Positions 1 to 64,000 of a stretch of DNA of 64,000 nucleotides are shown here, piece after piece. Below the pieces are notes generated by a model, which did no database searches, was not told the origin of the DNA, and was given only the letters and a program-made list of their open reading frames with translations. This stretch comes from Siphonodentalium dalli (Eukaryota > Mollusca > Scaphopoda > Gadilida > Siphonodentaliidae). Each line of letters begins with the position of its first letter. Position 1 is the stretch's first letter. A program made the translations under genes and the position numbers. Location of the stretch: positions 3,958,005 to 4,022,004 of the forward strand of contig CP136061.1 in the NCBI GenBank assembly GCA_032622095.1, written 5' to 3'.

Positions 1-146
1 TTCTTAGGTGGATCTCTAGAATACATTCCATTAAGATTTTGCAGGAATCTGTAGACCCATCTCGTCTTACCAGAACCAGTTGGTCCGGTGATGCAAATAC
101 TAGAACAAGGTTCAAATGGTATGGAGCTATGGTTAATTGGACCCAT
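1..146 (-). CDS. P-loop ATPase, N-terminal fragment (runs off left edge)
   Basis: An ATG at 146 on the minus strand opens 48 codons with no stop before the window edge. Residues 21-28 read GPTGSGKT, a clean Walker A (P-loop) motif. It follows a short hydrophobic strand (ICIT) and is followed by a basic/aromatic helix (RWVYRFLQNL), the usual start of a P-loop NTPase. Walker A this close to the N terminus, with this flanking pattern, is what I associate with small ATPases of invertebrate virus-like mobile elements (A32/packaging-type). That assignment is from memory and unverified. The P-loop itself is solid. The rest of the protein, and any element it belongs to, lie left of the window. Confidence 0.6.
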   Translation of the reverse strand, partial: MGPINHSSIPFEPCSSICITGPTGSGKTRWVYRFLQNLNGMYSRDPPK

Positions 147-1735
147 TTTTTTTTTGTGTTCACTGTGTCCTATTTATTAGTAGCTATACAGTTCTTATAT
201 ACATCATAAGTAAACATTTGTTATGGCTGTTGTAAATGAATTACCAGGATGACACTGCAAGCTATAATATTATAAAAACCTACAGTTCTTATAACATCAT
301 TGGTTTTGGTAAGTGATGTGAAGGTGTTTGGTGGATGTTGGGGGTTGGGTGTGGGCTGGTATTATCACGTTGGTCTGTGATTGAGTGTACAAAATCTCTT
401 GTCAAGTGAACACCTGCACATTATGTATTTTCTAAACATCGAACATGTCTGAACCTATCATTGGTACAATAGCAGTGATATAATGTTACATCATCGGTGC
501 TACCTGTAGTTTCGGTATATGATCGTAAGTGTGACTGGAGTGATAAGTGGTTATTACGTAATGTTGTTATAACAATGTCATCAAAGCAATTTCTATAATT
601 GAGTGTCCTGGACGTATGCATGTTTTTGGCTAACTAATTATCGTGTGAATGACACAGTTTATCAACCTAAATTGATACTAACCCGTTTGTTCAGACATTA
701 AATCGATATGTTTTCTGAATAGCATATAACTGTGAACGGGGAAATAATATAATTCATTTGGTAAAGCAAAGGTGTGAAAGACACATTGTTACCACCAATG
801 TCGCGTGTGTGATTGCGTGTACAGCGAATATGACAATTCAGTCTGGAGGGTTGTAATTTCACATTACAATTTTCGACCGTTAGAGATTCAACATAGTACA
901 TCTCAATACTTCCAATAATTCACGATAATACACACCTGTCATATGGGATAGAGAGAGAGTGTAAAGAATAAACGCTCTTTATTATTTATGTAAAAGTAAT
1001 GGTGTCTATTTTCAGGTATGACAATTATATGAACTGCGTCCGATAAAACACTGGAATGTATGCATTCATATCGATGGTCACAATGTCCAATAAAGCTATT
1101 TCTAAACATCGATTAATAAATACATTGAAACATTGGTTGAACAAAAAAAATAGTGAAAGATATTACGCGCAAATAATTTAAGATTCGACATTTTTTTAAT
1201 ATCGAGATTATCAGAAACCGAAAACTCGTTATAAATTTTTTATTTAAACTTTTTTTTTAGAGAAATAATTTTGGAGGGTTTTGAAATTTTTTCTTTTTTG
1301 AAATTTTGGGGTTTTAAAATTTTTTGGAAGTTTTGGGATTTTGAAATTTTTTGGAAAAAATAATTTTTTTAATTTTTTTAATTTTTTTTTGGGTTTTGAT
1401 ATTTTGGGAATATTTTAGTACAACCAATTTTAGACCCACAAATTCTATTTTTAGATGTGGGGGTAACGAGGCGCCTATTCTTCTTGTGTCTGTGATAACA
1501 CCATTTATACATAGCGTGCTTTAATTGCAAATAAAAAAACTCACAATTATGCAAATTAGCAAACACCACAGTTCGCGGTTGTTATGAAACAGTGGGGTTT
1601 ATAAAAACAGTGTTTTTCGAAATTATCAGAGAGCTTTCAGAGAATCTCTGCGCGGTGAGTTCTTCGTAGTTCTATGTTTACTGGTAACAGCTGAGCGGTC
1701 AATAACTGAGGCAATGTTACCCTCGAGGGTAATAT
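147..1735. other. No gene recognised; T-rich low-complexity tract
   Basis: No convincing exon or repeat is visible upstream of the ATPase start. Positions about 1195-1400 are T-rich with recurring TTTTGAAATTTT-like words, resembling the 9-bp TTTTTGAAA arrays in the palindromic element at 25-34 kb. A TTTATAAAAA word lies near 1599 with no open frame downstream. Confidence 0.5.
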
Positions 1736-1964
1736 GGTGATTTATCGCCCGCCATGTGACGCACTCTCAGCCAATCAGAAGAGAGGAAAATGGGATGAAG
1801 GATAACAAGGTGATTTATCGCCCGCCATGTGACGCACTCTCAGCCAATCAGAAGAGAGGAAAATGGGATGAAATGTGATGAAGGATAACAAGGTGATTTA
1901 TCGCCCGCCATGTGACGCACTCTCAGCCAATCAGAAGAGAGGAAAATGGGATGAAGGATAACAA
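1736..1964. repeat. 73-bp sequence in three tandem copies with CCAAT boxes
   Basis: Copies are 1736-1808, 1809-1891 (with a ~10-bp insertion) and 1892-1964. Each holds CAGCCAATCAG, which fits an NF-Y CCAAT-box consensus, and a TGACGCA word like an AP-1/CRE half site. The copies are nearly identical, so the amplification is recent. No gene is recognised next to it. Confidence 0.85.
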
Positions 1965-2890
1965 TTCCTGTTATTAAACGAACGTTTAATATCACAATTT
2001 ATAGAATGGGTTTAGTGAATGGAATAACGGTAGGTTCATGTAATAAATAAAGAGTTGCATTACGTATAGGGATTTCATCATAGGCCTATAACATTCACCT
2101 CACAATTATAATGCTGCATCTGCACATACAGTGTTTTGGTCAATGCATTAAATATAGCACCTTAATATACTGGGAAGTATGTCAGTGAATGACAGTGATT
2201 GTTTGATTGCTTATGTGTGGTATATCATCCTATACAGAATAAAATGTTTTTGGTAACCAGTGACTGGTGTAAAAGCTCAGAGGGAAAGATGATATTTGAA
2301 AATATTTTGTTATAATTTTATACTGTTGATACTTTTGCGGATTTACATTTTGTCATTCAAAATGGGTTTATGTTTTATGTATGTAGCCTTGTATAAGCCT
2401 GCTGGTACATGCTTATTGACCTGAATTGACTAGCATAAATACTGAGAAAGAATGACGATTGATAAGTGCTACATGAAGTACATGTAATAGTATTGACAGT
2501 GAAGTACATGTAGTAGTATTGACAATGGAATATTGGCTCAATATATCACTAAAACATGTCCCTTTGAAATGAAATGATATACGTTGTTGTTTGAATTACA
2601 TATACACGTGTAGCTTAACAAAATCAACCAACTCAATAGCTACACGTCTGGGCTGCATGAACCTGTATAATAAAATCATGAGCGTCCAACCCCGTGATGC
2701 ATACATTGTTCTCTGGTCACTAATATGGGCATATCATACTCAGAAATGATGCAACAGGTAATCACAGTACAAAACTAAGTGATACAATTCCAATAGCTTA
2801 ATGCTCCCTAACTAATCTTTGATAAATGTTGAGTGGGCAAAATTTGCATCGCACAGTTTTTCCGACCTCGAACAACCCACTCACCCTTAC
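1965..2890. other. No feature recognised
   Basis: AT-rich single-copy-looking DNA. The only local repetition is a short duplicated phrase (GAAGTACATGTA) near 2475-2515. No exon-like open frame with splice borders was seen. Confidence 0.5.
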
Positions 2891-3659
2891 TGGTCCGAAT
2901 CGGCATCTCTTGTTTAGACTAGGTTTTATTCTAGACCAGGTTTAACTCCAGTTTAAACTAGGTTTAAGTAGGATTTAAACTTGGTTTTACTGTAGTTAAA
3001 CTAGGTTTTATGGGAGTGAAACTGGGTTTTAGTGTAGTTAAACCCAGTTTTGTGATTAACTCAGTTTAAGTCTGTGGAATTCGATCTCAATTGAAACTAG
3101 GTTTTATTGACGTGATAAAGATATGGTAATATTACTAATTGTTAGTGGTGAATTGGCTATATAATCAGCAGTATAAGCTTAGGTATATATGATTTATGCG
3201 TACCATACGTCTCGTCTCGAAAATATACCATTAAATATACTTTGAAAAAACATCAAAGTTAAACCACCCTACCCCAGGTTTGACTAAAACCTAGTTTTTT
3301 GGGTTTAATTATTCGGCCGATTTTTTCCGACCAGTATTGATGTTGTTTCTTCGCGTATATGGGAGTGTTTATTTTGAATTGGGGGAGGCGTTTATGCCCG
3401 GGCGTTTGTCACTCAATGTACATGCAGAAGAGTCTTAGTGGAATTCGGGGAGGCGATGTCGGTACTTATGAGATAAATTCTAACAAAATATGTGCCAGTG
3501 TGATGGATGATTTCTTGCTATATATTATGTCTGTTTGCAATTCGCTCGTTCGGATGTCGGTTTGGCGGCTGAGAGCATGGCGGGATCGGGCTGATCAGAT
3601 TGACACGTTAGACACGAACATGACTTTTGAAACTGATTCCTTATTCACAAAAAGGTCTC

Positions 3660-4235
3660 TTTCGGTCAATTGACGCATGGGTTGGTGGCCCGCCCAAATA
3701 CCCATCAGAGACACCCCAGCCTTCACCCGGGGGAGGGTAACGGCCACACTGAGGGGGGTGGAGTATGGACTATTTTGGAGAACTGTAAGGATTTCGGCCA
3801 ATTTTATGGTATGGGTGGGTGGCTCGCCCCAAATAACCCATAGAAACACCCCACCCCTCACATCCGGGGGGCGGGGGTACCACCGAGGGGGTGAACGTGG
3901 GATATGGACCATTTTCGAAACTGGTAAGGATTTCGGCCAATTGACGGCATGGATGGATGGCCCGCTCAAATGTCCCATAGAAACAGCCCACCCCTGAACG
4001 CTGGGGGAACCACCCCCGGAGGTGAAAATGGTGTATGGACCATTTTCGAGAACGGTAAGGATTTCGGTCAATTTGACGTCAGCAGTGTGGGTAGCCCACT
4101 CCAACTAACCCCTAGAAACACCCGAGGGGGTGAAATGGGGTATGGTCCATTTTCGAGAACGGTGGGTGGCACATCCCAAAATGCCCCCCATAGAAACACC
4201 CCAACCCCCACCGGACCCCATTTTCACTCGCTCGG
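3660..4235 (+). repeat. Forward arm of ~140-bp GC-rich repeats
   Basis: About four degenerate units. Each has a 'grip' of GGTAAGGATTTCGG, a CATAGAAACACCCC block and a TATGGACCATTTTCGA block. Several short open frames here are products of the G/C-rich repeats, not genes. Confidence 0.7.
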
Positions 4236-4259
4236 GTAGAACCACCCCGGTGAGGGTGT

Positions 4260-5090
4260 GGCTGTTTCTATAGACTATATTTGAGGGCGGGCCGCCCACC
4301 AATGACGTCATGTTGGCCGAAATCCTTACCGTTCTCGATAACGGTCCATACCCCATTCCGACACCCGGTGAGGGGTGGGGGTGTTTCTATGGGGTATTTG
4401 GGGCGGGCCACCTACACATACCGTAATATAGACCAACAGAGGCATGTTTTTGCGAATAATGAATAAAATGCTCCATACCCCATTTTCACCCCAGCAGGGT
4501 GGTACCCTCCAGGGATGAGGGTAGGGTGTCTATATGGGATATTTGGAGCGGGCCACACACCCCTGTCGTCAAATTGGCCGAAATCGTTCTCGAACATGGT
4601 TCATATCCCATCTTCATCCCTTGGTGGTAACCCACCCCACCCCCGCCGGATGTGAGGGGTGTGGTGTTTATATGGGTTATTTGAGGTACTCTTCCCCGGG
4701 GGTGAGGGTTGGGTGTATCTATTCGGTATTTGGGCGTACCGAATTTCCACCTCCTCTGATGGCACCCCCCCCCCGGTGAGGGGTGGGTAGGGGGTGGTTC
4801 TATGGTGTATTTTGATCGTGCCACCCACTCCTGCAGCCAAATTAATTAGCCTAAATCCTTACCGCTCTCGAAAATGGTCTATACCCCTGTTATCCCGGGT
4901 GAGGGGTGATGTTTCTATCGGATATTTTGGGCGAGTCACCCATTCATGCCGTCAAATTCGCCGAAATCCTTCCCGTTCTCAAAAATGGTCCATACCCCAT
5001 TTTCACCCGTCCGGATGGTACCCCCGGGGTGGTGGTGTTTCTATGGGGTATTTGTGGCGGGGCCCCACCCATAGCCTCAATAGATATTTT
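4260..5090 (-). repeat. Reverse arm of the same ~140-bp repeats
   Basis: The same blocks appear in reverse complement (CCGAAATCCTTACC, GGGGTGTTTCTATGG, TCGAAAATGGTCCATA), in about six degenerate units. Together with 3660-4235 this makes a large imperfect hairpin. Confidence 0.7.
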
Positions 5091-5424
5091 TGAGTTCCAA
5101 AAGTCATGTTCGTCCATGATATTAGATAATATCTAACCGATATACAACAGACCGTGCATTCGTCGTGATTTCTCAAAGCGCACGGGTTATTCCCCTGATT
5201 AGGACACCAGGTCGCGTGACCAGACAATGCATTGACAAGTAGCGATAATAAACAGACAGACCACGCCTCCTATCCTTGCAATTGGACAAGTGTGGCCCAC
5301 AGGTAACGCAATCGACCAAATCTATGTCGTCCCAGCGGTGGAGAAAAACTTGGTTTTACTACTAAAACCCAGTTTAAACTGGTAGTTTAAACTAGGTCTA
5401 AACTGGAGATGCCGATTCGGACCA

Positions 5425-5940
5425 CTGTGTCTGCACCTTATCTGCAGACCCCCCCCCCCAGCCTATACGTAATTTCTTCTTTAGATAGCCAGGAAGTGTC
5501 TGGTGCATGGGTTTCTGAAGTTATGGAAGCGGCCTGGGTATTTTTATGCTGTTGAATTTTGTGCAGTGATGGTGTAGTTGTGGAAATGTAATAGTATCAT
5601 TTTTTTTAAATACCGAAAAATAAATGAACCCTAAAATCTAAAATATGAATAATTTAAGCTGACCATGTATTTTTAATACTCTTGAATTCTGTAACTTTTG
5701 CAAATAATCTGCACTTGTGTAAATTTGTTAGACATCTCTGAATGATTAGATATTTTGATCTCAATAATTATTATCTAAAAAATAAATTAATTAATTCACG
5801 CGCCAGCGGTGCACTTGTTCAGTTTTCTTAGGACAAATATCACTAATTTGGTATAAAATCGGATGGAACATTTAAAGTGAGGTTGTGGACGATAAAGCTG
5901 AATCCTTTCACATAAACAAAGTGGGAAGGTCCTTTAAATA
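5425..5940. other. No gene; short poly-C tract
   Basis: Contains a C-run near 5450-5459 and AT-rich DNA. Nothing else recognised. Confidence 0.5.
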
Positions 5941-8040
5941 TTATCTATATCTATATTATTTTGCGAATGTCTGTCTGTCTGTCTGTGTTCTATAGAAATT
6001 CACAGGGGACCATTTAGATCGCACCGAAGGGGTTTACTAGGGGTGACTTTTTTTCGAGAAAGATACTGGTGAGGGTTAGGATCTTCTCAAGTGACGCCGT
6101 TGTTGTCAGGGGCAGAAAGGGGGAGGGGCAGAAAAAATAAATTCGCCGATTGCCACGAAACTTATATGTAATCATCCCCACGATATAAGGAATATGATGG
6201 TGTGGTTTAAATATGTCAAGAGTGGCGCCTTTCGTGTCAGGGGTGGCCGGAAGGGGAGGGGGGTACCAAAATTCATAAACTAAGTTTAGCGCCGAGGGAC
6301 CATCTAGATGGCACCAAACGGTCTACTAGGGATAACTTTTTACGAGAAAGATAATGGTGCGGGTTAGAATTTTCTAAAGTGACGCCGTTGTCATGGGCAG
6401 AAAATGGGAGGGGTAGAATTTGTTTTTACCGCCGATTGCCACGAAACCTTTATATAATCATTCCCATGATATGGGGAATATAATGGTGTTATTTAAATAT
6501 GTCAAACGTGGCGCCATTCGCGTCATGGGTGCACGGAAGGCGAGAGTGGCACAGAAATTGATAAAACTAATTTTAACGCCGATTTCCACCAAATTGATAT
6601 ATATTCTTCTCCATGATACAAGGAATCTAATTGTGCGATTTAAAGACTCCAAATTGCTGTCGTTTGGATGAAAGATTGTGGGAGGTGCACTCAATTTTAT
6701 AATAATGTGTTTAGTCGCCGATTGCCACCACACTTATACAATATCATCCCCATGGTATGAGGAGTCTAATGGTGTGGCTTAAATCTGTCCAAGGTGGCAC
6801 CATGTGAGCCTGGGTTGAACTGAAAGGCAGAGGGGCACCAAAATTGATACGCAATAATTTTAGTGCCAATTTCCACCAAGAGTGATACGCATTCTTATCC
6901 ATAATACGAGGAGTCTGATCGTGTGATTTAAGACGCCATGTTGGTGCTGTTTGGTGAGAGATGGGGGTTAGTGGGCGCTAAATTTGATCAAAATTGGTTT
7001 ATCAATAATCATCTCCATGATATCAGGACTATAATTGTGTGGTTTAAGGATGTCACAAGCTGTCACAAGTGGGGCCATTCGAGTCAGGATGCATTGAGGT
7101 GAGAGGAACACAAAAAGATGAACAATCTGTTTAGCGCTGATTTCCACCAGATTTATACATATTCTCCGTGATACGAGAACACTAATCGTGTGGTTTAGAT
7201 ACGTCAATTGGTGCCGTTTGGATGAGAGATATGGGGGCCATAAATTTGATTCGAATTTGTATACTCGCCAATTTTATACAAAAACTTATACAAAATCATT
7301 AACACGATATTATGAGTCTAATGGGTGGCTTAAAGCTGTCATAAAGGGGTGCAACAACATTGATAAAATAATTTTAGCGCCAATTTCCACCAAATTGATA
7401 CACATTCTTATCCATGATACGAGAAATCAAATCATGTGATTTAAAGACGCTATATTGGTTCTGTTTGTGTGAGAGGTGCTGATGGTGTGGGTGTGGGACG
7501 GGCACAACATTTGATAAAAACAATTGTTTTTGTCGCCGATTAGCACCAAACTTATAAATATTTATCTCCGTGATATCAGGAGTCTAATTGTGTGGTTTAA
7601 AGATGTCAAAAGTGGTGCCATTCGAGACAGGGGTACACAGAGGGTGAGAGAGACACAAAAATAGATAAACAATATGTTTAGCGCCGATTTCCACCAGACT
7701 GATACATATTCCTCTCCGTGATACGAGGAATCTAATCGTGTGATTTAAATACGCCAAATTGGTACCGTTTGGGTGAGAGATATGGGGGCGCTAAATTTGA
7801 TACGAATTTGTATACTCGCCAATTTTCAACAATTTTATATATATTCATCTCCATAATGAGTCTAAGTTTGTGGTTTAATGATGTCAAATGTGGCGCCACT
7901 TGGGTCCGAAATAGGGACGGTCGGGTGACCACAACTGATAGAAATATGTTTAGTGTGATTAACATCAAATTCATACACGTTCTTCTCAAATGATACGAGG
8001 AATCAAATCGTGCGTGTAAAAAACGTCACATTTGGTGCCT
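5941..8040 (+). repeat. Leader plus degenerate ~140-bp tandem repeat family
   Basis: Starts with a leader containing GCGAATGTCTGTCTGTC and an ACCATTTAGAT...GCACC block. About 14 diverged units of roughly 130-150 bp follow, each with GCCGATTTCCACCAAA, a CATGATATGAGGAATCTAAT-like segment and a GTGTGGTTTAAA segment. Related insertions with the same leader occur at 17515-17850 and 36630-37620, and fragments at 39140-39310, 42105-42140 and near 45000. The unit is not coding: open frames are short and differ between units. Confidence 0.75.
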
Positions 8041-8169
8041 AGATATATTTGCGTTCTAACAGTGTCAACTTTTTACGAGGAAGATAACGGTGCATGTTAA
8101 AATATTAGAATAGCTCATGTTAATATTATTACACAATTGAGTCTGCCCCATTCAATATAGTTTCCACAC

Positions 8170-9617
8170 AAAAGTTACAAGAGATATGGAAATGTATAGA
8201 AGGCCTGTTCAACAATAGTGGTCACAGCGTGCCGTCAAGTGTAATTTCTTCTGAGATAAAAGAAAACGGAGTCAGTGGCACGTGACTTTTCAGGATCCTC
8301 CAATACTGACATCTGACAAGGTTATATATCTGCCCAATATACAGAGGATATCTGTCATGTTTTAGAACAGACTCATCGCCTAACATAAACAACTCAAAAT
8401 CTCGCTCTGTGTCGGGCACATGTAGCTGATATAGCAACATTTCTTTTAAACCGAGAAAAATAGCCAGTATATAGCACAATGAACGGAAGAGCACCTGGAC
8501 ATTTCTTTAAAACATCTGTATCTTCATGGAGATATGATAACCAGGTTTCCTCAAAAAGGTTTAGTCAAACACACTAGATTGATTGATACATCTCTATGTA
8601 AAACCGTCGTCTTTTTATTTTTGTTTTATGGTTTATGCCAAATGGCAAAGGTGATGTCAAGGCCTAGTAATCTACAAACTGGGTGGACTGCACCACACCG
8701 ACCCCACGGACTAGCAGGAAAAAACTAGTATGGAAGATCGACTGGTAACCGAGGGCTAACCCTCGGCTATCTATAAGTCAACAAAGGATATAGAATAGTA
8801 AAATGACTGATAATTCTGTCGATATAAATATAATTTTTCACGTGATACGTGCATAAAACGGGTGTGTGTATATCATGATGGAAAAGGAACGTAGCTGTAA
8901 AGCATATTAAAGATCTGGGGTTGGTTTATGGTTCTGTTGCCCAATTTGTACAGATACAGGTTTCCCCGTCCGTCATGATATAAGATTTGTGAGGCATGAT
9001 CCAGGAGCGGTTTACAGAAATTTGGAAAACATTTTGAACGTACATACCAAAGTAAAGTTGAATAGCCAAAATAGATAATTTTGAACTTTAACAAAGAGTT
9101 CCCACATTTTGGAAAGGTTGAATTGACACCGGAAGCGTCATCAGTTGCTAGCGCTTGATTCATGACTTCCTAAACGGTTGCCATGTTTATCCTTTTCGGC
9201 ACTTGGAGATATGATAACCAGGTTCCCTCAAAAAGGTTTAGTCAAACACACTAGATTGATTGATACATCTCTATGTAAAACCGTCGTCTTTTTATTTTTG
9301 CGAACTAATGTGTTTATGATGTTCATGTTATAACGTCTGAAGTATATACAGTTGTAAATAAATAAATAGCTCTGTATTGGTGGGATGGATTAATCGCGAT
9401 AAACAAAATGACAATCGCTCGGATCCAACAAGGTGAGCTACTACTTATATTCTGGGTGTAAGCATCATGTTTTGTGATGCATTTTGGATATATGAATTAT
9501 GAGAATATGTGTAACGCTTTGAACAAGAGTATCCTCTATTCCCACCATATATCCACAATATGCAGAGGGTTTCACATCACTTTGATCTGGGCAACGCCGG
9601 GTAATCCTGCTAGTATA
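8170..9617 (+). repeat. Dispersed repeat element, copy A
   Basis: Matches in inverted orientation the sequence at 14551-15430. It ends with CTGGGCAACGCCGGGTAATC followed by CTGCTAGTAT, the complement of the start of copy B. Inside it a ~105-bp segment (8515-8625) is directly repeated at 9197-9303. Open frames in it (8222-8494 and 8873-9163 on minus) have no recognisable domain. The class of element is unknown to me. Confidence 0.7.
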
Positions 9618-9680
9618 TTATAAAGGTAAGCTAAGGAAGTGGATGGAAACACATGGGTATACCTTACTACGTCTACTCAC

Positions 9681-9859
9681 TGTTAAAATTGGCAGCAGTC
9701 GTTCCTTTGGCGTATTGGAACTGTGGTGCGACTTGCACTTGATCGAAAATACAGTACAGTGAAGAACTGAACTCGACGATTGACATCCAAATCCGGTCAC
9801 CTGGACATCCCTTCCACTTCGCTATGTGGAAATCACGTGGAAAGTTACTTTGGTGGAGT
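9681..9859 (-). CDS. Exon 4 of secreted PAN-domain gene (domain end)
   Basis: On the minus strand a TTTCAG acceptor at 9860-9861 precedes an open frame that ends at a GTGAGT donor (intron from 9680). Exon 3 ends in phase 2 and this exon opens with the one base needed, so the join is in frame. The peptide has GCPGD near residue 19, an aromatic/hydrophobic strand (RIWMSIVEF), a lone Cys before IFDQ, PQFQYAKG, and ends TAANFN. This C-G-G/PGD, PQF-Y and T-A-N-x-N order is what I expect of the end of an extracellular domain common in predicted secreted proteins of marine lophotrochozoans (recollection, not a search). The exon ends in phase 1, so more coding sequence follows below 9681. I did not find it. 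Confidence 0.72.
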
Positions 9860-9958
9860 CTGAAATTCCATCACAGAGCTTATTCTATTATTTCACAGAA
9901 AATATGTAGCAACACATTGTTAGATAAACGTTAAAATACACACCCTATATTCACTTTA

Positions 9959-10207
9959 ATATGTTTTGCCATATCAATAATCATATCTACGTGTATTAAT
10001 TTGCTTAAGTAATTTCAGTAGTCCTGCCCCACCCAAAAGTTATTTGAGTGACTGATGAATGTGATAATACTAATCGAGACGCAATATGTTTTGCCATATA
10101 AATAATCCTATCTACATGTATTAATTTGCTTAAGTAATTTCAGTAGTCCTGCCCCACCCAGAAGTTATTTTAGTGACTGATGAATGTGATAATACAAATC
10201 GAGACGC
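9959..10207. repeat. ~124-bp tandem duplication
   Basis: Copies 9959-10082 and 10083-10207 differ at only a few positions. Both contain AGTAGTCCTGCCCCACCCA. Intronic, between exons 3 and 4. Confidence 0.85.
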
Positions 10208-10457
10208 AAGTGTTGAGTTAGGACAACGGGAAATGTATAGGACACATTTCGGAAAGTATCATGTGTTCCATGTGTTTATATTAAATGTATAATAACTCTC
10301 CTCCAATTGTTTGAAAAGCTAACCACATAGAGGCAGGGCGATGGAACAAAACTCCTCTGTCTGACATCAAATTCCAGTTTTGTAAAATGAATGTTTTTGG
10401 TGATGAATACCGTGTATTACATTAATTTATTCCACACCATTGACGTGAGACACATGT

Positions 10458-10635
10458 GATGGACATAGACAGAACACAACTTGCATCATAATCTCGAATA
10501 TTATATTGAACTTGTTGCGGACGGCGCAGTTACATTTCGCTGAGCTACGCTGGCGCGTAATATATCCTTTCGCCATCCGCAACTCATTCGATATAAGAGT
10601 TCGATTAAGATGCGCGTGTTCTGTATATGTCCATT
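10458..10635. repeat. Imperfect ~178-bp foldback hairpin
   Basis: The GGACATAGACAGAACAC / GTTGCGGACGGCG arm is complemented by CGCCATCCGCAAC / GTGTTCTGTATATGTCC. MITE-like, with no coding capacity. Confidence 0.6.
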
Positions 10636-10804
10636 AATATTCCACAGCAGAAAATTGTACATCAAGAAATCTCACTGGAATTTCGATAATCAGCGAATAG
10701 TTACCATTCTTCTTTCAAATAACAAACCAAATATAATTCGAAAGTCGTGTACATATTGAATACCTCCATTGTTGCTGGGCGAATCAAATTTAGCCACTAG
10801 TGGT

Positions 10805-11030
10805 TTGTGGTTTTAAAGACATATTATGGACTTGTTCGGGTACGTGAAACTGATAAGTTAGTATTCAGGCGTCATGCCAACTGGGGGAATGCAACATTCT
10901 ACTAACATAACCCATAACCAAAAATCTGAAACAAATCGACCACACTACTCCATAGAAAACATCGTCCGAACTACGCTCAAATGTAAATATTTACTTCTCG
11001 ATTTGGGACGCCACTATCGGAGATAAACTT
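10805..11030 (+). repeat. Dispersed repeat, inverted partner at 42605-42780
   Basis: Shares words such as GGACTTGTTCGGGT, GGCGTCATGCCAAC and CCATAGAAAA with the reverse complement of 42605-42780. Diverged old repeat. Confidence 0.6.
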
Positions 11031-11279
11031 ACGAAACTGATTTTGCCGTCGAGAGTCACCGCATTTCATTAATATATAAGAATGACAGTATGTGTTGTCG
11101 ATTTGGATATAATATTTATAACATATAACTACTTTGGGGAATATTATTCACCATTTCTATTTGATCACCCTACTGGAGTCTTTCACATAACTTTAACCAC
11201 ACGTCTTTGGCGAGAAGTTTTAACGACGAACTATTGACGAATGATTAAATATAGAATATACGCATAGTGTTTCTGAATA

Positions 11280-11372
11280 ACAAATTTAATCCACGAGTTG
11301 GATTGGCGATGTACATGCACCACGAGCTTCAGCGAGTTGTGTAAATCGCCAATCCCACGAGTAGGCACGTTT
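11280..11372. repeat. Imperfect foldback hairpin
   Basis: CACGAGTTGGATTGGCGAT is complemented by ATCGCCAATCCCACGAG around a short GAGCTTCAGCGAG centre. It lies between copies of a GATTAAACGTGCCTAC motif. Confidence 0.55.
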
Positions 11373-11600
11373 AATCAACAAGTGTCGATTAAATGTAAAA
11401 TTTAAACAGATGGCTTTATTTATATAGTAAGATAGGCGATCATGGTATAAACAGATTTATTTAAATTTCCCACCATTTTTTGCTCGTATACCGGTCATGG
11501 TGTAAAATATATACCCATTTGTGTCGGGGTGAATCAAATTTACACCACTCGTGATTGTGTGGATATAATCACCTGTTGATTAAACGTGCCTACTGTTGAT

Positions 11601-11743
11601 TAAACTTCGCAGAGTGGATTAAACTTTCGCCATACAATTTGAGCGGAAAAGTGTTTATCCATCGCATTGTAAAGATCGTGCCATAAACTTCGCAGAGTGG
11701 ATTAAACTTTCTCCATACAATTTGAACGGAAAAGTGTTTATCA
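11601..11743 (+). repeat. 60-bp direct repeat, two copies
   Basis: 11601-11660 and 11684-11743 share TTCGCAGAGTGGATTAAACT and the following GGAAAAGTGTTTATC with three or so differences. Confidence 0.8.
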
Positions 11744-11815
11744 TTTTACTTCCGCATTTCGAAACGAAAACAGAATTAAATCACATTAAACGCATTTTTT
11801 CGATCTAGCAGTTTT

Positions 11816-11910
11816 CGAGTATATAACACATACAAACATACATACATGCATACGTACGTACACTGATACATACATACATACATACAGACAGACAGACATA
11901 CAGACAGAAG
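11816..11910. repeat. CATA/GACA microsatellite
   Basis: Tetranucleotide runs of CATA, CGTA and GACA. The 61-aa minus-strand open frame over it is an artefact of the repeat. Confidence 0.85.
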
Positions 11911-11930
11911 TTCCAAAATATATAATAGAT

Positions 11931-12011
11931 AGTGTGCTAAATTTAGCACAACACTACACAATATACATTCTCGACCAATCAGAAGGCGCCATTTCTGGGT
12001 GAGGTGAAATA
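11931..12011 (-). repeat. Dispersed repeat with GTGCTAAATTTAGCAC palindrome
   Basis: Contains the near-perfect palindrome GTGTGCTAAATTTAGCACA and CAATCAGAAGGCGCCATTT. The same elements occur in opposite orientation at 49264-49386. Confidence 0.65.
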
Positions 12012-12079
12012 TATATATTATAATATATATATATAATTATATCTTCATTTCAGTAACCGGATAGTATGAATTAACTTAC

Positions 12080-12249
12080 GATCCATCCGCTCCAAACCAA
12101 CCATAACCTGACACGTCGGATTGGGGTAGGTCTGTCCAGCTGCTGGATCTTAGGTTATCTATAGTGAACCATTCCATTCGATTGGCCGTACTGGCATCAA
12201 ACAACATCCAAGCGACAATATCCCCGCTCGTGTAAAGAACCACGGCTGC
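12080..12249 (-). CDS. Exon 3 of secreted PAN-domain gene (domain middle)
   Basis: Minus-strand exon bounded by a TTGCAG acceptor (12250-12251) and a GTAAGT donor (intron from 12079). It is 170 bp long, begins in phase 0 and ends in phase 2, matching exon 2 (ends phase 0) and exon 4 (needs one base). The peptide runs AAVVLYTSGDIVAWMLFD, then EWFTIDNL, SSSWTDLP and GYGWFGADG. The alternation of beta strands with VAW, NWF/EWF and SSSWTDL motifs is the core of the domain started by exon 2. No stop interrupts it and both splice sites are good, so it is probably functional. Function unknown; presumably extracellular because exon 1 supplies a signal peptide. Confidence 0.78.
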
Positions 12250-12960
12250 CTGCAATAATTATGAGATTGGAGTGACTGATATGCCTCATATACGTCATCT
12301 GTCCGATAGTTCATAAGTTAGTTATAATTATAGCCTGGTGTGTTTCCGTATATCTAGGAAATCTTCCTTTCCCCAGTGATTGTAACTGCTAGGGTTAAAT
12401 GTATAAGTAAGCACAATGTGTGAGAGATAAGAATAATATAGCATAAGAACATACAAGCATAATTAACAAGATCTTATTCTTAATTGGTTATGACTGGTAG
12501 TAATCATAGTCGAGGGATGGTCAAATCGGTATCATGCTATCCTAAACAATAGTATGATACACTCTTGGAATAACTACTCGTGTCTAAGAGATAGAGACGG
12601 ACTCTTGCTTGAACCTCGATACCACAAACATCTCTGTGATCCTATGTATTGTCCCACTGACAAAACACGTTATTGAAATAAAAAAGTTATAAAACCACTG
12701 GACTCTTGATTGTTCCCACATGGCCATCGTCACATTTACCACTGGATTGGATCCCAGAATGATAGAATAGTGCGTATATTTCCTTTTATTTAGTGTAGAA
12801 CACACATAACAAGTGTAAAATGCGAATTTCCAACCATATTCACTATTAGAAGAGTAGCAAACTCCAAGATGGCATCCAATATGGCATACACACCTCCAGT
12901 TTTAACACGGATTGCGGAAACCCTTCGGTTTAAACCCGTTTGACAGCTAAAATCATAGTT
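12250..12960. other. Intron 2 sequence; nothing recognised
   Basis: No repeat or exon-like frame identified between exon 3 and the simple-repeat arrays. Confidence 0.5.
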
Positions 12961-12969
12961 TGAATCCGA

Positions 12970-13895
12970 GAGTGCACCAGGGATGTGGCAATGGTAACAT
13001 GTAACGGTAATGTGTAATGGTAATGTGTATTGGTAATGTTTTGTGGTAATGTGTAATGGTAATGTGTAAGGTATTGAATAGTGGTAATGTGTAGTGTTAT
13101 GTGTGATGGTATTGTGTAGTTGTAAGGATTAATCGTAATGTGTAATGATGTGTAGTGGTAATGTGTAATGATAATGTGTAATGGTAATGTGCAATTGTAA
13201 TGTGTAGTAGTAATATGTGGTGGTAACGTGTAATGATAATGTGTATTTGCAATGTGTAATGACAATATGTAATGATAATGTGTAGTGGTAATGTGTAATG
13301 GTACTGGGTAGTGGCAATGTGTAGTCGATATGTGTAGTGGTAATGTGAAGTGGTAATGGTAATGCGTAGTGGTAATGTGTAGTGGTAATGTGTAGTTGTA
13401 ATGGTAATGTGTAGTGGTAATGTGTAGTGGTAATATATAGTGGTAATTTGTAGTGTTAATATGTAATGGCAATGTGTAGTTGTAATGGTAATGTGTAGTA
13501 ACAATGTGAAGTGGTAATGTGTAATGATAATGTGTTGTGGTAGTGTGCAATGGTAATGTGTGGTGGTAATGTTCAGTGGTAATGTGTAATGGTAGTGTGT
13601 GATGGTAATGTGTAGTGTTAATGTGTAGTGGTAATGTGTAATGGTAATGTGTAGTGGTAATATATAGTGGTAACACAAGTGAAATGTGTAGTGGTAATGT
13701 GTAAAGGTAATGCGTAGTGGTAATGTGTAGTGGTATAGTGTAGTGATAATGTGTAGTGGTAATATGTAGTGGTAATGTGGAGTGATAATGTGTAATGGTA
13801 ATGTGTAATGGTAATGTGTAGTGGTAATGGGTAATGATACTGTGTAGTGGTAATGTGTAGTGGTAATATGTAATTGTAATGTGTAGTGGTGAACT
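12970..13895. repeat. ~12-bp minisatellite (GTAATGTGTAGTG-like)
   Basis: About 75 degenerate copies of a GGTAATGTGTAG/A unit. Because the unit is mostly a multiple of three, long minus-strand frames (417 and 193 aa of LHITTTHYHYT-type repeats) appear. They are shadows of the repeat. Confidence 0.9.
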
Positions 13896-13929
13896 TAACG
13901 TTTTCTCAAGTAATAACAAGTAATTTGTA

Positions 13930-14350
13930 ATAGTGTTGTTGTTGTTGATTACGACGATTATGAAGATGATGATTATGATGATGATTATGATGATGTTGAT
14001 GATGATGATGATAATAATGCTGATTATGATGGTGATCATGATGCTACTGCTGATGATGGTGAGAAGACGATGTTGATGATGATGACGATGATGACGATCA
14101 TCATGCTGGTTATGATAATGATGATGACGGTAGTGGCGAGACGACGATGATGGTGTTGGCGATGATGTTGACGGTGATGCCATTGAGGATGATGGATGAT
14201 GATGTTGACGATGATGACGGCGAGGATGACCACGCTGATGATTATTATGATGATGATGAAGATGATGATTATGGGGATGTTGATGAGGAAGATAACGATA
14301 ACGATGACGACGACGACGATGACGATGATGATGATGATGATGATGATATA
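13930..14350. repeat. GAT/ATG trinucleotide microsatellite
   Basis: Long imperfect run of GAT and GAC triplets. Short frames over it are repeat artefacts. Confidence 0.9.
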
Positions 14351-14550
14351 TACGCTGGTGATCCTACAGCATTATTATATGTAAATAGTGTAAATATGTT
14401 TGTCAACTCTGACGTTTGTTAACTCATGATTTAGTTCATTAAAGCATTCAGTCATTTTTTTTGCATTAATGCAATTCAAAGTAATTTACTTCACAACAAG
14501 TCATGTTACTTTTGCGTTAATTTCTTAAATACATTATCAAATACTAGCAT

Positions 14551-15430
14551 GGTTACCCGGCGTTGCCCAGGTTACTAGCAAGGTTACGCGGCGTTGTCCA
14601 GGTTACTAGCTTGGTTACGCGGCGTTGTCCAGGTTAAAGTGATGTGAAACCATCTGCTGTAGATATTTGGCGGGCATAGAAGATACTCTTGCTCAAAGTA
14701 TTACACGTATTCTCATAAATTGTATATCCAAATGGCACCACAAAACATCATTTTTATACATTGATTATAAGTAGCGCATAACCCATCTTGTCGTCACACC
14801 CCAACAAAAGGATTTATTTACTTACAAAGTTCTGCTCGTACATAAGACGTTATAATGTTTTTATTCGTACAGTCGACGTGATTAAATTGACGTTTGTTTG
14901 TATTTTTTAATTATTTTGTATTGGGACTCTAACAGGAACACCATGAATACATTAGTTTATAAAAATAATATACGACAATTGGGTTTTAAATAGAGATGTA
15001 TAAATCAATCTAGTGGGTTAGACTAAGATTCTGAGGTCAACTGGTTATCATATCTCCATGAAGATACAGACATTTTACAAAATATGTCCAGGTGCTCATC
15101 TGTTCGTGGTGCTATTCTGGCTAATTATTCTCATTTTAAAATAAATGTTCTTATATATCAGCTACATGTGCCCGACACAGATTTTACGTTGTGTATGTTA
15201 AGCTATGAGTCTGTTCTAATAAAATGAAAGAAACCCATGTAACGGGCAGATGTACCCTTGTCAGATGCCAGTGTTGGAGGATCCTGAAAAGTCATGTGCT
15301 ACTGTGTTTTATTTTACGTTATCTCAGAAAAACTATATTTGATTGCACACTGTGACCAATATTTCAATAGGCCTTCTATACATTTCCACATTTCTTGACA
15401 AATTGTATCTTTTTTGTGGAACATATCTTT
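14551..15430 (-). repeat. Dispersed repeat element, copy B (inverted to copy A)
   Basis: Begins with ACTAGCATGGTTACCCGGCG, whose ~33-bp terminal segment is present three times (about 14551-14640). It continues as a diverged reverse complement of 8170-9617, including the TATCATATCTCCATGAAGAT and GAGTCTGTTCTAA stretches. Confidence 0.7.
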
Positions 15431-17514
15431 GAATGAAGAGACTCTCAATTACGTTATAGTACATGCACCATTCTAACATGTCATCATATTGTGATTCAAT
15501 GTCCCTCATCTTGCCAGAATATATGTATCTGTTTAATAGAATGAAAAATATAATTTTAGTGCTTTCTTCTATTTATCTGTTTTTGCGAGTTCAGTATATG
15601 CACTGATTCCAGGCCCCATATAAATATGAGTTGAGAACATATAATTGTTTAAACGGAACGAATAATGGATGAAAACAGTCGCCAGGCAATCATCATTCAT
15701 TGCTAGATCCCTTAATTTGACCCCCCCCCCCCCCACCTGCAAAACAATAATAAAATGCTATTTTTGATTGATCTGTTCATTTCTGATATATCTGTTTATT
15801 TGCAAGCTAATATATAAAATATTAACAAAATACCAAACACAATTTTATTATTGCACGGGAGCAGAATGACATAGCTAGCCGTCTTCCTGCTGCCCTGGGT
15901 GATAGGTTGAATATGAATCTAGGATGACGCATTTACAATTTTTGCACAGACTACTTGATATTTGGATGGCCGGTTGGTGAATGATTTAATATGCTATATG
16001 GGCATTTTAATCGAGACTGAGTTGAAATTTTATCAATGATGTATTGTAATAGTTGATATTTTAGACACGTTCGAAATATTGTAACAAAATTAGTGGAGTG
16101 GTTGCGACAGACCTGTATCACATTCACGAACAACGCCGTGCATGTGACACGTGGCTATCTATGATGTCCAGAGTGATAACTGGAGAACATAATAATAGAG
16201 TTCAAAAGTTAATATACTCAGATGATGGAGTTAAGTGGCGTTTTGCCTACAACAAATATAGCATAATTCGGTTTCACTTGTAACCGATTGAGAATATATT
16301 CCTATTGGTTTCAAAGATTTCACACTTTTTGAATGTGTAATTAAATTAACATTTTTTTATTTTGGAATTAACTGAATTCCACACTTTTGGAAAAAACATG
16401 TTCTATGCTTATTGCTCTTTGTTTTATCCGCCTGTCTAGTGTTAACACAGAGAGAATATGTGAGTATCTTCTTAAACGATTCATGCCCGGTTAGTGGTGT
16501 CTCATGTTCTCATTTTCCAAACAACATTGTGCGAGAGGAGCTACCAACGCCGTGTATCTCCGACACCGGAAATTGCGATTAATTTTGCAAATTTTGTCGT
16601 TTTGATAGTATACCATCGTTAGAATTTCATCAATTTCATTTATAATGCGTAATAATTTTGGCAAAGTCTCTCGCTGAATAAGTTCGTCATACAATGGCCT
16701 TGGTGGATTATCGAGGATGAGTTGAGAAGTTTAACGTTCGCCGAGCAATGATTAATGATAATTACGTCCCTGCACGAGAAAATATCAATCATTCGATCTA
16801 AAACTCTCTTTATTTAATACACAATTAAAGTTTTCTCGAAACATCAATGTGTTTCTAAATAGATTATATCAATAAAGAACGGGTGGGATTTTGTTGTGTC
16901 ATTGTTAGCGCATTCGCTAACAAATCAAACTTAAACGTTGTATGCTAGTGTACGGCAAATTGCAAATGACAGTATATTTACTGTCGTGCGAACTGGGGCT
17001 GTCGCCACCCACAAATAAAGAAATAAACAACTGTGTAGCACAGAGATCGACAAATACTGTGTTGTTTTCCTGAAAAATACAACTAAACTATATAAATACG
17101 ATGGATTGACTGAATTTAATATGAAATAACTTGTGCCAGATCCCCTTGCAGTAATTCGCCGCAATAAAATATGTTTAACTTAAGCCTAGCTGCACCAGGT
17201 CTTGCTTTTAAAGAGGGAAATTGCTCCAACTTGACTTGAAACATATTGGATATGCTTAATATATACAAAAGGGATTAGGGCACACATTTTTGCAAATATG
17301 AAGCCCCTTCCCAGATGTCACAGCTCCCATCGGAACTCCTGAAATTAAAATAAGGAGGACATTTATTGTTCTACTGTGTTCCCCGGCTTGGTTTCTCTCA
17401 CTTAACATTTCAATAACTACGTACTATTTTGCCTTCATATTATAGGTGTTGGTCAACTTTAATTGTGACAATAATCCTATGATAAAACAAACAAAATATA
17501 AAATATAATTATAT
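15431..17514. other. Intron sequence; no gene recognised
   Basis: Contains a C-run near 15721-15735. Short open frames (15951-16133, 16098-16283, 16491-16694, 16931-17164) show no domain, splice context or repeat relationship. Confidence 0.45.
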
Positions 17515-17850
17515 ATATCTATGTTTGCGAATGTCTGTCTGTCCGTTATAGAAATTAAGTGGGCACCATCTAGATGGCACCAAAGGGGTCTAACATGTGT
17601 ATCATTTCACGAGCAAGATAATCATGCAAATTAAACATTTCTGAAGTGACTCTGTCTGTATCAGGGACATAAACAGTGGAGGGGCAACACAATCGTTGGT
17701 TTTGTTGTCGCCGATTTCCACCAAACATCTGCATGTCCATGATATGAGAAGTCTCCTTGATATGAGGAATCTAATCCCCATGATATGAGGAATCTAATAG
17801 TGTGGGTTAAAGACCCTGAATTGTTGCCGTTTTAATCAGGGATCGGGATT
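17515..17850 (+). repeat. Copy of the GCGAATGTCTGTC leader/~140-bp repeat family
   Basis: Has the same leader (GCGAATGTCTGTCTGTCC), the ATCTAGATGGCACCAAA block and one to two monomers with GCCGATTTCCACCAAAC. A short CCATGATATGAGGAATCTAA segment is locally duplicated. Confidence 0.75.
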
Positions 17851-18769
17851 TCTCATTTCAGCGAGATATCGTTCATATGTTAAAGATATACTCTTATTAT
17901 TTCTAAGGACCCAATAAATCCTTCAATTAGTTGGCATCACAGTTTATTCTGCATCTATAAAACAATTATCGGTGTGTGGTTTCTAACCAGTTGTTCTGTT
18001 GTATGAAGCAAAACTAATATTTCATTCAGACATTAGTTAATGGGAGGTCTGTAATCGTGAATGCCCATTTCAATGATTGACGTTTCGGGGAAATTGTTTC
18101 ATAACCATCACAAAATTATGTATTGAAATTCAAAGTGTAACTTTACACTTATCATGTTGACTATCTTTCGGGTAGATAATCAGACCTGGTGTCATTTTAA
18201 CGCACACAATAGGCACCATTCAATGGACGTGTATAAGCGGTGTGCTGATGAGCTGGGAATCAACATAATGATAATTAATGGCTCCTATTTTGAGTCAATG
18301 ATTTGCCTGTAATTGGCCGATATTTATGTCGACTTTCAATTTGCCATACACTAACAAATCAGGCGAATTTTAATAGACAGTGCTCCTGTAATTTTCCTTA
18401 CACCAGATAATTCTCTTTTTCGGCCATAATTTTAATAATCAGCAGAAAAACTCAGGTTTGGTGCTATAGAAGCCATTGTGGAACTTTCGTGTGTCGCGTG
18501 TAAAGCAATATTCAAACACCCATACGTTTTAAGTATAAGATATTCGGTATATACTAGACAAAGTTACAGACGATCCGTGGAATATCACATAATAATCGTG
18601 ATTTCTCAGTACGTACTTTATCGACAGGATTTATAGATAGTAGATGTTAGAAGTATAGTATACTTGGGAATTGTTCCGAGTGGTTTGATATTCCTAACTT
18701 GTTCTCGTTTTTAGATATCATTAACATTATGTTAAGAATGTCTAAATTTAATGTAAACAAACGCAAAAT

Positions 18770-19350
18770 TCCTGCGCAATTTCCGGTGTCGGATATACAC
18801 GGTGATCAAGCGGCGTGTTATCGAGTCTTTTAAGCCCCCAATTGATTACAATGACGGGGGGTTCTAAATAGCACAAGAAGCATGACAGAACAATCAGTAC
18901 GGCTAGTGGTTTTTCATATTCCAAACAATATCTATAGTGACATTTTCTCTTCAATTGATTTCTCTGAGGACGGGACTTTCTCGACTGAACAGGGCAAGCA
19001 GCATCTCACAACTTCTTTCTAGGGCGCAATTGGGAGTCTGTGAGATAAAATTGCGACTCAGATGAATCTTTGGTCACAGAAAAGAAACCCGCAATAGGGT
19101 GATTGTATTTTGGTTTCTTTCGGTGTATATTCAACGAGTATCGTAAGCCATCAACATCGTTAACATTTACTTATTTGTCGAACAATCTCCGGCGTCAGCA
19201 GCTATCAATTGGTATGTTCTCGGTGCGTTTAAGGCTTTAATTTATTCCACAGAGGTCGAGAGTTTCTCGTCTGAATAGCACAGTATAGCACGACCGAACA
19301 TAGTTTAAGTTAATCAGAATTAGAGGAGTTTCATTTTCTAGACAATTTTG
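18770..19350. repeat. Old degenerate repeat flanking the 28-bp array (left)
   Basis: Shares ordered blocks with 23446-23880: TTGATT...GAGGACG, GCTGAATAG/GACTGAACAG, ACGAGTATCGTAAGCCATCA and GTCAGCAGCTATCAA. The minisatellite therefore lies inside an older repeat. Sequence from 17851 to 18770 shows nothing else recognisable. Confidence 0.6.
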
Positions 19351-22300
19351 TGCGTCAATACAGTCATATCAAGTGACGTGCGTCAATACAGTCATATCAA
19401 GTGACGTGCATCAATACAGTCATATCAAGTGACGTGCATCAATACAGTCATATCAAGTGACGTGCATCAATACAGTCATATCAAGTGACGTGCATCAATA
19501 CAGTCATATCAAGTGACGTTCGTCAATACAGTCATATCAAGTGACGTGCGCCAATACAGTCATATCAAGTGACGTGCATCAATACAGTCATATCAAGTGA
19601 CGTGCATCAATACAGTCATATCAAGTGACGTGCATCAATACAGTCATATCAAGTGACGTGCATCAATACAGTCATATCAAGTGACGTGCATCAATACAGT
19701 CATATCAAGTGACGTGCATCAATACAGTCATATCAAGTGACGTGCATCAATACAGTCATATCAAGTGACGTGCATCAATACAGTCATATCAAGTGACGTG
19801 CATCAATACAGTCATATCAAGTGACGTGCATCAATACAGTCATATCAAGTGACGTGCATCAATACAGTCATATCAAGTGACGTGCATCAATACAGTCATA
19901 TCAAGTGACGTGCATCAATACAGTCATATCAAGTGACGTGCATCAATACAGTCATATCAAGTGACGTGCATCAATACAGTCATATCAAGTGACGTGCATC
20001 AATACAGTCATATCAAGTGACGTTCGTCAATACAGTCATATCAAGTGACGTGCGTCAATACAGTCATATCAAGTGACGTGCGCCAATACAGTCATATCAA
20101 GTGACGTGCATCAATACAGTCATATCAAGTGACGTGCATCAATACAGTCATATCAAGTGACGTGCATCAATACAGTCATATCAAGTGACGTACATCAATA
20201 CAGTCATATCAAGTGACGTGCATCAATACAGTCATATCAAGTGACGTGCATCAATACAGTCATATCAAGTGACGTGCATCAATACAGTCATATCAAGTGA
20301 CGTGCGCCTATACAGTCATATCAAGTGACGTTCGTCAATACAGTCATATCAAGTGACGTTCGTCAATACAGTCATATCAAGTGACGTGCATCAATACAGT
20401 CATATCAAGTGACGTGCGCCTATACAGTCATATCAAGTGACGTTCGTCAATACAGTCATATCAAGTGACGTTCGTCAATACAGTCATATCAAGTGACGTG
20501 CATCAATACAGTCATATCAAGTGACGTGCGTCAATACAGTCATATCAAGTGACGTGCATCAATACAGTCATATCAAGTGACGTGCATCAATACAGTCATA
20601 TCAAGTGACGTGCATCAATACAGTCATATCAAGTGACGTGCATCAATACAGTCATATCAAGTGACGTGCATCAATACAGTCATATCAAGTGACGTGCATC
20701 AATACAGTCATATCAAGTGACGTGCATCAATACAGTCATATCAAGTGACGTGCATCAATACAGTCATATCAAGTGACGTGCATCAATACAGTCATATCAA
20801 GTGACGTGCATCAATACAGTCATATCAAGTGACGTGCGCCTATACAGTCATATCAAGTGACGTTCGTCAATACAGTCATATCAAGTGACGTGCATCAATA
20901 CAGTCATATCAAGTGACGTGCATCAATACAGTCATATCAAGTGACGTTCGTCAATACAGTCATATCAAGTGACGTGCATCAATACAGTCATATCAAGTGA
21001 CGTGCGCCTATACAGTCATATCAAGTGACGTTCGTCAATACAGTCATATCAAGTGACGTGCATCAATACAGTCATATCAAGTGACGTGCATCAATACAGT
21101 CATATCAAGTGACGTTCGTCAATACAGTCATATCAAGTGACGTGCATCAATACAGTCATATCAAGTGACGTGCGCCAATACAGTCATATCAAGTGACGTG
21201 CGCCAATACAGTCATATCAAGTGACGTGCGCCAATAGTCATATCAAGTGACGTTCGTCAATACAGTCATATCAAGTGACGTGCATCAATACAGTCATATC
21301 AAGTGACGTGCATCAATACAGTCATATCAAGTGACGTGCGCCAATAGTCATATCAAGTGACGTGCGTCAATACAGTCATATCAAGTGACGTGCGCCAATA
21401 CAGTCATATCAAGTGACGTGCATCAATACAGTCATATCAAGTGACGTGCGCCAATACAGTCATATCAAGTGACGTGCGCCAATACAGTCATATCAAGTGA
21501 CGTGCGTCAATACAGTCATATCAAGTGACGTGCATCAATACAGTCATATCAAGTGACGTGCGCCAATACAGTCATATCACGTGACGTTCGTCAATACAGT
21601 CATATCACGTGACGTTCGTCAATACAGTCATATCAAGTGACGTGCGCCAATAGTCATATCAAGTGACGTGCGCCAATACAGTCATATCAAGTGACGTTCG
21701 TCAATACAGTCATATCAAGTGACGTTCGTCAATACAGTCATATCAAGTGACGTGCGCCAATAGTCATATCAAGTGACGTGCATCAATACAGTCATATCAA
21801 GTGACGTGCATCAATACAGTCATATCAAGTGACGTGCGCCAATAGTCATATCAAGTGACGTGCGTCAATACAGTCATATCAAGTGACGTGCATCAATACA
21901 GTCATATCAAGTGACGTGCATCAATACAGTCATATCAAGTGACGTGCGTCAATACAGTCATATCAAGTGACGTGCATCAATACAGTCATATCAAGTGACG
22001 TGCGCCAATAGTCATATCAAGTGACGTGCGCCAATACAGTCATATCAAGTGACGTTCGTCAATACAGTCATATCAAGTGACGTTCGTCAATACAGTCATA
22101 TCAAGTGACGTGCGCCAATAGTCATATCAAGTGACGTGCATCAATACAGTCATATCAAGTGACGTGCATCAATACAGTCATATCAAGTGACGTGCGCCAA
22201 TAGTCATATCAAGTGACGTGCGTCAATACAGTCATATCAAGTGACGTGCATCAATACAGTCATATCAAGTGACGTGCATCAATACAGTCATATCAAGTGA

Positions 22301-23445
22301 CGTGCGTCAATACAGTCATATCAAGTGACGTGCATCAATACAGTCATATCAAGTGACGTGCGCCAATAGTCATATCAAGTGACGTGCGCCAATACAGTCA
22401 TATCAAGTGACGTTCGTCAATACAGTCATATCAAGTGACGTTCGTCAATACAGTCATATCAAGTGACGTGCGCCAATAGTCATATCAAGTGACGTGCATC
22501 AATACAGTCATATCAAGTGACGTTCGTCAATACAGTCATATCAAGTGACGTTCGTCAATACAGTCATATCAAGTGACGTGCATCAATACAGTCATATCAA
22601 GTGACGTGCATCAATACAGTCATATCAAGTGACGTGCGCCAATACAGTCATATCAAGTGACGTGCATCAATACAGTCATATCAAGTGACGTGCATCAATA
22701 CAGTCATATCAAGTGACGTGCATCAATACAGTCATATCAAGTGACGTGCATCAATACAGTCATATCAAGTGACGTGCGTCAATACAGTCATATCAAGTGA
22801 CGTGCATCAATACAGTCATATCAAGTGACGTGCATCAATACAGTCATATCAAGTGACGTGCGCCAATACAGTCATATCAAGTGACGTGCATCAATACAGT
22901 CATATCAAGTGACGTGCATCAATACAGTCATATCAAGTGACATGCGCCAATACAGTCATATCAAGTGACGTGCGCCAATACAGTCATATCAAGTGACGTG
23001 CATCAATACAGTCATATCAAGTGACGTGCGTCAATACAGTCATATCAAGTGACGTGCATCAATACAGTCATATCAAGTGACGTGCATCAATACAGTCATA
23101 TCAAGTGACGTGCATCAATACAGTCATATCAAGTGACGTGCGCCAATACAGTCATATCAAGTGACGTGCGCCAATACAGTCATATCAAGTGACGTGCATC
23201 AATACAGTCATATCAAGTGACGTGCGTCAATACAGTCATATCAAGTGACGTTCGTCAATACAGTCATATCAAGTGACGTGCATCAATACAGTCATATCAA
23301 GTGACGTGCATCAATACAGTCATATCAAGTGACGTGCGCCAATACAGTCATATCAAGTGACGTGCGCCAATACAGTCATATCAAGTGACGTGCATCAATA
23401 CAGTCATATCAAGTGACGTGCGCCAATAGTCATACCAAGTGACGT
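19351..23445 (+). repeat. 28-bp minisatellite, ~146 units, with higher-order repeats
   Basis: The conserved part of the unit is TACAGTCATATCAAGTGACG followed by a variable GTGCATCAA, GTGCGTCAA, TTCGTCAA, GTGCGCCAA or GTGCGCCTA. A 26-bp variant lacks CA. Variant order is not random. A 13-unit block of 358 bp starting at 21663 repeats exactly in order at 22021 and again, in part, at 22379. A 6-unit block (168 bp) repeats from 20834 to 21002 and a 4-unit block (112 bp) from 20302 to 20414. The array lies in intron 2 of the PAN-domain gene. It has no spacers, so it is not CRISPR. Confidence 0.95.
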
Positions 23446-23880
23446 ATTCTCGAGACTGTTAAGCCACACAATTGATTCCACTGAGGACAAGAGTTTCTTG
23501 GCTGAATAGAGCAAGATGCACCACTCAACTTCTTCCTAAGGAGTCAATATGAGATATAGCTCTGACTCGAGTCTTTTGCACAAAGAACAGAATTTCGCAA
23601 TAAAGTGGTTGTGTTTGTGTTTTACATGAATGCATGGTATTTCAGTGTAAGTTGGACGAGTATCGTAAGCCATCACTGTCATGTGATGAGTACCAATTGG
23701 TCAGAAATCAATGGTTAACAGTGTTTTATTATTCGAACAATCTCTGACGTGGGTTCCCTGCCACCATCTCTCGCGTCAGCAGCTATCAAGTGTATGATAT
23801 ACTCCCGAGACAATTGCGGCCCCAATTGATTCCACTGAAAACGGAAGTTTCACGGCTCAATATATAGAGCAAGGAGCACA
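23446..23880. repeat. Old degenerate repeat flanking the 28-bp array (right)
   Basis: Carries the same ordered blocks as 18770-19350, with ATTGATTCCACTGA occurring twice (near 23470 and 23828). Confidence 0.6.
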
Positions 23881-23977
23881 ACATAAGTCCATTGATTGTT
23901 ATGTTTATTACACACTTTCTACCTTTAATATTCGCCAATGTTAAGAGATAAGAGATAACAGATTGTATGTGACCAAA

Positions 23978-24368
23978 TAGTCCCTGATCAGTCCTTGATT
24001 AGTCCCTTGTTAGTCCCGATTAGTCCCTGTTTAGTCCCTGTTTAGTCTCTGATTAGTCCCTGAATAGCCCTGAATAGTCCTGGTTAGTTCCTGTATAGTC
24101 CCTGATTAGTCCTGATTAGTCCCTGCTTATTCTCTGGTTAGTCCCTGTATAGTCCCTGTATAGTCCCTGATTAGTCCATGATTAGTCCCTGAATAGTCCC
24201 TGATTAGTCCTGATTAATCCCTAAATAGTCACTGAATAGTCCCTGAATAGTCCTGAGTAGTCCCTGATTAGTCCCAGAGTAGTCCTGATTAGTCCCGGAA
24301 TAGTCCCTGATTAATCCCCGATTAGTCCCTGATCAGTCCCTGATTATTCCCCGATTAGTCCTGATTAG
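23978..24368. repeat. ~12-bp minisatellite (TAGTCCCTGATT-like)
   Basis: About 32 degenerate copies of TAGTCCCTGATT / TAGTCCCTGAA. Non-coding. Confidence 0.9.
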
Positions 24369-24824
24369 CTAATTATTCAGTGCTGAGCTCCATATTTTAG
24401 TTGCATGGATGAACACGTCATTTCAATACTTGTGATGTAATGTTTCCACTTGACTTACTGTTTTGACATTGAGACTGCAAATACTAGATATAGACGTCCT
24501 ACTAGAGCTCACCCATCACACCCTCAGAATGTATATTTCAAAGTGGTCTATATGGATGTTCGGAAGATACTATAATTATGACTTGAGAGTTAAAATACTT
24601 TGCAGACGTGTACATATCTATATTGGCAGTGATTTGGACATTCCCATTTTGACAGTTCAAACGAGTACTTCGTGTTCGAGAATGTCAACATAAATAGTTC
24701 CGACATGGGGCGGAGTTAGGAGCTGTCAAAATGCGCGTTACTGGTATGTGATCCGTGGCGCAATTCACACGTGTGACATTACCACTTTTAATTTACCGAG
24801 AAAACCTTATAAATCCAGTCTGTT

Positions 24825-24984
24825 CTCGTGAAAATAAGCACAATACGGGATCATTTTATAATTGCGCGAAATTAGCTCATATTGGTATTATTATAAAACT
24901 CAAATACGCTCTATATGGGCCTAAACGTTGGTTATTAAAGCAATTTCAATATGGAATAAGCAGTATTGTGCTTATTTTCACGAG
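24825..24984. repeat. 160-bp hairpin element
   Basis: A perfect 22-bp arm at 24825-24846 (containing CTCGTGAAAATAAGCACA) is complemented at 24963-24984. MITE-like; the open frame 24755-25087 crosses it and is not credible as a gene. The DNA from 24369 to 25225 holds nothing else I recognise. Confidence 0.65.
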
Positions 24985-25225
24985 ATCAGGTTGGAAAATA
25001 ACACGAATAAGCCAATTCACGACTTACCAGACGTACACACTTGATTATGTGTTTTCACTGCGGCCCGCGCCATCCAACGGAGTATAAGGGTATATTCTTC
25101 CACTATTGGCTTATTTCAGAATCAAATAAATCCAATATGGACATATGTGAATAATTAGCTCTAATTTACACGAGGATATGTTGATAAATGACTTATAATT
25201 ATGGGTGCAATAAAATTATAAAAAA

Positions 25226-25231
25226 TATAGT
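25226..25231. repeat. Left candidate target-site duplication TATAGT
   Basis: TATAGT directly precedes the left terminus and directly follows the right terminus (33733-33738). If the terminal repeat is taken one base shorter, the duplication can be read as 8 bp, ATATAGTT. Confidence 0.6.
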
Positions 25232-25244
25232 TGATGATATACCG

Positions 25245-25470
25245 CCCAGTTGGGGGCAGTCTAGACAGTTTGACCTATATTCTCTGCAGGACCCCAGTTG
25301 GGGGCAGTCTAGACAGTTTGACCTATAATCTCTGCAGTTGGTGTCAGTCTATGCAGTTTGACCTAGGTCATCATAGGTCATGACCTACTTTCTCACTAAT
25401 TTACATAATCCTAGGTCATCATATGTCATGACCTATTTGAGGTCATGTGCTAGATGATCTGTAGGGCACC
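25245..25470. promoter_or_regulatory. Left subterminal repeats with AGGTCA half sites
   Basis: Two full ~49-bp units (CCCAGTTGGGGGCAGTCTAG...CTCTGCAG) and a third diverged one are followed by several AGGTCA words. AGGTCATGACCT at 25375-25386 is a perfect 12-bp palindrome identical to the classical palindromic nuclear-receptor response element. As subterminal repeats these are more likely transposase-binding sites; receptor binding is only a possibility. Mirror copy at about 33494-33719. Confidence 0.55.
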
Positions 25471-25544
25471 GCTTTCGGTCCACCCGCGTATAATGAACGG
25501 AATATTATCTACATGTATATTACGTGAGGACCTTGATGAACAGG

Positions 25545-25955
25545 AGGTAGCTTCAGTCTTGAATGTTAAAGTGACATTCGGTACTCATAATGTGAATTTA
25601 AAAGGAAACTAGGCACCCACTGTAGATGATTGTTAAAGTGACACTAGGCACTCACTGTGGATGATTGTTAAAGTGACACTCGGCACTCACTGTGGATGAT
25701 TGTTAAAGGGACACTCGGTATTCATAAAGTGAATTTAAAAAAGGAAACTAGGCACCCACTGTAGATGATTGTTAAAGTGACACTGGGCACTCACTGTGGA
25801 TGATTGTTAAAGTGACACTCGGCACTCACTGTGGATGATTGTTAAAGGGACACTCGGTACTCATAAAGTGAATTTAAAGGGACATTAGGCACTCACTGTG
25901 GATGACTGTTAAGGTGACACACGGCACACAATGTTAAAGTGACACTCGCAGTGAA
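25545..25955. repeat. 35-bp repeats, left arm
   Basis: Units built on CACTGTGGATGATTGTTAAA followed by GTGACACTCGGCACT, interleaved with an AAAGTGAATTTAAAAG variant. Mirror of 33040-33400. Confidence 0.85.
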
Positions 25956-25974
25956 AAACTTTATTCTTTTTAAA

Positions 25975-26100
25975 AAAATGAAAAATTTCCAAAATTTCCA
26001 AAATTTCCAAAATTCAAAAAACTCAAAAATTTCAAAAACTTCAAAAATTTCAAAAATTTCAAAAAATTTCAAAAATTTCAAAAAACAAAATCAAAATCGA
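25975..26100. repeat. 9-bp TTTCAAAAA array, left arm
   Basis: Complement of the TTTTTGAAA array in the right arm, shorter here. Phe/Lys-rich frames over it are artefacts. Confidence 0.9.
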
Positions 26101-26107
26101 GAAAAGA

Positions 26108-26842
26108 TTAAATAGAGGAGAGGGGAAAGACCAACTGAGCAAGTGAGGAGATGGGGAAAAGAGCAAATGGGCAAGTGAGGAGAGGGAAAGAGGAAGTGAG
26201 CAAGTGAAAAAGAGCAAATGAGCAAGCGAGGAGAGGGAAAAGAGCAAGTGAAAAAGAGCAAAAGAGCAAACCACCAAGGGAAAAAGAGCAAGTGAGCAAG
26301 GGAAAAAGAGCAAAAGAGCAAGGGGAAAAGAGCAAGTGAGCAAGTGAGGAGAGGGAAAAAGAGCAAGTGAGGAGAGGTAAAAGAGCAAGTGAGCAAGTGA
26401 GGAGAGGGGGAAAAGAGCAAGTGAGCATGTGGGGAGGGGAATAAGAGCAAGTGAGCAAGTGAGGTGGGGAAAAAAGAAAAGAGCAAATTAACAAGTGAGG
26501 AGAGGGCAAAAGAGCAAGTGAGCAAGTGCAAAAGAGCAAACGACCAAGGGTAAAAGAGCAAGTGAGCAAGAAGAAAAGAGCAAGGGTAAAGAGCGAGTGA
26601 GCAAGTGAGGAGAGGGAAAAAGAGCAAGTGAGAAGATGGAAAAAGAGCAAGTGAGGAGAGGGAAAAAAGAGCAAGTGAGCATGTGGGGAGAGGGAACAAG
26701 AACAATTGAGCAAGTGAGGTGAGGGAAAAAGAGCAAGTGAGGAGAGGGAATAAGAGCAAGTGAGCAAGTGAGGTGAGGGAAAAAGAGTGAGTGAGCAAAT
26801 GAGGAGAAGGAAAAAGAGCAAGTCAACCATCTTGGCTACCAC
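26108..26842. repeat. GA-rich array, left arm
   Basis: Repeats of GAGCAAGTGAGCAAGTGAGG and AGAGGGAAAAA. Strictly purine-biased on the plus strand. Long Leu/Ser/Pro frames on the minus strand (up to 244 aa) come from the repeat. Confidence 0.9.
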
Positions 26843-26899
26843 CCCAATATGAATATATAACGAAGTCGATAATAACAGTTTGATGAAGTTTATTAAAAT

Positions 26900-27655
26900 T
26901 TAATCATCGTCTGACTCTTTAACCTTTAGATTTATTTCCAAGAGTTTCTTGAATTTTCTCATGGCTTCATCCGCAGCCCATTCATTATTATATCCGAGTT
27001 TTGTCAGCTTGACCATTTTCTTCATGATAGTGTTATGTATGGGCGATGTTTTCAATCGATGCTGGTATTCTATCAATCGTCTGTAACTTTTGAGAAAGAG
27101 TTCAAAATCTGTGTCGATGCATTCTAGTTGAGCTTTTTCCTCGGCCTCTTCTTCCGGCATGCTCTCTTCTTTCATTAATTGATCAACTTTATCTGACCAC
27201 TCTTCCATCGCTTCCGTACCGTTTCTAACGAGTTGAAACATACTTTTGAATGTATCCATCTCGTTGACACATTTCGCAGCTTTCTTACAGCCGATTACCG
27301 CACTACTACCGGCGAAGCTATTATCTGACGAATCTGATATCATTTCCTGTTCATCTTCGTCGGAATCTATATCCGTCTCTAGATCATACTCAGCATCTTC
27401 GTATTGACTGAATACATCGTTCTTCGACGGTGTTCCTGATATAACTCCGTGTTTACCATTCTTAGCTGATATCATTTCCCGTTCATCTTCATCCGAATCT
27501 ATATCCGTTTCTCGATCATACGCATTATCTTTGTATCGACCGAAGGTATCGTTATTCGATGATGTTCCTGACATAACTCCGTGTTTACTATTCTTATGTC
27601 TTTGTAGATTGTAGTTCGTCGATAATATCTTCCCGCACAAATGGCACCCGTGCAT
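26900..27655 (-). CDS. C2H2 zinc-finger/acidic protein, left copy
   Basis: 251 aa. Residues 4-25 form one C2H2 finger (C4, C7, H20, H25). Residues 24-67 and 68-111 are two copies of a 44-aa acidic repeat, each with ETDIDSDEDE and EMIS. Residues about 120-250 are predicted helical and charged (EEWSDKVDQLMKEESM, EEEAEEKAQLE, MRKFKKLLEINL). No catalytic motif; a DNA-binding regulator is the simplest guess. It lies 0.27 kb downstream of the PC4-like gene on the same strand, with its own copy of the shared promoter (27708-27799). AATAAA follows the stop (26889-26894). It differs from the right copy at four residues (K42 here, E42 there; R/S and T/A in the LVxNGxEAM stretch; K/E near the C terminus) plus a few silent sites. 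Proteins of this finger-plus-acidic type recur, as I remember, in marine invertebrate gene sets near mobile elements. Confidence 0.75.
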   Translation of the reverse strand: MHGCHLCGKILSTNYNLQRHKNSKHGVMSGTSSNNDTFGRYKDNAYDRETDIDSDEDEREMISAKNGKHGVISGTPSKNDVFSQYEDAEYDLETDIDSDEDEQEMISDSSDNSFAGSSAVIGCKKAAKCVNEMDTFKSMFQLVRNGTEAMEEWSDKVDQLMKEESMPEEEAEEKAQLECIDTDFELFLKSYRRLIEYQHRLKTSPIHNTIMKKMVKLTKLGYNNEWAADEAMRKFKKLLEINLKVKESDDD

Positions 27656-27707
27656 TGTCTCGAATTATGGGAAGAACTATCGTCCTTATACGAGCGAAAA
27701 GATGAGC

Positions 27708-27799
27708 GAATATGGTGTGGTATTATAAACTCACGCGTTCGTACTTCTATTTTTCGTTTAGAGTTGTTGTTCTCAGGTAAAAACAAATTGGCGGCCCCC
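27708..27799 (-). promoter_or_regulatory. Shared promoter module upstream of zinc-finger gene (left)
   Basis: Mirror of 31109-31200: GGGGGCCGC, then AACTCTAAACGAAAAATAGA, GGTACGAACGCGT and a TTTATAATA TATA-like box followed by CCACACC. Start codon about 50 bp downstream. Confidence 0.65.
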
Positions 27800-27925
27800 T
27801 GTCACCGTCCTTGGTAGGGATTGATTAATCGAGTGATAATTTAATGAGCGTTTGTATATGACGCGTATAAGGTCAAATGAATAACGAACGTACGTACATG
27901 AATTATTATTTAATCAAAATTTCAT

Positions 27926-28459
27926 CTAATTGCCCGTGCAACACGTATCGCATAGCATATACGATTCTTGATTGTCGTGACTGAACGAGCACGGTGTGAA
28001 CTCAGTCCAGTCGGGTATTGTCTCTGAAATGTCACTCTTTAGTTCACATAAATTCTGGAATTCTTGAACAGTCAAACAGATTCCACGTTTCGACGGTTTC
28101 ATCACGTCTTCCATAGTTTTATAATAGTCTCGTATATGCACCATCTGAAAATATTGACTATAGCATAAAAATGTCTTATTCCCGATATGAAATTCAGCAG
28201 ATTTCCCCTCTGTTATAGCCGAGTGCATATCACCAGTGAATGAGCAAAAGTTATACCAGCGATTCTTGTCCATAGACATTCCTTTAAGTCCCGGATATAA
28301 TCCATCAACCCAACTACGTATATCAATACGTATTTTGCCTTTAAATTCGCTGACATTTGCGAAAATTTGACTCCCCCAGTTGATGGCTGAAATTTTTTCC
28401 TTCCATATCTTAAGGTTTCTGCAGTAATGAATATATTGTGTAATGAACTCGCGTTTATT
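27926..28459 (-). CDS. Tandem PC4-like DNA-binding protein, left copy
   Basis: Identical in protein to the right copy (30449-30982), described there. The open frame runs 177 codons from 28459, but the first in-frame ATG is at 28279 and would cut the first PC4-like unit in two. A GAAAATTAG acceptor-like word directly precedes the open frame, so I infer a short upstream coding exon. The minus-strand 90-aa frame at 28213-28485 lies in another frame over the same DNA and is probably not used. Confidence 0.65.
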   Translation of the reverse strand, partial: NKREFITQYIHYCRNLKIWKEKISAINWGSQIFANVSEFKGKIRIDIRSWVDGLYPGLKGMSMDKNRWYNFCSFTGDMHSAITEGKSAEFHIGNKTFLCYSQYFQMVHIRDYYKTMEDVMKPSKRGICLTVQEFQNLCELKSDISETIPDWTEFTPCSFSHDNQESYMLCDTCCTGN

Positions 28460-28527
28460 CTAATTTTCAACCAATCAAAATGCATAATATTAACGTGTTC
28501 CAGACACGTTTCATTTCTAATTCTAGA

Positions 28528-28629
28528 GAATGCGGTGCGGTATTATATAAACTCGACGCGTCCGTACCTCTATTTTTCTTTTAGAGTTATTGTTCTTATT
28601 TTAAAAAATAATTGGCGTGCGCGGCCCCC
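28528..28629 (-). promoter_or_regulatory. Shared promoter module upstream of PC4-like gene (left)
   Basis: Mirror of 30279-30380. The TTTATATAA box lies near 28543-28551. Confidence 0.65.
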
Positions 28630-28691
28630 TCCCCTCCCCTTTTTCGGTGTGGGGTTTTCTTTCGTAAGGGGGGGGTCGTCCGTCGAAAAAA

Positions 28692-30217
28692 CAAAAAGAT
28701 TATTTTTTAAGACTCTTTTTGCTCAGTTGCTGTTTCCCCCTCTCCCCTATTGCTTACTTGCTCTTTCCCCTATCCTCACTTGCTCATTTTCTACTTCACA
28801 TATTGCTCACTTGCTCAGTTGCTCTTTTTCCCCTATTGCTCAGTTGTTCTTTTTCCTCCCCTATTGCTCACTTGCTCTATTCCCATCTCCTCACTTGCTC
28901 ATTCCCTATTGCTCACTTGCTCTCCTCTCCTCCCCTATTGCTCACTTTCTTTTTCCCCTCCCCATATTGCTCACTTGCTCTTTTTCCCTCCCCCCTATTG
29001 CTCCTCAGTTGTTGTTCTTCCCTCCCCTATTGCTCACTTGCTCTATTCCCCTCTCCTCACTTGCTCATTCCCCTATTGCTCACTTGCCATTCTTCCCCCC
29101 TCCCCTATTGCTCACTTGCTTTTTTCCCTCCCCATATTGCTCACTTGCTCTTTTCCCCTCTCCCCCTATTGCGCACTTGCTCTTTTTCCCTCTCCCCCTA
29201 TTCACACAGTTGCTCTCCTTCCCTCCCCTATTGCTAAATTGTTCTCTTTCACCTCTCCTTACTTGCTCAGTTGCTCTTTTCTCCTCCATTATTGCTCACT
29301 TGCTCTTTTCCCTCTTCTCACTTGCTCTGTTCCCTATTGCTCAGTTGTTCTTCTTCCCCTCCCCTATTGCGCACTTGTTCTATCCCCCCCCCCACTTGCA
29401 CATTCCCCTGTTCACTTGATTTTCTTCCTCTTCCCTATTGCTCACTTGCTTTTTTTTCTTCTCCTACCCATATTGCTCACTTGCTCTTTTTTCCTCGCAT
29501 CACTTGCTCTGTTCCCACATTGATCAGTTGCTCTTCTTCCCCTCCCCTATTGCTCAGTTGCTCTTTATTTCCCTATTGCTCAGTTGTGCTTCTTCCCTCA
29601 CCCTTTTGCTCACTTGTTCTTCTTCCCCTCCCCTATTGCTCACTTGCTCTTTTTCCCTTTCTTCACTTGCTCAGTTGCTCTTTATTTCCCTATTGCTCAG
29701 TTGTGCTTCTTCCCTCACCCTTTTGCTCACTTGGTCTTATTCCTCTCCCCTATTGCTCACTTGCTCTTTTTCCCTCTCATCACTTGCTCAGTTGCTCTTT
29801 TCCCTCTCCCATGATGTTTTTTCCCTATTGCTACGTTTCTCTTCTTCCCCCTCCCCTATTGCTCATTTGCTCTTGTTTTACTCTCCTCACTTGCTTAGTT
29901 GTTTTTTTTTTGCCCCTCCTTACTTGCTCAGTTGCTCTTCCCCCTCACTACTATCGCTCACTTGGTCTTCTTCCCTATCCTCAATGCTGAGTTGTTCTTT
30001 TTTCCCTATTGCTCAGTTTCTCTTCTTCCCCCTCCCCTATTGCTCATTTGCTCTTTTTTACTCTCCTCACTTGCTTAGTTGCTTTTTTTCCCCTCCTCAC
30101 TTGCTCAGTTGCTCTTCCCCCTCACTACTATTGCTCACTTGCTCGTTTTCCCTCACCTCTATTACTCAATTGCACTTTTTCCCTCTCCCCTATTGCTCAC
30201 TTGCTCCTTTTCCCTTA
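28692..30217 (+). repeat. Central CT-rich array between the two arms
   Basis: About 1.5 kb built on CCCCTATTGCTCACTTGCTC and TTTTTCCCTC words, pyrimidine-rich on the plus strand. This is the same family as the arm arrays but with an added CCCTATTGCTCAGTTG variant. Leu/Ser/Pro-rich frames of 170-330 aa on the plus strand are by-products. It occupies the place where a transposase or other core genes would be expected. Confidence 0.9.
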
Positions 30218-30278
30218 TTTTTTCGACGGACGATCCCCCCTTACGAAAGAAAACCCCACACCGAAAAAGGGGAGGGGA

Positions 30279-30380
30279 GGGGGCCGCGCGCGCCATTTAT
30301 TTTGTTAAATAAGAACAATAACTCTAAAAGAAAAATAGAGGTACGGACGCGTCGAGTTTATATAATACCGCACCGCATTC
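30279..30380 (+). promoter_or_regulatory. Shared promoter module upstream of PC4-like gene (right)
   Basis: GGGGGCCGC, AAGAACAATAACTCTAAAAG, AAAAATAGAGGTACGGACGCG and a TTTATATAA box at 30357-30365 followed by TACCGCACC. About 80% alike to 31109-31200 over ~95 bp although the downstream genes are unrelated. It is therefore a reused promoter, not a gene duplication. Confidence 0.7.
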
Positions 30381-30448
30381 TCTAGAATTAGAAATGAAAC
30401 GTGTCTGGAACACGTTAATATTATGCATTTTGATTGGTTGAAAATTAG

Positions 30449-30982
30449 AATAAACGCGAGTTCATTACACAATATATTCATTACTGCAGAAACCTTAAGA
30501 TATGGAAGGAAAAAATTTCAGCCATCAACTGGGGGAGTCAAATTTTCGCAAATGTCAGCGAATTTAAAGGCAAAATACGTATTGATATACGTAGTTGGGT
30601 TGATGGATTATATCCGGGACTTAAAGGAATGTCTATGGACAAGAATCGCTGGTATAACTTTTGCTCATTCACTGGTGATATGCACTCGGCTATAACAGAG
30701 GGGAAATCTGCTGAATTTCATATCGGGAATAAGACATTTTTATGCTATAGTCAATATTTTCAGATGGTGCATATACGAGACTATTATAAAACTATGGAAG
30801 ACGTGATGAAACCGTCGAAACGTGGAATCTGTTTGACTGTTCAAGAATTCCAGAATTTATGTGAACTAAAGAGTGACATTTCAGAGACAATACCCGACTG
30901 GACTGAGTTCACACCGTGCTCGTTCAGTCACGACAATCAAGAATCGTATATGCTATGCGATACGTGTTGCACGGGCAATTAG
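30449..30982 (+). CDS. Tandem PC4-like DNA-binding protein, right copy
   Basis: An open frame of 177 codons starts right after a TAG at 30446-30448 that doubles as an AG acceptor (GAAAATTAG). The first half (about residues 33-75) contains NVSEFKGKIRIDIR, SWVDGLYPGLKG and MDKNRWYNF. The second (about 97-140) contains CYSQYFQMVHIRDYY, MKPSKRGICLT and EFQNLCEL. Both follow the PC4/Sub1 pattern: strand-forming FKGK/IDIR, then a PGKKGI-type turn and an Lx-x-W/F-x-x-L helix. PC4 domains bind single-stranded DNA and act in transcription, so a DNA-binding or regulatory role is inferred. The C-terminal tail is Cys-rich (CDTCC). The first ATG (30629) would leave only 117 aa with a broken first domain, so a spliced upstream start is likely. 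The plus-strand 90-aa frame at 30423-30695 is in another frame. Confidence 0.68.
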   Translation, partial: NKREFITQYIHYCRNLKIWKEKISAINWGSQIFANVSEFKGKIRIDIRSWVDGLYPGLKGMSMDKNRWYNFCSFTGDMHSAITEGKSAEFHIGNKTFLCYSQYFQMVHIRDYYKTMEDVMKPSKRGICLTVQEFQNLCELKSDISETIPDWTEFTPCSFSHDNQESYMLCDTCCTGN

Positions 30983-31108
30983 ATGAAATTTTGATTAAAT
31001 AATAATTCATGTACGTACGTTCGTTATTCATTTGACCTTATACGTGTCATATACAAACGCTCATTAAATTATCACTCGATTAATCAATCCCTACCAAGGA
31101 CGGTGACA

Positions 31109-31200
31109 GGGGGCCGCCAATTTGTTTTTACCTAAGAACAACAACTCTAAACGAAAAATAGAGGTACGAACGCGTGAGTTTATAATACCACACCATATTC
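31109..31200 (+). promoter_or_regulatory. Shared promoter module upstream of zinc-finger gene (right)
   Basis: GGGGGCCGC, AAGAACAACAACTCTAAACG, AAAAATAGAGGTACGAACGCG and a TTTATAATA box near 31179-31187 followed by CCACACC. The start codon of the zinc-finger gene is at 31253. Confidence 0.7.
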
Positions 31201-31252
31201 GCTCATCTTTTCGCTCGTATAAGGACGATAGTTCTTCCCATAATTCGAGACA

Positions 31253-32008
31253 ATGCACGGGTGCCATTTGTGCGGGAAGATATTATCGACGAACTACAAT
31301 CTACAAAGACATAAGAATAGTAAACACGGAGTTATGTCAGGAACATCATCGAATAACGATACCTTCGGTCGGTACGAAGATAATGCGTATGATCGAGAAA
31401 CGGATATAGATTCGGATGAAGATGAACGGGAAATGATATCAGCTAAGAATGGTAAACACGGAGTTATATCAGGAACACCGTCGAAGAACGATGTATTCAG
31501 TCAATACGAAGATGCTGAGTATGATCTAGAAACGGATATAGATTCCGACGAAGATGAACAGGAAATGATATCAGATTCGTCAGATAATAGCTTCGCCGGT
31601 AGTAGTGCGGTAATCGGCTGTAAGAAAGCTGCGAAATGTGTCAACGAGATGGATACATTCAAAAGTATGTTTCAACTCGTTAGCAACGGTGCGGAAGCGA
31701 TGGAAGAGTGGTCAGATAAAGTTGATCAATTAATGAAAGAAGAGAGCATGCCGGAAGAAGAGGCCGAGGAAAAAGCTCAACTAGAATGCATCGACACAGA
31801 TTTTGAACTCTTTCTCAAAAGTTACAGACGATTGATAGAATACCAGCATCGATTGAAAACATCGCCCATACATAACACTATCATGAAGAAAATGGTCAAA
31901 CTGACAAAACTCGGATATAATAATGAATGGGCTGCGGATGAAGCCATGAGAAAATTCAAGAAACTCTTGGAAATAAATCTAAAGGTTGAAGAGTCAGACG
32001 ATGATTAA
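31253..32008 (+). CDS. C2H2 zinc-finger/acidic protein, right copy
   Basis: 251 aa with the same layout as the left copy: a finger at residues 4-25 (C-x2-C-x12-H-x4-H), two 44-aa acidic repeats at 24-67 and 68-111, and a helical C-terminal half. The ATG is chosen because it immediately precedes the finger and lies ~65 bp after the TATA-like box. A 95-aa frame (31122-31409) overlaps it in another frame and starts within the promoter, so I do not accept it. AATAAA at 32014-32019 follows the stop. The intact frame in both arms despite several substitutions suggests recent insertion or gene conversion. Confidence 0.75.
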   Translation: MHGCHLCGKILSTNYNLQRHKNSKHGVMSGTSSNNDTFGRYEDNAYDRETDIDSDEDEREMISAKNGKHGVISGTPSKNDVFSQYEDAEYDLETDIDSDEDEQEMISDSSDNSFAGSSAVIGCKKAAKCVNEMDTFKSMFQLVSNGAEAMEEWSDKVDQLMKEESMPEEEAEEKAQLECIDTDFELFLKSYRRLIEYQHRLKTSPIHNTIMKKMVKLTKLGYNNEWAADEAMRKFKKLLEINLKVEESDDD

Positions 32009-32079
32009 ATTTTAATAAACTTCATCAAACTGTTATTATCGACTTCGTTATATATTCATATTGGGGTGGTAGCCAAGAT

Positions 32080-32818
32080 GGTTGACTTGCTCTTTTTCCT
32101 TCTCCTCATTTGCTCACTCACTCTTTTTCCCTCACCTCACTTGCTCACTTGCTCTTATTCCCTCTCCTCACTTGCTCTTTTTCCCTCACATCACTTGCTC
32201 ACTTGCTCTTATTCCCACTCCCCACATGCTCACTTGCTCTTTTTCCCCTCTCATCACTTGCTCACTTGCTCTTTTTCCCTCTTCTCACTTGCTCTTTTTC
32301 CCTCTCCTCACTTGCTCACTCGCTCTTTATCCTTGCTCTTTTGCTCTTTTCCTCTTGCTCACTTGCTCTTTTTCCCTTGGTCGTTTGCTCTTTTGCACTT
32401 GCTCACTTGTTCATTTGCCCTCTCTTCACTTGCTAATTTGCTCTTTTCTTTTTTCCTCACCTCACTTGCTCATTTGCTCTTATTCCCCCTCCCCACATGC
32501 TCACTTGCTATTTTCCCCATCTCCTCACTTGCTCACTTGCTCTTTTCCCTCTCCTCACTTGCTCTTTTCCCCTCTCCTCGCTTGCTCACTTGCTCTTTTC
32601 CCCTTGCTCTTTTGCTCTTTTTCCCTTGCTCACTTGCTATTTTTCCCTTGGTCGTTTGCTCTTTTGCTCTTTTTCACTTGCTCTTTTCCCTCTCCTCACT
32701 TGCTCATTTGCTCTTTTTCACTTGCCCACTTCCTCTTTCCCTCTTCCCACTTGCCCATTTGCTCTTTTCCCCATCTCCTCACTTGCTCAGTTGGTCTTTC
32801 CCCCTCTCCTCTATTTAA
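32080..32818 (+). repeat. CT-rich array, right arm
   Basis: Repeats of TTGCTCACTTGCTC and TTTTTCCCTCTCCTCAC. Complement of 26108-26842, with small differences in unit number and order. Hydrophobic frames up to 300 aa on the plus strand are artefacts. Confidence 0.9.
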
Positions 32819-32844
32819 TCTTTTCTCGATTTTGATTTTGTTTT

Positions 32845-33010
32845 TTGAAATTTTTGAAATTTTTGAAATTTTTGAAATTTTTGAAATTTTTGAGTTTTTT
32901 GAACTTTTTGAACTTTTTGAATTTTTTGAATTTTTTGAAATTTTTGAAATTTTTGAAATTTTTGAGTTTTTTGAAGTTTTTTGAATTTTGGAAATTTTGG
33001 AAATTTTTCA
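32845..33010 (+). repeat. 9-bp TTTTTGAAA array, right arm
   Basis: About 17 units, some changed to TTTTTGAAC or TTTTTGAG. Longer than the left-arm copy, and so one source of the 56-bp arm-length difference. Confidence 0.9.
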
Positions 33011-33039
33011 TATTTTTTAAAAGAATAAAGTTTTTCACT

Positions 33040-33400
33040 GCGAGTGTCACTTTAACATTCATCCACAGTGAGTGCCTAATGTCCCTTTAAATTCACTTTA
33101 TGAGTACCGAGTGTCCCTTTAACAATCATCCACAGTGAGTGCCGAGTGTCACTTTAACAATCATCCACAGTGAGTGCCTAGTGTCACTTTAACAATCATC
33201 TACAGTGGGTGCCTAGTTTCCTTTTTTAAATTCACTTTATGAATACCGAGTGTCCCTTTAACAATCATCCACAGTGAGTGCCGAGTGTCACTTTAACAAT
33301 CATCCACAGTGAGTGCCTAGTGTCACTTTAACAATCATCTACAGTGGGTGCCTAGTTTCCTTTTAAATTCACATTATGAGTACCGAATGTCACTTTAACA
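33040..33400. repeat. 35-bp repeats, right arm
   Basis: Units based on CTTTAACAATCATCCACAGT with GAGTGCCGAGTGTCA. Mirror of 25545-25955. Confidence 0.85.
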
Positions 33401-33493
33401 TTCAAGACTGAAGCTACCTCCTGTTCATCAAGGTCCTCACGTAATATACATGTAGATAATATTCCGTTCATTATACGCGGGTGGACCGAAAGC

Positions 33494-33719
33494 GGTGCCC
33501 TACAGATCATCTAGCACATGACCTCAAATAGGTCATGACATATGATGACCTAGGATTATGTAAATTAGTGAGAAAGTAGGTCATGACCTATGATGACCTA
33601 GGTCAAACTGCATAGACTGACACCAACTGCAGAGATTATAGGTCAAACTGTCTAGACTGCCCCCAACTGGGGTCCTGCAGAGAATATAGGTCAAACTGTC
33701 TAGACTGCCCCCAACTGGG
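33494..33719. promoter_or_regulatory. Right subterminal repeats with AGGTCA half sites
   Basis: Mirror of the left end. AGGTCATGACCT at 33578-33589. The 33581-33772 minus frame over it is not a gene. Confidence 0.55.
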
Positions 33720-33847
33720 CGGTATATCATCATATAGTTATCTGGATCCCAGAACCGACCAGAATATGACACATGTCAAGAGAAAATCAGTATAGGTATA
33801 ATTTGATTTTTCGAATCACAATGGGCCTGTAGCATTCTACTCATTAC

Positions 33848-34008
33848 CTCAGTCACTGAAGATCGAGAGATCCATTCGTTGACCTTTGAACTTCTGTAGA
33901 CTCTATCACATCCGGGTCCTGTGCAAATTATGGAATCGTTTCTCCAGGCGTCAAGGACATTGATGGCCGTTCCCATACGAACGCCGAACACCAACTCAAA
34001 CGCATGAT
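33848..34008 (-). CDS. Exon 2 of secreted PAN-domain gene (domain start)
   Basis: Minus-strand exon with a TTATAG acceptor (34009-34010) and a GAG|GTAATG donor (intron from 33847). It needs one base from the preceding exon and ends in phase 0, joining exon 3 in frame. The peptide runs HAFELVFGVRMG, INVLDAW, a Cys pair (CTGPGC), VYRSSKVNEW and ends SSVTE. This is the start of the domain finished by exons 3 and 4; FELVFR-x-x...DAW...YRS...NW is the pattern I recall from such lophotrochozoan secreted proteins. The match of phase and of domain order across a 21.6-kb intron is the main evidence. Exon 1 as defined ends in phase 0 and so does not join directly, implying a small exon in between. Confidence 0.72.
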
Positions 34009-34386
34009 CTATAACAAGTATCAGTAGCAGTATCATAACAAGAAATATGTTGTGTTATAAAATAAAATAATGTTGCCTATAAATTAGCGGGTAATTACCG
34101 AAACTTGTATATCATGGCATAACTCTCTTAGAAGCCACAATGAAATATGATTTCGTTATTTCACTATAGCTTTTGTTATTGCACTGTAGCTTTACGCGAG
34201 CGAGAATCAATTCGCCCAGTACATATATACCGGACTCCTACCTGTTATATGAACACATTTGGGTCAACCAGTTGTTTCTTTCCGGGTATTGATCAATTTG
34301 TTGTGCAATTAATACAAAAGTGAAAATGCTGCATACTTTAGCAACTCTGAGCATTAATAAGGTGTATATAATAAACATAATACATA

Positions 34387-34527
34387 GTTTTTGTTTGAAT
34401 ACCTGAAACATCTCATTCATGTCTGGAATGAAATATCGAATTTTCACTCGCGCTCGTGAAAATTCGATATTTCTTTCCAGAAACTCATGAGATATTTAGG
34501 TACTCAAACAAAAATTGTAGGTATTAA
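34387..34527. repeat. 141-bp foldback hairpin
   Basis: ATATCGAATTTTCAC is complemented by GTGAAAATTCGATAT around a short GCGCTC loop. The outer arms (TTTTTGTTTGAATACCT / AGGTACTCAAACAAAAA) also pair, with a few mismatches. Confidence 0.75.
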
Positions 34528-34733
34528 GCTACGCTGAGCATATCATTTATTGTTTTCGTTATCTGCTTCTTGTGACAGTCTGGGCTTGTCGTATTCGCCG
34601 AGACACTGACTCGGGAAGCCTGTAAATACTCAACATCAACGAAGTTCTTTTCTGATACCATATATCTCGTCCCAAAGTAACTGTTCAACATAATTCAGCA
34701 ATGTGGTATAGCAACTAAGCGTTTCGATAACTT

Positions 34734-34889
34734 ACTTTAAACAAACTCGAGAAAGGACTGAAAATTGATTTAGTGTATAATCGTCTCAGTTTAGTAATCA
34801 ACGCACTTCCCACTTTAAACAAACTCTAGAAAGGACTGAAAATTGATTTAGTGTATAATCGTCTCAGTTTAGTAATCAACGCACTTCCC
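34734..34889. repeat. 78-bp tandem duplication
   Basis: 34734-34811 and 34812-34889 differ at one visible position (CTCGAG versus CTCTAG). Confidence 0.9.
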
Positions 34890-34891
34890 AC

Positions 34892-36629
34892 TTATTGACC
34901 TACACCCCCACACAACGACCAGTTATGTAGTATGGATGAACTGTGTGCATTACCTTCTAGAGCAGTATACAGTCTGGCAATTGCCTAACAAATATTATGA
35001 ACATTTATGAAACTAACCACTCTCCACAAAATCACGATATTTTGGAACCCTGCTCTGATACCATGCAGTTGGGATGTACAGAACAACCACATAAACTCCA
35101 TCAAATACTGGCTCGCAAATCAGCCATAACCCATATAGCAATGAGCCATGGGGGCCATTACAAAATCCTACACAAAGAACCATAATATCGCAAATCATTT
35201 ACGTAGATATGTTCAGCTGTCATTATTCAGCTGTCATCTTGTTATGGGTCAGACGCACGTTTTTCCAAAAATTTCCACAACGGATTTTATCACAATTTCT
35301 TTGTGAAATTTGGTACAAGCGATTATTGTGGCACAATAAAATGTTACTGTTTTCGGGTACCAAGAATTTCTGTAAAATAGAATTTTTTTCAAAAGTGCAG
35401 TTCATATATCCATGATATCATAATATAAAGATCATGGGGTGACTTAATTATTCTTGGTTCGTGAAATTTAATTATTATTTTCATTTAGAAAGGCAACTAC
35501 CCATAAATAATTTTCTATATTTGAGAATGTTCATGTCATGCCTGTTGATCATTGAAAAATTGGGATGAGATGGGTTCTGGGTCATGGGTTCACAGCCAAG
35601 TTAAAGTTGACCACCAATCTCTTAACACCGTTGTCTAATTCCAGTTGATTGTCCCCTGCTTGAGTGGAACACACTGCATGTCCACATTTGTTTTCATTGT
35701 GCTGGAATATTTGTGACTGCTTTATTCTTCATTATAATAATAGGGGTAAGGTGATATATTATGCAATAAAAAATCTACTCAACATTATGATGCAAATGAA
35801 GCCTCCTTTCATAGAGCCAAGTCAATAAGCTATTTGGTGATTGGAGTGTTGTGAGAAATTATTAATTACTCTAGTAGTTCTTGTTACCGAAAGGAACCAA
35901 AAAAAGAAATAATCTTTTCAACATCTCAAATATATTAAAATCAATTGTTTTTGTCGTATTTTAATAACTGCTCAGATTCTACATACAATGAAGATGATGA
36001 TATGTGGAATTCAAGATCTTTCGCAAGATAGATCAGAGAAACTCTTTGTTGAAAATCGCTTGCCATTTTTGGCTGGATTTATGTAAAACGTTCGTTCCTA
36101 TTATTGTGTGTGTGCTAAATTGTTTTGTATTGAAGAAGACGCACATGATTTGATAACGAAATATACTTAATCGCGGTTCACGATTAGATAGTGATTGATA
36201 TTAAATCATAATAACACGTTGTACGCGAGGTTGGGATTGAGGCTGGGATTATTGCCGAAAGAACGGAGATGTTTAAAGAAGTGTTTTTAAAGAGAGTTCT
36301 CCTAATTATAACCTCAACACACCCACCAACTGAGAGAGTGCGTAGGCGAGAAGCACCAGGGATGGTCGAAAGGATCGAGTGATCTTCTCATTCACCCCAA
36401 CCCCACCAACCCAATAGGAGATTTTGACTTATATTTGACGAAAATTGGTAAATGGTGGTGTTGTAAATTATCTCAGTTATTTCCTCAAAGTATGTTCAAT
36501 AGAGTTATCATCCTTCCAATTAACTCAGGATACTTATTTCGAAATGGAATCCTAACCTCCCTCGCATGTCACCTGTTACACTGTGTTTGAATATCAATCG
36601 CTATCAAATCGTGAACTAATCGTCTATTG
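34892..36629. other. Intron sequence; nothing recognised
   Basis: Overlapping short frames on both strands near 35000-35415 have no domain or splice support. Confidence 0.45.
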
Positions 36630-37620
36630 TTTATATTTGCGAATGTCTGTTGTCCGTGTTCTATATGACTTAACTGGGAACCATAGGGATTTAACAGGTG
36701 TAAATTGTTACGAGGAAGATAATGATGGAGGTTATAATTTTCTAAAGTAACGCTGTTGTGTCAGGAACAGAAAAGTGGAGGGGCAACACAATCGATTTTT
36801 TTTTGTCGCCGATTTCCATCAAACTTATACATAATCATATCCATGATATGAGGATTACAATGGTGTGGTTTTAAGATGCCAACAGTGGCGCCGCTCGAGT
36901 CAGGGTTGTGTGAGTGGAAGGGACCCAAATTGATTTTTTGCGCCGATTTCCATCAAATTGATACATAATCTTCTCCACAATATAATCGTGCGTTTTAGAA
37001 GACTGATTGTGCAGTTTAAAGATGACACGAGTGCCACTGTTTCCGATTTCCACCAAATTGATTCATATTCTTCTCCCAGATACGATATATCTAATGTTGT
37101 CGCTGATTTCCATGAAACATGTAGTTATATTTATGACTCAAATTTGTATCCGTCGGACATAGGGATGGGATGGATGGAGGAGCACTTAAATTGATAAAAC
37201 TCTTGATCCCGACTTCTCTCCGAAATTGTATAAAGACGTAAGAAACATATAAGAAACCGATTGGTGTAGTTTACATTTTCCGACGTGGCAACATTCGAGC
37301 CAGGCTTGTGGATCAGGGGGGGGTTGCACAATGTTGATAAATATCCGTTTTTACTGTTGGCGTCTTGGCGGTACGTTGAATCAATGGTGTGGTTTAAAGT
37401 TCCCAAAAACGTGGTGCAATCCAAGTTAGAAATAGAGGTCGGGTAAGGGGCACCAACACTGCTCAAAATTGTCGCCGACTTCACTAAACTTTGCTATATA
37501 TGGTCATCTCCATGATGCCACATATTTATATAATGACATAGTTTAAACTATATAAGTGACGCCATCCGTGTCAAGGTTGTGAGTTTGGTCGGGGCACAAT
37601 AAATGTTATGGATATATACG
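36630..37620 (+). repeat. Third large copy of the GCGAATGTCTG leader/~140-bp family
   Basis: Leader GCGAATGTCTGTTGTCCGTG then about seven degenerate monomers with GCCGATTTCCATCAAA and GTGTGGTTT words. Confidence 0.72.
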
Positions 37621-37700
37621 GGATAATCATCAGCGTTGATAAATTTATTCAGCCAAGTTATTATCTACATTTGTTAACCAAATAGAACTCATATATAGAG

Positions 37701-37843
37701 GATCTCAAACGAGTTACTATTTTATACGGAATTTATCAACCGAGTTCACTAAATTCGATTTGAGCCGAGGTTTACCGAGGCTCAAATAGAATTTAGTGGA
37801 CGAGGTTGATAAATTACGTATAAAATAGAACGAGTTTGAGATG
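37701..37843. repeat. 143-bp foldback hairpin
   Basis: GATCTCAAACGAGTTACTAT pairs with the region ending CGAGTTTGAGATGC. The inner arms ATTTGAGCC / GGCTCAAAT flank a GAGGTTTACCGAG loop. Resembles the hairpin at 53770 in design. Confidence 0.7.
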
Positions 37844-38028
37844 CTTTTTATCACATGATCATATAATCGCTAAAATTTTATCGAAAACAACAATTAACTG
37901 CAGCCAGCGATCATTGTCCCAAAGAGCAGCGTGACGTCATTGCATGCGACGATATTACACGTGTCTATTACGCTCGAATATTACATCGGAAAATAGTGCT
38001 AATCATGTGATAAAACAAAGTTTGGTTG

Positions 38029-38669
38029 CTATTTAACCCGCCGGGATACGCCGGACAAGCCTGGTATATAGTATAATTATGTCATCCTATTTAACCCGCC
38101 GGGATACGCCGGACAAGTCTGATATATATTATAAATATGTCATCCTATTTAACCCGCTGGGATACGCCGGACAAGCCTGGTATATAGTATAATTATGTCA
38201 TCCTATTTAACCCGCTGGGATACGCCGGACAAGCCTGATATATAGGATAATTATGTCATCCCATTTAACCCGCTGGGATACGCCGGACAAGCCTGATATA
38301 TAGGATAATTATGTCATCCTATTTAACCCGCTGGGATACGCCGGACAAGTCTGATATATAGTATAATTAAGTTTGGTTCCTATTTAACCCACTGGGATAC
38401 GCCGGACAAGCCTGATATATAGTATAATTAAGTTTGGTTCATATTTAACCCGCTGGGATACGCCGGACAAGCCTGATATATATTAAGTTTGGTTCCTATT
38501 TAACCCGCTGCATGGTATACGCCGGACAAGCCTGGTATATAGTATACTTATGTCATCCTATTTAACCCACCGGGATATGCCGGACAAGCCTGGTATATAG
38601 TATAATTATGTCATCCTATTTAACCCGCCGGGATATGCCGGACAAGTCTATAGTATAATTATGTCATCA
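38029..38669. repeat. 58-bp tandem repeat, 11 copies
   Basis: Unit carries ATTTAACCCGCCGGGATACG and CCGGACAAGCCTGG then TATAGTATAATTATGTCATC. A few units replace ATGTCATC with AAGTTTGG. Confidence 0.92.
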
Positions 38670-39260
38670 GGCACGCATACACCACGAAAATGACGTCAAG
38701 TATAAACAAGGCGCAGACTTTTATTGCTGGTATCAGACCCCGACCAAACAGCATCTACTTTGAAATACGCACATAGCTTTTAACAGCAAGCCAGAGTCAT
38801 AAACAGTAACTGTCAACAGTTGACGCCGTGAGTGCTTTCAAAAAGAACCACTTGCTGTGATCAATTGTATCGATTTACACATAAACTGTGACCGCGCAAA
38901 CACTTTCTGAGTACCGTGTCGACATTTTCGAGCGAGTGATACGTGTCTTAATCCACAACAAGGCATTGGACGCTGTCGGTACTTCCTGTTCACGATAACT
39001 TTTTGTTGGTCAGCGATTTTTTTAGATCATTTAAATGCCTTCCTAAAAATGCTCATGTTTGTGTAATAAAATGTCATCTCTCTGTGTTTGAGTCAGGTGG
39101 GCTCCAATTTAATATTCCGGTGGATCCCATGAATCAACTATATATCTACGTCCGCTATGGCAAACTTATATATAGACATCTCCATGATATGCATGGGCAA
39201 ATTAGGGTGTGGTTTAAAGACACATAAGTCCATATGTCAGGGATGGGAAGGTATGCAAAC
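38670..39260. other. No gene; fragment of the ~140-bp repeat family at 39140-39310
   Basis: Only the repeat words CTCCATGATATG and GTGTGGTTTAAAGA near 39180-39220 are recognised. Confidence 0.45.
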
Positions 39261-41863
39261 TTATAGAAATAAATGTTTTGGTCGTCGAATTCCACCAAAC
39301 TGATATATATATAGATTTGATTGTTCGTCATTGATCCTGGAATAATTATTTAAGGAATTAACATTGTTGTGTCCGGAAATCTGCACAATCTGTGTTGGTG
39401 GAATTCCTTCATCATTCAGGGTCTGTACTAAGTGTTTCCTGACGCTGTATGGAGTTGGTCGCTTGTCACTTACAATATCTGCATCTGCCAACATATTCTT
39501 CATGATCCCGTATAAAGAGTTAATACCAAGGGCGTTCCTTTTGTACCAATCACCCCGCATCCATTCTTGGTGATTCACAGCGAGGAAGAAGGGGCTGTCA
39601 GCTTGGCACATGTCGATCTGTCGTTTAGCCGCATATAGTTCGTAGAGAGAAACAGGATCACGGGTTGAATCATCCAGGGAATAGGCTCGTTGTATGGTTT
39701 GGCTAATCTCTCGTGGATTACTGACAGTCCTCGTTTTTGTGTTACGCTCTTGGCTGTAAACAAGGTATTTATGACCAGTCTCGTCAACTTTTAGCTCAAT
39801 ATCTCCCCATCGTAATGCATGAGTCTCGGTTCCTGTTCTCATTCCGAAATATAAGGCGCACACCACTGGGGAGGATCTATTCCTCGAAATGTGGTGCTCT
39901 CCCGAGCAATATTTACGTGCTTAGCGAGCAACTATTCCGGTGTTCTGTCACATTTTGCTCATTGTGCGACAGAGATGACATGCGTGGGTAATAAACACGC
40001 ATGTTAGTAATGTTTTAAACGCAAATATTGGACGAATGTATACGGGATGGACGTGGCAAAGAAGGTGAGTAATATATGTTGTAATATTATGCTACTATAT
40101 TAGCATTCTGCCCAGTAATATAAATAAATTACTCGATATTTTGCGTTTTTTTGGAAATTCGTCACTTCAACGGCGTATTACCGACTTAATACTGAATACT
40201 GTGTATTGTAACTTTGAATGCCTGTTCCTCAATACATTCCTGAAGTCAATGCAACATGAAAATATCATTAATAACATACCAAATCGAAGAAAACGACCAT
40301 AAAATAGGTCTACATGTGTATTCCGGTGGTTTACTGAGTCTTTGTGTGTTGAATAATCGTTATTCCGGTGCTGAAATCCTACTAAAACGACCTCGTATAA
40401 AGCCACATTGGTGATTATTTGTTCAGAAATGATAATACACGCCATGCCGGGATACAAATGAAGTAGCTCACCCGTTCTGTAGTTAATATAAAGTCAATTA
40501 TTTTGACAATGCGCTTATGCTCACAAAATAGTCAACTTAATAAACTATATATAATATATTACATACTATTTGTGAACACTTGTGCAACAGTTTCTGTTGG
40601 GGATATAACAAGGATAATGACCTATTAATTGCCATAAACCAACCAACTATGTCACATTCCGATTGGCCACAATTACAGTTACACAATAAAAATACGTTCG
40701 ACAATCATTTACTGAACAAGAATTGAGCGTTTGTTATCAGTTATATCCAATAGAACACATGGAAATAATTATAGATTACATAGTTCATTCATATACTCGC
40801 CATTGCGTTTGCTACCCCTGAAATACGTGATTAAACGAACAAAGTATGCCTTTATGGACGTATATGCAACGCAAAATAACATATTAAGTTTATTACCTCC
40901 TAACCAACGCAAAATATTTAGTATTTATTCGCTTTTTTGCTTGTTATAGCACAATACATGATCCTGAGGAGAGCACTTGACTATTGGGAGAGCACTGAGC
41001 ACTCTGTAAAGTATCGGAATATAATTATAAAATGTCGATTTACGGGCATTCCTATGGGATTTCTTACATTTTCTCGCATATCAATGTGAACATCAATATA
41101 AATAATCCATTGGTTAAAAGATACCTGCGATATACTTACATAATCTGTAATTTTTCTTCACTTTTGTGCGGCGAAAATAAAAAATCCCCAGTAAAGCACC
41201 GGAATGTCACGATAAAAATTGCTCAAAAAATTGGTAGAGCACCACATTTTAAGGAATAGATCCTCCCCAGTGGCGCACACCAGCCACATAGAATTATGAA
41301 GTGACTTTGGATATGTAGGTTCCAGAACTCCTTTCTCGTACATGATGTCCATATCCATGTTAGAAATTGGATCCGCCGCCATTGGCTTGTTGTCTTTACC
41401 TTGTGATTTTAAGTGTTTTTGTTTGTTCTTTGATGTTATTTTTAGCTTCGAAATAGATATATATCAAATGAGGATAGAAATGCTCGTAAACTCACAGGTT
41501 CATATTCTGATCCATCCTGTTTTCTGACGGAATGACAAAATTGCACCAGTATTCACACAGCTCCTACGGCGGGATAAATTCCAGTTTCCTTGTTTCGCCG
41601 CTACTTTTGAGAAATGTCAGCAGCAAATTCACATCATAGGCCGTTTAACGAGCAGTGTTGACATTTTGTTGTGTCTCGATGAACGCCTGGACATAACCGG
41701 GCAAATCCTCGACGAATCGGGAAACGACGGCTGACACGATCGAAGTAGCGGGTTCCGTGGGTGCTTCATGTGTTGTGTTGCCAGCAGTATGACCAAGGGA
41801 AATGTGTTCCAGTTCATCGTCTGACAAAGTATCCATCCATAAATCTTGCATTGCCATTTTCAT
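39261..41863 (-). pseudogene. Crypton-like (DUF3504-type) tyrosine recombinase, broken
   Basis: The C-terminal catalytic half is intact at 39261-39866. Numbered from the ATG at 39866 it has the first catalytic Arg (R10 in FGMRTGTE...LRWGDI), Y140-S-V-R143 where most relatives have H-x-x-R, H166 (ISGHNNV) and the Tyr nucleophile Y175 (SLNNYS). The N-terminal part continues on the same strand beyond an insertion (39864-41272): residues leading up to HNSMWLVCA at 41281-41382, and a further N-terminal segment at 41645-41863 ending VNTAR. Between these the frame carries a TAA (41645-41647), a TAG (41564-41566) and at least one frameshift. It is therefore dead from point damage as well as from the insertion. 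Cryptons move by tyrosine recombinases; the host gene families derived from them look alike, so an element origin is probable, not certain. Confidence 0.75.
39864..41272. mobile_element. 1.4-kb hAT-like non-autonomous element with 8-bp TSD
   Basis: Ends are inverted repeats of about 37 bp (CACTGGGGAGGATCTATTCC at both termini, then ATGTGGTGCTCT with a two-base difference). They are flanked by identical 8-bp direct repeats GCGCACAC at 39856-39863 and 41273-41280. ATTCCGGTG words recur near both ends, like subterminal hAT repeats. Removing the element and one repeat restores the local reading frame of the recombinase, which proves insertion. No transposase frame inside. hAT is inferred from the 8-bp duplication; P-type elements share that length. 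Confidence 0.82.
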
Positions 41864-41989
41864 TCCGGCAGACTACCAAAAACAAACGGAAGTAAACCTT
41901 GGCATCGACCTTGGCATTCCCAGATGGGCAACAACTCTAAACGCGAAGTGAGAGTAAATTCCGATTATTTCGGCTTTGTAGTCCGGTTC

Positions 41990-42600
41990 ATTCAGGCGCA
42001 ATAATACCAGTGAGATATCGATATCTCACTAGTTGGATATCGCTTATATCTCACTGCTAACACCTTATAAATAATGGGCAAGTATATAATAAATAGATAA
42101 ATAGTCATATCCGTGATAAATGTGTGGTTTAAAGATACTCGACTGGCATCGTCAATGTTACATATATACCCGGGCTACACTGGGCAACCCTGCTATTGTG
42201 TTATATATATTACCATCTGTTCCTTTCGGCAAGCATGTCGTACCACCCGTTTTTGTCCCGCTTCTGGCAAAGATGGCACCTCTATCGCACTTGTTCTGGC
42301 TTCTTAGATCTTCATCCTAATAAAAACACGACGTACATGTACATGTGTATATACCATAATTGCATATGGGTTTTATTTTGCGTGTATAACACCTATTTTG
42401 TAAAATTCTGCTTTACACTCAATACTGCGGGTATAGAACTGGGGGAAAACTATTAAGTTCGGGGTATATATTTCGACTGCATGTCGAAACACTTCTGTAG
42501 GGTAATCAGATAGAACTTGAGAATAATCTTGCTCAAAGTAGTTATTTGTTACGAATATTAATTAAATTAAATGACTCCAGATGACGAAATAATTTGTGTT
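41990..42600. other. No gene; repeat fragments
   Basis: A short palindrome GAGATATCGATATCTC sits near 42011. Words of the ~140-bp family (42105-42140) and of the copy A/B element (CTGGGCAACCCTGCTA near 42180) follow. The three overlapping plus frames at 42113-42456 are not convincing. Confidence 0.5.
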
Positions 42601-42604
42601 AGAT

Positions 42605-42780
42605 TGCCGCCGATAGTTGCGTACCGAAACGAGATGTAAATATTTACAATTTGGCGTAGTTCAGGCGATATTTTCTATGGAGTGGTATGGTCGATTTCTA
42701 CATTCCCCAGGTTGGCATAGCGCCTGAGTACAAACTTATCGATTTCACGCACCCGAACAAGTCCATAATATGTCTTTAAT
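42605..42780 (-). repeat. Dispersed repeat, inverted partner of 10805-11030
   Basis: Diverged complement of 10805-11030, including CACCCGAACAAGTCCATAAT. Confidence 0.6.
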
Positions 42781-45700
42781 CGGTAATATTTTATCGAATG
42801 AGTTGCAGAAGTTGTGTTCTGTATTTATTTTACACCATCGTGTACGATATGTTCAATCCATGACTGCCACCTTCATTGATACTATAGCTGCCTGTATTGT
42901 GCGTTAAGTGCGTGAAGAATAACAAGTAATGATCGGGGCATAGCCCGAAGCGGACCGTTGCTACGTCATCTTACTTGGCGACAACGTCAACAATATAAGA
43001 GTAATGCAGCTATGCAATTTTGATGTGGCAGTGAACACATTATTTTTTTAATTGTTGTGATTATTAAACAGAGATAGAAAACTTCGTTTATGTATGGGTT
43101 TGTTATAGAAGTTTGAAGATGGTTATTATATAGGGCAGATTTTGATTGGTTCAAACCACGTGAGTGTAGCAGGTAGCAGGGTCAAGAAAGTTCCAGGAAA
43201 GCTAGTATGGTACGTGGGTAAACGGAGGGGTGGCAACGCCGACGTTATACTTTATCAGAACTGGAGTTGCTTCTCTATTAAACTCAATAATGTAGATGTC
43301 ACAACATAGTTATGTTCAAGGGCGAACAGAGGGTTGGTGAATGACAACAGAGAACAACCATCATGATGTTTGAACAAAGTAATCCGATATTAACAAATGT
43401 AGAACAATTTTACTTGTTATTGTGAGTTGCGACAGCTAAGTGTGCATCCGTGGTCCTTGTAAATGTGTTCGAGCCACACTCGAAAACACCCATCGATCTC
43501 TTAATGCACTAATTGTTTACGATTGCCACTTGAGTAAATTGCAACGCATTCTTCCTAACAGAATAATGGTATGATAATTGGTATTTCACAATACAAAATT
43601 ACTAAATGCATAACACTAAGAGCATTGTTAAATATCGATGACCCCCGGATCACCGTTAACACAAAATCGCGATGAATCATAATGATCCGCACCATCAAGA
43701 GTTGGGGAGCCCCGACCGAGCTTAAGTCAACCGGCCGGCATTGCACCCTCTTCCGAGCGTTGAGTCCGTAGTATAAGCCCTGGATACAACAGACTAAGGC
43801 AACGGAGTACATACAAGCACTAACTATGACACTAGTTTACAAGAAGTCACTACATAAAACGTTATCAACAAAGTTAAATACGCACAACTCCAATTGTAAA
43901 CAAGGTAAGTCTTCACAGCCGGTCCTGTTTTGGAATGGGGGGGGGGGCTTCGCTCCTTGCTACGGTTGCATGCACCCCTTACACAACATGCAAACATCTA
44001 CTTACTATAAAACACTCACAACCCAAACCCAATACACGCTCTTCGGCGGCATTATAGCATACAAACGTGGGTTGTAGGAAAGGGCTTTACAGCTCTTTCA
44101 AATCTTCCCTGGGGATCATCCCAAACTCCAAACTCCTAATTATCCACAGTGGGCCTTTTTTTGTAATCTGATACAGCCTTCAATAAGTTCTGTTTTCCAG
44201 AACAGAATATATGTGAACTCTGGGCTGTAAACGTTAGTTTCAATATAATTTGGATATTTCTGGAATTTTAAACCTGTCTTTAATTTTTTTGCACCTCTCT
44301 TTCTTTCTGACATAACGTTGCACAAATGTATTCAAATGTTTTATAGAAATACTGACGTTGATGAAGCAATTACTTCCGGGAAGAGATAAATCACCTTTTT
44401 ACTTAGTTATTTTTACATTTTCATATAAACTTGTTAATCGTTATATTTTGTGTTACGTGTCGGAGCAGGGCAAGCCTAGGTGGCCAGCACTTGTGCCCTA
44501 ATCCATATTGTCTTATATTGGCGATAAAAATATACTTAACTAAACATTAGTAGGTTCACCCGGTGTTCAGTGTTTTATTTATCGCACATTATTTACATAC
44601 TGATATTGTATACAAGGTATTGCATATATTTTATGCATGTTACACAATAAGGGTACGTTCATACGCTGGTAAAATTGCATTGCAAACTGCAAAAATGCCA
44701 TGCCCGATGGTCATTTTGTTAGCTGGCATTTTTGCAGGCTGCCGACTAGCTCGTGCTCCTTCGTGGCTGGCTGACAACAATCAACGACGATTTAGGATAG
44801 CGGCGTCTACCCCTTTGCCGGTGCCCACAAAACGAGGCCACTGAAAATAATCACAAGTATCCGTGTTGTCCTTTATTAGAATTGTGTATCGAGGAGAGGC
44901 ATTGGTAGAACAGTTTGTTCTCAGCTATTCATATACATGTATTCACAAGGAATCTCATGACGCGGTATAAAGAGTTCCGAAAGTGGTACTTTTCAGAAAT
45001 GTTGGAGACAGAGGAAGGGGGCTGGCAAAATTGACACAAACAGTGTCGCCAACTTCACCATATATGATTTATGGAGGCACGGACTCAGTATGGGTATTCG
45101 TTGTTTCAAATGTGCTTAATTCAATGAACTTGAAAAATTTCTCATTTATTGTCGACATTGCCACGTATCGGTCGGAATGGCACATTGAGATGTCCAGATA
45201 GCACAATCAGTTAATATATATATATGAACATTTTGAAGTATTTTCATAAACCTATTTCAATCAAGGCAATATTTACCACCAGGGACGTGTGTCAGGGGTG
45301 GTTCCCCAAAGTACAACAGTTGGACATTTCATGCATGACACAACATTAGTTGGAAATTTCCGAGTAAATGGTGTGAATTTTATGCTGCATGATAATTTGA
45401 TATATACCAGACAGTAATAAGTGTCATATTTGTTGTTTTTATACCAAATTTTTGTACTGAAATGTAGCTATCAGCTGAGAGTTATCAACCATATAGGTGG
45501 TGTTACGATGGAAATTTCCAATAGTTGGAAACTTTGATAATACAGATTCAGATTAAATATTGTATGTATGTTACAAGGGTGACTTTACATGCATCCAGTG
45601 GTAATTATTTTGGAGTAAATTGCCAATCAAGGATGTTAGGTTAGGACTTTCCACCGACAGTTTGACAGCTTGTCGTGCCAGTTATAAAACACCAATACAA

Positions 45701-46336
45701 GGCGGGTACCAATGGGATTTCTCGAAAGTCGTCGGGTTTCTTCGTTGAGCTAAGTGTGCGGGCGCGGTCATTATAAAACACATTCCAACAAACCAATGGT
45801 TGCTACGGTGCTGCTGATATTATCAACACAATCATGCTGAAAGGTGTACAAATCAATAACTCTCCCGTCATCGCAAGTTGTGGAAATTCTTGATATGTAA
45901 TATCTTATCAACATTTTTAACATGGACCTGGCTATAGAGGACTCTGTGGGTGATGTCCTTTACCACATTATGTATTTCCAACTGCACCCAGACCCAAATG
46001 TCCTAGTTCGGGAAATTCAATTTACAGACGGCAAATATTCAAACTTGTTACCTTCTGTGGTTGGAAATATTCATTTCAGTTCACAAATTTGGCCGAAAGT
46101 AGGAAAATATTCAACTTTTGGTATAAAGACAACAATGAAATGTTCACACTAAACAATGGTTGGGAAAACAAACTATCACAGAAATTTCATTTTTTTTATC
46201 TTTAAATATTTATCCAACGTTATTGACCAACGGTGTGTGACACATACCCCCTATTCGGCCTCCACCCATCACCCCACCCAGCAGACACGACCTTCATTTT
46301 AAAACTGTTGTGCGCCTGGGATCGAAAAATTATATG
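42781..46336. other. Intron sequence; no gene recognised
   Basis: Scattered open frames up to 93 aa (e.g. 44563-44844, 45922-46152) show no domain, signal or splice borders. A G-run lies near 43938. Weak words of the ~140-bp repeat family occur near 44970-45060. Confidence 0.45.
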
Positions 46337-47121
46337 AATACTGAAACCAATGCTGCATCTACTATTTATAGATCAGCTGCTGAAGCGACGAGGAAGTGCA
46401 TTGCGCTGTTCTAATAATGGTAGATCAGTTCTGTGTCAATATTCGAACCAACGTTCAGACTGATAAGCAGCGCAACTCTCGGTGAAAGGATTCCTTTCTG
46501 TATGAACCATACCACGTGCTCTTTAAAAACCAGGTCATTCTTATAGGATTACATAGAGAAAAATACTTAATCTGGTGATTATATATTGTATAATATCTAA
46601 TCCCAACCACAGGAGACACACGTGCGGGATCACTACATTAAATCAAGATTGGTCTTGATATTATCGATGACTAATATTGACTAAATAATGGAGAAATTTT
46701 GAGAAGTGTTTTTAAAGATTTTAAATAAGAGAGATAATGCTACGAATACAGATACCAATGTTTCATCTATAGATCCGCTGCTGAAGCGACGAGGAAGTGC
46801 ATTGTGCTGTTCTGTGTCAATATTCGAACCCACGTTGTGACTGACACGCAGCGCAACTCTCGGTGATATGGCTTCCTATTTATATGAACCATACCACTTG
46901 CTCTTTAAAAACCAGGCCCTTCTTGTAGGATTACATAGAGAATAAATACTTAATCTGCTTATTAGATATTGTTTAATATCTAATCCCAACCACAGGGGAC
47001 ACACGTGCATGATCACTACATTAAATCAAGATTGATATTAGGGTTAATCAATGACTAATATTTACTAAATAACAGAAATTTTGAGAAGTGTTTTTAAAGA
47101 TTTTAAATAAGTGAGATAATT
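46337..47121 (+). repeat. ~390-bp tandem duplication
   Basis: 46337-46738 and 46743-47121 are diverged copies sharing GCTGAAGCGACGAGGAAGTG, GCAGCGCAACTCTCGGTGA and ATATCTAATCCCAACCACAG in order. The second copy has small deletions. Confidence 0.85.
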
Positions 47122-47956
47122 GAAGAATTGTTTTTAAATGACATGATTCCTGATTACATACCCTTCACCTGTATAGCTTTGAGTATCTTCCGAATGGTAG
47201 CCTAAGAAAAATTAACACATCTCACCCATTCCATAGACATAAAGCTATCCAATCCATTAACTTAAATATTTTCAATTTGATCATTCTCATATCTCACCTC
47301 TAGGTTTATCAAGGCCAACTCTTCGCCTGCATGGATTTGGTATTGATTGATTGGTTTTGAAACAATGACTCATCCATATTTTCCTACATAAGGAACGCTC
47401 TTTATTGGTCATATTTGCCCCTTTAAGACGTCTGAGGTCAACCCCATCTATATTGTTACACTCTACAGGTCAATTTATCTCCGTGTTTCAATTTCCACCG
47501 ACCATATTGTAACCATTTTGGGTATGTACTTAATTATTTAATTAAATCAAGTATTTTTTTAGTGCCAGTTTAAGACATCTGATGTCAACGGGGCCTATTT
47601 AATAAGATTAAGTGGGTGAAGTTACCCATATGTAAACATTTTCATTTCAGATGGTCCAGCCGTTTCTGTATAAACAATTAATTATTTATTACCGCCGGTA
47701 AAAGCTAATTGCAACAGCCCTTCAAGTGCGACGCTGTCTGACACTGGTAGTCCATTATATGACGTCGCATTAAGGAAGATTAAACGATTCAGACTGCATA
47801 ATCCATGATGGAATAACCAATCGTATGAATCGGCATCACACCGGTGATCTCCTTTAACGAATTGAGGGTTTCGTGGAGATCTGATGATAATTTGATTCAA
47901 TTCAATTCAATTCAGTTTATTCTGGTCGTCATGATTATACATTAGCTATCGTTGCA

Positions 47957-48316
47957 CTATTATCAAGGCTGTTTAACATATTATCAAGGCTGTTTAACAT
48001 ATTATCAAGGCTGTTTAACATATTATCAAGGCTGTTTAACATATTATCAAGGCTGTTTAACATATTATCAAGGCTGTTTAACATATTATCAAGGCTGTTT
48101 AACATATTATCAAGGCTGTTTAACATATTATCAAGGCTGTTTAACATATTATCAAGGCTGTTTAACATATTATCAAGGCTGTTTAACATATTATCAAGGC
48201 TGTTTAACATATTATCAAGGCTGTTTAACATATTATCAAGGCTGTTTAACATATTATCAAGGCTGTTTAACATATTATCAAGGCTGTTTAACATATTATC
48301 AAGGCTGTTTAACATA
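47957..48316. repeat. 21-bp minisatellite, ~17 perfect copies
   Basis: Unit starts TATTATCAAGGCTGTTTA. Being 7 codons long and stop-free, it yields open frames on both strands (MLNSLDN and GCLTYYQ repeats), which I do not regard as genes. Copies are essentially identical, so it is very young. Confidence 0.95.
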
Positions 48317-48700
48317 ACCTTAGATTTGTTCATGTATTTGATATTAATCACTATTATCAAGGCTGTTTAACATAACCTTAGATTTGTTCATGTATTTGAT
48401 ATTGATCAGCCATGGTTTGGGCTTCAACCATATCATAACTTCAGGAGGACTATTAGACATTAGCTATCGTTGCACTATTATCAAGGCTATTTAACATAAC
48501 CTTAGATTTGTTCATGTATTTGATATTGATCAGCCATGGTTTGGGCTTCAACCATATCATAACTTCAGGAGGACTATTAGACATTAGCTATCGTTGCACT
48601 ATTATCAAGGCTATTTAACATAACCTTAGATTTGTTCATGTATTTGATATTGATCAGCCATGGTTTGGACTTCAACCATATCATAACTTCAGGACAATTA
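48317..48700. repeat. ~124-bp higher repeat derived from the 21-bp array
   Basis: Three copies of a unit with CCTTAGATTTGTTCATGTAT, CAGCCATGGTTTGG and ATTAGCTATCGTTGCACTAT. Each contains one 21-bp unit. The same flank (ATTAGCTATCGTTGC) borders the array at 47942, showing how the array seeded the larger duplication. Confidence 0.85.
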
Positions 48701-49263
48701 GACATATGCCTACTTTCAAACTGATTTATCACATTTTTAGTTCGTAAAAAACAATTTTGGCATGTGATGCAACAATATAAAAACATACGGTAACCTGAAA
48801 ATGTGTCAGTTAACTGCGATTTAGAAAAATGACTGTTTTAACCCTTATTTGAGCTGATACGAGTTCGTATGTTTCATTGGAAATTCAGACAAGAAGCAGC
48901 ATTACAAATAGGTTCAAAACGTATAGAGGTAGTCAGTTAACTTTTCTCACAAAATCATCAATTGCATGACAATTCTGGATTCATAGAAAGACAAGGACGT
49001 AATTTTGGCTGATTTGGACATCGAAGCACCATAGATCTGGCTTCATTTACAGAGGCCAATTCATCAAAATAACAAAAATCAGTATGTAAGCTTACATGGA
49101 ATTAAATCACTAGCCATAATAAGCATATTACAGATCCTGGTGTAATAAACATGATTAAATACTCATTTCTGTCAAAAATACTGTCTAAATATAGCATTTT
49201 GCGTGTATGGCCGATGGCCCCTAGGCGAGACTAAATAGTGTAACGAAATGCACCGTACATAAT

Positions 49264-49386
49264 TGTATATATTTCACCTCAAATGGCGCCTTCTGATTGG
49301 TTGAGAGCTGTTTACTACACGGTGTAGTGTTGTGCTAAATTTATCACACTGCTATACTTGTATAGTAACGTGCTAAATTTAGCACA
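49264..49386 (+). repeat. Dispersed repeat with TGCTAAATTTAGCACA palindrome
   Basis: Inverted relative to 11931-12011; shares AATGGCGCCTTCTGATTGGT and the palindrome. 48700-49263 and 49387-50429 hold nothing else recognised. Confidence 0.6.
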
Positions 49387-50429
49387 CTACTATACTAAAC
49401 TCGCATGCAAAAAGCAAAGGTCAAAGATATACATAAAAGTGTCCCCCAATTTGCTAAGGCTTGTTCAATGAAATTAAAAGATTACTGTGAACCTTTTTAT
49501 TTCAAGTTAACGACGTTGACTTGCAAATTGGCAATATTCAGTTGAATTCACATTGGGTACAGTGTTAGGGGTTTCTTGCATTCAAAACAAAACATAATAC
49601 TGCGCGTTTCGATTTATTGAGATTACAGAGTGTGCTAATTTCAGGATCCGTATTGTCACCGTGTTTTATAGCGAGTTTGAGAGGTGATTGCTTACTATAA
49701 CCTTAAAACTGTTTGGCCAAATGAAATTTTCTTTAAACTTTTTCGAAAAAAAAACAGACAATTTGGACCAGGCTATGGTCTTACAATACCTGACTGCCTC
49801 GATATCAATTTGAAAAAGGGGTGACGTTGCTTAACGCGCCTGCGGCGCTTCAATAACAGGTCTGTTTCCCAACAGGTCTTAGACAGTGCCGTCCGCCTCC
49901 CCCAAGCCCACCCACCCTAAAAGTGATTTTTCCTATAGTGTTTTTGAAACGTGTCTCTTTGTGGTGTCATTCTTTTGGTATGATTTTTTACTAAATAACG
50001 GGTATGTTAGAGTTACATTTCTTTGAATTTTACAATCGAAACATATTCGCATGCGATGCTGAGTCACGCGGGACACGGCAAACTAAATCGCGCGCAAATT
50101 GGCTTGCGATTTTTCAGCATCCCACCCCATTTGGCATGCGATAGCGTTTGTACTAGGTGATTTGGACACCGACAGCGTGATTTTTATATAATTATCGCAT
50201 CTGCCATTTTCCTTCTGCCAAGGTTTGTATATATATAGAGGACGTTCGTTAAACCCACGCCCGCTTAGTTCATGGATGTATCGATCCTTCCAAAATACGC
50301 ACAAACAAGTTGGAGGTTCATATGAGCCATTTCCGCGCACAGTCACAGTTAGTTGTGTCCATGAAATCGGTGTGAGTATAATATACAAACACTGCCAAAA
50401 TGTTGAGTTTCATAAACATTTATACTTAC

Positions 50430-50735
50430 TTCCGAATGGAATTTTATCATATAAGTCCCCTTAAACTGTCCAATCGGAGACCCCAATACAAGTGTACATA
50501 ACCTGTCTCCGTACAAATGGCAAAATCTGGTTTGTACGTCGAATGTGTTCCCGGTACAGTTGCTATAGTAGAGACAGAGTTTATAACACCTCAGAATATT
50601 GGCCACCAATAAACTCAGAAAAGGTGTACCAACAGGCGTGCTGTCCTTAACAATTTCCGGAAATAAGTTGCTGCATATATTTTGACCCACAAGCATAAGA
50701 TAGATAAGAGTCAACAGTAGCCCCGTGTGATCCAT
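50430..50735 (-). CDS. Exon 1 of secreted PAN-domain gene (signal peptide + PAN)
   Basis: ATG at 50735; 102 codons to a perfect GAA|GTAAGT donor (intron from 50429). Residues 1-22 are a signal peptide (LLLTLIYLMLVG core). Residues about 24-100 are a PAN/apple-like fold: NILRCYKLCLYYSNCTGNTFDV, then RFCHLYGDRLC, giving Cys at about 50, 54, 60, 72 and 79, and a final GTYMIKF strand. PAN domains bind protein or carbohydrate outside the cell, so the product is probably secreted. A minus-strand frame continuing past the donor (50349) and another at 50083-50388 are unlikely to be used. Joining to exons 2-4 is inferred from strand, order, the secreted character of all parts, and my recollection that PAN plus this domain occur together. 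Confidence 0.72.
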
Positions 50736-52291
50736 ATTCAGTCCGCTTGCTCTTCAATGCGATATGGTCTTACAAACTGCCGTAAATAAACTCAGTAGCT
50801 GTCAGAAAAACAGGCCTGCCTCTGCACTGTTTCGTTGAATATGTGTCGCTTATGTTAAATCCTGCCCGGGGCATTATCCGATATATAACGCGCTTCGGAT
50901 ACGATGGTGTGAATAATATATGCGAGCACCGTCCCCCAATGGATGCGTAGTAGACTATTTAAAATACTATTGTGTTGGCTACACTTTGTTGAACGATTTG
51001 GCATGATGTGCTTCAAAATCCAGATAATTATTCACCATGCACACACTCCAATCGCGCAGTTGCCCATTCAATAAAAATGAAATATGTAGTGACTTGTTAT
51101 CATTTCTAAGTGTTTCTTAGTTCAAACTTGGGTTGCTATAGTAATATTCTTGATAGGAAAGCACCGTGTGATTTTCATGTACCTGCACTCGTGAATCAGT
51201 ACACAATTCCAATCAATATATCAAAAATCCTCTTCGAGATCTGTGCTCGATGTTTCATAATCGAGCATATTCTGGGGGTACCCGATATCAGCAAATTCAG
51301 CAATTATCGTTTTTGTGTATGGTTAGGTATCGGCGTATTTCTTGCCAATTTGGGACAAAAACTTTCTGCAAATGATTACTCTTGCCACATGGATCACCAG
51401 TCGTCATATATCATTGCGCACAAAATCAAAATGGCGTCCAAAATTAATAAAATCGAATAACATTTAAATGTTGGGCAAAAGTGAATATATATTCCTATAA
51501 TAGTGAACATATGTTATCATTATGCGAGGAAGAATGCACGCAGAGTGTAAGAGAAACTTTTTATCATACATATAGATGTGTTAATTCTCTCTAATGTATC
51601 TCACGAGAGAGCAAGCGAATGCAGGTCCTCATATAACGATTAAATCTGGACTTTTGGGCGCCCAGAAACGGAAAACTAACGCAGTTTTATTTATATATAG
51701 ATATATGTATAATTAAATAGTTGTGATTTAATTGAGATGTATTTTATTATGTGACGTTTTCTAGAAGAAGAAATATATGTGCTCAGAGCAGTATCACAAA
51801 ATTTTACCGATCATCATTTATTTTGATATAAAACCTTTCAAAATCCACTGTTTTAGAACAGTATGAGATATAGTCACATATACTACTGGGTAAAATGTGT
51901 AGATACTGTTACACATGTCTCAACATAGTAGTCATAGTTGCCTCCGATCAAGTGATGAAACAGGCATATTTCGCTTTTATCACCAGAGTGCATGGTGTTT
52001 ACTATGAACACAATTTATCAAAACACAAATGAGTACCATATATTATAGTCAATAAATACTAAACTTGACCAAAATTGCCTATACTCTGTGGCAGAGACTG
52101 TGTTTATAGCTGGAAATAATATGTGGTTATATTCACCAAGGCCACATATACCCGAAAGGTACTACGATTTCTGCAACAGCGTAACCGCGTTTACCCTTTC
52201 TCCCGAATGTAACACATATATGCGGCATACTTTAGATCCTCGTCTATATGAGATAACATTGGCCTAACAATATACCTGAGCTTGATGTTAG
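50736..52291. other. Upstream region of exon 1; nothing else recognised
   Basis: No clear promoter element identified. The plus frame at 51110-51460 (116 aa) has no recognisable domain. Confidence 0.4.
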
Positions 52292-52344
52292 CCAGTGCAT
52301 TCTCGTATATATGAGAGACTCGCAAATATAAGAGAATGCACTGG
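52292..52344. repeat. 53-bp hairpin of the GCATTCTC family
   Basis: CCAGTGCATTCTCGTATATA pairs with TATAAGAGAATGCACTGG. Related to the two 69-bp hairpins in the piggyBac-like MITE at 62059-62458. Confidence 0.75.
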
Positions 52345-52425
52345 AACATTGTCTTTAATGCTGCACCAACATGGAAGGGTTAATTGGAGGAAATTTAACA
52401 CTATGAATCACTGTTACATGTACCT

Positions 52426-52727
52426 ACATATAATTTTATCATATACGTTCCTTTGGCGGTTCCACCAGAAGTCCCCAGTTCGAGAGCATGTAGCGTGGTT
52501 CCGTACACGTAACAGACCCTAGTCTTTACATTGAACGTACTTCCAGTGCAATTACTATGATATAGACGAAGTTTGTAGCACCGCAGGATGTTCGGCGCCG
52601 ATATATTCAGAAAAGGTGTACCAACAGGTGTGATATCCTTGACAATTTCAGGGTATTTGCTTCCACATAGGTTTCCACGGACACACAGAACAAAGATTGT
52701 GAGTAGCAGTACCCGTGCGCAATCAAT
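52426..52727 (-). pseudogene. Degenerate second copy of the PAN exon
   Basis: Aligns with exon 1 (50430-50735) over its whole length: YPEIVKDITPVGTPFL, NILRCYKLRLYHSNCTG, GTYMIKL. The position of the start ATG is ATT (52725-52727) with an in-frame stop just upstream. The second core Cys is Arg, and the perfect GTAAGT donor is replaced by a poorer GTACAT. The frame itself is still open. It is a decayed tandem paralogue, unless an upstream exon supplies the start. Confidence 0.7.
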
Positions 52728-52942
52728 CTTCCTTGTGTGTTCAATCGACTATAAGATGCGCTATGCTATGTTGTTCGTGACTGTTGATTTTTTATTGTGC
52801 ATATCCTATATACCTGATATATGGCATTGTGTTCTCATGGGAGGCCCGCGGATACAGTGTTGTCGCATACTTATCGTAGTTCATAGATGTGTGAAGTCAC
52901 GTCGGCATTGGGGATTCATGGAGGCTTTCTCATGTGTTTCTG

Positions 52943-53444
52943 TTAAAGGCACGTGCGGCCTTTGTTGTCGAAAATATTCATATTTGTTCCAATCACGGTA
53001 AAAAGAAAAACATTAAAACGCATACAGTTTCGTTCATATATACCATGACCATCGCGTAAACAGCATGCTATCATCAAGAACCACTATATTTTACCTAAGC
53101 AAGAGTATGATTGTGTTACAGAAGACAGCAGAATGTTACTGGCTAATCACACATAAATGGCAGAAACGCTCTTTATTAATTCCATATCAGGAATTCACCA
53201 ACAAAGAACGCTCTTTATGTTTACCATCATAATATAAACAAACACCAGGAAAGTAACTTTTTATGCCTTTGTTTACATAACAATGATCAAACATATGTCA
53301 ATAACATACAGTTTATGCGATATTTCTTATTTGTATACGGACAAAGTCTGTCTACATTTTGATGTTCTTTCTGTTTGTGGCGGTTTTTGACGGGTGGAAA
53401 TATTTTCACAGGATACCCACCGCCAAGGCCAACCGTATCTTTAA
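52943..53444. mobile_element. TTAA-flanked MITE, copy 1 (502 bp)
   Basis: Bounded by TTAA (52943-52946 and 53441-53444) with imperfect inverted termini TTAAAGGCACGTGCGGCCTT / TTAAAGATACGGTTGGCCTT. Over 90% alike to 59403-59905. No coding capacity. TTAA targets are typical of piggyBac and Kolobok elements. Confidence 0.78.
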
Positions 53445-53769
53445 ATGAATATTTCAGACAACTATATAGTATATATATATCGTCATGGGTATGGTCACGT
53501 ATTCAATTTCCTTGGGTGTTTTTCATAAATATCTAATTGACAACCTTACAAGAATATCTTTATTTTTTTGGTCCAATATTGTCGTGTTTTAACTATTTAC
53601 TCTGGCTACGCTCGTAAAGATCATATTCCACCCGTTCAAAACCTGGTGACACTTACTGTTTGATGCTCTGACCTGTTCTGACGGGGGACTTAAAACAATG
53701 AACAAACACCATAGTGACTATATTTCTGTGTTAACACAACCTTCATCTATCCTTGAAATATATTATAAA

Positions 53770-53935
53770 GTTATTATACAATGTTGTGTACAGTATGTGT
53801 TTTCTTGTACGAGCCCAGGTAGTGGTGACAAGTCATATTGGACAAGACACGCAGGGTCGAGTCCAATATGACTTTTCACCACAACCTCGACGAGTACAAG
53901 AAAAACACATACTCTACACAACATTGTATAATGAC
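53770..53935. repeat. 166-bp foldback hairpin
   Basis: Left arm GTGTACAGTATGTGTTTTCT and GTGACAAGTCATATTGGAC pair with GTCCAATATGACTTTTCAC and the ACACATAC...ACAACATTGTATAATGAC arm. A related but degraded hairpin lies near 54195-54262. Confidence 0.75.
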
Positions 53936-54874
53936 ATTTGTATTATCCATCTGTATATGTTTATCCAAATTTTGGGAATAATAAATGTGTGGTTAAATTT
54001 GTCGGTACTTGATTCTCTATAAAAGTCTGTATTTGATCACCAGAAAGCATGATTCGGAAAAGTAGACACGGAAGTGAAAAAGAACTCAATGCTGTGAACC
54101 GTCAGCTAAATCTACCAGAGTATTGCGCGCGCATCACAATGTCACCGATTCGTTTGGCAACCGAGTTACTTCGTGACGTCACGGAGTCCCGATAACAAAA
54201 ATCATACTGGACTCGATTGACTTTCGGGAGTCCAATGTGACTTTTTCCCCGGGTTATCATGTGACGGCTTTTGCCCAATCAGGTATTAACTAAGAAATAT
54301 ATTACCTATACATTGTTTTCATAAACTTCCCTGTCACAACATCAAAAAGATCCCAGTTTTTTAATTGATGGAGTATGATTTCTACGGGCGGAGTCAGTGT
54401 AGAATTTCATGGCATGATCTGTGTATGTGGAAAAATGCATCAATTTATCTTGAAGCGACATCAAATATTTTCGACTCAATACGTACGTGGTAATTTCACT
54501 ATTGTGTCATGGTACAGATGTCAAAACAGGTCGACACGCATGAAATACTTTGATTCCATATGTTATTGAACATCCCATTCACGTGCATGCACGTGATATC
54601 AATAATACACACATAACACTAAACAATTGGTGTACGATACGCAAACGCTCCTCTCCCCTTGAATAATGACACAAACTTAAACGTGATGCGGATTGGTGTG
54701 GAAATCTACTTTTATTGCACCCTCCGGGTGTATAATCAGCTGGAGATTCTTGGTGTATATTGGTGGCATGGGGGTTTATTTATAGAAATGGGAATTTTTG
54801 GGACACAATAAACGTTGTAGTGCGTTGTAGTGAGTCACTTAAACATATTACTTGTCGTCGAACTCGTATTTTAT

Positions 54875-55395
54875 TTAATAGAAGAATGAGTCTATGTATA
54901 TTTTGAATTTATCGAGTGTTGGAGCCTCAACAGCGAAGTCTGGCAGGGACTTCCAGGTATTTACTACCCTCTGCGTGAAGAAATATTTTCCTATCTCATT
55001 GTTAACAGTGCGCACCTGTAGCTTTTTATTATGTCGTCTTGTTCTTCCTTGTGCATTTCTTTATAATATGTCACATGCATTGATATTGTAATGACCATTC
55101 AACAGTTTATATACCTCGATTAGATCTCCTCTAAATCTTCGATATTTTAAAGACATCAGATTGAGTCTTATCGTTCGGTCTCGGTAGCATAGAGTTTTGA
55201 TTTGAGGAACTAGTTTCGTTGCTTTTCTTTTTATTTTCTCTAACACAATGCTTGGATATTTGTGATGTGGGCTCCATGCAGAGTTTCATTATTCGATGAT
55301 AGGTCTGACCATGCTTATGTAGAGCGATCGGAAAGTATCGATGTCCAAGTTCGTGAAAGTTCTATTTACTTTGCCGATGATTTGAGAAGCTTTGT
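54875..55395 (-). pseudogene. LINE (CR1-like) reverse transcriptase C-terminal fragment
   Basis: In minus-strand order: NRTFTNLDIDTFRSLYISMV, then NSAWSPHH, LEKIKRKATKLVPQIKTL, RTIRLNLMSLKYRRFRGDLI and EVYKLLNG, and finally FFTQRVVNTWKSLPDF ending at a TAA (54875-54877). This order is diagnostic of the region after the catalytic core in CR1/L2-type non-LTR retrotransposons. Two adjacent stops lie where EYANS is expected (about 55286-55291) and another near 55058. Dead and 5'-truncated. Confidence 0.82.
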
Positions 55396-57401
55396 TTCAG
55401 GATATTGTAGGAAGGCTAATATGGCGGTGTCAAATTGAGCTATAGCGATGGATATCTCGCAGGATAACACATTTCAGGTGTTCGCGGGTGTGTATTCGCT
55501 AGATGTCGGATAGTTGCAGTATGGCACTAGTATGACCGCGTTAATTGCTTTCGATGTTTAGGTATGAACAATGGATGGGCCACTCATAAAGATGTTATGG
55601 CGGGAACACAATGCCTGCGATTAGTAGATTTTTTATCCGCATTTAGAGGCTTTCTGGTGTGGTGAATGAGAAACCTGCAGTAATAAGCTTTAGTTTTTTG
55701 TAATCATTTGAAGGGTTAGTTGTTTTAACGGATTTCTGAGGCGGTGCATTCATGTAACCAATATATTTTATATTATAATTTATATTTATACCTAATAATA
55801 TGATCTTGAGGGCGCTACCATTTCTGATTATGGTTTCCTTGTATCAGGTTGATTCAGGGGAAAGGGTCACGTATTTAAGCGGTGTACAGTGTGTGCGAGT
55901 ATATAGAATCATCTGGTATATTTGCTCTATATTCCAAAGGATAGGTTCAACGACGTGGTTTAACAATATTTAACCTGACCGTGTAAGCCAGTGCGTTTAG
56001 TAGAGTAGATTAAGTCAAATTTTTCAAGGAAATTGTTCAAATTGTGACACATATGTGCACATATGTACATATTCGCATACTTATTGATATTATATATGGA
56101 GCCACGCTGAAATTTACTTTAACCTATCTTTTAAGGGGTTTTTCGAATTTAAGGAGCATTTCGTAGTTATATAATTAATTAAATGTCGCAATTAATTACA
56201 ATGAAATATGCTATTTAAAAAGTAAGTATGACTCTGATAGATATAATGCCACATTTTATGGTCAAATTGGAACTCCCCGTCCAAGATGGGCGTCAAAATG
56301 GCAGCTGAAAGAGGACATTTGACATTTGTTCACTGATATCGTCTAGATCAGGTTCTGCTGTATGGAATTGGTTCGGAAATGTGACATTATTTGGTATTGT
56401 GCTAGTTAAGTGATCATTGGAGCAATGAAATTTGCCATTCGCGTGATCGCAGTCCCTTCCGTTCCTTCAATAATTTGATTATGAACTCGGTATAAAATTT
56501 CACAGAAAATCACCGTAAGGATTCTAGTCATATTTTAACAAGAAATTGACAGAACTGTGCAAACTAAGTGAGGTATACAATTACTTATGAATATTTGAAC
56601 TCAATGAAACAAAACTTGTCACTTTGTCTGAAAATGGCTGCCAAAATGGAGACCAAAACATGGAAAATGGTAAATATTGCCCCATCATGTCATGTAATCG
56701 CTTACAAGTTGTGATTAGCGAATACAATTGGCTATGGTGTCTTATATACATTTAATTCTAACATTTTCTGATGCGCAGTGGTTAAGTTTTACTAATGTAA
56801 CCACTGACATTACGAAAATTATTGGATTTTTATATCACAAACTTTACCTCAAAATCGGCAAAAATTTACTTTTCAAGGTTCGGACCATTTATTCAAGTAA
56901 ATTATATAATTTTTTTACATATATCCCTAGCAGTATTCTTTGTTCCCAAGCGTTAGCAAAACAATTGTAACTCACTTGGTTATTAACCATATTACTTAAT
57001 CCACTGACTACTATATGTTTCATTGTCGTTGTCCTGATTGGAAATTATGAATGTAATCTTTTCGACAGTCTGTAGTCGTCCTCATCTACAACAACATAAA
57101 GGACTCCATTAAAATGAATCGATACCTAGATTATTTGCCAGTCCATTGATCTAACCTCTTACTGAAAATACGAACATCCAACTACAACTTGACAGTAGAA
57201 AATAATAGATGGACAAAGGGAAAAGATGATAATGATTTAAACTGTGTTTTGTGCAGCAATAGTCCATGTGATGAGTACCATTTTTTAAATCATATGCCAA
57301 GAGCTGAAATATTTACGCGATTTATATATTCCAACGTGGCATGTGACACAACAAACATGTCATGCGACACACCTACCATGTCGCACAGAGGTTAGTTGGA
57401 T
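55396..57401. other. No gene recognised
   Basis: Possibly further degraded LINE sequence up to about 55700. Beyond that nothing identifiable. Confidence 0.4.
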
Positions 57402-58580
57402 GGGGGTAGTACCCAGAAGATTCGGTTGATGGTTATGAGTACAATGGTGTTCAACGTGGTTTATGCTATACATTAGATGTCATTATAAATGGTAATTCAA
57501 CATGTCAGTCAAATACGTGCGTTCTTGTTCGTGGTCAGTTATGTTCAGTCATTATGGGTAGCTGGGAGTGACGTCACATCCTCGGGTGTACTCGAACCGG
57601 ATAACCGGTACCCTTCGGGACCTAATTCCGCTACATTCCCCCAAACTTTGAAAAGAAGGTCCTGAGGGAGAGGGTTGAAGAATTCGTCCATCCATCGTCA
57701 TTAGCCAGTCCAAGTTCCAACAATACTTCTGTTACGTCATAGGCCTCCGTGGGCTCGGTTGCAGAGTCTTGTCGTCGACGCATTGGATCCTGAACATCGG
57801 ATGACTGACGAACACTTGTAACTTGGTCGAAGAAGTCACCGTCATATGGATGGCGGATGAAGTGGAATTTTTCAGCACCTCGTATCATCCAACTACCATG
57901 CTGTAATATCTGGTAATGTCTTCGCCAATGTATCGGTCAAACGATTGTCTGGCCAGCTTGTTTCCATCGCCCAATGTCTTGGTTCCATGGGGTGACCAGT
58001 TAAGTTCTTGATCCGGAACACATGTCGTAGTTACAATAAGTTCCATCTGTCGAACGTATAGAGTTTGTCCGCTTTATGTATAATCTGGCCATGATGAATA
58101 GCTGCTGACATTCGTTTCTTGGTCCAATTGACCGATAACCATGGACTGGGTTCTACAGGTTATGTTTCGTGGAATATAGACATCAATGCTGAGTGAAAGA
58201 GAAACCGGCAACCGGCATTCTCAAAACAACATGCAAATGGTGGTTCATTGTCGGTGTAGTGCATCAGCTGGCCTGATATTCATTACCGGCAATGCAACCC
58301 CAATGTGTTGGATTCACTCATTGCTGCATTAACATTGCGAACAAGCATATAATTATGTTCAGGGAGTCATTGATGTACATTTCCATACTGGAACCCGTAT
58401 CTGGCGACAAGTAATGGTCTAAATAGTTTGCCATGTAGTCTGATCATGGCTGTGGATCTATTCATTGTCTGATTCGGACTTATTTGCCACCAGGATCCCA
58501 AGGCCATTGATCTGGAGAACCTGCTTTATTTCGGAGGGGGTGGTAACCAGAAGATTCGGTTGATAGTTATGAGTACAATG
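57402..58580 (-). mobile_element. Possible LTR-retrotransposon remnant
   Basis: A 45-bp direct repeat (CAGAAGATTCGGTTGATGGT core) occurs at 57402-57446 and 58536-58580. On minus, an 85-aa frame (57631-57888) ends RTFFSKFGGM at a G-rich tract (TTTGGGGGAA) directly followed by TGTAGCGGAATTAGGTCCC. This is the layout of a pol end, a polypurine tract and a 3' LTR starting with TG. The 5' repeat matches only over 45 bp, and the internal part has many stops. Alternative: unrelated dispersed repeats. Confidence 0.4.
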
Positions 58581-58702
58581 AGATGAGTTTCTATGAAAAC
58601 GTCTTTAATCAAAATAAGAACGATAAATGTCAAACATAATAACATGGGGATAAATATATAGACACTGTAATTTATATGGAAAAATCTGAATATATGGAAA
58701 CA

Positions 58703-59357
58703 AAGTGTGCGACACAAGTTGCCACCATGCATGAGAACAGTCAAAATGATGTCGAAAAGCGGTGGTCTGTTGTTTAAACACTCCATCACCAGGTACATAA
58801 CTGACGACGATCCCAGTGAAATTTAGCATTTTACTTCAGACTTACACCTACACTTACATTCCACAACTGCTTACTCATGTACATAACTATAAATTTCAAA
58901 ATTAACCCTTTCGAAAACTCGCGGCCTATGCTTACGTTCCTAATTTCTAAATTTGTAACACCTAACTATGTACCACGCTCCCATGTTTTACTGAAACTAC
59001 CGGTATGGGACAATCATGAAACTTAAGAATATTTTAATACTCTACGTATAACTATTTCATTTATGATAGTGCGTGATTCTACGATACTGGTACGCATACT
59101 CTGTCATATGTATACCTATATTTTCCAAATTTCAAAACACCAGGCATACCTCTATTATGCTCCTGTTTTTAATTTTACTGACTATGGAATTGTCCAAGTG
59201 GCGCTTCGGAATGTGTACCTAGATAATGATCACCTTTGTCCATGTTACCGAAGACAGGTTTACCCTTGTATTCTGTGGTGTTCCCAGCCCCCCAGGATCT
59301 CTATATTTTACAACACAAGTTGCCACCATGCATGAGAACAGTCAAAATGATTTCGTC
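58703..59357. repeat. 45-bp direct repeat pair
   Basis: ACACAAGTTGCCACCATGCA followed by TGAGAACAGTCAAAATGAT occurs at 58703-58750 and 59312-59357. The second copy lies just before the TTAA MITE copy 2. Confidence 0.8.
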
Positions 59358-59402
59358 CATCGAATAGATGGATCTATTCCCTTTCAGTTATAATAAACAC
59401 TC

Positions 59403-59905
59403 TTAAAGGCACGTGAGGCCTTAGTTGTCGAAAATATTCATATTTGTTCCAATCACCGTAAACAGAAAAACATTAAAACGCATACAGTTTCGTTCATATA
59501 TACCATGACCATCGCGTAAACAGCATGTTATCATAAAGATTTACTATATTTTACCTAAGCAAGAGCCTGATTGTGTTACAGAAGACAGCACAATGCTGCT
59601 GGCTAATCACACACAAATGGCATAAACGCTCTTTATTCGTTCCATATCAGGAATTCACCAACAAAGAACGCTCTTTATGTTTACCATCATAATATAAACA
59701 AACACCAGAAAAGTTACTTTTTATGCTTTTGTTTACATAACAATGGTCAAATATATGCCAATAACATACTGTTTATGCGATATTTCTTATTTGTATACGG
59801 ACAAAGGCTGTCTACATTTTGTTGTTCTTTCTGTTTGTGGCGGTTTTTTGACGGGTGGAAATATTTTCACAGGATACCCACCGCCAAGGCCAACCGTACC
59901 TTTAA
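59403..59905. mobile_element. TTAA-flanked MITE, copy 2 (503 bp)
   Basis: Same family and orientation as 52943-53444. Termini TTAAAGGCACGTGAGGCCTT / TTAAAGGTACGGTTGGCCTT, slightly better conserved than in copy 1. Confidence 0.78.
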
Positions 59906-60359
59906 GAAAGTACAATATTTATAACGGATGAAACTGTCCTAATGTTCATGTTTTATTTGCATTTATTGTCTAGGTCAACTTTAAATAGAATGTGAATATG
60001 GAGCGGCTCAATCGTTCAATATTTCCTTATTTACATGTGATATAGTGATGTTTTTATTCAATAACATTTCAGTATTTATTCCTATGGGGTGAAAATGGTT
60101 GGAAACTAAAAATTTAAATTGCAATTTGATTTGATTTGAATTGATTTTGATAACATCTGAACACATAAATACACTATCAAGCACACACACAACCAAACAC
60201 AATTTTACCGCACATAACTTCTACTCTACAATTTATAAATTACACATAAATAAATTAAGTCCATTGGGAGCCAGTCGGGTATTAGTACTGGTGGATTGAT
60301 ACTGAGTTGAGACCAGATGTCATCGGGGATAACATGAAAAAAGCGGACATAAGTCCATT

Positions 60360-60500
60360 TATTTCCATCATGGTAATCGATTTTACTAAAGTAATTATAA
60401 TCGTAATCGATTACATTTAAAAAAAATGTAATCAGTAATCGTAATCATAATCATGTATATCAAAAGTAATTGTAAACGTAATCGATTACATTGGCATGTA
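60360..60500. repeat. GTAATCGATTAC-type degenerate repeat
   Basis: Several copies of the palindrome GTAATCGATTAC and AATCGTAATC in ~140 bp. 59906-62058 otherwise holds nothing recognised. Confidence 0.65.
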
Positions 60501-62058
60501 ATCGCCCGAACCCTGATGGACCCCACTAGGAATCATCTTGTGTTCTTTGATAAATTGTGCTCCCTCTTAACCCTTTCTGTAATGAATGGATTGTCCCATT
60601 CAATTCTAATTGTATATATTGGAATATTCTATTCTTCATTTGTGTTGATGTTCGGATACGATGAGCAGACGACGATTTATACATGAATTCCCATCCTTCA
60701 TTTTGGAATGGTCAGATAATAAGTGCAACAACAAACAGCCTCAGATGATGTGTTAAACTTATTATTTGAATAGCCCTACAAATGAAGAATTTGAAGCCAG
60801 TAACTACTCGTCAATTAGTATTCAGTTATCAAAGGGTTACGTCATTTTAGTATCCCTGAAATGAAAATGCATCTATGTATGCGATGTATTAAATAATCTT
60901 GGCTTTGTTACTTGAATTTCTAAGTATGACGCATTACCTGTTCATATTGATTACTGAACATCATTCTGATAATCTGAATCTCCATTTAAATCGGATAATC
61001 CATAGCACAGTTATAAAACATAAGTACGGTTGATGTATACCTTAGGATTGTTTCCAGTTTCTGCACTAATTGGACTCAAATAATGAGCTGCCGTCTCGCT
61101 GAATGACACAACAACCAAATTCTTCTGAACAGATCGATATTGGCGGCCATTTTATGTAAATTATATTGAAATCAGATGTAATTCGATATGAAATGAAATA
61201 CACCAATATACATGTCAAAACAATAGCACAGATGCATCACTTCTGCACATGATAAACCTCACATCGGAAACTTCATGTATGGCTGCCATATTGAAAGCCA
61301 TCTTTAATAATTACAAGTTCCCGAGGCTGCATAGTATCTCTGAGTTAGGATTTAGTCCTGTGTTGTTTGCTAGAGACGAACACTAACCGAATAAGCTACA
61401 GTATGTCTATGTAAACCAGAGATAGAGAACAGTTCGTCAATGTATGATCCGATGGTGCTTGTTATGCTTTGTAATGGGGGGGGGGTAAGGTTAGCGTTAG
61501 TGTGTCCATATGATTGGTCCCTAAAGCTAAACAATGTTTTATGTTCATTAATATGCCTAAAGTTAATTTTGTTAATAAAAAATCCCAAAATTTCTTTCTA
61601 GATGCGGAAATTCCACTTTTTTCGAGCAATACATAGCGATAGATGGCAATTTCTGTCTGCGTTGATGTTAAACTCAATTACAATGGCGGCATTTTTTTAA
61701 TTCTGTTTAGTCAATGTGAGGACAAATTTTCTCCCAAAATTTTAATAAAATAGTTTTTTCGGGGTCGCCACAATCATAATTTTGCATTCGTCCACCCGTA
61801 CGAAATGCGCCAGGTGCCATCTCACGGTTATTTAATAGAGACATACAAGTACTTACATAATCATAATAACGTTGACACATATGAACTTTTCCAGAAAGCA
61901 ACATATTCTAATACGAGAGGACATAATAATAATCTACAAAGCTACACATGAAAACCGTTAATAAGAACTTCGGAAAACACTTCTTCACGCAAGGCGTTGT
62001 GTAGTTCATTGGAACAAACTCCCCGATCACGTTGTCAATGCCACTTTACTGACATGGT

Positions 62059-62458
62059 TTAACCCTTTACCCAACAGAAGGGCCCTGTGCCAATGCATTC
62101 TCTTATATATGCGAGTCGACCATAGGTCGCCTCGCATATATAAGAGAATGCATTGGCTTAACACATTAAAAATTATAAAATTGTTAAAGAATGTAAGAAA
62201 AAATGGTAAAAATTGTTAAAAAAATATTTTTTTTAGGCCAATGCATTCTCTTATATATGCGAGGCGACCTATTGTCGACTCGCATATATAAGAGAATGCA
62301 TTGGCACAGGGCATAACTGTAACTATCACAATGTGGTCAAGGAGCCGGTTCCAATGATATCCATATTTGTATGGTTCTATTGAGACAGACCGAAGATATT
62401 TTAGGCTGTTGAAGCTTTATTTGGCCGGTTTTGGCCGGTTTGTTGGGTAAAGGGTTAA
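62059..62458. mobile_element. piggyBac-like MITE with two internal palindromes
   Basis: TTAA at 62059-62062 and 62455-62458 flank inverted termini CCCTTTACCCAACA / TGTTGGGTAAAGGG. A TTAA target and CCC-starting ends fit piggyBac-type elements. Inside, 62089-62157 and 62237-62305 are 69-bp near-perfect hairpins that are also reverse complements of each other. No coding capacity. Confidence 0.8.
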
Positions 62459-62579
62459 AACACAGCTAGCTATACTGTAAATTATACAGCCTGAAGTACC
62501 TGTATGATGACTGATTTATTGTGGCACTATATATAATCAATTTTTGTATATCGGAACCAAAAGTCAAATGATTTGTTCC

Positions 62580-62680
62580 GAAATATGATGATGATGATGA
62601 TCATCATCATCACCATCATGATGATGATGGCGGCGGCGCCGCCGACGACGACGACGACGACGATGATGATGATGATGAGA
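62580..62680. repeat. GAT/GGC/GAC trinucleotide repeat
   Basis: Imperfect triplet runs. Met/Ala/Thr homopolymer stretches in the 62573-62905 frame derive from it. Confidence 0.9.
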
Positions 62681-64000
62681 TATTTCGAGGGCTCGTCCAG
62701 AGTTCGCGATTTTCCGACACCGAATTTGTGCCAGTTGTTTATTTTCCGACTCCGAATTCCAATTCTAAATACTCATTACCGATTTTCCAATTCCGGAATT
62801 GTACAAATTGTTTTCTCCGACTCCGAATTCCGAACTAGGATTCTATTATGTTTTACATTTGAGCTTTTCAAATCATGTGGTGCCTTTCACTCAATATATT
62901 GTTAACTTGTTGTAAAGTCAAGCCTCCATATCTTTCTGAGGACAGCTTATTTAGCGATATAACAATCATTCAGCACGCATAATTGTTACCTTTGTGTGAG
63001 TTATAACTTGTGACTCCTTGGAATTTGAATACATGTAACTCGTATTCGTTCCTCAACCATATTCTGATTACTATCATGTACTGCATGCACAGTGTACTCA
63101 ATATATAACACACCATCGAATCAAGGGTGTGTCATTCTTGTTACTAGTGTCTTTATTTAGACAGCCCATGCTCTTAAAAAGAACATACATATAGAAACCC
63201 GAATTATTAGGCCATTAAGCCCCTATTGAAATGTTGCATTACTCAAAACCAAATCCTATATAGTTGGAAATTGTATTAGAACAAATCCTATATGGTTGTA
63301 AATGTTATGGTCTCATCCCCCCCCCCCCCCAGTAGAACTCCCTAGGAACGTCCCTGGGTCCATGCAGGGTCAACTTATTATTTCCGAAATCTGTACCGGC
63401 CTATAATTGTAGACGGCCTGTCTAAAAACACAATCATACAAATATAGCCATACCAATCTACACACGTTAATAAATTATAGCAACCACACGCACGGCCTGT
63501 TAGGCCAATTTTGTTGTTTAGCTTAATGAAATCAGCGAAAACATCATGGCACGGGTCATGACGTCATTTACGTGATTTACATGCGCAATGTGATCGCCTG
63601 GGTGCAAGATTGTAGTAAGAAATGTGTTGAAAACAGCTAAGGTCAAGCTGGCTACCCAAACACCTTGCTGTAAAGCAGGGTACATGGTACTGAACGCACC
63701 AAAATGTGGCGAAAATTATCACTTCAGCGTTATGAGTAGTGGTACTGCGACAGAAAGTATCAGGTTACTACGAATCAGTCGGCTGGTTCGATTGTGGCAA
63801 GGTACAGCCTAATGCGCGAAATTCGGCAACAATATTATTGTCTAAGTATCTTTACTTCATGAAACATTTTAATGACAGATTTTGGTCTCAATATTGATAT
63901 AGGCCTAATTGCTTAATGAATGAAAAATGCTAACAAGCTAGTATCTGTCATTGTTTCTGTGACTCTCATGTCCTCGTATTTGCCCGCAATTAATGTCTCT
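62681..64000. other. No gene recognised; poly-C tract
   Basis: A C-run lies near 63317-63330. The 62-aa plus frame at 63624-63812 has no recognised domain. Confidence 0.45.

What the first reader, a model, noticed from the sequence alone, without database searches (positions are those of the whole stretch)
25232..33732. Almost fully palindromic 8.5-kb element carrying the same two genes in each arm
Seen: 3.5-kb arms with identical gene order, matching termini and a candidate 6-bp target duplication (TATAGT). The genes are a tandem PC4-like protein and a C2H2/acidic protein, so every insertion brings two divergently arranged copies of each. Inference: a derivative of a large, possibly virus-like DNA transposon in which the core was replaced by a CT-rich array, or a distinct foldback-type system in which the terminal repeat itself is the gene cassette. 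I know of no described element with this design.
Basis: partly seen in the sequence, partly recalled or inferred. Interest (0 to 1): 0.9.

Follow-up and report, generated by a model that had tools for sequence, protein, structure and literature searches.

The report
Palindromic Polinton-derived gene-bearing transposon family
The 8.5-kb stretch is a real, repeatedly inserted mobile element that is almost a mirror image of itself with the same two genes in each half, and it probably derives from a virus-like self-replicating transposon, which may show how such elements turn into mirror-image satellites.

Summary
In detail: 25232-33732 is a near-palindrome (arms 3,460/3,518 bp, 96% over 3.5 kb) with a PC4-domain gene and a C2H2 gene in each arm, TG...CA ends and a 6-bp TATAGT target duplication. 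It is no assembly fold-back: the arms differ, and all 10 same-ended copies read at both ends sit in perfect, different 6-bp duplications (one read by eye). It belongs to a wider set. Of 34 neighbouring PC4 pairs within 15 kb, all 34 are inverted. Other families have other axes or ends: 14.3-kb palindromes, and 17.7-kb palindromes with PC4+IAP arms and 7 of 7 perfect 6-bp duplications. Four other PC4 sites lie divergent from a Polinton-type polymerase, one with capsid-like and weakly integrase-like ORFs, one with PC4 arms around the polymerase. Ends, and in family B arms, of one copy mostly match each other best. Best reading: a non-autonomous 'snap-back' derivative of a Polinton-like element, copied through a hairpin. 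No same-ended copy with core genes was found in the copies read. The hairpin step is inferred.

The parts
25226..25231 (.). target-site duplication TATAGT, left
25232..28691 (.). left arm of the palindrome (3,460 bp)
25232..25560 (+). outer end, 5'-TGATGATATACC, found at 41 places of the genome (40 of 1163 candidates scored)
25560..25934 (.). 139-bp/35-bp tandem repeats inside the left arm
25968..26823 (.). low-complexity 9-bp and about 31-bp repeats (GAGCAAGT type) inside the left arm
26900..27655 (-). C2H2/acidic protein, 251 aa, left arm
   Evidence: domain from the right-arm copy
27926..28459 (-). PC4-domain protein frame (177 aa open frame), left arm; start region out of frame relative to relatives
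   Evidence: domain from the right-arm copy
28692..30214 (.). CT-rich array at the axis of the palindrome
30449..30982 (+). PC4-domain protein frame, right arm, two PC4 stretches
31253..32008 (+). C2H2/acidic protein, 251 aa, right arm
30215..33732 (.). right arm of the palindrome (3,518 bp)
33733..33738 (.). target-site duplication TATAGT, right

Best explanation
The window element is a non-autonomous mobile element made of one end of a Polinton-like (virus-like, self-synthesising) transposon joined head to head to its own inverted copy. A retroviral-type integrase supplied in trans joins the TG...CA ends to the target with a 6-bp stagger. The element multiplies as linear DNA made by the related protein-primed PolB; because the molecule is self-complementary, a displaced strand folds back into a hairpin (or the polymerase snaps back at the axis) and one half templates the other, so ends and often arms of a new insertion start out alike. 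The PC4 protein, a single-strand binder, would serve this replication. Shown: the palindrome, 6-bp duplications at many loci, several palindrome families with different axes or ends, within-copy likeness of ends and arms, PC4 next to a Polinton-type PolB, and one PC4-PolB-PC4 element. Inferred: the hairpin step, use of the Polinton integrase and polymerase, and the role of PC4.
For: Perfect 6-bp target duplications at 10 of 10 window-family copies read at both ends (eight scripted, the C3 14.3-kb copy, L014/L015 by eye from the letters) and 7 of 7 family-B copies. 34 of 34 adjacent PC4 pairs within 15 kb are inverted, 0 direct (146 merged loci from 150 scored hits of 732 candidates). PC4 lies divergent from PolB ORFs (PF03175, 4.6e-8, 1.4e-7) at C2:9.2 Mb, with a capsid-like ORF (46 relatives at E<=1e-3, four named 'F54H12.2-like') and a Chromo hit at 0.0011. 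The window PC4 region is 82-84% identical in DNA over 648 bp to PC4 beside PolB at L045 and at L047/L048, dN/dS 0.23 and 0.26. C3:53.892-53.908 Mb: two arms, 99.3% over 2.96 kb, with PC4, around one PolB. Family-B arms: own partner nearest in 7 of 7, copy-specific changes in both arms in 6 of 7. Window-family ends: own partner strictly nearest in 9 of 10 over 300 bp, one tie; 0 of 100000 random pairings as tight. Arms in the window (50 mismatches) and L017 (49 in 3,138 aligned bases) have drifted by about 1.5%, so they are not kept identical after insertion.
Against: No copy with the window's ends and an integrase, polymerase or capsid was found (with 40 scored each). Ends are TG...CA, not the AG-type ends reported for vertebrate Mavericks (PMC8097293, passages). 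The PC4-PolB-PC4 element shows only a 4-bp duplication, CTCT (by eye). The integrase at C2:9.2 Mb rests on a Chromo hit below cut-off and a motif read by eye; no rve core was found, and no inverted ends were found for that locus. In the C2H2 segment own arms are nearest in only 2 of 4 two-armed window-family copies (L013, L019; not the window, not L017); the L017 figure is probably inflated by pairing different units of an internal 132-bp repeat. Over 200 bp the ends of L014/L015 were not each other's nearest and L018 tied. The outer-arm identities of 90% (L017) and 89% (L018) are mostly gaps in tandem repeats for L017, so they do not show deep divergence. No direct evidence of replication.
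Confidence: 0.46

Rival explanations
1. An ordinary foldback-type cut-and-paste DNA transposon with very long inverted ends that captured PC4 and C2H2 genes from a Polinton; arms are kept alike by recombination or gap repair between the two ends.
For: Long, internally repetitive inverted ends with a variable middle are what Foldback and Galileo look like (PMC3573991, abstract start and passages; tandem repeats in the arms). In Galileo both ends of a copy usually fall in one phylogenetic group, apart from 12 chimeric copies without matching duplications. No same-ended Polinton was found.
Against: No transposase-like ORF was recognised in the same-ended copies: listed in full for the window and one 14.3-kb copy, and ORFs of 100 aa or more in L011-L021, where the large extra ORFs of L014 and L021 that were scanned are reverse transcriptases of nested retroelements (4 ORFs scanned). 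Several families with different ends or axes carry PC4 in inverted pairs, which one capture does not explain. The Galileo passage gives 7-bp flanks, here 6 bp.
Confidence: 0.28
2. Arms are alike because of gene conversion between the arms of each inserted palindrome in the host chromosome; the transposition route is irrelevant to the palindrome.
For: Sharing of copy-specific substitutions by both arms is what conversion would also give; large palindromes elsewhere are known to convert (recalled). The check shows that L017 arms differ by only 49 in 3,138 aligned bases, less than one search suggested.
Against: Window and L017 arms have accumulated about 1.5% substitutions with intact target duplications, so conversion in place is not complete; ends match even where copies are flanked by unrelated DNA at every locus.
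Confidence: 0.2
3. Assembly fold-back artefact.
For: Family-B arms are 100.000% identical over 5,078 and 2,179 bp, as a fold-back would be.
Against: Window arms differ by 50 substitutions and 9 gaps; 6-bp target duplications flank 17 of 17 window-family and family-B elements read at both ends; constant sizes recur (at least 9 end pairs near 14.3 kb).
Confidence: 0.02

Closest known systems
Polinton/Maverick and adintovirus-like elements
   Same: 6-bp target duplication, long inverted ends; related loci carry PF03175 PolB and, at one locus, a capsid-like 'F54H12.2-like' ORF beside PC4
   Different: the window element has no polymerase, integrase or capsid; ends TG...CA instead of the AG-type of vertebrate elements; arms make up most of the element
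Foldback/Galileo/Tetris transposons
   Same: very long, internally repetitive inverted ends and a variable middle
   Different: arms carry open reading frames that relatives keep under purifying selection (PC4); 6-bp rather than 7-bp duplication; no transposase recognised
Snap-back defective genomes (AAV 5'- and 3'-SBGs)
   Same: one genome end duplicated head to head into a palindrome that keeps one end's genes
   Different: those are packaged viral subgenomes (PMC8235507, abstract); these are multicopy chromosomal insertions with target duplications

Membership tests
Polinton/Maverick | 6-bp target-site duplication | tested here: met
   10 of 10 window-family copies, 7 of 7 family B; not met (4 bp) at the PC4-PolB-PC4 element
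Polinton/Maverick | long terminal inverted repeats | tested here: met
   longer than the 46-1,447 bp given for intact vertebrate elements
Polinton/Maverick | AG-type end motif (vertebrate elements) | tested here: not met
   TGATGATA and TGCTGCATA ends; motif from a PMC8097293 passage
Polinton/Maverick | protein-primed PolB | tested here: not met
   absent from the window element; present beside PC4 at related loci
Polinton/Maverick | retroviral-type integrase and double-jelly-roll capsid | tested here: not met
   absent from the window element; capsid-like ORF and weak Chromo hit at C2:9.2 Mb only
Foldback/Galileo | long internally repetitive inverted repeats | tested here: met
Foldback/Galileo | P-superfamily transposase and 7-bp duplication | tested here: not met
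   6-bp duplications; no transposase recognised in same-ended copies; no dedicated transposase model was run over all of them
Snap-back defective viral genome | palindrome made of one parental end with loss of the rest | tested here: inconclusive
   the PC4 side of Polinton-like loci matches the arms, but a parent with the same ends was not found
Snap-back defective viral genome | exists as packaged or extrachromosomal DNA | not testable with these tools
   needs DNA or reads from the animal

The most novel reading that the evidence does not exclude
A class of satellite transposons that live as mirror-image molecules: snap-back products of Polinton-like viruses that became independent lineages several times, each carrying its own single-strand-binding PC4 gene, moving through a self-folded single strand so that each new insertion's two ends are copied from one template, and feeding on the polymerase and integrase of their parents.
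Probability: 0.32. Interest if true: 0.9.

Novelty: new variant of a known kind. Interest (0 to 1): 0.76.

Why it matters
Protein-primed DNA replication of Polintons has not, to my knowledge, been seen directly. A set of recent chromosomal palindromes whose ends carry copy-specific variants in pairs offers a genomic record of how the molecules were copied before integration, and suggests a route by which virus-like transposons spawn gene-bearing satellites. It would also mean that many inverted PC4 gene pairs in this genome are mobile-element cargo rather than host genes.

Tried and rejected
Searches that led nowhere: PC4 of the window against 5.8 billion proteins gave 8 candidates and none at E<=0.001; the PolB N-terminal ORF gave 1 hit (a PF03175 protein, 2.3e-4) among 7993 scored; the capsid-like protein and the PC4 of L042 gave no relatives in viral contigs; AlphaFold2 of the C2H2 protein had mean pLDDT 46.8 and was not used; ORFs of L009, one half of a 14.3-kb copy (52 of at least 45 aa), were listed but not scanned against families. 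A Pfam scan of the 21 segments of at least 38 aa on the + strand of L044 1-4100, for an integrase core, found only Chromo (0.0011) and a ligase zinc-finger hit at 0.012 that I take for chance. Assembly fold-back was rejected (see rivals). Genome-wide searches for PF03175 and for the C2H2 protein did not complete, so how many PC4 loci lie beside a polymerase is unknown; only four PC4 sites outside the palindrome families were read for that (L042, L043, L045, L046-L048), and all four have PolB-like ORFs (for L043 by tblastn at 2.9e-19, with no Pfam match).

Change made on checking: I first took the 90% BLAST identity of L017's outer arms as old divergence; one search shows 49 substitutions in 3,138 aligned bases, the rest being gaps in repeats. 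The case against conversion in place is weaker for that, so I moved the best explanation from 0.50 to 0.46, the conversion rival from 0.17 to 0.20, the foldback rival from 0.27 to 0.28, the novel case from 0.33 to 0.32 and the interest from 0.77 to 0.76.

No paper that describes such elements was found in three searches: Polinton+PC4+terminal inverted repeat, 0 papers; Polinton+non-autonomous+palindrom, 14 papers, 12 seen as listing only; 'palindromic transposon', 'giant palindrome', Polinton, 'gene-carrying inverted repeats', any two, 0 papers. The library lacks most subscription journals, so this does not prove absence in print.
Full report
Observation. Window 25232-33732 is a near-palindrome. 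The two arms (25232-28691 and 30215-33732) align over 3.5 kb at 96%, with 50 mismatches and 9 gaps. Each arm holds repeats, a C2H2/acidic gene (251 aa) and a PC4 gene (open frame of 177 aa; in the right arm two PC4 stretches, PF02229 2.2e-20). A 1.5-kb CT-rich array lies on the axis. The element starts TGATGATATACC, ends with its inverse, and sits in a 6-bp duplication, TATAGT. In the window both PC4 genes have the stretch that matches the start of the relatives' gene in another frame (read by eye), so PC4 may be inactive here.

It is a repeated element. The own genome has 2.23 Gb in 9 contigs, so I take it for a eukaryote; it is not named. The end (329 bp) matched 41 places, 40 of 1163 candidates being scored; the end of another copy (L017) gave 40 matches, 40 of 1211 scored. 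Copies read differ in size (3.98 to 14.4 kb), but all 10 that were read at both ends have perfect 6-bp duplications, all different (eight by script, the C3 14.3-kb copy, and L014/L015, GCCGTC, by eye because the script's coordinate was off). At least nine end pairs near 14.3 kb occur. Two were read: near-perfect palindromes with almost no spacer, arms 99.7% identical in the C6 copy, with the first 50 residues of the C2H2 gene next to the axis. In the C6 copy the only ORF of 90 aa or more is a 102-aa frame holding that C2H2 fragment. So the window type and the 14.3-kb type share ends but have different axes. Tblastn with PolB, capsid-like and integrase-like pieces found nothing inside the same-ended copies L009-L021 and the window; the one hit, integrase-like, lies at L014 13-135, outside that copy's left end. 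The large extra ORFs scanned in L014 and L021 (4) are reverse transcriptase and endonuclease pieces, that is nested retroelements.

It is part of a larger set. The PC4 protein found 732 candidate places, of which 150 were scored. After merging split hits, 146 loci remain; 34 adjacent pairs lie within 15 kb of each other and all 34 are inverted, none direct; 68 of 146 loci are in such pairs. Not all 34 were read: DNA of both sides was compared for the window, L013, L015, L017, L019, family A (one copy), family B (seven) and the C3 element, 14 in all. Family B, read at C4:164407921-164425657, is 17,737 bp long; its arms are 100.000% identical over 5,078 bp and 2,179 bp and 99.6% over a further 714 bp near the axis and carry PC4 (2.1e-13) plus a BIR-RING (IAP-like) protein (BIR 3e-17); its ends are TGCTGCATA, with duplication TAACAT. 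Six further family-B copies have perfect, different 6-bp duplications, so 7 of 7. Family A, at C8:96.57 Mb, has arms 99.24% identical over 4,319 bp, with convergent PC4 genes; its ends were not fully read.

Where PC4 comes from. Four PC4 sites outside the palindrome families were read (L042, L043, L045 and L046-L048), and all four have PC4 divergent from PolB-like ORFs. Pfam PF03175 supports this for L042 (4.6e-8, 1.4e-7), L045 (7e-6, 25.6 bits against a cut-off of 25.8) and L046 (1.5e-8); L043 has no Pfam match but matches the L046 polymerase by tblastn (2.9e-19). Beyond the polymerase at L042 lies L044, with a 400-aa capsid-like ORF: 46 relatives at E<=1e-3, best 1.3e-84; four named ones are 'F54H12.2-like' proteins of Gigantopelta, Amphiura, Ostrea and Argopecten; Pfam DJR-like only 0.034. 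It also has an integrase-like tail with a Chromo hit at 0.0011, below cut-off. No rve core was found and no inverted ends were found in the 27 kb read in four pieces. I take this as a Polinton-like locus; the class is inferred from gene content. At C3:53.892-53.908 Mb two arms, 99.3% identical over 2.96 kb and 96% over a further 1.3 kb, each with PC4, flank one PolB; its flanks share only 4 bp. The window PC4 region is 82-84% identical in DNA to L045 and L047/L048 over 648 bp. PC4 dN/dS is 0.23 and 0.26 against them and 0.15 against L042, where dS is saturated at 2.0; between the C2H2 genes of the window and L029 it is 0.45. Among close copies the C2H2 values run from 0.15 to 0.93 on few changes.

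Within-copy likeness. In family B a 1.7-kb arm segment was compared in 7 copies: arm-to-arm differences are 0, 4, 0, 1, 0, 0 and 2 (C4a, C2, C9, C5, C1a, C1b, C1c), between copies at least 4; substitutions found in one copy only occur in both of its arms in 6 of 7 copies (4, 1, 3, 2, 2, 45; none for C1b). The terminal 78 bp show several variants at positions 10-25; both ends of a copy are identical in 6 of 7 and differ by 1 base in one, while two copies (C4, C1a) share the same variant, so own partner is strictly nearest in 5 of 7 with two ties; 0 of 100000 random pairings are as tight. In the window family, ends of a copy are strictly nearest to each other in 9 of 10 copies with one tie over 300 bp, and in 8 of 10 over 200 bp (one tie, one not). 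Against this: in the C2H2 segment only 2 of 4 two-armed copies have own arms nearest (L013, L019); in the window 5 differences are matched by other copies, and L017 shows 20, probably inflated by pairing different units of an internal repeat. The two 14.3-kb copies show only singleton substitutions and one shared gap in C3.

Mechanism. TG...CA ends and a constant 6-bp stagger point to a retroviral-type integrase (general knowledge). A molecule whose halves are complementary will fold when single-stranded; strand-displacement synthesis by a protein-primed PolB makes such strands (recalled for adenovirus and phi29). One half then templates the other, or one end the other. Snap-back genomes with one duplicated end are known in AAV (PMC8235507, abstract). 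PC4 binds single-stranded DNA in a hairpin-like shape and Sub1/PC4 proteins have unwinding activity (PMC4350104, abstract and introduction). Arms of the window and L017 have drifted by about 1.5%, so they are not held identical after insertion, and matching seems to be set mostly at or before insertion; this is an argument, not a proof. A caveat: Galileo, a cut-and-paste element, also has mostly matched ends within a copy (PMC3573991, passages), so matched ends alone do not prove the hairpin route.

Known kinds. It is not filed as a Polinton: it lacks the core genes and the AG-type ends of vertebrate Mavericks (PMC8097293, passages). It is not filed as Foldback/Galileo: 6 bp instead of 7, no transposase recognised. 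I call it a new variant: a palindromic, gene-bearing, probably Polinton-derived satellite. A bay scallop paper lists five PC4 genes, two of one exon and 212 aa (PMC9223095, passages); whether these are such cargo was not tested.

Noticed in passing
window 39261-39920 (-): ORF with Phage_integrase (PF00589, 3.2e-10) and DUF3504 (2.9e-11) matches: a tyrosine-recombinase-like fragment, likely another transposon; a similar tail is in L045 669-1085 (read by eye).
   Followed up: no
window 19350-23445: 28-bp satellite, 147 copies, 95% matches.
   Followed up: no
window 47958-48316: Perfect 21-bp tandem array, 17 copies, 100% matches.
   Followed up: no
window 524-1485: 89% identical to L029 3920-4911 on another contig: a dispersed repeat.
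   Followed up: no
L029 925-1500: A shorter C2H2 protein gene of the same family (192 aa) beside a family-B insertion, followed by a repeat array with a similar reading-frame composition.
   Followed up: partly
family-B ends, L029/L026 and L049-L060: Positions 10-25 of the ends vary in blocks that seem to reassort between copies while the first 9 bases are fixed; window-family ends vary in a similar place. Unexplained.
   Followed up: partly
L021 (C9:202342300-202352000): Three right ends with the same duplication AGTGTT behind one left end: part of the element, with a nested reverse-transcriptase piece, is tandemly multiplied together with its flank.
   Followed up: partly
L014 13-135 and 2461-5603: An integrase-like stretch (46% to the tail in L044, 8.5e-9) lies just outside the 12.2-kb copy, and a nested retroelement (RVT_1 1.4e-39, endonuclease 1.9e-9) inside it.
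   Followed up: partly
L022 2473-3201, L023 1878-2606: BIR-RING (IAP-like) protein carried in both arms of family B; long frame open in both arms of 6 of 7 copies.
   Followed up: partly
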